A stretch of 35,297 nt of DNA from NCBI GenBank assembly GCA_039196715.1, contig JBCCUP010000048.1:1-35297 (forward strand), written 5' to 3'. The notes beneath the pieces are model-generated. The model was not told the origin of the DNA. It was given only the letters and a program-made list of their open reading frames with translations, and searched no databases. Shown piece after piece: positions 1 to 35,297 of the stretch (position 1 is its first letter; every line of letters begins with the position of its first letter). This stretch comes from Pseudomonadota bacterium (GTDB lineage Bacteria; Pseudomonadota; Gammaproteobacteria; CALCKW01). Both the position numbers and the translations under genes were made by a program.

Positions 1-1
1 G

Positions 2-253
2 CAACTGCTCGAGATGATGGGCACCAGCGGCCGCGACCAGGGCGCGCTGCGTGCGGAGGACCTGCCAGCTGCCCTCGATCGCCTGAAGGCGGCCTTGTCG
101 CAGCGGCCGGACTCCGACGAGACCGACCCGGATGCCGATGAGGACGACGAGGCGGATGCCGTGTCGATCAACCGCCGGGCCGTGCCCGTGCTGGACCTGC
201 TCGAGCGCTGTGTCGCCAGCGGCGGCTATTTCATGTGGCAGGAGAAACGCTGA
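2..253 (+). CDS. DUF1840 family protein, 5'-truncated
   Basis: The reading frame is open from base 2, so the N-terminus lies outside the window. The visible 83 residues match the C-terminal part of the small DUF1840 family: an LLEMMG segment, then AEDLPAALDRLKAAL, a very acidic linker (DSDETDPDADEDDE), and a C-terminal helix around residues PVLDLLERC. The family is roughly 100-110 residues, so only the first 20-30 are missing. No function is established. It ends 2 nt before the likely GTG start of the DUF3581 gene, so the two are probably co-transcribed. The family call is by sequence style and moderately sure. Confidence 0.7.
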   Translation, partial: QLLEMMGTSGRDQGALRAEDLPAALDRLKAALSQRPDSDETDPDADEDDEADAVSINRRAVPVLDLLERCVASGGYFMWQEKR

Positions 254-255
254 CC

Positions 256-966
256 GTGGACCTCTCACACTACACCACCGAACGCGACGGTGGCGTCAGC
301 GTGTCGCGCGAACAGGCGAGCCGGTTTGCCAAGTCCGTCGCCGGTGACTTCAACCCGATCCACGACCCTGACGCGCGGCGCTTCTGTGTGCCGGGCGACC
401 TGCTGTTCAGCGTGTTGCTGCACCGCATCGGCCTGCACCGTCGGATCGCCGTCGATTTCACCGGCATGGTCGACGAGCACGACACACTGCGCGTCGACCA
501 CACACCCGAACGCACCGCACTGGTCGACGGCGACAAGACCTTTCTCGACGCCAACCACCACGGTGCGCTGCCCGCCGAGCCAGCCGCGGTTGCCGCGCTG
601 ACCGCCGCCTACGTCAGCTACTCGGGCCAGACCTTCCCGCACATCCTGGTGCCGCTCTGGCGGGCGCACGGCGTGATGGTCAACCCGGCGCGGCCGATGG
701 TGATGTACCGCAGCATGCAGTTGCAGCTCGAGCGGGCCGACCTTGCATCGGTGACACTGCTGCCCCGCAACGCCAGCATGAACGTGGACGGCAAGAAAGG
801 CGCAGTGACGCTGCCCTTCGACGTGGCCAACGCTGACGGCACCCTGGTCGGCCATGGGGAAAAACACATGCTGCTCAGCGGCCTGCGCGCCTGGGAAGAC
901 GACGCCGTCGACGGCATTGTCGAAGCCTACGACGCCGCCAAGCGGGCCTGGCCCAAGCCGGCCTGA
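256..966 (+). CDS. DUF3581 family protein
   Basis: A 236-residue protein of the gammaproteobacterial DUF3581 family. Recognisable features are SREQASRFAKSVAGDFNPIHD near the N-terminus, followed by RRFCVPGDLLFSVLL. This resembles hot-dog/MaoC-like proteins, where a 'DFNPIHxD' motif is typical, so an acyl-binding fold is possible; that is inference. I chose GTG at 256 because AGGAG lies 11 nt upstream (240-244) and it starts just after the DUF1840 stop. An in-frame ATG at 235 would add seven residues and overlap the previous gene, but has no visible ribosome-binding site. No catalytic function can be assigned. Confidence 0.75.
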   Translation: MDLSHYTTERDGGVSVSREQASRFAKSVAGDFNPIHDPDARRFCVPGDLLFSVLLHRIGLHRRIAVDFTGMVDEHDTLRVDHTPERTALVDGDKTFLDANHHGALPAEPAAVAALTAAYVSYSGQTFPHILVPLWRAHGVMVNPARPMVMYRSMQLQLERADLASVTLLPRNASMNVDGKKGAVTLPFDVANADGTLVGHGEKHMLLSGLRAWEDDAVDGIVEAYDAAKRAWPKPA

Positions 967-992
967 GCGCGACCACGACGAGACGACGCGAG

Positions 993-2318
993 ATGACGAT
1001 CGCCCTGCACCGCCTGTCCGACCTGAGCACCGCCGAGCGCGCGACGCTGCTGTTGCGCGCGGACGACGCACTCGACCCGTTTCTCGATGCCGTCAAGCCG
1101 ATCATCGCCGCGGTGGAGGCCGAGGGTGACACCGCCCTGGCCCGCTTTGCCCGCGAGTTCGACAAGGCGCCGGTGGCGGTGGACGAGCTGGCCGCGACGC
1201 CCGCTGACGTCGCAGCCGCGTTTGATGCGCTCGACCCTGCCCTCGTTGACACGCTCGGCTACGCCGCCGACAACATCCGGCGCTACCACGAGCAACAGAA
1301 GCCGCAACCGATGTGGATGACCGAGATTCGCCCCGGCGTGGTGGTCGGTGAGCGGCACGCGCCAATCGATTCGGTCGCTTGCTACGCGCCGCGCGGCAAA
1401 GGGTGTTTTCCGTCGGTCACGCTGATGACCTGCATCCCGGCGGTGGTCGCCGGTGTGCCGACCCCGGTGCTGCTCAGCCCGCCCGGCCCGGACGGTGGCA
1501 TCGACGCAGGCACACTCGTGGCGGCCAAGCTCGCCGGTGTCGAGCAGGTCTACAAGGTGGGCGGCGCTCAGGCCGTCGCCGCGGTCGCCTTCGGGACCGA
1601 GACCGTGCCGCGTTGCCGCAAGATCCTCGGCCCCGGCAGCCCGTGGTTGGTTGCGGCCAAACGCCTGCTCGCCGGGCGCATCGACGCCGGCCTGCCGGCC
1701 GGACCGTCCGAAGTCATCGTGCTCGCGGATCCGACCGCCAACCCGAATATTGCAGCCCTGGACCTCCTGATCGAATCCGAGCACGGGCCGGACAGCTCGG
1801 CTTTCCTGGTCACCTGGTCCGAGTCGGTCGCCGAGCGGGTGCGCGCCAAGGTGCCCGCGTACTGGGCGCACATGAGCGACACGCTCTCGGGGTACTCGCG
1901 CGAGGTGCTCGGTGGCACCCGCGGCGGTGTCGTGCTCGCCGACGGGCCAGAGGACGCCTACGCCTTCGTCAACGACTACGCGCCCGAACACCTGCAGGTG
2001 CTCTCGAAAACCCCGTGGGAACACCTCGCGCACATCCGCAACGCCAGTGAGATCCTGCTCGGCGAACACGCACCCGGCTGCATCGCGAACTACATGATGG
2101 GCCCGAATTGCGTGCTGCCGACGGGCGGCGGCGCACACACCTGGTCACCGCTCAACGTCGGCGATTTCATGAAGTCGCAATCGATCGGCCACATGACCGA
2201 GACCGGCTACCGCGAAATGGCCCCGCACACCGAACGCTTCGCCCGCTACGAGGGCTTCGACGCGCACGCCAATGCGGTCAGCGCGCTGCGCGATGCCGCG
2301 CACCGCGAGCTCGACTGA
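993..2318 (+). CDS. HisD-family NAD-dependent dehydrogenase (paralog, possibly not histidinol dehydrogenase)
   Basis: This 441-residue protein is clearly of the histidinol dehydrogenase family. It has [10 protein letters not shown] (189-197), an [11 protein letters not shown] segment (236-246), SEHGPDS (262-268), DYAPEHLQ (328-335) with the Glu332/His333 pair used for catalysis in HisD, and [10 protein letters not shown] (420-429) with the His425 metal-ligand equivalent. Two of the four zinc-ligand positions of classical HisD differ: the Gln of 'QAEHG' is Glu261, and the Asp of the 'GDY' motif is Asn366 in IANYMMGPN. The usual GPGNxYV is GPGSPWLV. No other his gene is nearby; the neighbours are DUF3581 and a convergent lipoprotein. 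Such paralogs include sulfopropanediol dehydrogenases (HpsN type). I infer oxidation of a different polyol or amino alcohol. A true HisD role is less likely but not excluded. Confidence 0.85.
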
Positions 2319-2332
2319 ACCACCCAGGCGGC

Positions 2333-2881
2333 TCAGGGGCAGAGGTCGCCGTTCACGCGCAGCGCCACACTGGCTGCCGCAGACGTATCCTCGTAGCGGA
2401 AGAAGACCATTGGCGACGCGCTGAAGTCCTGCGAGAGGTCGGCGCCGCACACGGTGCCGTCGCCGTCGACATCGAGATCGACATCGAGGTAGTGGCCGAG
2501 GGTGGACGTCACGCCTGTCTGGAACGCGATCCGCTGGAAGTCCGAGTCGTCGACGTGTAGCACCAACGTCGCGCTCGCGGGTACGGGCTCGACCACCGAC
2601 AACAAGGGCGTCGCAGCCACGTCCGCCACCATGCGGTCGTAGCCGTACACGGTGATGCGCACGCGGGCTTCGCACGGGAGCGCCGCCGGCACATTGCGGA
2701 GGTCAACCGCAATACGGTGGCTGGCCGCCGGGTCACCGGTGCCGGTGCCCGTTGCCGGACCACAGTGACGTGCGACGGTGGCGTCGCCGCCGTCAGTCGA
2801 CTCGCTCAGCGGCGTGCTGTCGCAAGCCGCGAGTCCGACGAGTCCGCACACCGTCACCACCTTTCTGCACAACGTTTTCAC
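2333..2881 (-). CDS. Lipoprotein with one EF-hand-type calcium loop
   Basis: Predicted 182-residue lipoprotein. A short basic N-terminus (KTLCRK) and hydrophobic stretch lead to a lipobox ending LAAC, with Cys20 as the lipidation site. Near residue 140 is DVDGDGTVCGAD, which fits the 12-residue EF-hand/dockerin loop pattern D-x-D-x-D-G-x5-D, so calcium binding is likely. The rest is not recognised. The start is GTG at 2881: GGAGGAGG sits 6 nt upstream, and the glycosylase stop codon ends one base before it (TGA-C-GTG), so translation is probably coupled. Longer in-frame starts lie inside the upstream gene. It faces the HisD-like gene with only 14 nt between stops. Confidence 0.65.
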   Translation of the reverse strand: MKTLCRKVVTVCGLVGLAACDSTPLSESTDGGDATVARHCGPATGTGTGDPAASHRIAVDLRNVPAALPCEARVRITVYGYDRMVADVAATPLLSVVEPVPASATLVLHVDDSDFQRIAFQTGVTSTLGHYLDVDLDVDGDGTVCGADLSQDFSASPMVFFRYEDTSAAASVALRVNGDLCP

Positions 2882-2882
2882 G

Positions 2883-4049
2883 TCACACCTCCTCCAGATC
2901 CGCGCCATCGGACACGGCGTTGCTGACACCCGATGACGCAGGGCACCGCGCAGCGACCTCGATACGGGCCAGACCGAGCCAGGTCGCCAGAGCACGCAAC
3001 TGCCGCGCCATCGCCGGCACCAGCGCGTCGAGGTCTGCACCGGGCTCGGCGTAAAGCCCAGGCACGTCGAGGCAGCCGTCGGCGCGGTTGGCGCGCATGT
3101 CGGCGCGCCCCTGGATGCGGTCGCCGAGCAGAAACGGCAACACGTAGTAGCCGAACTGGCGTTTGGCGGCGGGCACGTAGATTTCGATGCGGTAGTGAAA
3201 GTCAAACAACCGCAAGGCGCGCGGGCGGTACCAGACGACCGGGTCGAAGGGGCTCAGAAAACAGGCCGCCTCGAGCCGCCGCGGCCGCCGAGCACCCGGC
3301 AGCTGGTAGGCCGGCTGTGTCCATCCCTCGACCTCGATCGCCTGCAGGACACCGTCCTCGACCAACTCTGCCACACGCGGCCGGGCGTGCGGCATGCTGA
3401 GGCGAAAGTAGTCCGCGAGGTCGTCGAGCGTGCCCAGGCCCAGACACGCGGCCGCGCGTTGCAGCAGCGCGCGGTGCTGTGCCTCAACAGGTGCAGCCGA
3501 GCCACGCGCACCGTGCACCCGCTCGGGCAGGTCGTACCAGGTGATGAAGCGCGCATCGCGCCGAGCGATCGCAAGCCGACCCTGGCCGAAGAGGCACTCG
3601 AGCGCGATCTTGCCCTTGGGCAGGCCCCACCACGGGCCAGTGCGTTTGCCCGGGTCACGTAAGGTCTGCACCGACTGCGCGCCGTGCTCCGAGATTTCCG
3701 CGAGCACGGCGTCGAGGTAACCCGCGTTCTCGGCCGCAAAAGTCGCGAGGCCCTTGTAGCGCAGGGTGTCGTGCCGGAACTGCAAATCGCCGTAGAGTGC
3801 GCGCGGCGTGATCGCCGCCTCGTGGGCCAGAAACTCCACGTTCTCGCCCGACAACCACAACCAGTCGTCCAAACAGTCTCGCGAGTAGGGTCCGAGCCGC
3901 GAGAACACCGGCAGAAAATGCGAGCGGCACAGCACGTTGACCGAATCGAGCTGCAGAACGCCCATCTGTTCGAGCACGCGACGAAAGTGCGCGCGCGTCA
4001 CCCGCGCGCCACGCACAGGCGCGCCAAAGCCCTGCGCCGCCAGTGCCAT
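2883..4049 (-). CDS. ycaQ: YcaQ/AlkX-type winged-helix DNA glycosylase
   Basis: 388 residues from the first ATG, close to the roughly 400 of the YcaQ (HTH_42) family. That family unhooks DNA interstrand crosslinks and removes bulky alkyl adducts. The catalytic Q-phi-D motif is present as QLD (residues 33-35, in VLQLDSVNV), followed by the family segment RSHFLPVFSRLGPY. Later conserved blocks include GKIALECLFGQGRLA, LSPFDPVVW and the FGYYVLPFLLGDRI region. The start is uncertain. Family similarity begins about ten residues before Met1 (LSLDTARRMALAAQG), but no ATG, GTG or TTG codon lies between the preceding MOSC stop and that region, and no ribosome-binding site precedes ATG 4049. A non-standard start near 4076 is possible. 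It overlaps nothing and is tightly flanked by the MOSC and lipoprotein genes. Confidence 0.85.
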   Translation of the reverse strand: MALAAQGFGAPVRGARVTRAHFRRVLEQMGVLQLDSVNVLCRSHFLPVFSRLGPYSRDCLDDWLWLSGENVEFLAHEAAITPRALYGDLQFRHDTLRYKGLATFAAENAGYLDAVLAEISEHGAQSVQTLRDPGKRTGPWWGLPKGKIALECLFGQGRLAIARRDARFITWYDLPERVHGARGSAAPVEAQHRALLQRAAACLGLGTLDDLADYFRLSMPHARPRVAELVEDGVLQAIEVEGWTQPAYQLPGARRPRRLEAACFLSPFDPVVWYRPRALRLFDFHYRIEIYVPAAKRQFGYYVLPFLLGDRIQGRADMRANRADGCLDVPGLYAEPGADLDALVPAMARQLRALATWLGLARIEVAARCPASSGVSNAVSDGADLEEV

Positions 4050-4075
4050 GCGGCGCGCCGTGTCGAGCGAGAGCG

Positions 4076-4651
4076 CTATGGCGTGTAGACCCGGTTGGGC
4101 GGCAGGTGAACGGACACCGTGTCGCCGGGCGCGATCCGGCCCGGGCGCTCGACCCAGGCCGTGACCCCGCGTCGTCCGATGGCCGCCCGCACAAAGCCGG
4201 CGCCGTGGCCGGGGTGGTGTGACTCGATGACCTCGCCCGGGAACGTGCAGGGCTCGTTCTCCATGTCGACCACGAGCGCCGCACCGCTCGGAAACAGTAA
4301 GCGCGTCGACGGCGGCAACTCGGTGAGTTTCGGGATGCCGCTGATGAGAAGGTTGGCGCCGACCCAGGCCGGATCGATCGTGTCGAGTCCAAGGTCGGTG
4401 GCGATGCCCGCGAGGTCCTCGGCCGCGAGGATGGACACCTGCCGCGTGTTGCGTATCTCGGTGCCAACCGGGTACTGGCGCCGCACCCGCACGCACGACG
4501 CGCGCGTCAGGCCATGGTGCACGTCGCCCGGGAAGCCGCCAAAGTCGGCGTCGACCGACGCGACCGGCGCGGTGCAGAGTGTGGTTTCGTCCGCGTTGAT
4601 CAGCACGGCGTCGGCCGTGCCGGCGATGTCCGACGGAATCAGTACCGCCAT
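4076..4651 (-). CDS. MOSC domain protein
   Basis: 191-residue stand-alone MOSC domain protein. MOSC domains are related to the C-terminal domain of molybdenum cofactor sulfurases and to YiiM/YuaD-type proteins that handle sulfur or N-hydroxylated substrates. Supporting segments are FGGFPGDVHHGLTR (38-50), VGANLLISG (97-105), the ENEPC motif with the conserved Cys135, and a C-terminal RRGVTAWVERPGRIAPGD block (160-177). The start ATG has CTGGAGG nine bases upstream. The YcaQ-like gene follows with a 26-nt gap. The exact substrate cannot be read from sequence. Confidence 0.85.
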   Translation of the reverse strand: MAVLIPSDIAGTADAVLINADETTLCTAPVASVDADFGGFPGDVHHGLTRASCVRVRRQYPVGTEIRNTRQVSILAAEDLAGIATDLGLDTIDPAWVGANLLISGIPKLTELPPSTRLLFPSGAALVVDMENEPCTFPGEVIESHHPGHGAGFVRAAIGRRGVTAWVERPGRIAPGDTVSVHLPPNRVYTP

Positions 4652-4856
4652 GGCGTCGGCCCTCCAGTGAATGCACTACCACGCAGCGCCGGATTTTTAG
4701 ATGCTTTCGTCACGCGTTGAAGAATCGAGCGAAAACAGCGATTTGTGAGAACCGCAGCCCAGTGTACGTAGTGGTACAGGCCAGCAGTGGAAGCGCAGCA
4801 ATGCGTACGACGCCCGCACAGTTTGCAGCCGATTATCCGGCTCGTGACGACAGCAT

Positions 4857-5042
4857 CTAGCCACGGCGAACATAGGGCAGCAGGAAGACGAAGCAAGCGA
4901 CCAGGAAGAACAGCCCGCCGATCAGGCTTGGTAAATCCCCGCTGCGCCAGCTCGAGGCAATGAAGCCGCACGCCGAGAGGATGAACAGCACCCACCCTGC
5001 AATTTCACACCGCGTTTTGAAACGCGCCGAATCCGTCGTCAC
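4857..5042 (-). CDS. Small two-helix membrane protein
   Basis: A 61-residue protein with two hydrophobic segments, WVLFILSACGFIAS and LIGGLFFLVACFVFLLPYV, separated by a short polar loop (SWRSGDLPS), and a basic C-terminus (RRG). I start it at GTG 5042. The upstream exporter's TGA ends one base before it, and GGGAGGGG lies just upstream, the same TGA-N-GTG coupling as at 2881. An ATG at 5087 would add 15 residues and overlap the exporter gene. The family is not recognised. Cotranscription suggests, but does not show, a link with the TauE-type transporter. Confidence 0.5.
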   Translation of the reverse strand: MTTDSARFKTRCEIAGWVLFILSACGFIASSWRSGDLPSLIGGLFFLVACFVFLLPYVRRG

Positions 5043-5043
5043 C

Positions 5044-5805
5044 TCAGTCCCCTCCCAGCCAGGTTCGCAGAACGATGTAGCTGCCAAGCAGCAACAGCGC
5101 CATCAGCACGGCGCGCCGGAACTGCAACTCGGACAGGCGGCGTCGCAACCGACCGCCGAGCCAGAGCCCGCACGCCGCGGGCAGTACACCAAAAGCCGAC
5201 AACCCGAGCAACGTCGGTGTGGCGACACCCCGACTGCCGAAGGCGAGCAACAGCCCCACGGTGGTGAGCGTGAACATCATCCCCTGGCATTGAACCTGCC
5301 GATCGCGTCCGAGTTGCAGGGCTTGGAGGTACATCACGCCGGGCAGGATGAAGAGCCCGCTGAGGCCGGTCATGACGCCCGAGACCAGACCCATGACCGG
5401 GTGGCTCCAGCGCGTCGTACGGGCGCTCGGCACCGGCCACCTTGGCGTTGCGAGCCCGACCAACGCGTAGAGCACCACCAGAGAACCGATCACGAGGGTC
5501 AGGGTATCGGGTGCGAAGGTGCCCCGCCAGAGCACACCGAACCACAGCGTCACCGCGGTACCGGCAAAGAAAAACCGCAATTCCCGCAAGAGGGTGCGAA
5601 AGTGGCCGCCCACCGCGGCCTGCCACACGTTGGTCACGAGCGACGGCAGCAGCATGAGGACGACGGCGGGGTCCGGGCCAAGCGCAAAGGTCAGCAGGGC
5701 AATCGACACCGTCGGCAGACCGAGGCCGACCACCCCCTTGACCGTGCCGGCGAGCAGAAACACCCCGCTCACGAGCGCGATCAGTCCAGGGTCGACCGCA
5801 CCCAC
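5044..5805 (-). CDS. TauE/SafE family anion (sulfite/organosulfur) exporter
   Basis: 253-residue polytopic membrane protein of the TauE/SafE (DUF81) family. It shows the typical two-half arrangement: an N-terminal half beginning with a VFLLAGTVKGVVGLGLP segment and a second half with the related LVSGVMTGLSGLFILPGVMY motif near the middle. About seven to eight hydrophobic helices are visible. The family exports sulfite, sulfoacetate or other small anions, or takes up sulfur compounds. It starts at GTG 5805, six bases after the stop of a trans-sulfuration-type PLP enzyme, so sulfur metabolism is a reasonable context. The substrate is inferred only from family and neighbour. Confidence 0.85.
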   Translation of the reverse strand: MGAVDPGLIALVSGVFLLAGTVKGVVGLGLPTVSIALLTFALGPDPAVVLMLLPSLVTNVWQAAVGGHFRTLLRELRFFFAGTAVTLWFGVLWRGTFAPDTLTLVIGSLVVLYALVGLATPRWPVPSARTTRWSHPVMGLVSGVMTGLSGLFILPGVMYLQALQLGRDRQVQCQGMMFTLTTVGLLLAFGSRGVATPTLLGLSAFGVLPAACGLWLGGRLRRRLSELQFRRAVLMALLLLGSYIVLRTWLGGD

Positions 5806-5811
5806 GCACGC

Positions 5812-6960
5812 TCACCCGGCCAGGGCGTGTTCGAGGTCGGCGATCAGGTCGTCGACTGCTTCGATACCGACCGAGAGGCGCAGCAGGTCGTCGGGCACCG
5901 GGCTGTCCGGCCCTTCGATACTCGCGCGGTGCTCGATCAGGCTCTCCACACCGCCGAGCGAAGTCGCCGGCAGAAACACCCGGCAGCGGGTCGCCGCCGC
6001 CAACGCGGCGTCGCGCCCGCCGGCGACCCGCAGCGAGAGCATGCCACCGAAGCCGCCGCGCATCTGGCGCACGGCAACGGCGTGGCCGGGGTGCGACGGC
6101 AACCCCGGGTAGAGCACCGTGTGGACCGCAGGGTGGCCGTCAAAGTGCTGCGCGATCGCGAGCGCGTTACCGCACGCCGCACGCACCCGCAGCGCGAGCG
6201 TGCGCAAGCCGCGCTGCAGCAGCCAGGCCTCGAAACTGCCGAGGATGCTGCCGGTGCTGCTGCGCACGTCGATCACGCGCATCCAGAACGCATCGTGTTC
6301 GCGGCACACGGCGACACCGGCGACCACGTCAGAGTGGCCGTTGAGGTACTTGGTTGCGGAGTGGAAGACGATGTCGGCGCCGAGCGTCAGCGGTTGGGTC
6401 AGCAGCGGTGTTGCCACGGTGGAATCGACCACCACGCGTGCACCGGCCGCGTGCCCGAGCGCCACCGCCGCCGCGATGTCGATCACGTCCCAGGTCGGGT
6501 TGCACGGGGTCTCGATCCAGAGGAGCGCCGTCGGCGCCTCGCTGAGCGTGCGTTCGAGTGCACCGGATTCGGTCGCGTCGAAAAACGCGAGGTCGAGGCC
6601 GAAGGTCGCGCAGTACCGGATCATCCACGCGCGCAGGCCGTGGTACATCACGCGCGGAGCGACGATGCGGTCACCCGGGCGCAGCGCCTGCACCACGGCG
6701 GCACCGGCGGCGGTGCCGGAGGCAAACAGGCGCGCGTCAGCGCCCTGTTCGAGCTCGGCCAGCAGGCGCTCCGCAGTCTCCCAACTCGGCGAGTCGTAGC
6801 GCGCGTAGGTGTAGCGCGGGTCGCGCAGGGCATAGTCGCCGTCACGCGCAAAGGTGGCGCTCGGTTGCCAGGCTGCGACCACGCTGCCGTCGCGCGCATC
6901 GGGGGTCAGTCCGGCGTGCGCGAGCACAGTGTCAGGCCGGTGTCGTGGCGGTGTTGACAT
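5812..6960 (-). CDS. Cys/Met-metabolism PLP enzyme (cystathionine gamma-synthase/lyase type)
   Basis: 382 residues, fold type I PLP enzyme of the trans-sulfuration family. Family features in order: the N-terminal RPDTVLAHAG, a YTYARYDSPSWETAERLLAELE segment (around 50-71), SGTAAGAAV (81-89), WIETPCNPTWDVID (148-161), the PLP aspartate in VVVDST (177-181), the PLP-binding Lys204 in HSATKYLNGHSDVVAGV, and SLGGVESLIEHR near the C-terminus. The normal length is 380-400. ATG 6960 has GGAG eight bases upstream. Lyase, synthase and sulfhydrylase activities cannot be separated by eye. The exporter gene follows 6 nt later, and an SDR gene lies 96 nt upstream on the same strand. Confidence 0.9.
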   Translation of the reverse strand: MSTPPRHRPDTVLAHAGLTPDARDGSVVAAWQPSATFARDGDYALRDPRYTYARYDSPSWETAERLLAELEQGADARLFASGTAAGAAVVQALRPGDRIVAPRVMYHGLRAWMIRYCATFGLDLAFFDATESGALERTLSEAPTALLWIETPCNPTWDVIDIAAAVALGHAAGARVVVDSTVATPLLTQPLTLGADIVFHSATKYLNGHSDVVAGVAVCREHDAFWMRVIDVRSSTGSILGSFEAWLLQRGLRTLALRVRAACGNALAIAQHFDGHPAVHTVLYPGLPSHPGHAVAVRQMRGGFGGMLSLRVAGGRDAALAAATRCRVFLPATSLGGVESLIEHRASIEGPDSPVPDDLLRLSVGIEAVDDLIADLEHALAG

Positions 6961-7056
6961 GGCTGGCACTCCGATCAAAAAGCCATGGTACACCAGCGAT
7001 TCCGTGGCCTGACGACGCTGCCCGGCGGCGGGCAACGGCGAACGGTTCGCATGCGT

Positions 7057-7884
7057 TCAGATGCCGAACGGCACGCCACCGCTGACCGGCAAGTTGACGC
7101 CGGTGATGTACTGCGCGGCCGGGCTCACGAGAAATGCGACGGCCTCGGCCACGTCCTCGGGCGTGCCCGCGTCACCGGTGGCCACCGCGCGGTACCGCGC
7201 CGCTTTGACCGCCTCGAGCGACGCGCCGGTCTCGCGCGCGAGTCGGGCGTTGGCGGCGGCGTGCATGTCGGTGTCGATGAACCCCGGGCACACGGTGTTG
7301 CAGCGGATGCCGTCGCGTCCGAACTCGGCCGCAAGCGTCTTGCTGAAGCCCACCAACGCGTGCTTCATCGCGGTGTAGGCGCCGAAGCCCGGCTCGGCAC
7401 CGAGGCTTCCGGTCGAGCCGATGTTGACGATGCGACCCCACCCGGCCGCCTGCATGTGCGGTATCACGGCGCGCGCCAGCGCCACGGGACCGAGCAGGTT
7501 GACCGCAAAGCTCGCCTGCCACTGGGCCGGTGTGGCCTCGAGAAACGCACAGGCGCCAGCGAGTGACCCGGCGTTGTTGACGAGCACGTCGACGCCGCCG
7601 AAGCGCGACGTGAGCGCGCCGACGACGGTTTCGATCGCAGCGAGGTCACTGACGTCGAGCGTGGCTGGCTCGGCGGACCCACCCGCCGCGGCGATGGCGT
7701 CGACCACATTCGCGAGACGCGTTTCCCGAGAGACACTGCCGCCGTCTTCGACGCCCTCCCCGCCGAGGTCCGAGACCACGACGTGGGCGCCGGACCGCGC
7801 GAGGCGCTCGGCCACCGCCCGTCCGATGCCGCGCGGCGCGGACGCGCCGGTTACCAGTGCCACCTTGCCTGCCAGATCGTGCAT
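7057..7884 (-). CDS. Short-chain dehydrogenase/reductase
   Basis: 275-residue classical SDR. The nucleotide-binding motif is TGASAPRGIG (12-21), slightly longer than the usual TGxxxGIG. An acidic residue after beta-2 (SDLGG, 38-42) favours NAD(H). NNAG is at 103-106. The catalytic residues are Ser157 (NIGSTGS), Tyr170 and Lys174 (YTAMK). CPGFIDTDM and a C-terminal TGVNLPVSGG segment are also typical. An insertion of about ten residues after beta-2 (GGEGVEDGGS) is unusual but known in acyl- or steroid-handling SDRs. The ATG at 7884 has GAGG nine bases upstream. A DUF1127 gene with its own terminator lies upstream, so this gene probably has a separate promoter. The substrate is unknown. Confidence 0.88.
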   Translation of the reverse strand: MHDLAGKVALVTGASAPRGIGRAVAERLARSGAHVVVSDLGGEGVEDGGSVSRETRLANVVDAIAAAGGSAEPATLDVSDLAAIETVVGALTSRFGGVDVLVNNAGSLAGACAFLEATPAQWQASFAVNLLGPVALARAVIPHMQAAGWGRIVNIGSTGSLGAEPGFGAYTAMKHALVGFSKTLAAEFGRDGIRCNTVCPGFIDTDMHAAANARLARETGASLEAVKAARYRAVATGDAGTPEDVAEAVAFLVSPAAQYITGVNLPVSGGVPFGI

Positions 7885-7973
7885 CGCCGTGCCCTCGTCG
7901 GTGTTCCTGCCGGTGATGCGTGCACCGGCCCGAATTTCAAGGTGCGTGTGGTGCGTTGGCTTTTCCACAGGCG

Positions 7974-8003
7974 AAAAAAAACCCGGCCAGAGTGACCGGG
8001 TTT
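7974..8003 (-). terminator. Rho-independent terminator after the DUF1127 gene
   Basis: Read on the minus strand, an AAACCCGG arm and a CCGGGTTT arm flank an 11-nt loop and are followed by a run of eight T (the A-run at 7974-7981). It begins about 30 nt after the stop of the DUF1127 gene and ends that unit before the SDR gene. Confidence 0.85.
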
Positions 8004-8033
8004 GCCGTGGTGGCCGACGGTGTCGGCGAACGA

Positions 8034-8240
8034 TCAGGCACGCCAGAACGGCTTGTTCGCTTCACGCATCACATCGCCCGGCGTCAGGCCGATGTCCTCT
8101 GCCATCCGCGCGTCCATCTGGGCGAGCTTGTTGCGAGAAGCGGAGCGGTCCATCCACAGGCCGACAGTGCGCTTGGCCACGTCGAACAGGCCGGTTGAAA
8201 CGGTGCCGCCGAGGCGTGCTGCGTTGCTCAGAGAAGTCAT
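8034..8240 (-). CDS. DUF1127 family small protein
   Basis: 68-residue protein. The C-terminal half carries the DUF1127 (YjiS-like) pattern: RNKLAQMDARMAEDIGLTPGDVMREANKPFW, with the DIGLT core and the terminal KPFW. GGGAG lies seven bases before the ATG. DUF1127 proteins are short, basic, often stress-responsive, and in some bacteria bind RNA or affect phosphate and carbon metabolism; no role can be fixed here. It is divergent from the MocR-type regulator and shares a 191-bp intergenic region that contains repeated CAGTTT motifs, so the regulator may control it. Confidence 0.8.
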   Translation of the reverse strand: MTSLSNAARLGGTVSTGLFDVAKRTVGLWMDRSASRNKLAQMDARMAEDIGLTPGDVMREANKPFWRA

Positions 8241-8340
8241 GTTGGTCTCCCGTTGTGTGGTTTTTCCGAACCTCCAATCTAGCGGCGGTTCGGGTCATTT
8301 CGAGAGGCTAATCTAGTGCCTGGTTCAAACCAAAACAGAT

Positions 8341-8387
8341 ACAGTTTTAGCGATTGTCAACCGTAACAGTTTGAACGCGCTAAACTG
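8341..8387. promoter_or_regulatory. Candidate operator cluster between DUF1127 and mocR-type genes
   Basis: Two direct copies of a 12-mer, ACAGTTTTAGCG (8341-8352) and ACAGTTTGAACG (8366-8377), are spaced 25 bp start to start. A third, inverted copy (CAGTTTAGCG on the minus strand) lies at 8378-8387. The second and third copies form a CAGTTT-N9-AAACTG inverted repeat. On the minus strand a perfect TTGACA (8361-8356) lies between the copies and could be the -35 box of the DUF1127 gene. Regularly spaced direct repeats upstream of their own gene are typical of MocR regulators, so autoregulation is plausible. Confidence 0.45.
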
Positions 8388-8431
8388 GTTGCCAGATCCA
8401 CTTAAATTGCATCCATACTGCTGAATACCGC

Positions 8432-9862
8432 ATGCAAGAACACGGCAAACACCTGTACGAAAAAGTGGCAGAAGTGGTCGGAAATATGGTGCAAAGCGGC
8501 ACCCTCCGACCCGGCGAGAAAGTGCCGTCACTCCGGGCGCTGAGCCGCAAGCTCAAGGTCAGCGTCGCCACCGTCATGCAGGCCTACCTGCTGCTCGAGA
8601 ACCGCGGCCTGATCGAGTCTCGCCCACAGTCCGGTTTTTATGTGAAAGTCAGCCGCGAACGGCTCCCGCCGCCTCGGCAGAAACGCAACCGCACCCAGGC
8701 CCCGCGCAAGGTGCAATTCGGCAACACGGTCGAGACGATCTTCGGCCTGGCCAACCAGCCCGACGTGGTGCCGCTCGGCGTCGCCAACCCCGCGCCCGCG
8801 CTCTTGCCGGTCGCCGCGCTCGGCCGCGCCGTGCGCGATGTCATGGCGCGCCAGAGCGCGCACGCGATCAGTTACGACTTCCCCCCGGGCGAACCGGAGC
8901 TGCGCCGCCAGATCGCGCTGCGCAGCGCGGACCTCGGCATCGAGGTCGACGCCGATGAGGTGTTGATCACCAACGGCGCCACCGAGGGTCTGATGGTCGC
9001 GCTGCAGAGCGTGGCCAACGCCGGCGACGTGATCGCCGTGGCTGCGCCGGCCTATTTCACCGTGCTGCAAATGATCGAAAAGCTCGGCATGCTCGTGGTC
9101 GAGGTCGAGTCGGACCCCCACACCGGCGTCGACCTGTTCGCGCTGGAGGGTTGGCTCGAACGCGAGGCCATTGCCGCCATGGTGGTGTGGCCGAATTTCG
9201 CCAACCCCACCGGCGCGCTGATGTCGGATGAGAACAAGGCGGCGCTGGTGCGGCTGTGCAACGCGCACAACACGCCATTGATCGAGGACGACGTGATGGG
9301 CGACCTGTCCTTCTCGGGCGATCGACCGCGCAACTGCAAGGCCTTTGACACCGGGGGCACGGTCATCACCGTGTCGTCCTTTTCCAAGACACTGGCGCCG
9401 GGCTTTCGCATCGGCTGGACACTCGGCGGGCACTACCACGCCGACCTCATGCAGCAAAAGCAACTCAACAGCTCGGCCGCCAACAGCCTGAGTCAGCTCG
9501 CGGTCTCGCGCTTTCTCAAGGAGGGCCACTACGACCGCCACCTGGTGCGCTTGCGGCGCGCGTACCAGCAGCAGGTGCAGCACCTGCGCTTCGGCATCGC
9601 CGAACACTTCCCGGAGGGCACCCGCGTGTCGGACCCGAGCGGCGGCTTCGTCGTCTGGGTCGAACTGCCCTCGCAGGTGGACTCCCAGACCGTCTACGAC
9701 AAGGCGCTGCGCGCCGGCATCAGTGTGACCCCCGGGTTGCTCTTCTCCTCGACCGGGCGGTACAACAACTACCTCCGGCTCTGCGCCGGCCACCCGTGGA
9801 GCGACGCCATGCAGAACGGCATCGAGACCCTCGGCCGCATCGTCGGTCGCCTGGCCGCGTGA
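8432..9862 (+). CDS. MocR-type transcriptional regulator (GntR wHTH fused to aminotransferase domain)
   Basis: 476 residues with two domains. Residues 1-75 are a GntR-type winged helix (LRPGEKVPSLRALSRKLKVS, then the VATVMQAYLLLENRGLIESRPQSGFYV wing). A proline- and arginine-rich linker follows (about 78-92). Residues 100-476 form a fold type I aminotransferase domain with NPTG (259-262), the EDD motif (286-288) and PLP Lys319 in SSFSKTLAPGFRIGW. These proteins sense PLP or amino-acid-linked ligands and regulate vitamin B6, amino-acid or transport genes. The next three genes (CAP lipoprotein, C-S lyase, EamA exporter) follow on the same strand, the first with a 4-nt overlap, so they are candidate targets together with the divergent DUF1127 gene. 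Confidence 0.9.
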   Translation: MQEHGKHLYEKVAEVVGNMVQSGTLRPGEKVPSLRALSRKLKVSVATVMQAYLLLENRGLIESRPQSGFYVKVSRERLPPPRQKRNRTQAPRKVQFGNTVETIFGLANQPDVVPLGVANPAPALLPVAALGRAVRDVMARQSAHAISYDFPPGEPELRRQIALRSADLGIEVDADEVLITNGATEGLMVALQSVANAGDVIAVAAPAYFTVLQMIEKLGMLVVEVESDPHTGVDLFALEGWLEREAIAAMVVWPNFANPTGALMSDENKAALVRLCNAHNTPLIEDDVMGDLSFSGDRPRNCKAFDTGGTVITVSSFSKTLAPGFRIGWTLGGHYHADLMQQKQLNSSAANSLSQLAVSRFLKEGHYDRHLVRLRRAYQQQVQHLRFGIAEHFPEGTRVSDPSGGFVVWVELPSQVDSQTVYDKALRAGISVTPGLLFSSTGRYNNYLRLCAGHPWSDAMQNGIETLGRIVGRLAA

Positions 9863-10446
9863 ACACCCGCGCGGCCGCCACAATCGCCCTGAGCCTGGCA
9901 CTGGTCGGTTGCGACGAGGCGAGCGTCTCGGGCTGCCTCGGCCCGCTGTGTTTCGTCGGCAGCACCGAGAGCGCGTGCGACGAACTCGGCCACTGCCTCT
10001 GCCCGACCGCCGACACACTGGACGCGGCGGTCGCAAGCACCGTGAGCGCTGTTCGGGCGACGGCCCGCAGCTGCGGCACGCTCGGCTTCAACCCGACGGC
10101 GGGCGTGGCCTGGAACGCCACCCTCGACCTCGCCGCGACGAACCACGCCGACGACATGCGCGCCTTTCAGTTCACCGACCCGACCGGCTCGGATGGTCTG
10201 AGCGTGACCGACCGCGTGGCCGCGGTGGCCACCCCGACCTTCCCGTACGACCGAACGCTGCACCAGCTCGTCGCCGAGGGCAAACCGTCGCTCGATGCGG
10301 TGATCAACACCTGGCTCGACACGCCCGCCGCGTGCGCCAGCCTGATGGCCGTGGACGTGTCTCAGGTCGGCATCGCCTGCGCGGGCAACACGGCGGTCAC
10401 GGCGCGCGAACCGAACCGCTGGAGCCTCGTACTGGGCGGAGACTGA
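9859..10446 (+). CDS. CAP (SCP/PR-1-like) domain lipoprotein
   Basis: 195-residue predicted lipoprotein starting at GTG 9859, which overlaps the regulator's stop as GTGA. The hydrophobic signal ends in LVGC, with Cys18 as the lipidation site. A cysteine-rich segment follows (CLGPLCFVG, CDELGHCLC). A CAP-like domain is indicated by WNATLDLAATNHADDM, FTDPTGSDGLSVTDRV and a C-terminal WSLVLG strand. The second catalytic-type histidine expected in 'F.H.G..G' is not seen (FTDPTGSDG). Secreted CAP proteins have varied or unknown roles. Its place between a regulator and a PLP lyase is unexplained. Confidence 0.7.
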   Translation: MNTRAAATIALSLALVGCDEASVSGCLGPLCFVGSTESACDELGHCLCPTADTLDAAVASTVSAVRATARSCGTLGFNPTAGVAWNATLDLAATNHADDMRAFQFTDPTGSDGLSVTDRVAAVATPTFPYDRTLHQLVAEGKPSLDAVINTWLDTPAACASLMAVDVSQVGIACAGNTAVTAREPNRWSLVLGGD

Positions 10447-10490
10447 ACTGGTACCATCGACCGTTTGCAGACTGCACGAGGACCCGCCGG

Positions 10491-11654
10491 GTGGATTTCA
10501 GCTCCGAGATAGACCGCCGCAACAGCGACAGCGCGAAATGGCGCCTCTACAAGGACCGCGACATCATCCCGCTGTGGGTGGCCGACATGGACTTTCCGGT
10601 GGCGCCCGAGATTGCCGCGGCCCTGCAGGCCCGGCTCGACCACGGGGTATTCGGCTACGCAGACGCGACCGAGTCGGTGGTCGAAGCCACCCTGAAGCAC
10701 CTCCAGGACGACTACGGCTGGACCGTGGACCCGAATTGGCTGGTGTGGTTGCCCGGTGTGGTACCGGGCCTCGCGATGGCCTGTCGCACCTGCTGCGACG
10801 CCGGCGATTCCGTGCTGGTGTCCTCGCCGGTCTACTACCCGTTCCTGGTGGTGCCGGAGGTCGCCGAGCGCACCGTCTGCGACGTGCCGCTCAAGCGCGA
10901 GGACAACGGCCACTGGCACTACGACCTCGACGCGCTCGAGCGGGCGGCAGCCGACCCGCGGGCGCGCATGATCATCCTGTGTTCCCCGCACAACCCGGTC
11001 GGACGCGTCTACTCGCCCGACGAGCTCGCCGCCGTGGTCGAGATCGCGGCGCGCCACGGCCTCACTGTCGTGTCCGATGAAATCCACGACGGCCTGGTGC
11101 TTGAACCGGGTGTGTCGTTCACACCGACCGCGATGGCTGCGCCAGCACACGCCGAGCGCATGATCACGCTGATGAGCCCGAGCAAGACCTTCAACCTCGC
11201 CGGCCTGAACGCCTCCTACGCGGTGATTCCCGACGAAGACACCCGCACGCGTTTCCGTCGTCACATGATGGGACCGGTGATCCGACCGAGCCCCTTTGCC
11301 CTGGTCGCGAGCGAGGCCGCATACCGCGACGGCGGCGCCTGGCGCGCCAAACTGATCGAGACGCTTCGGGCCAACCGCGACCGGCTGCTCGCCGCGGTCA
11401 ACGCCCTGCCCGGCGTGCACATGGACCCGATGGCGGCCACCTACCTCGGCTGGATCGACGTCAGCGCCCTGCGGCTCAATGACGCACCGTCGTGGTTCGA
11501 GGACAAGGGCCTGGGTTTCTCACCCGGTGCGCCGTTCGGCGACGACCGCTTCGTGCGGTGGAACTTCGGCTGCCCGGCCGCCACGTTGGACCGCGCGATC
11601 GCGCGGTTCGAGACGGCGGTGTCCGAGCGCGCGCGCGAACTTGGCCTCCGCTGA
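10491..11654 (+). CDS. MalY/PatB family PLP-dependent C-S beta-lyase
   Basis: 387 residues. PLP enzyme of the MalY/PatB branch, which cleaves cystathionine, cysteine or S-conjugates to pyruvate, ammonia and a thiol. Diagnostic segments are PLWVADMDFPVAPEI (27-41), GVFGYAD (52-58), VSSPVYYPF (110-118), SPHNPVGRVYS (165-175), SDEIHDGL (195-202) and Lys232 in MSPSKTFNLAGLNAS. RWNFGCP near the end is also typical. The start is GTG 10491 with GAGGA about ten bases upstream; earlier in-frame codons lie inside the previous gene's span. It lies downstream of the MocR-type regulator and CAP lipoprotein and 51 nt before an EamA transporter. Confidence 0.9.
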   Translation: MDFSSEIDRRNSDSAKWRLYKDRDIIPLWVADMDFPVAPEIAAALQARLDHGVFGYADATESVVEATLKHLQDDYGWTVDPNWLVWLPGVVPGLAMACRTCCDAGDSVLVSSPVYYPFLVVPEVAERTVCDVPLKREDNGHWHYDLDALERAAADPRARMIILCSPHNPVGRVYSPDELAAVVEIAARHGLTVVSDEIHDGLVLEPGVSFTPTAMAAPAHAERMITLMSPSKTFNLAGLNASYAVIPDEDTRTRFRRHMMGPVIRPSPFALVASEAAYRDGGAWRAKLIETLRANRDRLLAAVNALPGVHMDPMAATYLGWIDVSALRLNDAPSWFEDKGLGFSPGAPFGDDRFVRWNFGCPAATLDRAIARFETAVSERARELGLR

Positions 11655-11705
11655 CCCACAAGCGGGCCGAGCGCGCCCGGTCACCCGCCAGCAGCGGCCG
11701 CGCTG

Positions 11706-12584
11706 ATGCCGCTCTGGATCACCTGCACGTTGCTCGCGGCCGGCCTGCAGGCCGTGCGCACCGCGGCGCAGAAGCAGCTTGCGACCACCCTCTCACCGAT
11801 GGGCGCAACAGCCGCGCGCTACGTGTTCGGACTGCCGGTCGCGGCGGCCTACCTCGGCGTCCTGCTCGTCAGCCAGGGCGACAGTGTGCCGTCGCTCAAC
11901 GGCCGCTTTGCCGCCTTTGCCATCGCCTCGGGGGCGCTGCAGATCTTCGCCACCGCGGCGATGATCACGGTGTTCTCACGCCGGAACTTTGCCGTCGGCA
12001 CGGCCTTCGCCAAGACCGAAGCGCTGCAGTCGGCACTCTTCGGATTCATCTTCTTCGGCGCTGCGCTTGGCGCACTGGACTGGGCCGCCGTCGCCATCGG
12101 CGTGGCCGGCATGCTCGCACTCAGCGCCAACCAGATTGCCGGCGGAAAGTGGCGCAACCCGAGCACGCTTTACGGCATCGCCAGCGGCGCCGCCTTCGGC
12201 TTCACGGCCCTCTGGCTGCGGGAGGCGAGCCTCGCGCTCGACGGCAGCCCGCTGGTGACAGCGGCGACCACACTGGTGTTCATGGTCGCGGTGCAGACCG
12301 CCATGTGCGTCGCCTGGCTGGCCCTGCGCGAGCCCGGCCAGCTGCGCGCGTTGGCGCAGCGCCACCGCGTCGGGTGGTTCGTTGGGCTCACCAGTGCACT
12401 TGGCTCCGCGGGCTGGTTCACCGCCATGACACTCGAGAACGTCGCCTTGGTGAAAACGGTCGGACAGATCGAAATCCTGTTCACACTCGCGATCACGCGG
12501 CGTTTCTTCAAGGAGGCGATCAGCGGCGTCGAATACCTCGGCATCGCACTCGTGGTGTTGAGCGTGGTGCTGGTGGTGGTTTGA
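11706..12584 (+). CDS. EamA/DMT family transporter
   Basis: 292-residue inner-membrane protein of the drug/metabolite transporter superfamily, with about ten hydrophobic segments in two related EamA halves. Typical segments are the N-terminal LWITCTLLAAGLQAVRTAAQKQL, an FAKTEALQSALFGFIFFGAAL stretch ending the first half, and NVALVKTVGQIEILFTLAITRRFFKEAIS with EYLGIALVVLSVVLVVV at the end. Members export amino acids, metabolites or nucleoside-like compounds. Position after a C-S lyase suggests an amino-acid or sulfur metabolite, by inference only. It converges on the GDYXXLXY gene with a 20-nt gap and no clear terminator. Confidence 0.85.
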   Translation: MPLWITCTLLAAGLQAVRTAAQKQLATTLSPMGATAARYVFGLPVAAAYLGVLLVSQGDSVPSLNGRFAAFAIASGALQIFATAAMITVFSRRNFAVGTAFAKTEALQSALFGFIFFGAALGALDWAAVAIGVAGMLALSANQIAGGKWRNPSTLYGIASGAAFGFTALWLREASLALDGSPLVTAATTLVFMVAVQTAMCVAWLALREPGQLRALAQRHRVGWFVGLTSALGSAGWFTAMTLENVALVKTVGQIEILFTLAITRRFFKEAISGVEYLGIALVVLSVVLVVV

Positions 12585-12604
12585 GCCAACGACGGCGCCC
12601 GACT

Positions 12605-13138
12605 TCAGCGCGTTAGGCGTGTCTCGACATCACGGAGCGCCGCAGCGCCGTTTGCGGTGACGCTGATCACTGCCACGCCGCCGGCACGCAACTCGCGCTC
12701 GAGCCGGAGCGCTGTCGCCTTCGGGGCAAAGAACGCCTCGATGTTCGGCAGCGTGATGCCCGGCGGTTCGTCGGCGCCTCGGCTGCGCTGGTGGTCGATA
12801 CGCCCACGCACGAACAGGCCCGTTTCGGGTGGCGCCAACGCTGCGTCGGTCCAGACATGCAGACCCTCCCCGCCCGGCACCAGGCTCAGGTAGACGACCT
12901 CGCCGTGCCGCAGGGCGTCCCAATCGGGCGACAACGTCTCCGCGGCGGCGTCCGTGTCGTAGCGTAGGATCGCGTAGTTGCCGCGAAACAGCGAACGCGG
13001 ATCCACCGGCACGGTCGCGACGCGAACGGTCTCGCCGGTCCAAAGCGGCAACGCCGCGCCAACCTGCATGCCGACCAGCACGGCCACCTGCAGCAACACG
13101 GCGGCAACCAGCCCGGCGACGGTACGCGCACGGCTCAC
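12605..13138 (-). CDS. GDYXXLXY domain membrane-anchored protein
   Basis: 177 residues. One N-terminal membrane helix (TVAGLVAAVLLQVAVLVGMQ) precedes an extracytoplasmic domain containing PVDPRSLFRGNYAILRY, the family's GDYxxLxY motif with Asn in place of Asp. The start is GTG 13138, which overlaps the stop of the DUF2157 gene as GTGA, so the two are translationally coupled. DUF2157 and GDYXXLXY genes are commonly paired. The function is unknown; an envelope role is likely. No catalytic residues can be identified. Confidence 0.8.
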   Translation of the reverse strand: MSRARTVAGLVAAVLLQVAVLVGMQVGAALPLWTGETVRVATVPVDPRSLFRGNYAILRYDTDAAAETLSPDWDALRHGEVVYLSLVPGGEGLHVWTDAALAPPETGLFVRGRIDHQRSRGADEPPGITLPNIEAFFAPKATALRLERELRAGGVAVISVTANGAAALRDVETRLTR

Positions 13139-14445
13139 GTGTCGTCCCCGAGGCGCTGACGGGTGCGCCAATACCGCGCCGCACCCAGCAGCACGCAGGC
13201 CATGACGATGAACAGCGCCGCCGTGCCGACGTAGTCGCCAATCAGGTCGATGTACCGCAACAAGGCCAGCAGCACGATGGCCGCAACCCCGAGAAAGAAG
13301 GCTTGCGATTCCCCGTCGCGCACACCCGCGACGACGAGCCAGACCGCGAAGGCGACGATCACGAGGTTGCTCAGCACCTGAAACGCCAGCGCGTGTTCAG
13401 GCTCGGCGAGGTTCGCAACCGCGGCAAACACCGCCATGGCCGACCCGACCGCCGCGCTGACGGGGACCGCCTTGCCGACACGCTGGCCCACGAGCAGCGC
13501 CGCCACGGCCAACACCGCAACCACAGCCCACATACTGCCCTGGTGCGCCCAGTCCGCACGGATCAGGCTACGCCAGGGACCGTGGTAACTCAGCACGAAG
13601 AGGGTGAAGAGCGCGAAGCGCAGAATCCAGAGCGAGAGCACCGTGGCGTAGTCCCGCGCCGTGCTGCCCGGCTGCGCGTTGAGTCCGTGCGAGACGGCGT
13701 AGGCCAGCGCAAAATACGCGACGCCCACCGGCAGCTGTTCGGCGTGCCAGGCCAACCCGGTGGGACCGTCGGCCCAGTGGGCACTGAGCGAAGCCTCGAG
13801 CCAGAAGCCGAGGCTACCGACGAGCGCGAGAAACAGCAACACGCTGCGCCGCCCTGCCCACAGCACGTACCCCGCCGACACCAGAAAGAGCGCAAAGGTC
13901 ATCGGGTAGTACCCGAGCTGCAATTCAATGAACGACCAGATCGCCGCGAGGCACAACACCAGCAGCGCGAGACCGGGGCTGCGCAGCAACAGCGCGGCCG
14001 GCAGGCCGCCCAACGCCCACCAGAACACCCCGTCGGGCATGTGTTCGCCGAGGTGGTAGATCTGGGCGATCAGGATGATCGACGCACCGTACACCAGGGT
14101 GCCGAGACCGAACAGGCGCTCGGCCGCGCGGTCCCGACCGCGCTGAAACAGCCAGAGCGCAGCCCCGTTGACCGCGACGGTCAGGCACAGCAGCCCGCCC
14201 ATGCGCAACGCTCTCGGCAGCGTGTCCCAGTTGGCGCTGAGCAGCGTAATCAAGGCCAGGCCAATGAAGCCGTAGCCGAGCACAACCAGCACGCGGTAGC
14301 CGCGCGCGGCCTGGCTGGCAACCGAGTAGTCGGCCCCGTAGACCGCACAGATGGCCTCGGCCTGCTGCCGTGTGATCAGGCCCTGTTCAACCCACTGTGC
14401 GCTCTCGCGTGCGAGGTCGTTTTTTAACAGGCGAATCAGTCGCAT
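13135..14445 (-). CDS. DUF2157 polytopic membrane protein
   Basis: 436 residues. The N-terminal cytoplasmic DUF2157 region (residues 1-60) contains SAQWVEQGLITRQQAEAIC. It is followed by about a dozen hydrophobic helices to the C-terminus, including LVVLGYGFIGLALITLLSANW, VYGASIILIAQIYHLGEHMPDG and LLALLRYIDLIGDYVGTAALFIV. The LIAQIYHL and RYIDLIGDYVGT segments are family hallmarks. The role is unknown. I start at ATG 14445; a GTG six codons earlier has no ribosome-binding site. The GDYXXLXY gene is coupled downstream. A weak promoter-like pair (TCGACA, 16 nt, AATAAC on the minus strand) may lie in 14506-14535. Confidence 0.82.
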   Translation of the reverse strand: MRLIRLLKNDLARESAQWVEQGLITRQQAEAICAVYGADYSVASQAARGYRVLVVLGYGFIGLALITLLSANWDTLPRALRMGGLLCLTVAVNGAALWLFQRGRDRAAERLFGLGTLVYGASIILIAQIYHLGEHMPDGVFWWALGGLPAALLLRSPGLALLVLCLAAIWSFIELQLGYYPMTFALFLVSAGYVLWAGRRSVLLFLALVGSLGFWLEASLSAHWADGPTGLAWHAEQLPVGVAYFALAYAVSHGLNAQPGSTARDYATVLSLWILRFALFTLFVLSYHGPWRSLIRADWAHQGSMWAVVAVLAVAALLVGQRVGKAVPVSAAVGSAMAVFAAVANLAEPEHALAFQVLSNLVIVAFAVWLVVAGVRDGESQAFFLGVAAIVLLALLRYIDLIGDYVGTAALFIVMACVLLGAARYWRTRQRLGDDT

Positions 14446-14588
14446 GGCGGTGCCCGCCCCCACGGAAGGAGTGACCGACCAGCGGGGCGCGTTGGACCGC
14501 CGCAGCCGTTATTGCAAGCCTAGGCCGAATGTCGAGGGCTGACAATACACCAGATGGGTCACACCGGACGGGCGACGTCCGCGTCCGT

Positions 14589-15146
14589 TCAGTGCGCCGG
14601 CAGCGTGAGCTCGCCGCTGTCGAGGGCCTCGAGCAAGGACACCGTCATGCGCGCCGTGGCACCCCAGAGGTTCTCGCCGTCGTAGTCCTTGAAATACACC
14701 ACCGGCCGGTTGCGCCAGAGACGGCTCCAGCGGTTCTCAGGCTCGCGCAGCCACGCGAGCGGCATGCTGAACAGCCGCGCCACCTCGGCCGTTTGCAAGA
14801 CCGGTTCGAACTCGCCGTCGAGCACAGCGACCACCGGCGTCACAACGTAGCCGGTGCTGGTGTCGCTGTCGGGCAGGTGCATGAGCACGTGCAGCTTCTC
14901 ACGTGGCAAGCCGATTTCTTCTTCTGCCTCGCGCAGCGCGGTGTCGGTCATGTCGGTGTCACCGGCCTCGACGCGTCCACCGGGGAAGGCCACTTGCCCG
15001 CTGTGGCGGTCGTCGTTGCGCGTGCTGCGCCGGATGAACAACACGTGCCAGGCGCCGGCCTTGCGGGTGAGCACAATCAGAACAGCGGCGAGCGACGGAG
15101 CGGCGTGCGTGTTGGTGTCGGCGGCGCGGGGAGACGGGGACATCAT
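14589..15146 (-). CDS. Nudix hydrolase, CoA pyrophosphatase (NudL/YeaB) type
   Basis: 185 residues. The CoA-specific signature upstream of the Nudix box is present: VLFIRRSTRNDDRHSGQVAFPGGR. The Nudix box follows as GGRVEAGDTDMTDTALREAEEEIGL, with the REAEEEIG core that binds the metal ions. The family hydrolyses coenzyme A and acyl-CoA to 3',5'-ADP and phosphopantetheine. The C-terminal FKDYDGENLWGATARM matches the family's 'IWGATA' motif. Two adjacent ATG codons (15146 and 15143) could start it. A TATAGT element lies just 5 nt upstream, so the leader may be very short. Confidence 0.88.
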   Translation of the reverse strand: MMSPSPRAADTNTHAAPSLAAVLIVLTRKAGAWHVLFIRRSTRNDDRHSGQVAFPGGRVEAGDTDMTDTALREAEEEIGLPREKLHVLMHLPDSDTSTGYVVTPVVAVLDGEFEPVLQTAEVARLFSMPLAWLREPENRWSRLWRNRPVVYFKDYDGENLWGATARMTVSLLEALDSGELTLPAH

Positions 15147-15211
15147 CTGACTATAGCGCCTCACGCAGCCGGGGGAGTTACCCCTTGGGAACCGGCAACG
15201 CCCGAAGAGTT

Positions 15212-15241
15212 CAGCCCTGGCGGCAACAGCGCACAGGGCTG
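15212..15241 (-). other. Hairpin downstream of glutathione reductase gene
   Basis: CAGCCCTG and CAGGGCTG form a perfect 8-bp stem around a 14-nt loop, 41 nt after the gor stop on the minus strand. There is no T-run, so it is a weak terminator candidate or an RNA-stability hairpin. The rest of 15147-15282 shows nothing else firm. Confidence 0.4.
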
Positions 15242-15282
15242 ATGAAGCGCGACAACGCTGTCGCACGGCGCCGCAGCGTGGC

Positions 15283-16647
15283 CTACCGCATGGTCACGAG
15301 TTCTTCCGAGCTGGTCGGGTGAATCGCCACCGTGTCGTCAAAATCGGCCTTGGTGGCGCCCATGCGCACAGCAACCGAGAAGCCCTGGACCATCTCGTCG
15401 ACACCGTGGCCGATCGCGTGCACTCCGACGATCTTCTCGTCGTCACCCACGGTGACCAGCTTCATCGCCGTGGGCGGCGCGCTGTCCTCGAAGGTGTCGA
15501 TCATCGGCGTGAACCGCGTCTGGTAGACCGTGACCGCGGCGTCGCCGTACTCGGCACGTGCCTCGGGCTCGGTCAGACCGACCGTGCCGATTGGCGGGTG
15601 CGAAAACACCACCGTGGCGATGTTGTTGTAGTCGAGTTTGCGCTCGGGCTTGCCACCGTAGAGCCGGTCGGCCAGACGGCGTCCGGCCGCGATCGCGACC
15701 GGGGTCAACTGGGCCCGGCCGGTGACGTCGCCGATCGCAAAGATGCCTTTTGCCTCCGTCTCCTGCCACGCGTCGGTCGGGATGTAGCCGCCTGCGTCGG
15801 TGGCAACACCGACCGCATCGAGGTTCAGCGACGCCGTCAGCGGGCGACGCCCGACCGCCCAGATGACTGCGTCGAAAGGCGCGAGCTCGCGCGCGGTATT
15901 CTCGACGACGATGCCGTCCGCAGTACGCGCGAGCGCGGTGGGCGTGCACCCGGTGACAAGTTCCACGCCCTGGTGTCCGAGCGATTCGACCAACGCGTCG
16001 GTGACCAGCGGGTCGAAATTGCGCAGCGGGGCGTGTTTTCGCACCAGCAGGCTCACGTCACTGCCGAACGCGCGCAGCACACCGGCGAGTTCCACGGCGA
16101 TGTAGCCTGCACCGACCACGGCCACGCGCTGCGGTCGGTTGACGAGCTCGAAGAAGCCGTCGGACGTCATGCCGAGCTCCGCGCCGGGGATATCGGGCAC
16201 GGTCGGTGTGCCACCGGTTGCGATCACCAGGTGGTCGGTGGTGTAGCGCTCGCCGTTGACCAGCACCGTGCCGCCCCCGTCCGGGTTTGCGCTCTCGAGC
16301 ACGGCGTCGCCGCGGATCGGTGTCACCTGATTGTCCGCGAGGTAGCCGTCGTACCAGGACTCGATGCCGCGGATGTTCGCCTCGCGTTTGGCGACCAGCG
16401 CACCCCAGTCGACGCCGTTGAGCGTGACGTCGATGGCGTACCCTTCGGCGCGCTTGATGGCGCTGAGCTGTTCGGCGCCGAACCACATCATCTTCTTCGG
16501 CACGCAGCCACGGATGACACAGGTGCCCCCCATCCGGTCGCGCTCGATCAACGCGGTACGGGCGCCGTAACTGGCGGCACGCTGCGCAACGGACAGTCCG
16601 CCGCTGCCGCCGCCGATGGCGATCAGGTCAAAGTGCTTGTCGGACAT
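15283..16647 (-). CDS. gor: Glutathione-disulfide reductase
   Basis: 454 residues, flavoprotein disulfide reductase using NADPH to reduce glutathione disulfide in the cytoplasm. The FAD site is [15 protein letters not shown] (10-24). The redox disulfide is [13 protein letters not shown] (40-52) with Cys43 and Cys48. The NADPH domain has [15 protein letters not shown], followed by [13 protein letters not shown] with the arginines that select the 2'-phosphate. [15 protein letters not shown] binds FAD. The C-terminal [11 protein letters not shown] carries the catalytic His/Glu of the partner subunit. The 'VIRGCVPKK' form is common in glutathione reductases, which supports this call over trypanothione, mercuric or dihydrolipoamide reductases. 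It is divergent from ubiA. Confidence 0.93.
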
Positions 16648-16725
16648 GTCATCTTCGCTCGTGTGGTGGTGGTTCTTGGAGTTCTGGCATTATGGCGTGG
16701 CGCCCAATGCCCGCAACCTCAGCCC

Positions 16726-17637
16726 ATGACTGACAGTTCCCTGTCGCCAGATATCCCCACGCGGCTCTTCGCCAACTGGCGCGCCCGCCTGCCGGATTTC
16801 TACGCGCTGACGCGCATCGACCGGCCGATCGGCATCCTGCTGCTGGGCTGGTCAATGCTCTGGGGCCTTTGGGTAGGTGCGGACGGCTGGCCGGGATTCA
16901 AGCTGTTCGTGATTTTCTCGCTCGGCTGCGTGCTCACCCGCTCGGCCGGGTGCTGCATCAACGACTACGCCGACCGGCACTTCGACGGCCACGTCGCGCG
17001 CACCGCCAAGCGGCCGCTGGCCACCGGCCGGGTGCTGCCGAGCGAGGCGCTCTGGCTCGCCGCCGGCATGACCGGCCTCGCCGGCCTGTTGGTGCTGTTC
17101 ACCAACGCGACCACCGTCCAGCTCGCCCTGATCGCAGCCGCCCTGGCCGCCGTCTACCCGTTTTGCAAACGTGTCACCCATTTGCCGCAACTGGTGCTCG
17201 GTGCGGCGTTCGGCATGAGCATCCCGATGGCGTTTGCCGCCACCACGGGCAGCGTGCCGGCTGTCGGCTGGGCGCTTTTTGCCGTGTCGCTGCTGTGGTC
17301 GACCGCGTACGACACCCAGTACGCGATGACGGACCGCGACGACGACATCAAGATCGGCATCAAATCGACCGCGATCCTCCTCGGTCGGTGGGACGTGCTC
17401 GCCGTTGCCGCGATGCAGGCGGCCGTGATCGCCGGGCTGGCGGCCATCGGGCTTGGTCTCGGTTACGGGGTGTTCTGGTGGCTCGGTCTGCTGGTTGCAG
17501 CGGGCCTCGCGGTCTACCAGATCGCGCTGATCCGCGACCGCGATCCGGCGCGCTGTTTCACCGCGTTCCTCAACAACCACTACCTCGGCATGGCGGTCTT
17601 CGCCGGGCTCGCCGTCGACCGCGCCCTCGCCGGCTGA
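16726..17637 (+). CDS. ubiA: 4-hydroxybenzoate polyprenyltransferase
   Basis: 303-residue integral membrane prenyltransferase of ubiquinone synthesis, attaching the polyprenyl tail to 4-hydroxybenzoate. Both Asp-rich motifs that bind Mg-diphosphate are present: NDYADRHFDGHVARTAKRPL (about 80-99) and DTQYAMTDRDDDIKIGIKST (about 201-220). The N-terminal ALTRIDRPIGILLLGWSMLWGL segment is typical. Eight to nine hydrophobic helices and a length of about 290-300 fit UbiA. ATG 16726 is chosen as matching the family's start. The usual ubiC partner is not adjacent; instead two GTPase genes follow, the first after 5 nt. Confidence 0.93.
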   Translation: MTDSSLSPDIPTRLFANWRARLPDFYALTRIDRPIGILLLGWSMLWGLWVGADGWPGFKLFVIFSLGCVLTRSAGCCINDYADRHFDGHVARTAKRPLATGRVLPSEALWLAAGMTGLAGLLVLFTNATTVQLALIAAALAAVYPFCKRVTHLPQLVLGAAFGMSIPMAFAATTGSVPAVGWALFAVSLLWSTAYDTQYAMTDRDDDIKIGIKSTAILLGRWDVLAVAAMQAAVIAGLAAIGLGLGYGVFWWLGLLVAAGLAVYQIALIRDRDPARCFTAFLNNHYLGMAVFAGLAVDRALAG

Positions 17638-17642
17638 CCCCG

Positions 17643-19361
17643 ATGACGCTCTCGCACACCGACGCGGTTGCGCGGCTGATCGCAGCACACCGCGCCGCTG
17701 CCGCAGACGGACCGCCCGACGACGCCGACGTGCTCGCCTCGCTGCAACTCGCGGCCAGCGGCCTGCAGAAGGCCGATTGGCGCGAGTCCGACCCCGCACA
17801 CCCGGTTCAGGTCGTGGTGTTCGGCCCGACCCAGTCGGGCAAGAGCACCGCCGTCAACCTGTTGCTTGACGCCGAGGCGGCCGGGGTGTCGGCGCTCGCG
17901 GGCCACACGGTGCACGCGCAGGCCTTCCACCAGGGGCACACCGGCACGGCGCAGCTCGACACCTTCTTCGAGGGCTACGAGGCGACGACCCCGGACGCGC
18001 TGACGGCCGAGGCCCTCGCGGTGTGGTCCAGCCAGGCGGTGGCCGGTGGCGACGCCCCGAGGACCGTCTGGGACACACCCGACTTCGACTCGCTGCGCTC
18101 GGACACCTACCTCGATGCCGTGGCCCGCAGCCTCGGTCTCGCCGACGTGCTGCTGCTGGTGGTCAGCAAGGACAAATACGCCGACCACCGCGTCTGGGAG
18201 TGGCTCGACCTGGTCGCGCCGCTCGGCAAACCGCTCGTCGTGTGCGTCAACAAGGTGGACGAGTCCAGTCGAGAGGTGGTCGTTGAGGCCCTGCTCGCCC
18301 GGCTCGCGTCACACCCGGCCGGCGACCCCATGCCCCAGGTGGTGTTGATGCCGTGGTTCGACGCCGAACAGGGCCCACCCGAACTGGAGGTCACGGCCTT
18401 GCGGCGGGCAGTCGACGACGCCGTGCAACAGGCGCGCGCGCGCCCCGCACGGGCTGGCGCGCAGGCCCTGATCGAGCGCTGCTGGTCGCGCTGGACCGAC
18501 CCGCTGGCGGCCGAACTCGGCGCGCGCGCCGCCTTTCGCGCCGAAGTGCAGGACAGCGCCGACCGGGTGCTCGCGGTCTACCGCAGCGATTTCCTCGAGC
18601 ACCCGGAACACTACGAAACCTTCCAGGCCAGCCTCGCCGAGATGCTGCAGTTGCTCGAGGTACCGGGCCTCGCGGGCGTGCTCGGTCAGACGCGGCGTCT
18701 GGTGACCTGGCCGGTGCGCACCGTGTTCGGTCTTGCCAAACGCAGCCGCAGCAGCACACGACCCGAGAGCTACGAACTCAGCCTGTTGCAAGACCGGCAC
18801 AGCGAAGCGCTGGCCGGTCTGATCGACTTCGCCCTGGTCGAGGCAACCTCGGGTGGCGATCGCGCCGACTGGTGGCGCGCAGCGAGCCAGCGGTTGCGCG
18901 CCGACCGCGCCGACCGGGAAGCGGCATTCGAAGCCGAAATCGTGCGATATCGACGGGATTTCGAACCGGAGATCCAGGCCGCAGCCCAGCAGCTTTACGC
19001 GGGCCTGCAGGATCAACCCGCCGTGCTCAACAGTCTGCGTGCCGCGCGCTTCACCGCCGACGCGGCGGGCGTCGCCTTTGCGGTCAAAACCGGTGGCGTG
19101 GGCCTCGCCGACCTCGCCATCGCGCCTGCGATGCTGTCGGTGACCACGCTGTTGACCGAGAGCGCGCTCGGGAAGTACATCGACACGGTGATGAACACAC
19201 TGCGGGACAAGCAATTCGATGCCGTCAGGACGCGCCTGATCGACGCCGAGTTCGTCGCCGGCATGGACCGGGCGCTGGACGCACTCGACGGGCCCGGCCT
19301 CTACCGTGTCGACGAGGGCGATTTCCAGGCGATCGCCGCTGCACTGGGACACGCTTCATGA
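17643..19361 (+). CDS. Large GTPase A of a tandem pair (dynamin-like candidate)
   Basis: 572 residues. The N-terminal GTPase domain shows G1 as GPTQSGKST (61-69), G3 as DTPDFDS (144-150) and G4 as NKVD (203-206), all expected for a TRAFAC-class GTPase. About 350 residues follow. They are rich in Ala, Arg and Glu and look helical, and include LLEVPGLAGVLGQTRRLVTWPVRTVFGLAKR (amphipathic) and a hydrophobic hairpin-like stretch (GVAFAVKTGGVGLADLAIAPAMLSVTTLL). That layout, GTPase head plus helical stalk plus membrane-touching segment, resembles bacterial dynamin-like proteins. I cannot prove the family by eye. The stop overlaps the start of GTPase B (ATGA), so the two products are probably made together and may form a hetero-complex. 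Confidence 0.75.
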   Translation: MTLSHTDAVARLIAAHRAAAADGPPDDADVLASLQLAASGLQKADWRESDPAHPVQVVVFGPTQSGKSTAVNLLLDAEAAGVSALAGHTVHAQAFHQGHTGTAQLDTFFEGYEATTPDALTAEALAVWSSQAVAGGDAPRTVWDTPDFDSLRSDTYLDAVARSLGLADVLLLVVSKDKYADHRVWEWLDLVAPLGKPLVVCVNKVDESSREVVVEALLARLASHPAGDPMPQVVLMPWFDAEQGPPELEVTALRRAVDDAVQQARARPARAGAQALIERCWSRWTDPLAAELGARAAFRAEVQDSADRVLAVYRSDFLEHPEHYETFQASLAEMLQLLEVPGLAGVLGQTRRLVTWPVRTVFGLAKRSRSSTRPESYELSLLQDRHSEALAGLIDFALVEATSGGDRADWWRAASQRLRADRADREAAFEAEIVRYRRDFEPEIQAAAQQLYAGLQDQPAVLNSLRAARFTADAAGVAFAVKTGGVGLADLAIAPAMLSVTTLLTESALGKYIDTVMNTLRDKQFDAVRTRLIDAEFVAGMDRALDALDGPGLYRVDEGDFQAIAAALGHAS

Positions 19362-20899
19362 GTGACGTGAACACCACACTGAACGCCATGCAGGCCTGGT
19401 CCGCGCGCGCCCACGAGCAGGGCTGGCTGCCCGATACCGTGCACGCGGCGATCCTGAACCACACGCCGCACGACCCGACAACACTCTTCGCCGACGGTGC
19501 GGTGTCGCCGCTGGTGTTGGCCTTCTTCGGCGGTACTGGCGTCGGCAAGAGCAGCCTGCTCAACCGCCTGGCAGGCGAAGACGTCGCGCGAAGCAGTGCC
19601 ATCCGGCCAACCTCGCGTGAGGTCACGCTCTACGTGCACCAGGACGTGGCGCTCGCCGACCTGCCCGAGGGCATCCCGGTTGAGCTCACCACAGTCACAC
19701 GCCACCGACAGGACGCGCACCGCAACACCCTCTGGATCGACACGCCCGACATCGACTCGGTCGTGACCACCCACCGCGACCAGGTGTTGGCCTGGCTGCC
19801 GTACATCGACCTGCTGGTCTACGTGGTCAACCCCGAGCGCTACCGCGACGACGCGGGTTGGGACCTGTTGAAGGCGCACCGCCACCGTCACGCCTGGGCC
19901 TTCGTGATCAACCACTGGGACCGCGGTGACCCGGCTCAGCGCGACGATTTCGTGAACGTGCTCGCGCGCGCGGCGTTCGAGAACCCGGCCGTCTTTTGCA
20001 CCGATTGCCGTGACGGCGGCGCACCCGACGACGACTTTGACGCGCTGCAGGCACACGTGGCCTCGCACAGCGACGCCATGGCAATTGCGGCGGCACGCCA
20101 ACGCAGCGAGGCCACCGAGCAGGCGGCGCAAGCGGCGTTGCGCGACGCCTGCCGCGACGCCCTCGGCACGGACGCGGCCTGGTCCGAACTCGAGCGTGCC
20201 CTCGCGCGCAGCCAGGCGGCATTCGCGGCGCACTGCGAGACCGACACCGCCATCAGCCGGGAGCACCTGCTGCACCGGCTCTTCCCCACAGACCCACCGC
20301 CGTTCTGGCGACAGGTGCTCGGTGACACCGACCGACCCGCCACGGCCGTGTCCGAGGTGTCGCTCTGGACCGAGCGCAGTCAGTCGCGTCTGGCGGGCCG
20401 CCTGGACGAGCTGCTGATCGCCGCCAGCGATCGGCACCTGCCGACCGTGCCGCTGCGACGCGCACTGCAGCGGGCCACCGAAGACGCCGGTGTGGACATC
20501 GACGGTCAGGCGACCCAGGCGCTCGTTGCTGCACTGGAACAGCCGGGCACCGCGCTCCAACGCGCCGCGGTGACACTGGCCCAGGGCGTGACAATCGCGC
20601 TGCCTCTGGTGGCCCTGGTCTGGGTCGGTTGGCGGGTCGTGCAGGGCTTTGTTTCCGGGGCCGCCGACGAGACGGCGTACCTCGGCTTCGATTTCCTGAC
20701 CAACAGCGCCATGCTGATCGCGCTCAGCGCCGCCCTCCCCGCGGTGGTCGCTGCGGCGGTGCGGCCGTCACCGCGCCGCGCAGCCCAACGGGCCCTGCAC
20801 CGCGGCGTCACCGCGGGCTGCGCCGCCATTGACCAGGGGCTGGCGGAACAACTTGCGCGAGTCAAAGCCGAACGCGACCGGTTGCTCGAGACGCTCTGA
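19358..20899 (+). CDS. Large GTPase B of a tandem pair, membrane-anchored
   Basis: 513 residues. G1 is GGTGVGKSS (58-66), G3 is DTPDID (128-133) and G4 is NHWD (185-188), an unusual form of NKxD in which Lys is replaced by His; Asp188 that reads guanine is kept. A helical middle (about 240-400) leads to two hydrophobic segments, residues 407-430 (LAQGVTIALPLVALVWVGWRVVQG) and 448-468, which look like a membrane hairpin. The C-terminus is helical and charged (AEQLARVKAERDRLLETL). It is translationally coupled to GTPase A. Together they look like paired dynamin-like or GTPase-related membrane remodelling proteins. The role is inferred, not shown. Confidence 0.75.
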   Translation: MSDVNTTLNAMQAWSARAHEQGWLPDTVHAAILNHTPHDPTTLFADGAVSPLVLAFFGGTGVGKSSLLNRLAGEDVARSSAIRPTSREVTLYVHQDVALADLPEGIPVELTTVTRHRQDAHRNTLWIDTPDIDSVVTTHRDQVLAWLPYIDLLVYVVNPERYRDDAGWDLLKAHRHRHAWAFVINHWDRGDPAQRDDFVNVLARAAFENPAVFCTDCRDGGAPDDDFDALQAHVASHSDAMAIAAARQRSEATEQAAQAALRDACRDALGTDAAWSELERALARSQAAFAAHCETDTAISREHLLHRLFPTDPPPFWRQVLGDTDRPATAVSEVSLWTERSQSRLAGRLDELLIAASDRHLPTVPLRRALQRATEDAGVDIDGQATQALVAALEQPGTALQRAAVTLAQGVTIALPLVALVWVGWRVVQGFVSGAADETAYLGFDFLTNSAMLIALSAALPAVVAAAVRPSPRRAAQRALHRGVTAGCAAIDQGLAEQLARVKAERDRLLETL

Positions 20900-20933
20900 G
20901 CCGCTGCCTGAGCCGCTACCCGGGCCAACCGCC

Positions 20934-20951
20934 GCGTCAGACAACTGACGC
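20934..20951. other. Hairpin between convergent GTPase B and comF genes
   Basis: GCGTCAG and CTGACGC pair perfectly over a 4-nt ACAA loop, midway between the two stop codons. There is no T-run on either strand. It could act as a bidirectional weak terminator or 3'-end hairpin. Confidence 0.45.
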
Positions 20952-20968
20952 AAGCCGCCCGACGCGGC

Positions 20969-21754
20969 TCACACCGCCCGCCCCGCACCCGGTACGCGGG
21001 CCAGACACAGGACCGTGACCGAGCCGTAGCCCGCGCGTTTGCACGCGCGTGATAACGCTGCGAGCGTTGCCCCGGTGGTGTAGATGTCGTCCACCAGAAT
21101 CGCGTGGCGCCCGGCCTCGGGCACCGTCGGCACGGTGAAGGCATCGCGCAGATTCCGCCGCCGCGCCGGGGCGTCCAACCCGACCTGTGACACGGTGTCT
21201 CGCACCCGCATCGCCCCCGTCCGACACTGCAGGTTGCGGGCGCGTGCGACGTCGCGCGCCAACGACGCCGCGTGGTTAAACCCGCGTTGTGCAAGGCGTT
21301 TTCGGTGCATGGGCACCGCCAGCACGTCGCCCTGCGCACCCGCGGGCAGCGCGTCGACCAACAGCCTGCCGCAGAGCTTGCCAGCACAGCGATCGCCGGC
21401 GTACTTGAACCGGTGGATCAGGTGGTCAATCGGCATCTCGTAGCGCAGCGCTACCCATGCCGCGTCCCAGGGCGGCGGTTTTTGCAAGCACTGCCCACAG
21501 CAATCGCCGTGGGCGAGTTCAGTTGCACACAATCGGCAACAGCGGCCAACACGCGGCAAGTCGTTTCCGCAGCTTTGGCACAGATCCTGAAACGCGTGTC
21601 CCCGAGCGTCGCAGAACCAACACCGGTGAGGCCACGCTTCCTCGATCACACGGCGGCACTGCGCCAGGGCACCGCGAACACCGCATCGCTCAGGCACCGT
21701 TGCCACCTCCGCTCGACGGAAGTGAGCTTGCCGACGGAACTGCGCAGTAATCAC
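20969..21754 (-). CDS. comF: ComF family phosphoribosyltransferase-like protein
   Basis: 261 residues. An N-terminal double zinc-ribbon is formed by CWFC, CQSCG, CRLC and CGQC pairs (about 45-90), followed by a type I phosphoribosyltransferase-like domain. That domain has HRFKYAGDR, PMHRKRLAQRGFNHA and the PRPP-binding motif HAILVDDIYTTGATL near residue 225. In naturally competent bacteria ComF is needed for uptake of transforming DNA; in others (GntX/YhgH) its role is less clear. The GTG at 21754 gives about 40 residues before the zinc ribbon, so a later start is possible. No other competence gene is nearby. Confidence 0.88.
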   Translation of the reverse strand: MITAQFRRQAHFRRAEVATVPERCGVRGALAQCRRVIEEAWPHRCWFCDARGHAFQDLCQSCGNDLPRVGRCCRLCATELAHGDCCGQCLQKPPPWDAAWVALRYEMPIDHLIHRFKYAGDRCAGKLCGRLLVDALPAGAQGDVLAVPMHRKRLAQRGFNHAASLARDVARARNLQCRTGAMRVRDTVSQVGLDAPARRRNLRDAFTVPTVPEAGRHAILVDDIYTTGATLAALSRACKRAGYGSVTVLCLARVPGAGRAV

Positions 21755-21844
21755 TTTTTCCGTGGATCAGAACCACACCGATAGCCGACCCGACGTGAAC
21801 TGCACACGCGCAGCGCAGCCGGCCTATCACTGGAGTTTTACACA

Positions 21845-22576
21845 ATGCAAAAGGCAATCTTGGTTTCGGCACTGGCAGCCACGCTGTACGGCTGCGGCAT
21901 AACCCCGAAAAGTGCGGCCGACGCATGCGCGCCGGGCGACGGCTACGTCGTCGACGGCAGCGGGGACACCATTGTGCTGACGGCAGCCGGTGAACGACTG
22001 CGTACAGGCTACTGGAAAGCTGATATTCACGGTCCGGACTGCGAAGCCGAAACCGCCGTCCCGGTGACAGCGACCACATCGGACGGAGACGGCGACGGTG
22101 ACAGTGACGACACCGACAGCGACACCGCTGCGGCGGCCGGTTCTGGCGAAGTGGAACGCGTGCGCATCGACGCCCGTGTGTTGTTCGGCTTCGACAGCGC
22201 GGTCCTGACCGACGCGGGCAAGATCGAACTCGACCTGTTGATCTCCGACATGCAACAGCTCGACGCCATCGAGAGTGTGCTGGTGATCGGCCACACCGAC
22301 AGCATCGGCTCGACCTCATACAATCAGATGCTTTCTGAGCGGCGCGCTGCCAGCGTGCGGGACTACATCGCCGCAAACCTCAGCATCGACGACATCACGG
22401 CCGAAGGCCGCGGCGAGGCCGAACCGATTGCCGACAACAGCACCGAAGCCGGACGCGAACGCAACCGCCGCGTGGAAGTGCTGGTCGACGGCACCACCGA
22501 GGACGCCCAGCAAGTGGCCAAGGAGCCGGTGGAAAACAAGGTCTCCGAGCTGATCAAGAAACTCACGGGCGGTTGA
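21845..22576 (+). CDS. OmpA-family peptidoglycan-associated lipoprotein
   Basis: 243 residues. The lipoprotein signal ends LYGC (Cys17). A variable N-terminal region and a highly acidic Gly/Asp linker (DGDGDGDSDDTDSD, about 81-94) precede an OmpA C-terminal domain from about residue 105. Its peptidoglycan-binding hallmarks are VLFGFDSAVLTDAG, GHTDSIGSTSYNQMLSERRAASV and AGRERNRRVEV, including the Asp and Arg that hold diaminopimelate. It would anchor the outer membrane to the cell wall from the periplasmic face. GGAG lies nine bases before the ATG. The acidic repeats could bind divalent cations. A strong terminator follows. Confidence 0.9.
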   Translation: MQKAILVSALAATLYGCGITPKSAADACAPGDGYVVDGSGDTIVLTAAGERLRTGYWKADIHGPDCEAETAVPVTATTSDGDGDGDSDDTDSDTAAAAGSGEVERVRIDARVLFGFDSAVLTDAGKIELDLLISDMQQLDAIESVLVIGHTDSIGSTSYNQMLSERRAASVRDYIAANLSIDDITAEGRGEAEPIADNSTEAGRERNRRVEVLVDGTTEDAQQVAKEPVENKVSELIKKLTGG

Positions 22577-22627
22577 CCTGCCGACCGCCGCGCGGCGCAC
22601 ACCGCGCCCGCGCGCAGCGACCCGAGA

Positions 22628-22652
22628 GGGCGGCCACCGGCCGCCCTTTTTT
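22628..22652 (+). terminator. Rho-independent terminator after the OmpA-like gene
   Basis: GGGCGGCC and GGCCGCCC form a perfect 8-bp GC stem around a 3-nt loop, followed by TTTTTT. It lies 51 nt after the stop codon and just before the convergent radC gene. Confidence 0.9.
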
Positions 22653-22662
22653 GTGCCGGCGA

Positions 22663-23340
22663 TCACGTCAGCCACCCGCGCTCGGCCAACGACACCGTGT
22701 CGGACACACCGACGACGAGGTGGTCCAGTACCCGCACCGACACCAGCGCCAGTGCGCGGCGCAGGGCGCCGGTGATGTCACGGTCGGCCGCGCTCGGTTC
22801 CGCGCAGCCACTCGGGTGGTTGTGCGCAAAAATCACCGCGGCGGCGTTGACCGCAAGAGCCCGCTTGACCACCTCGCGCGGATACACGCTTGCACTGTCG
22901 AGCGTGCCGCGGAACAGCACCTCGAAGGCGAGCACCCGGTGACGGTTGTCGAGCCACAGGCAGGCGAACACCTCGTGCGACAGGTGCGCGAGCTCGGCAC
23001 GCAGCACGTCGGCCGCAGCATGGGGGTTGTCCAGACCGGTGCGGGTGTCTACCGCAGCCCAGAGGCACCGGCGGTTGATCTCGGCGCACGCCTGCAACAC
23101 CGACCAGGTCGCCTGACCGACACCGGGCTGCGCGCACAGGGCTGACTGGTCGGCCGCCATCACCGCACGCAGTCCCCCGTGGACCGCCAACAGGTTGCGC
23201 CCGAGCGACACCGCGCTGTGGCCGCGCACACCAGAGCGCAACAGGATCGCCAGCAGCTCGCCGTCACTCAGGCTGGCGACACCGCGCGCCAGCAGTTTCT
23301 CCCGTGGCCGCTCAGACGCTGGCCAGTGCCGTATGCCCAC
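22663..23340 (-). CDS. radC: RadC family protein (JAB/MPN domain)
   Basis: 225 residues, matching the E. coli RadC length. The N-terminal UPF0758 part has HWPASERPREKLLARG and a helix-hairpin-helix-like PGVGQATWSVLQA. The JAB/MPN domain has the metal motif HNHPSGCAEPSAAD followed by D, the JAMM-type H-x-H-x10-D. Despite the name, a role in recombination repair is not firmly established; a metal-dependent hydrolase activity is expected. The start is GTG 23340, with AGGAGG six bases upstream and the family N-terminus GIRHWP directly after it. The ATG/GTG further upstream at 23370 is rejected. Confidence 0.92.
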   Translation of the reverse strand: MGIRHWPASERPREKLLARGVASLSDGELLAILLRSGVRGHSAVSLGRNLLAVHGGLRAVMAADQSALCAQPGVGQATWSVLQACAEINRRCLWAAVDTRTGLDNPHAAADVLRAELAHLSHEVFACLWLDNRHRVLAFEVLFRGTLDSASVYPREVVKRALAVNAAAVIFAHNHPSGCAEPSAADRDITGALRRALALVSVRVLDHLVVGVSDTVSLAERGWLT

Positions 23341-23486
23341 CCCGAACCTCCTGGGCAAGCACGGTAGCAAGTGCGGCGTGTGTCGGCGTCTCCAATCGGG
23401 AGATGCCGCACGGCGGGTTGGTCCGCGCTACCGGGGATGATTCGCAGATGCGACAGCGGTGCAGGCGCACCCCGATCACACCCGCG

Positions 23487-24266
23487 TCAACCGGCCTCGG
23501 GCGCCACCGCGGCCAACCAGCGCGCGACCACATCCTCGGGGATCGCCTCTGTCGGTTTGTACTCGGCGCCGAGCGGGCGGTCGAAACCGCGTTCGTCCAG
23601 CCACCGGAACAACCACGGGTAGTTGACCTCGCCGTGGTCCGGCGCGCCGCGATCCGGCACGCTGGCAAACTGGATATGACCGATCAGCGGGCGCAGTGCG
23701 TCGAGCCGCCGGGTCAGGTCGCCTTCCTGGATCTGGATGTGGTAACAATCGAACATCAATTTCAGGCGATCACTCGCAACCGCCTCGATCAGGGCCACGG
23801 CCTGCGCCGATGTCGACAAGAAGTAGCCGGGCGCATCGAAGCGGTTGAGCGGTTCGATCAAGACGGTCACGTCCGGCGCGGCGCGCTCGACCGCGTAGCG
23901 CAGGTTGGCCACGAAACACGCTTCAGCGGCCTCGCCACTCGCGAAACCGGCCATGACGTGTACGGCGCCGCAATCGATGGCGCGCGCGTAATCGATTGCC
24001 TCGTCGATCGCAGCCCGCGCCTCGGCCTCGCGACCCGGCACCGCCGCAAGGCCGTTGTCACCGGCCGCGACATCGCCCCGACGGGTGTTGAGCCCGAGCA
24101 TCGGCAGGCCGGTTTCCGCAAGTGCGGCCCGCACGCTGTCAACCGGCGTGTCGTAGGGCCAATGGCACTCGACTGCGGCAAAGCCCGCGCGCGCCGCCGC
24201 GCGGATGGCGTCGGGCAACGGCAGCTCGGTGAAGAGAAAACCGAGGTTGGCTGAAAACTGCGGCAC
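23487..24266 (-). CDS. otnI: 2-oxo-tetronate isomerase, hydroxypyruvate isomerase family
   Basis: 259-residue TIM-barrel protein of the Hyi/OtnI family (about 258 residues). It begins PQFSANLGFLFTELPLPDAI. Conserved catalytic and metal segments are VLIEPLNRFDAPGYFLS (metal Glu), LKLMFDCYHIQIQEGDL (Asp and His ligands), GHIQFASVPDRGAPDHGEVNYPWLF and AEYKPT (second catalytic Glu). With otnK and otnC alongside, the reaction is 2-oxo-tetronate to 3-oxo-tetronate. The start is GTG 24266, two bases after the otnC stop; a GTG 12 bases earlier, overlapping otnC, is an alternative. It is the last gene of the operon. Confidence 0.88.
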   Translation of the reverse strand: MPQFSANLGFLFTELPLPDAIRAAARAGFAAVECHWPYDTPVDSVRAALAETGLPMLGLNTRRGDVAAGDNGLAAVPGREAEARAAIDEAIDYARAIDCGAVHVMAGFASGEAAEACFVANLRYAVERAAPDVTVLIEPLNRFDAPGYFLSTSAQAVALIEAVASDRLKLMFDCYHIQIQEGDLTRRLDALRPLIGHIQFASVPDRGAPDHGEVNYPWLFRWLDERGFDRPLGAEYKPTEAIPEDVVARWLAAVAPEAG

Positions 24267-24268
24267 GG

Positions 24269-24913
24269 TCAGTCCCACTCCACGTCGAATTCGGTGACCA
24301 CGCGGTGCACCTGCTCCGGCGACAGCGCCCGCGCGCCAACGCCGCGCAACAGCAACGCGAGCTTGGCGGTCTCCTCGAGCTCTTCGATCGCGTAGCACGC
24401 GGCTTCAATGTCCTTGCCCGCCACGACCGGCCCGTGGTTCGCGAGCATCACGGCGCTGCGTTTGCCGGCGAGGCCGCGCACAGCGTCACCCATCGCCGGG
24501 TCCCCGGGCAGGAAGAACGGCAGCAACGCCACCTTGCCGAGCTTCATGATCGCGTAGGGCGTCAGCGGGGGCAGGAAGTTGTCCGGGTCGACGCCCGGCA
24601 CCATCGAGAGCGCGACGCTGTGGCATGAGTGCAGGTGCACCACCGCCGCCGCGGTGCTGCGGGTGTCGTAGAACGCGCTGTGCAGCGGCATCTCCTTGGT
24701 CGGCGCATCGCCCCCGATCAGCCGACCGCCGCTGTCAAAGTGGCTCAGGCGCGCCGGGTCCAGCCGACCGAAGCAGCTGCCGGTCGGTGTCACGAGCAAG
24801 CCGCCGTCGGCGGTGCGCGCCGAGATGTTGCCGCTGCTGCCACCCGTGAGCCCGCGATCGTACATCGACGCCGCGAGCCGGCAGATCAGCTCGCGCAGCG
24901 CACTGTCGTTCAC
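24269..24913 (-). CDS. otnC: 3-oxo-tetronate 4-phosphate decarboxylase, class II aldolase family
   Basis: 214 residues. Class II aldolase/adducin-type fold with RGLTGGSSGNISAR (20-33) for phosphate binding, PTKEMPLHSAFYDTR (71-85), the zinc-ligand pair in VVHLHSCHS (91-99) and ANHGPVVAGKD for the third ligand. In the acid-sugar pathway OtnC decarboxylates 3-oxo-tetronate 4-phosphate to dihydroxyacetone phosphate and CO2. The start overlaps the otnK stop by 4 nt (ATGA) and otnI follows after 2 nt. An L-ribulose-5-P epimerase-like function is less likely given the operon. Confidence 0.9.
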   Translation of the reverse strand: MNDSALRELICRLAASMYDRGLTGGSSGNISARTADGGLLVTPTGSCFGRLDPARLSHFDSGGRLIGGDAPTKEMPLHSAFYDTRSTAAAVVHLHSCHSVALSMVPGVDPDNFLPPLTPYAIMKLGKVALLPFFLPGDPAMGDAVRGLAGKRSAVMLANHGPVVAGKDIEAACYAIEELEETAKLALLLRGVGARALSPEQVHRVVTEFDVEWD

Positions 24914-26154
24914 GTGGCACCGCCGAGCACGGCCGCGGCCTTGGCGAAGAAGTCGGGCGCGCCGAAATTGCCGGATTTGAGCGCGACCACGAGGTCCGGA
25001 CGCGCGCGCAGCGCCGGCACGCCTGGATCGATCTCGGGGCCGATTTCCAGTGTGTCGAGCTGCAGGCCTTCGATCACCGCGCCGGAGGTCTCACCGCCGG
25101 CGGTGATCAGGCGGGTGACGCCACCGGCCACCACCCGCCGTGCGACCTCGGCAAAACAGGCTTCGAGCGCGTCGGCGGCGCGCTCGCGACCGAACGCCGC
25201 CTGCACCGCCTCGACCGCGGCCGGGTCGGCCGAACTGTAGGCGAGTGGCAGGCCCTCCTGCGCGAGCAGCCAGGTGGCAATGTCCGCAGCTGTGACGCGC
25301 CCGGTGATCACACCGGCGGCGTCGATCTCGTAGGCCGGGTGCGCAGCGCGGTGGCGTTCGACCTGTGCACGCGTGGCGGTGGAACAGGAGCCGGACACGA
25401 TGGCGCACCGGCCCGCCTGCGTGCGCCAGGCACTGGCGTCGGCCGTGCGGCCCGGCACGAGATTCGCGGGCAAGCCAAGCGCGACACCGGAGCCCCCGGT
25501 CACGAGCGGCAACCCGTTCGCCGCAGCGCCGATCGTGTGGAGGTCAGGGTCGCGCACCGCGTCGACCACGATCAGCCGCTTGCCGGCCTGATGCTCGGCG
25601 TCGAGTGCCGCGCGCACGGCGGTACTGCCCTCGGCAACCGTACCCAGGCCGACGTGCCCGACCGACAGGCGTGTCTGGTGCCCGAGCCAACGGCGGATGT
25701 CGGAATCGGTCATCGGCGTAAGCGGGTGGTTCTGCATCCCGCTCTCGCTGAGCAGGGTGTCGCCCACGAACAGGTGGCCGTGCACAAGCGAGCGGCCGGT
25801 GCCCGGAAACGCCGGGCAGACGATCACGCGGTCGGCGCCGAGCGCCTCGGCCAGCGCCTCGGCAACCGGGCCGATGTTGCCCTCGCGCGTGCTGTCGAAG
25901 GTCGAGCAGTACTTGAAGAAGAACTGGGTGCAACCCTGCTCGCGCAACCAGGCCAGCGCGTCGAGCGATTGCGCGACCGCCTCGGCCACCGGGATCGAGC
26001 GCGATTTCAGCGCGACGACGCCGGCCTCGACATCGGCCGTGGCCGGGACGTCCGGCACGCCGCCGTACTGCACCACACGCATCCCGCCCTTGGCGAGGGT
26101 GTTGGCGAGGTCGGACGAGCCGGTGAAATCGTCCCCGATGCAGCCGAGCAACAT
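24910..26154 (-). CDS. otnK: 3-oxo-tetronate kinase (DUF1537/four-carbon acid sugar kinase)
   Basis: 414 residues, usual length for the family. The N-terminal DUF1537 domain starts LLGCIGDDFTGSSDLANTLA, the family's DDFTG motif, and has FKYCSTFDSTREGNIG (84-99) for substrate binding. The C-terminal nucleotide-binding domain has RLITAGGETSGAV and VALKSGNFG, which bind ATP. It phosphorylates 3-oxo-tetronate at O4. The ATG overlaps the last base of the ltnD stop (TGATG), and its stop overlaps the otnC start, so the operon is tightly coupled. Confidence 0.92.
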   Translation of the reverse strand: MLLGCIGDDFTGSSDLANTLAKGGMRVVQYGGVPDVPATADVEAGVVALKSRSIPVAEAVAQSLDALAWLREQGCTQFFFKYCSTFDSTREGNIGPVAEALAEALGADRVIVCPAFPGTGRSLVHGHLFVGDTLLSESGMQNHPLTPMTDSDIRRWLGHQTRLSVGHVGLGTVAEGSTAVRAALDAEHQAGKRLIVVDAVRDPDLHTIGAAANGLPLVTGGSGVALGLPANLVPGRTADASAWRTQAGRCAIVSGSCSTATRAQVERHRAAHPAYEIDAAGVITGRVTAADIATWLLAQEGLPLAYSSADPAAVEAVQAAFGRERAADALEACFAEVARRVVAGGVTRLITAGGETSGAVIEGLQLDTLEIGPEIDPGVPALRARPDLVVALKSGNFGAPDFFAKAAAVLGGAT

Positions 26155-27047
26155 CAGGGTGCCTCCGGCAGGGTCAACCCGGCGTTCTCGGCGTACACCT
26201 TCGCCACCGCGGCGTCGTCCTCGCGACCGAGCCCGCGGCCGCTGGCAGCGAGAAACTGCTGCAGCGCCGCAGCTGTGATCGGTGCGGAAAAGCGCGCCTC
26301 GCGGGCAATGTCGAGCACGATGCCGTGGTCCTTGGGCCAGATGTCGACCGCGCTGTGCGGCGTGTAGTCGCCCGCAACAATGTGGGGTGCGCGGTTCTCG
26401 AGCATCCAGCTCGTGCCGGCGCACTGGCTGATGACCTCGACGAAGGTGTCGGGCTCGACGCCTTGCGTCATGCCGAAGGTCATCGCCTCGGCCATGGTCG
26501 CGATGTGCACCCCGGCGAGCAGCTGGTTGACCGCCTTCATGGCCGATCCCGCACCGGCCGCGTCACCGAGTTCGAAGACCGTGGTCGCCACCGCATCGAG
26601 CACCGACTTCGCCGCGGCGAAGGCCTCGGGTGTGCCCGCTGCCATGACCGAGAGCGCCCCTTCGGCTGACTTGCGCGCCCCGCCGGAGATCGGCGCGTCC
26701 AGGTAGTGCACCCCGTGCGTAGCGCAGCGCGCCGCCATGTCGCGGGCAAAGGCCGGCGGGACCGTGGCGCAGGCGAGCACCACCGCGCCCGCGGCAAGGT
26801 GCGGGACGATGCCCTGCTCACCGAACAACACGCTCTCGGTCTGGGCTGCGTTGAGCACCACCACAACCACCGCACCGAGCTCTGCCGCGACGGCCTCGAG
26901 TGCCGCCTGCTGGCCACCGGCCTCGACGAAGCGGTCGACGGCCTGGGCTGACACGTCAAAACCGTAGGTGGGGTGACCCGCCCGCACCAGTGACGTCGCC
27001 ATGCCGAGGCCCATGGAGCCGAGCCCGAACACCGCTGTCTTGTCCAT
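26154..27047 (-). CDS. ltnD: L-threonate dehydrogenase, beta-hydroxyacid dehydrogenase family
   Basis: 297 residues. The NAD site is VFGLGSMGLGMATSL. The substrate-binding motif is DAPISGGARKSAEGALSVM. The catalytic lysine is in GAGSAMKAVNQLLAG, followed by WPKDHGIVLD. These are the hallmarks of beta-hydroxyacid dehydrogenases. With otnK, otnC and otnI directly downstream, oxidation of L-threonate at C2 to 2-oxo-tetronate is the expected step. A D-erythronate or related C4 acid preference is possible. ATG 27047 has TGAGG five bases upstream; the GTG directly before it is less likely. First gene of the operon. Confidence 0.9.
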   Translation of the reverse strand: MDKTAVFGLGSMGLGMATSLVRAGHPTYGFDVSAQAVDRFVEAGGQQAALEAVAAELGAVVVVVLNAAQTESVLFGEQGIVPHLAAGAVVLACATVPPAFARDMAARCATHGVHYLDAPISGGARKSAEGALSVMAAGTPEAFAAAKSVLDAVATTVFELGDAAGAGSAMKAVNQLLAGVHIATMAEAMTFGMTQGVEPDTFVEVISQCAGTSWMLENRAPHIVAGDYTPHSAVDIWPKDHGIVLDIAREARFSAPITAAALQQFLAASGRGLGREDDAAVAKVYAENAGLTLPEAP

Positions 27048-27059
27048 CACGACCTCAAT

Positions 27060-27104
27060 TTAATGTATACATTAATTCTAGCGCGGGCACGGGTGTGCTG
27101 GCCA
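27060..27104 (-). promoter_or_regulatory. otn operon promoter with GntR-type operator
   Basis: On the minus strand a -35-like TGGCCA (27104-27099), an 18-nt spacer and a good -10 TAGAAT (27080-27075) precede ltnD. A perfect 16-bp palindrome, TTAATGTATACATTAA (27060-27075), starts at the end of the -10 box and covers the expected transcription start. Its GTATAC core fits the GntR/FadR-subfamily consensus GTM-KAC. Binding would block transcription, so acid-sugar-induced derepression is inferred. No GntR gene lies in the window. Confidence 0.7.
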
Positions 27105-27125
27105 GCGAGCGCGCCGGTGGCGGGT

Positions 27126-27953
27126 TCAGGCGTAGCCAGGACCCAGGCGGTAGACCGCCTCGCGCAAGTAATCTGACGTGTGGTCACGGCTTTCGAGTCG
27201 CGCAATCTCGTCGTACGGGATCAGTTTGCCGACTTCGAGGCGCACGTCCTTGCCGATCTTGTTCCGCACTTCGTTGAGCAACAAACCGGTGCGCAGGGCC
27301 GGGTTGATCCAGCTCGAGAGCTGGAACAGCATGCTGTTCTGGCCGTGAAAGTAGACGGGTAACACGCTCGCTTTGGAGGACTCGATCAGGCGCGAGGTAA
27401 GCGGCTTCCAGTCGTGATCGAACGCAGTGCGTTTGAAGGGTTCGGCATTCGCCACGCCACCGGCCGGGAAGATCACGACCGTCCCGCCCGCCTCGAGCGC
27501 GGCCTGGGCAGCCCGTTTGGTGCGCACATTGTTCTTGATCGCCTCGCGGCCCGGGTCGAAGTCGATCGGCAGGACGTGGTCCTTCACGCGCCGGTCCTGG
27601 CAGAGGACCTTGTGCAGAATGACCTTGAAATCGGGCCGCGCTTGCGCCGTCAGGTGGCAGAGCGCCAGACCATCGACCACGCCGAACGGGTGATTGGCAA
27701 CGACCACCGTCGGCCCGGCCCCGCGCAGGCAGGCAAAGCTCCCTTGCCGCACGTCGATGCCGATCTCCAGCGCCTGTAACGCCCGGCCCCAGAACTCCAC
27801 GCCACTGAGTTCTAGGTGAGCGAGCGAGTCGTACAGGGCCTGCAGTCTGCGTTGCCCGGTGAGCCGCTCGACCGTTGCCACGATGGCGCGCGTGAGTGCG
27901 GACTCACCCTCGGTGACGTAGCTGATGACGGGCAGATCGGGTTGCTTGGACAT
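27126..27953 (-). CDS. Lysophospholipid acyltransferase family protein
   Basis: 275 residues. The PlsC-type acyltransferase domain shows the H-x4-D catalytic motif as NHPFGVVDGLAL (His and Asp spaced by five, as in hemolysin-type members) and a later FPAGGVAN block that corresponds to the family's 'FPEG' motif. VLPVYFHGQNSMLFQLSSWINPALRTGLL is characteristic of the 'putative hemolysin' branch, which includes ornithine-lipid O-acyltransferases (OlsA-like). It would esterify a lyso-lipid at the inner membrane. ATG 27953 is chosen at MSKQPDL; a longer start at 28016 adds a non-conserved leader. It is unlinked in function to the otn operon downstream. Confidence 0.82.
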   Translation of the reverse strand: MSKQPDLPVISYVTEGESALTRAIVATVERLTGQRRLQALYDSLAHLELSGVEFWGRALQALEIGIDVRQGSFACLRGAGPTVVVANHPFGVVDGLALCHLTAQARPDFKVILHKVLCQDRRVKDHVLPIDFDPGREAIKNNVRTKRAAQAALEAGGTVVIFPAGGVANAEPFKRTAFDHDWKPLTSRLIESSKASVLPVYFHGQNSMLFQLSSWINPALRTGLLLNEVRNKIGKDVRLEVGKLIPYDEIARLESRDHTSDYLREAVYRLGPGYA

Positions 27954-28020
27954 CCGCGGTTTCTCGTTGCCCGAGTCGGGGCCGTTGCACACGACGGCCC
28001 GGGCAGGGCCGTCCATCGGG

Positions 28021-28043
28021 AAGTTAACCCGCCAGTTTAACTT
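28021..28043. promoter_or_regulatory. AAGTTAA inverted repeat upstream of the acyltransferase gene
   Basis: AAGTTAA (28021-28027) and TTAACTT (28037-28043) form a perfect inverted repeat with a 9-nt spacer, within an A/T-rich patch of a GC-rich region. On the minus strand a TTGCAG box lies about 17 nt upstream of TTAAAC here, so it may overlap the acyltransferase promoter. The remainder of the 346-bp region 27954-28299 holds no gene. Confidence 0.4.
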
Positions 28044-28214
28044 TCCAGTCTAATCGACTGCAATGACGCGCACATGACGGTGCCCGGTGGCCTTGTGTGG
28101 CCACCGATGCCCGGCCCTGCTCCGGTCCGCGACAGTGTAGCCGTACGCGCCGGGCGCGTCACCGACCCCGCACCGATGCGACACGGGACCCAACTCGACC
28201 CGCCACCGCAGGGC

Positions 28215-28243
28215 GTCACACTGCAGGCGAGTTCTGTTATAAG
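28215..28243 (+). promoter_or_regulatory. Predicted promoter of the dctPQM operon
   Basis: GTCACA (28215-28220), a 17-nt spacer and TATAAG (28238-28243) match sigma-70 -35/-10 boxes at 4/6 and 5/6. A short inverted repeat, TCCTG-CAGT-CAGGA (28254-28267), lies just after the expected start point and could be an operator or leader hairpin. Confidence 0.6.
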
Positions 28244-28299
28244 TGGTCGGGCGTCCTGCAGTCAGGATATCGAAACCCACCCAGAACAAGGAGAACACC

Positions 28300-29277
28300 A
28301 TGTCCAAGCTGACGAAAGTTGCTGCCGGACTTGCCGTATTCGCGGCCACCACGCTGACGGCCCACGCCGAAAAGTGGGATATGCCCATGGCGTATTCAGC
28401 GACCAACTTCCACTCCGCCACGGGCGCCCAGTTTGCCGAGTGCGTGACCCTCGGCACAGGCGGTGCGCTCGAGATCACCACCCACCCCGGTGGCTCGCTG
28501 TACTCCGGCGCCGAGATCAAGCGCGCGATCCAGACCGGCCAGGTCAACATCGGCGAGCGCCTGCTCTCGGGTCACCAGAACGAAAACGCGCTCTTCGGGT
28601 TCGACTCGGTGCCGTTCCTCGCAACGTCCTTCGCCGATTCCGAGAAGCTCTGGGAAGTGGCCAAGGGCCCGCTCACCGAAGTGCTGAACGCCCAGAACCT
28701 GCACCTGCTGTACTCCGTGCCGTGGCCGGGCCAGGGCTTGTACTTCGATCGTGAAGTCAACACAACCGCCGACGCCAAAGGCATCAAGTTCCGTTCGTAC
28801 AACGCCGCCAGCGCGCGCATGGCCGAGCTCATGGGTATGTTGCCGGTGCAGATCGAAGCGGCCGAGATCAGCCAGGCTTTCGCCACCGGCGTGGCCCAGG
28901 GCATGGTGTCCTCCGGTTCGACCGGCTACGACCGCAAGGTCTGGGAGAGCCTGTCGCACTACTACTCCGCCGATGCCTGGATGCCGCGCAACTACGTGAT
29001 GGTCAACCTCGACGCGTGGAACGGCCTCGACGAAGGCACACAGAACGTGATCAACGGCTGTGCTGCCATCGCCGAATACGCCGGTGACTGGCGCTCCATC
29101 CAGTACACCGACTTCACGGTCAACGAACTCGCCAAGAACGGCATGGCCACCGGCCCGGTCAGCGACGCGCTCGGCGCCGAGCTGCGCGCCATCGGCGAGA
29201 CCATGACCGCCGAATGGCTTGAAGCCGCGGGCGATGCCGGCAAGGCCATCGTCGACGCCTTCAAAGCCGCGCAGTAA
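28300..29277 (+). CDS. dctP: TRAP transporter periplasmic substrate-binding protein
   Basis: 325 residues. A Sec signal peptide (basic KLTK, hydrophobic core, AHA cleavage near residue 23) precedes a DctP-family binding protein. The key arginine that grips the substrate carboxylate is Arg165 in GIKFRSYNAASARMAELMG, followed by the family segment IEAAEISQAFATGVAQGMVSSG. An AAGGAG ribosome-binding site lies 6-7 bases before the ATG. The ligand should be a carboxylate or similar anion, but its identity cannot be read. It is followed by a strong hairpin and then dctQ and dctM. The downstream enolase and ThDP enzymes suggest a hydroxy- or sugar acid. Confidence 0.92.
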   Translation: MSKLTKVAAGLAVFAATTLTAHAEKWDMPMAYSATNFHSATGAQFAECVTLGTGGALEITTHPGGSLYSGAEIKRAIQTGQVNIGERLLSGHQNENALFGFDSVPFLATSFADSEKLWEVAKGPLTEVLNAQNLHLLYSVPWPGQGLYFDREVNTTADAKGIKFRSYNAASARMAELMGMLPVQIEAAEISQAFATGVAQGMVSSGSTGYDRKVWESLSHYYSADAWMPRNYVMVNLDAWNGLDEGTQNVINGCAAIAEYAGDWRSIQYTDFTVNELAKNGMATGPVSDALGAELRAIGETMTAEWLEAAGDAGKAIVDAFKAAQ

Positions 29278-29290
29278 CACGCGCACCTCT

Positions 29291-29317
29291 CTCGCCCGGC
29301 GGTTCTCGCCGGGCGAG
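29291..29317 (+). other. Intercistronic hairpin between dctP and dctQ
   Basis: CTCGCCCGGCG and CGCCGGGCGAG form a perfect 11-bp stem with a 5-nt loop, 13 nt after the dctP stop. There is no T-run. Such hairpins commonly protect the upstream mRNA or partly terminate, giving more binding protein than permease. Confidence 0.75.
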
Positions 29318-29349
29318 CGTCCTCCCACCCCTGCACGGACACGGCACCT

Positions 29350-29877
29350 ATGGCCGCACTTGGTATATTGCGTACGACCCTCGACGGACTCTACCGCTAC
29401 GCGGGGTACCTCGCCGCGGTCTTCCTGATCCTGATTCTCGGCTTCGTCTCGATGCAGATGGTTGCGCGGTGGATTGGCGAGATCGTCACGGGCGCGCCTG
29501 ACATCACGGGCTACTGCATGGCCGCCGCGTCTTTCCTCGCGATGCCGTATGCGCTGAACAACGGCAGCCACATCCGGGTCAACCTGTTGCTCAATGCGCT
29601 CGGCGGCAAACGCTGGTGGGCGGAAATCTGGTGCTGGGCCATAGCGTCCTACCTGACCTTTCTCTTCGCGCGCTACGCGGTAAAGCTCACCTATGAGAGC
29701 TACCGCTTCAACGACATCAGCCAGGGGCAGGACGCCTGGCCGATCTGGATCCCACAGACGGCCATGGCCATCGGCACCGTGCTGCTGTTCATTTGCGCGC
29801 TGGACAACCTGATCACCGCGTTGTTCACCGGCAAGGACAACATCAAACCGGCCGTTGTCGACGTGAGCGCGGAGTAA
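29350..29877 (+). CDS. dctQ: TRAP transporter small permease
   Basis: 175-residue DctQ-type membrane protein with four hydrophobic helices: AGYLAAVFLILILGFVSMQMVAR, MAAASFLAMPYALNNGSHIRVNLLL, WCWAIASYLTFLFARYAV and TAMAIGTVLLFICALDNLITALF. PYALNNGSHIRVNLL and WIPQTAMAIG are family hallmarks. It forms the inner-membrane complex with DctM. It ends 4 nt before dctM. Confidence 0.9.
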   Translation: MAALGILRTTLDGLYRYAGYLAAVFLILILGFVSMQMVARWIGEIVTGAPDITGYCMAAASFLAMPYALNNGSHIRVNLLLNALGGKRWWAEIWCWAIASYLTFLFARYAVKLTYESYRFNDISQGQDAWPIWIPQTAMAIGTVLLFICALDNLITALFTGKDNIKPAVVDVSAE

Positions 29878-29881
29878 GACC

Positions 29882-31192
29882 GTGGAAGAAATCTACCTCG
29901 TCGCCATTTTCCTGTTCGTCCTCTTTCTGTTGCTCGGCACCGGCGTCTGGGTCGGGCTTGCGCTCTTTGGCGTCGCCTACCTCGGCCTGGAGATGTTCAC
30001 CTCGCGCCCCGCCGGAGACGCGATGCTGACACGCATCTGGACAGGCTCCTCGAGCTGGACACTGACCGCGCTGCCGCTCTTCATCTGGATGGGCGAAATC
30101 CTGTTCCGAAGCCGTCTGTCGCAGGACATGTTCCGCGGGCTGAGCCCCTGGATGCAACGCATGCCGGGCGGCCTCGTGCACGTGAACATCGTCGGCTGCA
30201 CGCTCTTTGCCGCGGTCTCGGGTTCGTCGGCTGCGACCCTGACCACCGTCGGCAAGATGTCGATCCCCGAGCTGCGCAAACGCCAGTACCCCGAATACAT
30301 CACCATCGGCACGCTGGCGGGGGCCGCGACCCTCGGTCTGATGATCCCGCCCTCGCTGACACTCATCGTCTACGGCGTGGCGGTCGAGCAGTCGATCACC
30401 AAGCTCTTCATGGCCGGTATCCTGCCCGGCATTGTGCTCGCGGGCCTCTTCATGGCCTACGTCGCGGGCTGGTCGTTCCTGCGCCCGAACGAGGTGCCGA
30501 CCATCTCCGACCGCATGAGCTTGCGCCAGAAGCTGCACGAAAGCCGCTTCCTGATCCCCGTGATCCTGCTGATCCTCGTCGTGATCGGCTCGATGTACGG
30601 CGGCTACGCCACCGCGACCGAGGCCGCCGCGATCGGCGTGGTCGGCGCGCTGGTCCTGGCCGCCGCTCAGGGATCACTCACGCCCCGGGCCTTCATCGAC
30701 AGTCTGCTCGGCGCCACGCGCACCTCGGCCATGATCGCGCTGATCCTCATGGGAGCGATTGCGCTGACCCTGGCGATGGGCTTTACCGGTTTGCCACGCG
30801 CGCTCGCCGAGTACATCGACAGCCTCGAGCTCTCGCGCTTCTCGCTGCTGATGGCGTTGATGCTGTTCTACATCGTGCTCGGCATGTTTCTCGACGGCAT
30901 TTCCTCGGTGGTGCTGACCATGGCGATCGTGCAACCGATGGTCGTCAACGCCGGCATCGACATGATCTGGTTCGGCATCTTCATCGTGATCGTCGTCGAA
31001 ATGGCGCAGATCACACCGCCGATCGGCTTCAACCTCTTCGTCATGCAGGGCATCACCGAACACGAGATGGGCTTCATCGCGAAATCGGCGTTGCCGTTGT
31101 TCCTGATCATGGTGCTGATGGTCTTCATCATGATCGCGGTGCCGGAGCTTGCGACCTACCTGCCAGACAGCATGCGCTCGCGACCGGGTTGA
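29882..31192 (+). CDS. dctM: TRAP transporter large permease
   Basis: 436 residues, DctM-type permease with about twelve helices. It drives sodium-coupled uptake of the ligand delivered by DctP. Recognisable segments are LPLFIWMGEIL, FAAVSGSSAATLTTVGKMSIPELRKR, GAATLGLMIPPSLTLIVYGV and MAQITPPIGFNLFVMQGI. The length is typical. Start is GTG 29882, with GGAG upstream and 4 nt after dctQ. Confidence 0.93.
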   Translation: MEEIYLVAIFLFVLFLLLGTGVWVGLALFGVAYLGLEMFTSRPAGDAMLTRIWTGSSSWTLTALPLFIWMGEILFRSRLSQDMFRGLSPWMQRMPGGLVHVNIVGCTLFAAVSGSSAATLTTVGKMSIPELRKRQYPEYITIGTLAGAATLGLMIPPSLTLIVYGVAVEQSITKLFMAGILPGIVLAGLFMAYVAGWSFLRPNEVPTISDRMSLRQKLHESRFLIPVILLILVVIGSMYGGYATATEAAAIGVVGALVLAAAQGSLTPRAFIDSLLGATRTSAMIALILMGAIALTLAMGFTGLPRALAEYIDSLELSRFSLLMALMLFYIVLGMFLDGISSVVLTMAIVQPMVVNAGIDMIWFGIFIVIVVEMAQITPPIGFNLFVMQGITEHEMGFIAKSALPLFLIMVLMVFIMIAVPELATYLPDSMRSRPG

Positions 31193-31199
31193 CGCCGCG

Positions 31200-32324
31200 A
31201 TGAGCCCGCACCGCATCGAGCACCTGCGCGTTCACCGCATTCTGATCCCGGCCAAGGCCGTGCATTCGCACGGCAGCGGCGACGTCGCCGGCATCCACGT
31301 CGCCGTCCTCGAGGTGACCACAGACACCGGCCTGACCGGGTGGGGCGAGGCCTCGCCCTGGCCGGTCTTCACCGGCACCGCCGAGGCCAACGCTGCCGCG
31401 CTCCACGTGCACCTGCGGCCGCACCTGATCGGACAGGACCCGATCGCTGTCGAACGGCACCTGACGATGGCCAACCGGGTGCTTGTCGGCCACCCGGAGG
31501 CCAAGGCGGCACTCGAAATGGCGCTGCTCGACCTCACAGGCCAGATCACGGGCCTGTCGGTGTCGGAGCTGCTCGGCGGGCGTCAGCGTGACGACATCGG
31601 CATGAGCTTCTCCGTTGCCAACCCGGACTTCGATGCCGACCTCGACGACATCGCCGCACTGTGGGCCGACGGCGTGCGCATCTTCAAGCTCAAGACCGGC
31701 TTTGCCGACCACGCCTTCGACCTCATGCGGTGCGAGCAACTCCGGTCGCTGTACGGCGACGAGATCGACATCCGCATCGACTACAACCAGGGCCTGCCGG
31801 CCTACGATGCGGTGCGCTGTATCCGCGACCTCGAGGCCTTTCGCCCGACCTTCGTCGAGCAACCGGTCAAATTGCACGAGCGCGAGGCACTCGCGGAAAT
31901 CACCCGCGCGGTCGACGTGCCGATCATGGCCGACGAGAGCGTGTTCGACCCGATCGGGGCGTTGTACGGTGCGACCCACCGGATCGCCGACATCTTCTCG
32001 TTGAAGATCATGAAATCCGGTGGCATTCGCCGTGCGCTCGAGGTCGCGGCGATCGCCCGCGCAGCCGGGATCGAGGTGTACGGCGGCTGCATGTTCGAAA
32101 CCGGCCTCGCCCACTCAGCCGGCGCGCACCTCATGGCGCTGGTGCCGGACCTGAAACTCGAGTGCGAGTTCTACATGGCCACCTACTACGCCGAGGCCGA
32201 CATCCTCACCACGCCGTTCCCGGTGCGCCACGGCCGTGTCCACGTTCCGACCGGCCCGGGCCTGGGTGTCGAGGTCAACCCCGACGCGCTCGCGCGCTAC
32301 GCCGTTGCGGAGGTGCTCGCATGA
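31200..32324 (+). CDS. Enolase-superfamily enzyme, muconate-lactonizing (MLE) subgroup
   Basis: 374 residues. The N-terminal capping domain ends in VSELLGGRQRDDI. The barrel carries K-x-K at the end of strand 2 (Lys163, Lys165 in FKLKTG), metal ligands Asp194 (DYNQ), Glu220 (VEQPV) and Asp245 (ADES), and a lysine on strand 6 (Lys269 in SLKIMKSGG). This K..D-E-D..K arrangement defines the MLE subgroup: cycloisomerases, dipeptide epimerases, o-succinylbenzoate synthases, hydroxyproline dehydratases. Epimerisation, dehydration or cycloisomerisation of the imported acid is expected. The specific reaction is unknown. It starts 7 nt after dctM and overlaps the ThDP gene by 4 nt. Confidence 0.88.
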   Translation: MSPHRIEHLRVHRILIPAKAVHSHGSGDVAGIHVAVLEVTTDTGLTGWGEASPWPVFTGTAEANAAALHVHLRPHLIGQDPIAVERHLTMANRVLVGHPEAKAALEMALLDLTGQITGLSVSELLGGRQRDDIGMSFSVANPDFDADLDDIAALWADGVRIFKLKTGFADHAFDLMRCEQLRSLYGDEIDIRIDYNQGLPAYDAVRCIRDLEAFRPTFVEQPVKLHEREALAEITRAVDVPIMADESVFDPIGALYGATHRIADIFSLKIMKSGGIRRALEVAAIARAAGIEVYGGCMFETGLAHSAGAHLMALVPDLKLECEFYMATYYAEADILTTPFPVRHGRVHVPTGPGLGVEVNPDALARYAVAEVLA

Positions 32325-34051
32325 GCGCCGCATCGCCCGAGATGACCGGCGGCCAGATCCTGCTGAAGATGCTCGAGTTGCACGGCGTCAAGCACGTGTT
32401 CGGGCTGCCGGGCGAGACCACCATCGGCTGGTACGAGGGTTGGCGCGCGCACTCCGACATCGAGTACGTGCTCACCCGGGACGAGCGTACAGCGGCCTTT
32501 GCCGCCGAGGCTTACGCCAAGGTCACCGGCCGCCCGGCGGTGCTCGAAGCGCCGAGCCCGGGCGTGACCCATTGCACGCCCGGCATCACCGAGGCCTTCC
32601 TGAGCTCGGTGCCGGTGATCTTCTTCAGCTCTGACATCCCGATCAACCAGGACAAACGCCACGGCCTGACCGGCGTCGACCAGACCGCGCTGTACCAGAG
32701 CATCTGCAAGGAGTCGTTCCTGCTGACCCGGCCCGCCGAAATCCCGTTCCTGCTGCGCCGGGCCTTTCGCGTCGCGACCTCGGGCCGCCCGGCGCCGGTC
32801 CACATCCGGGTGCCGATCAACGTGTTCCGCGAAACTACCGCGGTCGACGACCTGTACGCCGAACCGCAATACAGCCACTACCCCGCGCACCGGCCGGTGG
32901 CCGACCACACGGCGCTGCGCACCGCCATCGACGTGCTGTTGGCCGCGAAACGGCCGGTGCTGGTGTGCGGTCAGGGTGCGCTGATTTCGCAGGCGACCGA
33001 CGCGGTGCTCGCGCTGGCCGAGACGCTGCAGATCCCGGTCGCGACCACCACGCCCGGCAAGGGCACGGTGCCCGAAACCCACCCGCTGGCACTGCGCGTC
33101 ATTGGCGCGCGCGGCGGGATGGCCTACGCCAACGCCTACGTGCGCGAGGCGGACGTGGTGTTCTTCATCGGCACCAACACCGACTCCAGCTCGACCAACC
33201 ACTGGACCCTCTACGGCGACCCGCGCGACACCACCTTCCTGCACCTCGACATTGCCGAGGCGCACGTGGGCAACAACTTCCCCGTGGCGGTGAGTCTGGT
33301 GGGCGATGCACGCGCGAGTCTCGCCTACCTGCTCGAACTGATACACGCCGAGCACCCGGCGCTGTCCCGCCCGGCGCTCGACCTCAGCGCGGTCAAGCAG
33401 GACGCCCTGGACGCGGTGTTCTACGCCAACACACCGATGCCAGAGGGCACCGTGTCGCCAGTCAAGCTGACACAGGCGCTCGACGTGCAGTTGCCGCCGA
33501 ACGCGGTGGTGACCGCCGAACCCGGCGTCGCGGCGATCTACCCATCGGCCTTGCTCTCGGTGCGCGAAGCCGGGCGGCGCTACCTGACCAACTACTCGAT
33601 GGGCGCGCTCGGCTACTCGGTGCCGGCGGGGCTCGGTGCGCTGTACGCGGGGGACGGGCCTGTGGTGTCGCTGACGGGTGACGGCTCCTTTGGCTTCGTG
33701 ATCGGCGACCTCGAGACCATCAAGCGTTCGGGCCGAAACATCACCATCATCCTGACGCGCAACGACACCTTTGGCTGGATCCGCGGCGAGGCGATCCTGC
33801 TCGACGAATCGGACGAACCCTGGTCGACCGACTTCGGCGGGGTCGACTACTGCCAGGTCGCGGCGGCCTTCGGTTTTACGGTCGCGCGGATCACTACTGA
33901 AGACCAGATCGAATCCACGCTCGCAGCGGCACTCGCCCATCACGGCGCAAGCTTCATCGAAATGCGTGTGCCCTCACAAGATGAAATCGTGCCCTTCGTG
34001 CCCCCCTGGGTCGAAGCGGCCAAGGCCAAGGGCCTGCCGTACTTCGAGTAA
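32321..34051 (+). CDS. Thiamine diphosphate-dependent enzyme, acetolactate synthase-like
   Basis: 576 residues with three ThDP domains. The Pyr domain has FGLPGE (27-32) and catalytic Glu55 in TRDERTAAFAAEAYAKVTG. A central Rossmann-like domain spans about 195-340. The PP domain has the ThDP-Mg motif from GDGSFGFV (453-460) to RND (480-482). It is close to acetolactate synthase, oxo-acid decarboxylases and C-C hydrolases such as IolD; the activity cannot be chosen by eye. No ilvN is adjacent, and the coupling to an MLE-type enzyme and TRAP transporter argues for a catabolic 2-oxo-acid decarboxylase or C-C lyase. It starts with an ATGA overlap. The repeat array begins 3 nt after the stop. Confidence 0.87.
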   Translation: MSAASPEMTGGQILLKMLELHGVKHVFGLPGETTIGWYEGWRAHSDIEYVLTRDERTAAFAAEAYAKVTGRPAVLEAPSPGVTHCTPGITEAFLSSVPVIFFSSDIPINQDKRHGLTGVDQTALYQSICKESFLLTRPAEIPFLLRRAFRVATSGRPAPVHIRVPINVFRETTAVDDLYAEPQYSHYPAHRPVADHTALRTAIDVLLAAKRPVLVCGQGALISQATDAVLALAETLQIPVATTTPGKGTVPETHPLALRVIGARGGMAYANAYVREADVVFFIGTNTDSSSTNHWTLYGDPRDTTFLHLDIAEAHVGNNFPVAVSLVGDARASLAYLLELIHAEHPALSRPALDLSAVKQDALDAVFYANTPMPEGTVSPVKLTQALDVQLPPNAVVTAEPGVAAIYPSALLSVREAGRRYLTNYSMGALGYSVPAGLGALYAGDGPVVSLTGDGSFGFVIGDLETIKRSGRNITIILTRNDTFGWIRGEAILLDESDEPWSTDFGGVDYCQVAAAFGFTVARITTEDQIESTLAAALAHHGASFIEMRVPSQDEIVPFVPPWVEAAKAKGLPYFE

Positions 34052-34054
34052 ATG

Positions 34055-35199
34055 GCATCACACTGCGACCACCCCACTCCCCCGTGGGAGCTGCGTCCTT
34101 GTCGGGCCGTGCAGGCCCAGCAAGACGGGGCGAAGAACCCAACACCGCATTCGCGCCTACTCGCTGGCGCGAGGTAGACGCTCCCACAAGGATCGGGGCC
34201 ACATCACGCTCCGAACGCCTCCCACCCCAGTGGGAGCCGCGTCCTTTACGGGCCGCGCAGGCCCGGCAAGACGCAGCGAATGGCCCGGCTCCGTCTTCGC
34301 GCCTACTCGCTGGCGCGAAGTAGACGCTCCCACAGAGAAAGTGGCCACGCCACGTTCCAGGCACGCCACACCCCTGTGGGAGCTGCGTCCTTGACGGGCC
34401 GCGCAGGCCCGGCAAGACGCGGCGAAGAACCCAACACCGCATTCGCGCCTGCTCGCTTCCGCGAGGCAGACGCTCCCACACGGATCGGGGCGCATCACGC
34501 TCAAGCCGTCACACACCCCAGTGGGAGCCGCGTCCTTGTCGGGCCGTGCGGGCCCGGCAAGACGCGCCGAGTAAGCTGACACCGCATTCGCGCCTACTCG
34601 CTGGCGCGAGGTAGACGCTCCCACAGGGACCAGGGCTGCATCACGCTCAGAACGCCTCACACCCCTGTGGGAGCTGCGTCCTAGCCGGGCCGCGCAGGCC
34701 CGGCAAGACGCGGCGAATAAACTGACACCGCATTCGCACCTACTCGCTGGTGCGAGGTAGACGCTCCCACAGGGATCGGGGCCGCTTCACGCTTCGAGCA
34801 ACTCACGCCCCCGTGGGAGCTGCGTCCTTGCCGGGCCGTACAGGCCTGGCAAGACGCGGCGAATGAATCGACTTCGCATTCGCGCCTACTCGCTAACGCG
34901 AGGCAGACGCTCCCACAGGGACCAGGGCTGCATCACGCTCAACCTGCCACTCACCCCCGTGGGAGCCGCGTCCTTGTCGGGCCGTGCGGGCCCGGCAAGA
35001 CGCGGCGAATAAGCTGACACCGCATTCGCGCCTACTCGCTAACGCGAGGCAGACGCTCCCACAGGGATCGGGGCGCATCACGCTCAGGCTGTCACTCACC
35101 CCCGTGGGAGCTGCGTCCTTGCCGGGCAAAGCAGGCCCGGCGAGACGCGCCGAATAAGCTGGCACCGCATTCGCGCCTACTCGCTCACGCGAGGTAGAC
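34055..35199. repeat. Tandem array of eight ~146-bp structured repeats (REP/BIME-like)
   Basis: GTGGGAGC starts each unit at 34084, 34230, 34376, 34521, 34667, 34813, 34959 and 35104, a period of 145-146 bp. A unit is about 104 bp bounded by GTGGGAGC and GCTCCCAC, then about 42 bp of spacer (GGATCGGGG, CATCACGCTC). Inside it are a long hairpin (TTGCCGGGCC-GTGCA-GGCCCGGCAA), GCGAAT/ATTCGC, and a third hairpin GCGCC-TACTCGCT-GGCGC overlapping CTAC/GTAG. The eighth unit lacks its right arm. A leading spacer tail starts at 34055. No coding sense is seen; open frames crossing it are by-products of the repeats. Confidence 0.93.
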
Positions 35200-35297
35200 T
35201 CGACACGTTGGTCGCCTCCAGAACTGCATCGCAACTGACTCGGTCACCAACGGATCGGTTGTATTCGACTGGCCAAGCATCAGGCGAAGCCTACTGA
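35200..35297. other. Unassigned tail of the window
   Basis: The last 98 bases follow the truncated eighth repeat. They are less GC-rich than the array and show no gene start or stop context that I can support. Confidence 0.5.

Follow-up and report, generated by a model that had tools for sequence, protein, structure and literature searches.

At one end of the stretch of DNA analyzed here (the window, 35,297 nt in length, from contig C48 of the genome designated G000), a palindromic unit of about 146 bp is repeated in tandem. The locus raises the question of what such an array is, and whether it should be read as the product of a mobile element, as a structure retained by the cell, as a family of structured RNAs, or as the chance duplication of a spacer. 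The evidence presented below makes it very probable that this is a tandem REPIN/BIME array built of RAYT-associated, dispersed REPs, in which one heterodimeric REP pair and its spacer have been multiplied locally.

Geometry and Extent of the Array

The preliminary description had claimed an eight-unit tandem array, and TRF run on the window bears this out, with a period of 146 bp, 7.9 copies, and 81% matches at positions 34055–35199 (no strand assigned). The positions of the REP heads likewise give a period of 145–146 bp, with successive unit-to-unit spacings of 146, 146, 145, 146, 146, 146, and 145 bp. The window contains 15 copies of the head sequence, GTGGGAGC, in every instance within the array and with strict alternation between the + and – orientations; in shuffled windows, the mean count is 2.33 and the maximum is 6. 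Each unit consists of two unlike REPs in inverted orientation, together spanning 104 bp, and a 42-bp spacer, and pairwise identity among units is 78–91%. Within the pair, the left REP (+) has a long upper stem and the right REP (–) a short one. The REP pairs of the seven complete units are located at 34084–34187 (left REP 34084–34134, right REP 34150–34187), 34230–34333 (34230–34280 and 34296–34333), 34376–34479 (34376–34426 and 34442–34479), 34521–34624 (34521–34571 and 34587–34624), 34667–34770 (34667–34717 and 34733–34770), 34813–34916 (34813–34863 and 34879–34916), and 34959–35062 (34959–35009 and 35025–35062). Unit 8 (35104–35199) is incomplete, retaining the left REP (35104–35154, +) and ending before the right head. 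The inverted ends earlier ascribed to each 146-bp unit are present, but they enclose 104 bp, with the remaining 42 bp as spacer, and the eighth unit has no right head.

Upstream of the array is a gene for a thiamine-pyrophosphate (TPP)-dependent enzyme (32342–34051, + strand; PF02776/PF00205/PF02775), the start of which was set by a crude coding caller. It is the last in a series of genes at 28300–34051, with the array at its end, encoding a TRAP transporter (DctP, DctQ, DctM), an enolase-superfamily enzyme, and the TPP-dependent enzyme, a probable catabolic operon. Among relatives, the G001 match to the TPP-dependent enzyme spans residues 1–411 only, and the nearest homolog in G002 is 36% identical. 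The TAA stop codon of this gene is at 34049–34051, so that a start of the array 3 nt past the stop, as first described, holds for the phase of the repeat, but the first REP head is encountered only at 34084.

Toward the other end, the 105 bases at 35095–35199 are identical to positions 1–105 of contig C54, including the peculiarities of unit 8. The C54 array comprises approximately 3.4 units counting the shared unit 8; past that unit come two complete ones and, last, a left REP, and beyond the array lies a convergent gene for an FAD-dependent oxidoreductase. The array thus probably continues from C48 into C54, with about ten full units in total; alternatively, these are two separate arrays which have one recent unit in common. 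The window's terminal 98 bases (35200–35297) have no other occurrence in the assembly and a G+C content of 56%, vs. 68%. If the array does run into C54, this tail is likely to be an assembly branch (misjoin) or a strain variant.

This placement bears on the reading that the array, whatever its mobile origin in the past, is now kept for use by the cell, with its hairpins blocking exonucleases, attenuating transcription between convergent genes, or serving as a gyrase or IHF site. Roles at mRNA 3′ ends and in gyrase and IHF binding are on record for the REPs of Escherichia coli. The start of the array phase 3 nt past the stop codon of the TPP enzyme gene is in keeping with such a use, as are the stability of the folds and, if C48 and C54 join, the position of the array between the convergent TPP enzyme and FAD-dependent oxidoreductase genes. 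However, intrinsic terminators with a T-run number 2, compared with 0.8 in shuffles, and neither site is a REP. Additionally, the same REPs form arrays at many unrelated loci, as expected for a dispersing element, and two genomes of the genus manage without them. We regard retention for cellular use as unlikely.

The REP Element and Its Fold

The REP is laid out as a GTGG head, the dinucleotide GA, a 7-bp lower stem starting with GC, an unpaired C (position 14), then at least 5 bp of upper stem (more in the left REPs of the window array), a loop of 3–5 nt, a return stem ending in GC, and a GAA tail. REP copies were gathered as every GTGGGAGC site in the sampled loci of G000, and all collected copies have the GTGG-GA-stem arrangement, the head itself being the search key. 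Some REPs at four loci (L048, L050, L145, and L201) have an extra insert of ∼14 bases, of the GGGGGGCCCGCCTAGG type, ahead of the tail and may represent another hairpin variant within the family. At two other sites (C132, L038, position 5995; C44, L139, position 711), near-identical sequences beginning with GTGTATGGACTCCTCCCCGTTTGCAAGACAAGG directly follow the GTGGGAGC head, a pattern that would fit the entry of an insertion sequence into a REP.

The cloverleaf-like fold with hairpins that was noted initially is supported by calculation. For the 104 nt of unit 5 as single-stranded DNA, a three-hairpin cloverleaf is predicted on either strand, with free energies of −34.8 and −34.2 kcal/mol for the two strands (DNA parameters; z ∼ −5.8). 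This shape arises because two different REPs share the head and tail in inverted order, such that the two heads pair with each other, as do the two tails, and each of the differing stems forms a hairpin by itself. The closing stem of the cloverleaf is nearly invariant and contributes no evidence of covariation.

For the individual hairpins, covariation was assessed in a set covering 48–67 distinct REPs from G000, picked by head and tail and not by stem; pairs 7–34 and 8–33, which overlap the search key, were left out as evidence. Among 48 distinct 37-mers, 96.0% of the cells are paired (69.0% in shuffles), double changes occupy 149 cells (47 in shuffles), and the covariation score is 0.668, compared with 0.182 in shuffles and at most 0.147 in slid controls. 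Double changes occur at 10 of the 12 stem pairs, and pair 15–27, for instance, is found as C-G (22 REPs), G-C (18), and U-A (6), while the unpaired base at position 14 is C in 66 of 67 REPs. The REP hairpin fold is under selection, as had been suggested from the window; in the distinct copies analyzed, the covariation of the REP hairpins is strong and well above that of both the shuffled and the slid controls.

The window array alone provides thin evidence in this respect, with one true double change. Two compensatory changes between units had been proposed, and that in unit 3 stands: CTAC/GTAG becomes CTGC/GCAG in the stem of the right REP, an A-T to G-C replacement at columns 76/92, which recurs in unit 3 of C54. 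The change in unit 5 does not, being situated in an alternative stem, GCGCC/GGCGC, which is not conserved (in 4 of 10 units, the two inner pairs do not form) and was rejected; in the REP fold, one of the two altered bases is in the loop, and the other turns a G-C pair into G-U.

Strong folding and covariation could also be produced by a structured small-RNA family or a cloverleaf RNA element, and some stem changes do lead to G-U on the REP strand. Rfam, however, has no match at gathering level, a tRNA scan was empty, and no sigma-70-like promoter is found within the array. Moreover, the covariation supports individual REP hairpins and not the cloverleaf, the closing stem of which hardly varies. 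A structured RNA is therefore a very improbable reading of the array.

Dispersal of the REPs in the Genome

A count of the unit across the genome had been proposed, and for the REP the outcome is a dispersed element. In the 4.95-Mb assembly, the pattern of a head followed by a tail at the distance seen in REPs has 183 matches, compared with 14 for a reversed-pattern control, and the corresponding counts in relatives from the same genus are near control. A covariance model of the REP has at least 143 matches in G000, where scoring was limited to 150 candidates, 47 in G001, 1 in G003, and 0 in G002. When coding DNA was predicted with a crude codon-based script, nearly all REP heads in the sampled loci (138 of 139) fell outside it. 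TRF identified tandem arrays at ∼25 loci of G000, with periods of ∼127–178 bp and a spacer particular to each, and in most of these other arrays inverted REP pairs also alternate between the two orientations.

The complete 146-bp unit, by comparison, was found in this genome only at C48 and C54. This confinement could be taken to indicate that some arbitrary palindromic spacer was simply duplicated in place, with no origin in a mobile element. A single local duplication, with no other copy in related genomes, had been named in the preliminary description as an outcome that would count against its reading. With respect to the REPs, that explanation is refuted: both REPs of the unit are members of a dispersed family, with at least 183 copies, whose stems covary and to which a RAYT gene is linked. 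We consider it highly unlikely as an account of the locus; it stands only for the mode of the last amplification step. Since the REP is dispersed and the 146-bp unit is not, the unit itself represents a local amplification, and the array may owe nothing to transposition after its first copy.

At most of the loci examined, including those on C17, C41, C54, C57, C63, C74, C83, C95, C105, C120, and C136, a contig ends within about 200 bp of the REP array. The arrays are apparently a main reason for the breaks in the assembly, and because most arrays are at contig ends, copy numbers taken from it are lower bounds. Searches of plasmid and phage collections returned no similar DNA. An integron attC array, with sites separated by gene cassettes, was considered as an identity, and on cassette content the array does not fit it, as the 146-bp units contain no gene and the arrays are dispersed.

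The Associated RAYT Gene

A link to a RAYT transposase had been raised as one possibility, and it is supported: the genome has a single RAYT gene (C13:54992–55444), which is flanked by REPs and co-occurs with them in the genus. The protein matches the profile NF047646 with 117.9 bits (NCBIfam cut-off, 80) and the solved structure of E. coli TnpAREP (4er8) with an E-value of 2.2e-9. It retains the catalytic residues H65-V-H67 and Y119, the latter within a conserved ARYI motif and aligned to E. coli Y115 (numbering derived from the alignment). Within 400 bp of the gene there are four REP heads of the same family upstream and three downstream; these adjoining REPs differ in stem variant from those of the window array. 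A second gene with a Y1_Tnp domain (C1:122741–123073) was rejected as a RAYT, scoring 57.5 against the cut-off of 80 and carrying R-L-H instead of HxH, and no GTGGGAGC head is present in the 6-kb stretch around it. The second Y1-like protein (C1; L049, 2175–3107, minus strand) is 310 aa long and has a DnaA-like C-terminus.

RAYT genes are present in G000 and G001 and absent from G002 and G003; the two genomes with a RAYT are the REP-rich ones and the two without are essentially REP-free, in a comparison of four genomes, one of which is 79% complete. One RAYT of G001 (L053/L055) is likewise flanked by REPs of the same family. G001 itself matches the MAG CALDHJ, from an uncultured member of the Granulosicoccaceae, and this gives an approximate placement of the organism. 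Beyond the genus, RAYTs with ∼43–59% identity occur in Pseudomonas, Thauera, Thiobacillus, and others. Of 37 RAYT loci examined from various genera, 25 have GT(A/G)GGAGC heads both upstream and downstream at distances of up to 400 bp, and the density of these heads is 5.7 per kb near the gene and 0.5 per kb far from it.

Comparison With Known REP Systems

By sequence, the REPs described here make up a new family of the GT(A/G)G-GA class. They resemble the REPINs of Pseudomonas (P. putida TGTGGGAGCGGGC–TGCCCGCGAA; GTAG-1 class) in the GT(A/G)G head, the GA before the stem, the GAA tail, a stem which opens and closes with GC, the inverted pairing, the extragenic location, the REP-flanked RAYT, and the tandem clusters that include flanking DNA (PMC2817692, PMC3116915, PMC3733652). 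The P. putida REP, TGTGGGAGCGGGCgTGCCCGCGAA, has the GTGG-GA head and GAA tail, and the GA insertion has been reported as peculiar to the REPs of Pseudomonas and Xanthomonas (PMC2817692). In contrast to the roughly 6-bp perfect stems of Pseudomonas REPINs, the stem here is at least 12 bp with a conserved unpaired C, stem length is often unequal within the REP pair of a unit, and arrays occur at ∼25 loci in one genome.

Long, irregular stems, alternating orientation, and long/short pairs are instead shared with the BIME-2/TnpAREP system of E. coli (group 2), where activity of TnpAREP requires an unpaired stem position (PMC8266576). The E. coli elements differ in that GTAG immediately adjoins the stem and an AA/GC mismatch is present, in place of the GTGG-GA and single unpaired C found here.

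An array this regular had been thought unusual for REP or BIME elements, a view that the comparison does not support. In P. fluorescens SBW25, REPINs form tandem clusters with flanking sequence, of up to four REPINs plus one REP, and there are arrays of 12 REPs (PMC3116915); GTAG families also have clusters repeated together with flanking DNA (PMC3733652). P. oleovorans DSM 1045 (L061) has head-to-tail inverted GTGGGAGC/GTAGGAGC REP pairs with a spacer, as in the window, although its unit is 114 bp and its stems are short and lack the unpaired C. There, at 1929–5159 of L061, tandem REPIN arrays that exceed the window array in size, with 8.3 and 14.7 copies, surround a RAYT gene.

Proposed Origin of the Array and Its Significance

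The REPs form a dispersed, extragenic family with covarying folds and with a RAYT that is both linked to them and co-occurring with them, and they are arrayed at many loci. In the mechanism proposed for the tandem REPIN/BIME array, the REP-bearing strand would fold during replication into a hairpin with an unpaired C, and the RAYT would read the GTGG head and irregular stem as single-stranded DNA. With its HxH-Tyr site, the enzyme would cut beside the REP, and it may in this way move inverted REP pairs to new extragenic sites. At the C48 locus, local duplication would then have amplified one long-stem/short-stem pair and its 42-bp spacer into a head-to-tail series, whether through RAYT-made circles, slippage, or unequal recombination, and the units would afterward have diverged to their present identity. 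The stems would be maintained by selection for RAYT recognition and element replication, with any cellular use being secondary. Presence of the complete unit at C48/C54 only is compatible with an array in which transposition may have had no part past the first copy.

A further and rather unlikely possibility is that the RAYT itself drives tandem growth, with circles of a REP pair and spacer reinserting beside the parent copy. Were this the case, it would explain why arrays, and not single pairs, dominate in G000, each of the ∼25 loci with its own period, and RAYTs would gain a direct amplification activity which is not yet demonstrated.

Taken as a tandem REPIN/BIME array, the locus and its RAYT are a well-made but ordinary example of the known REP/RAYT system, with a somewhat distinct REP architecture. 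The REP arrays appear to explain where the assembly of this genome breaks. The system is added from an uncultured lineage, the genus of which includes a Granulosicoccaceae MAG, and its REPs have an architecture between the Pseudomonas type, with its GTGG-GA head, and the E. coli type, with its long irregular stem. It thereby offers a useful natural comparison for the reading of an unpaired base by RAYTs and for the growth of REPIN arrays.
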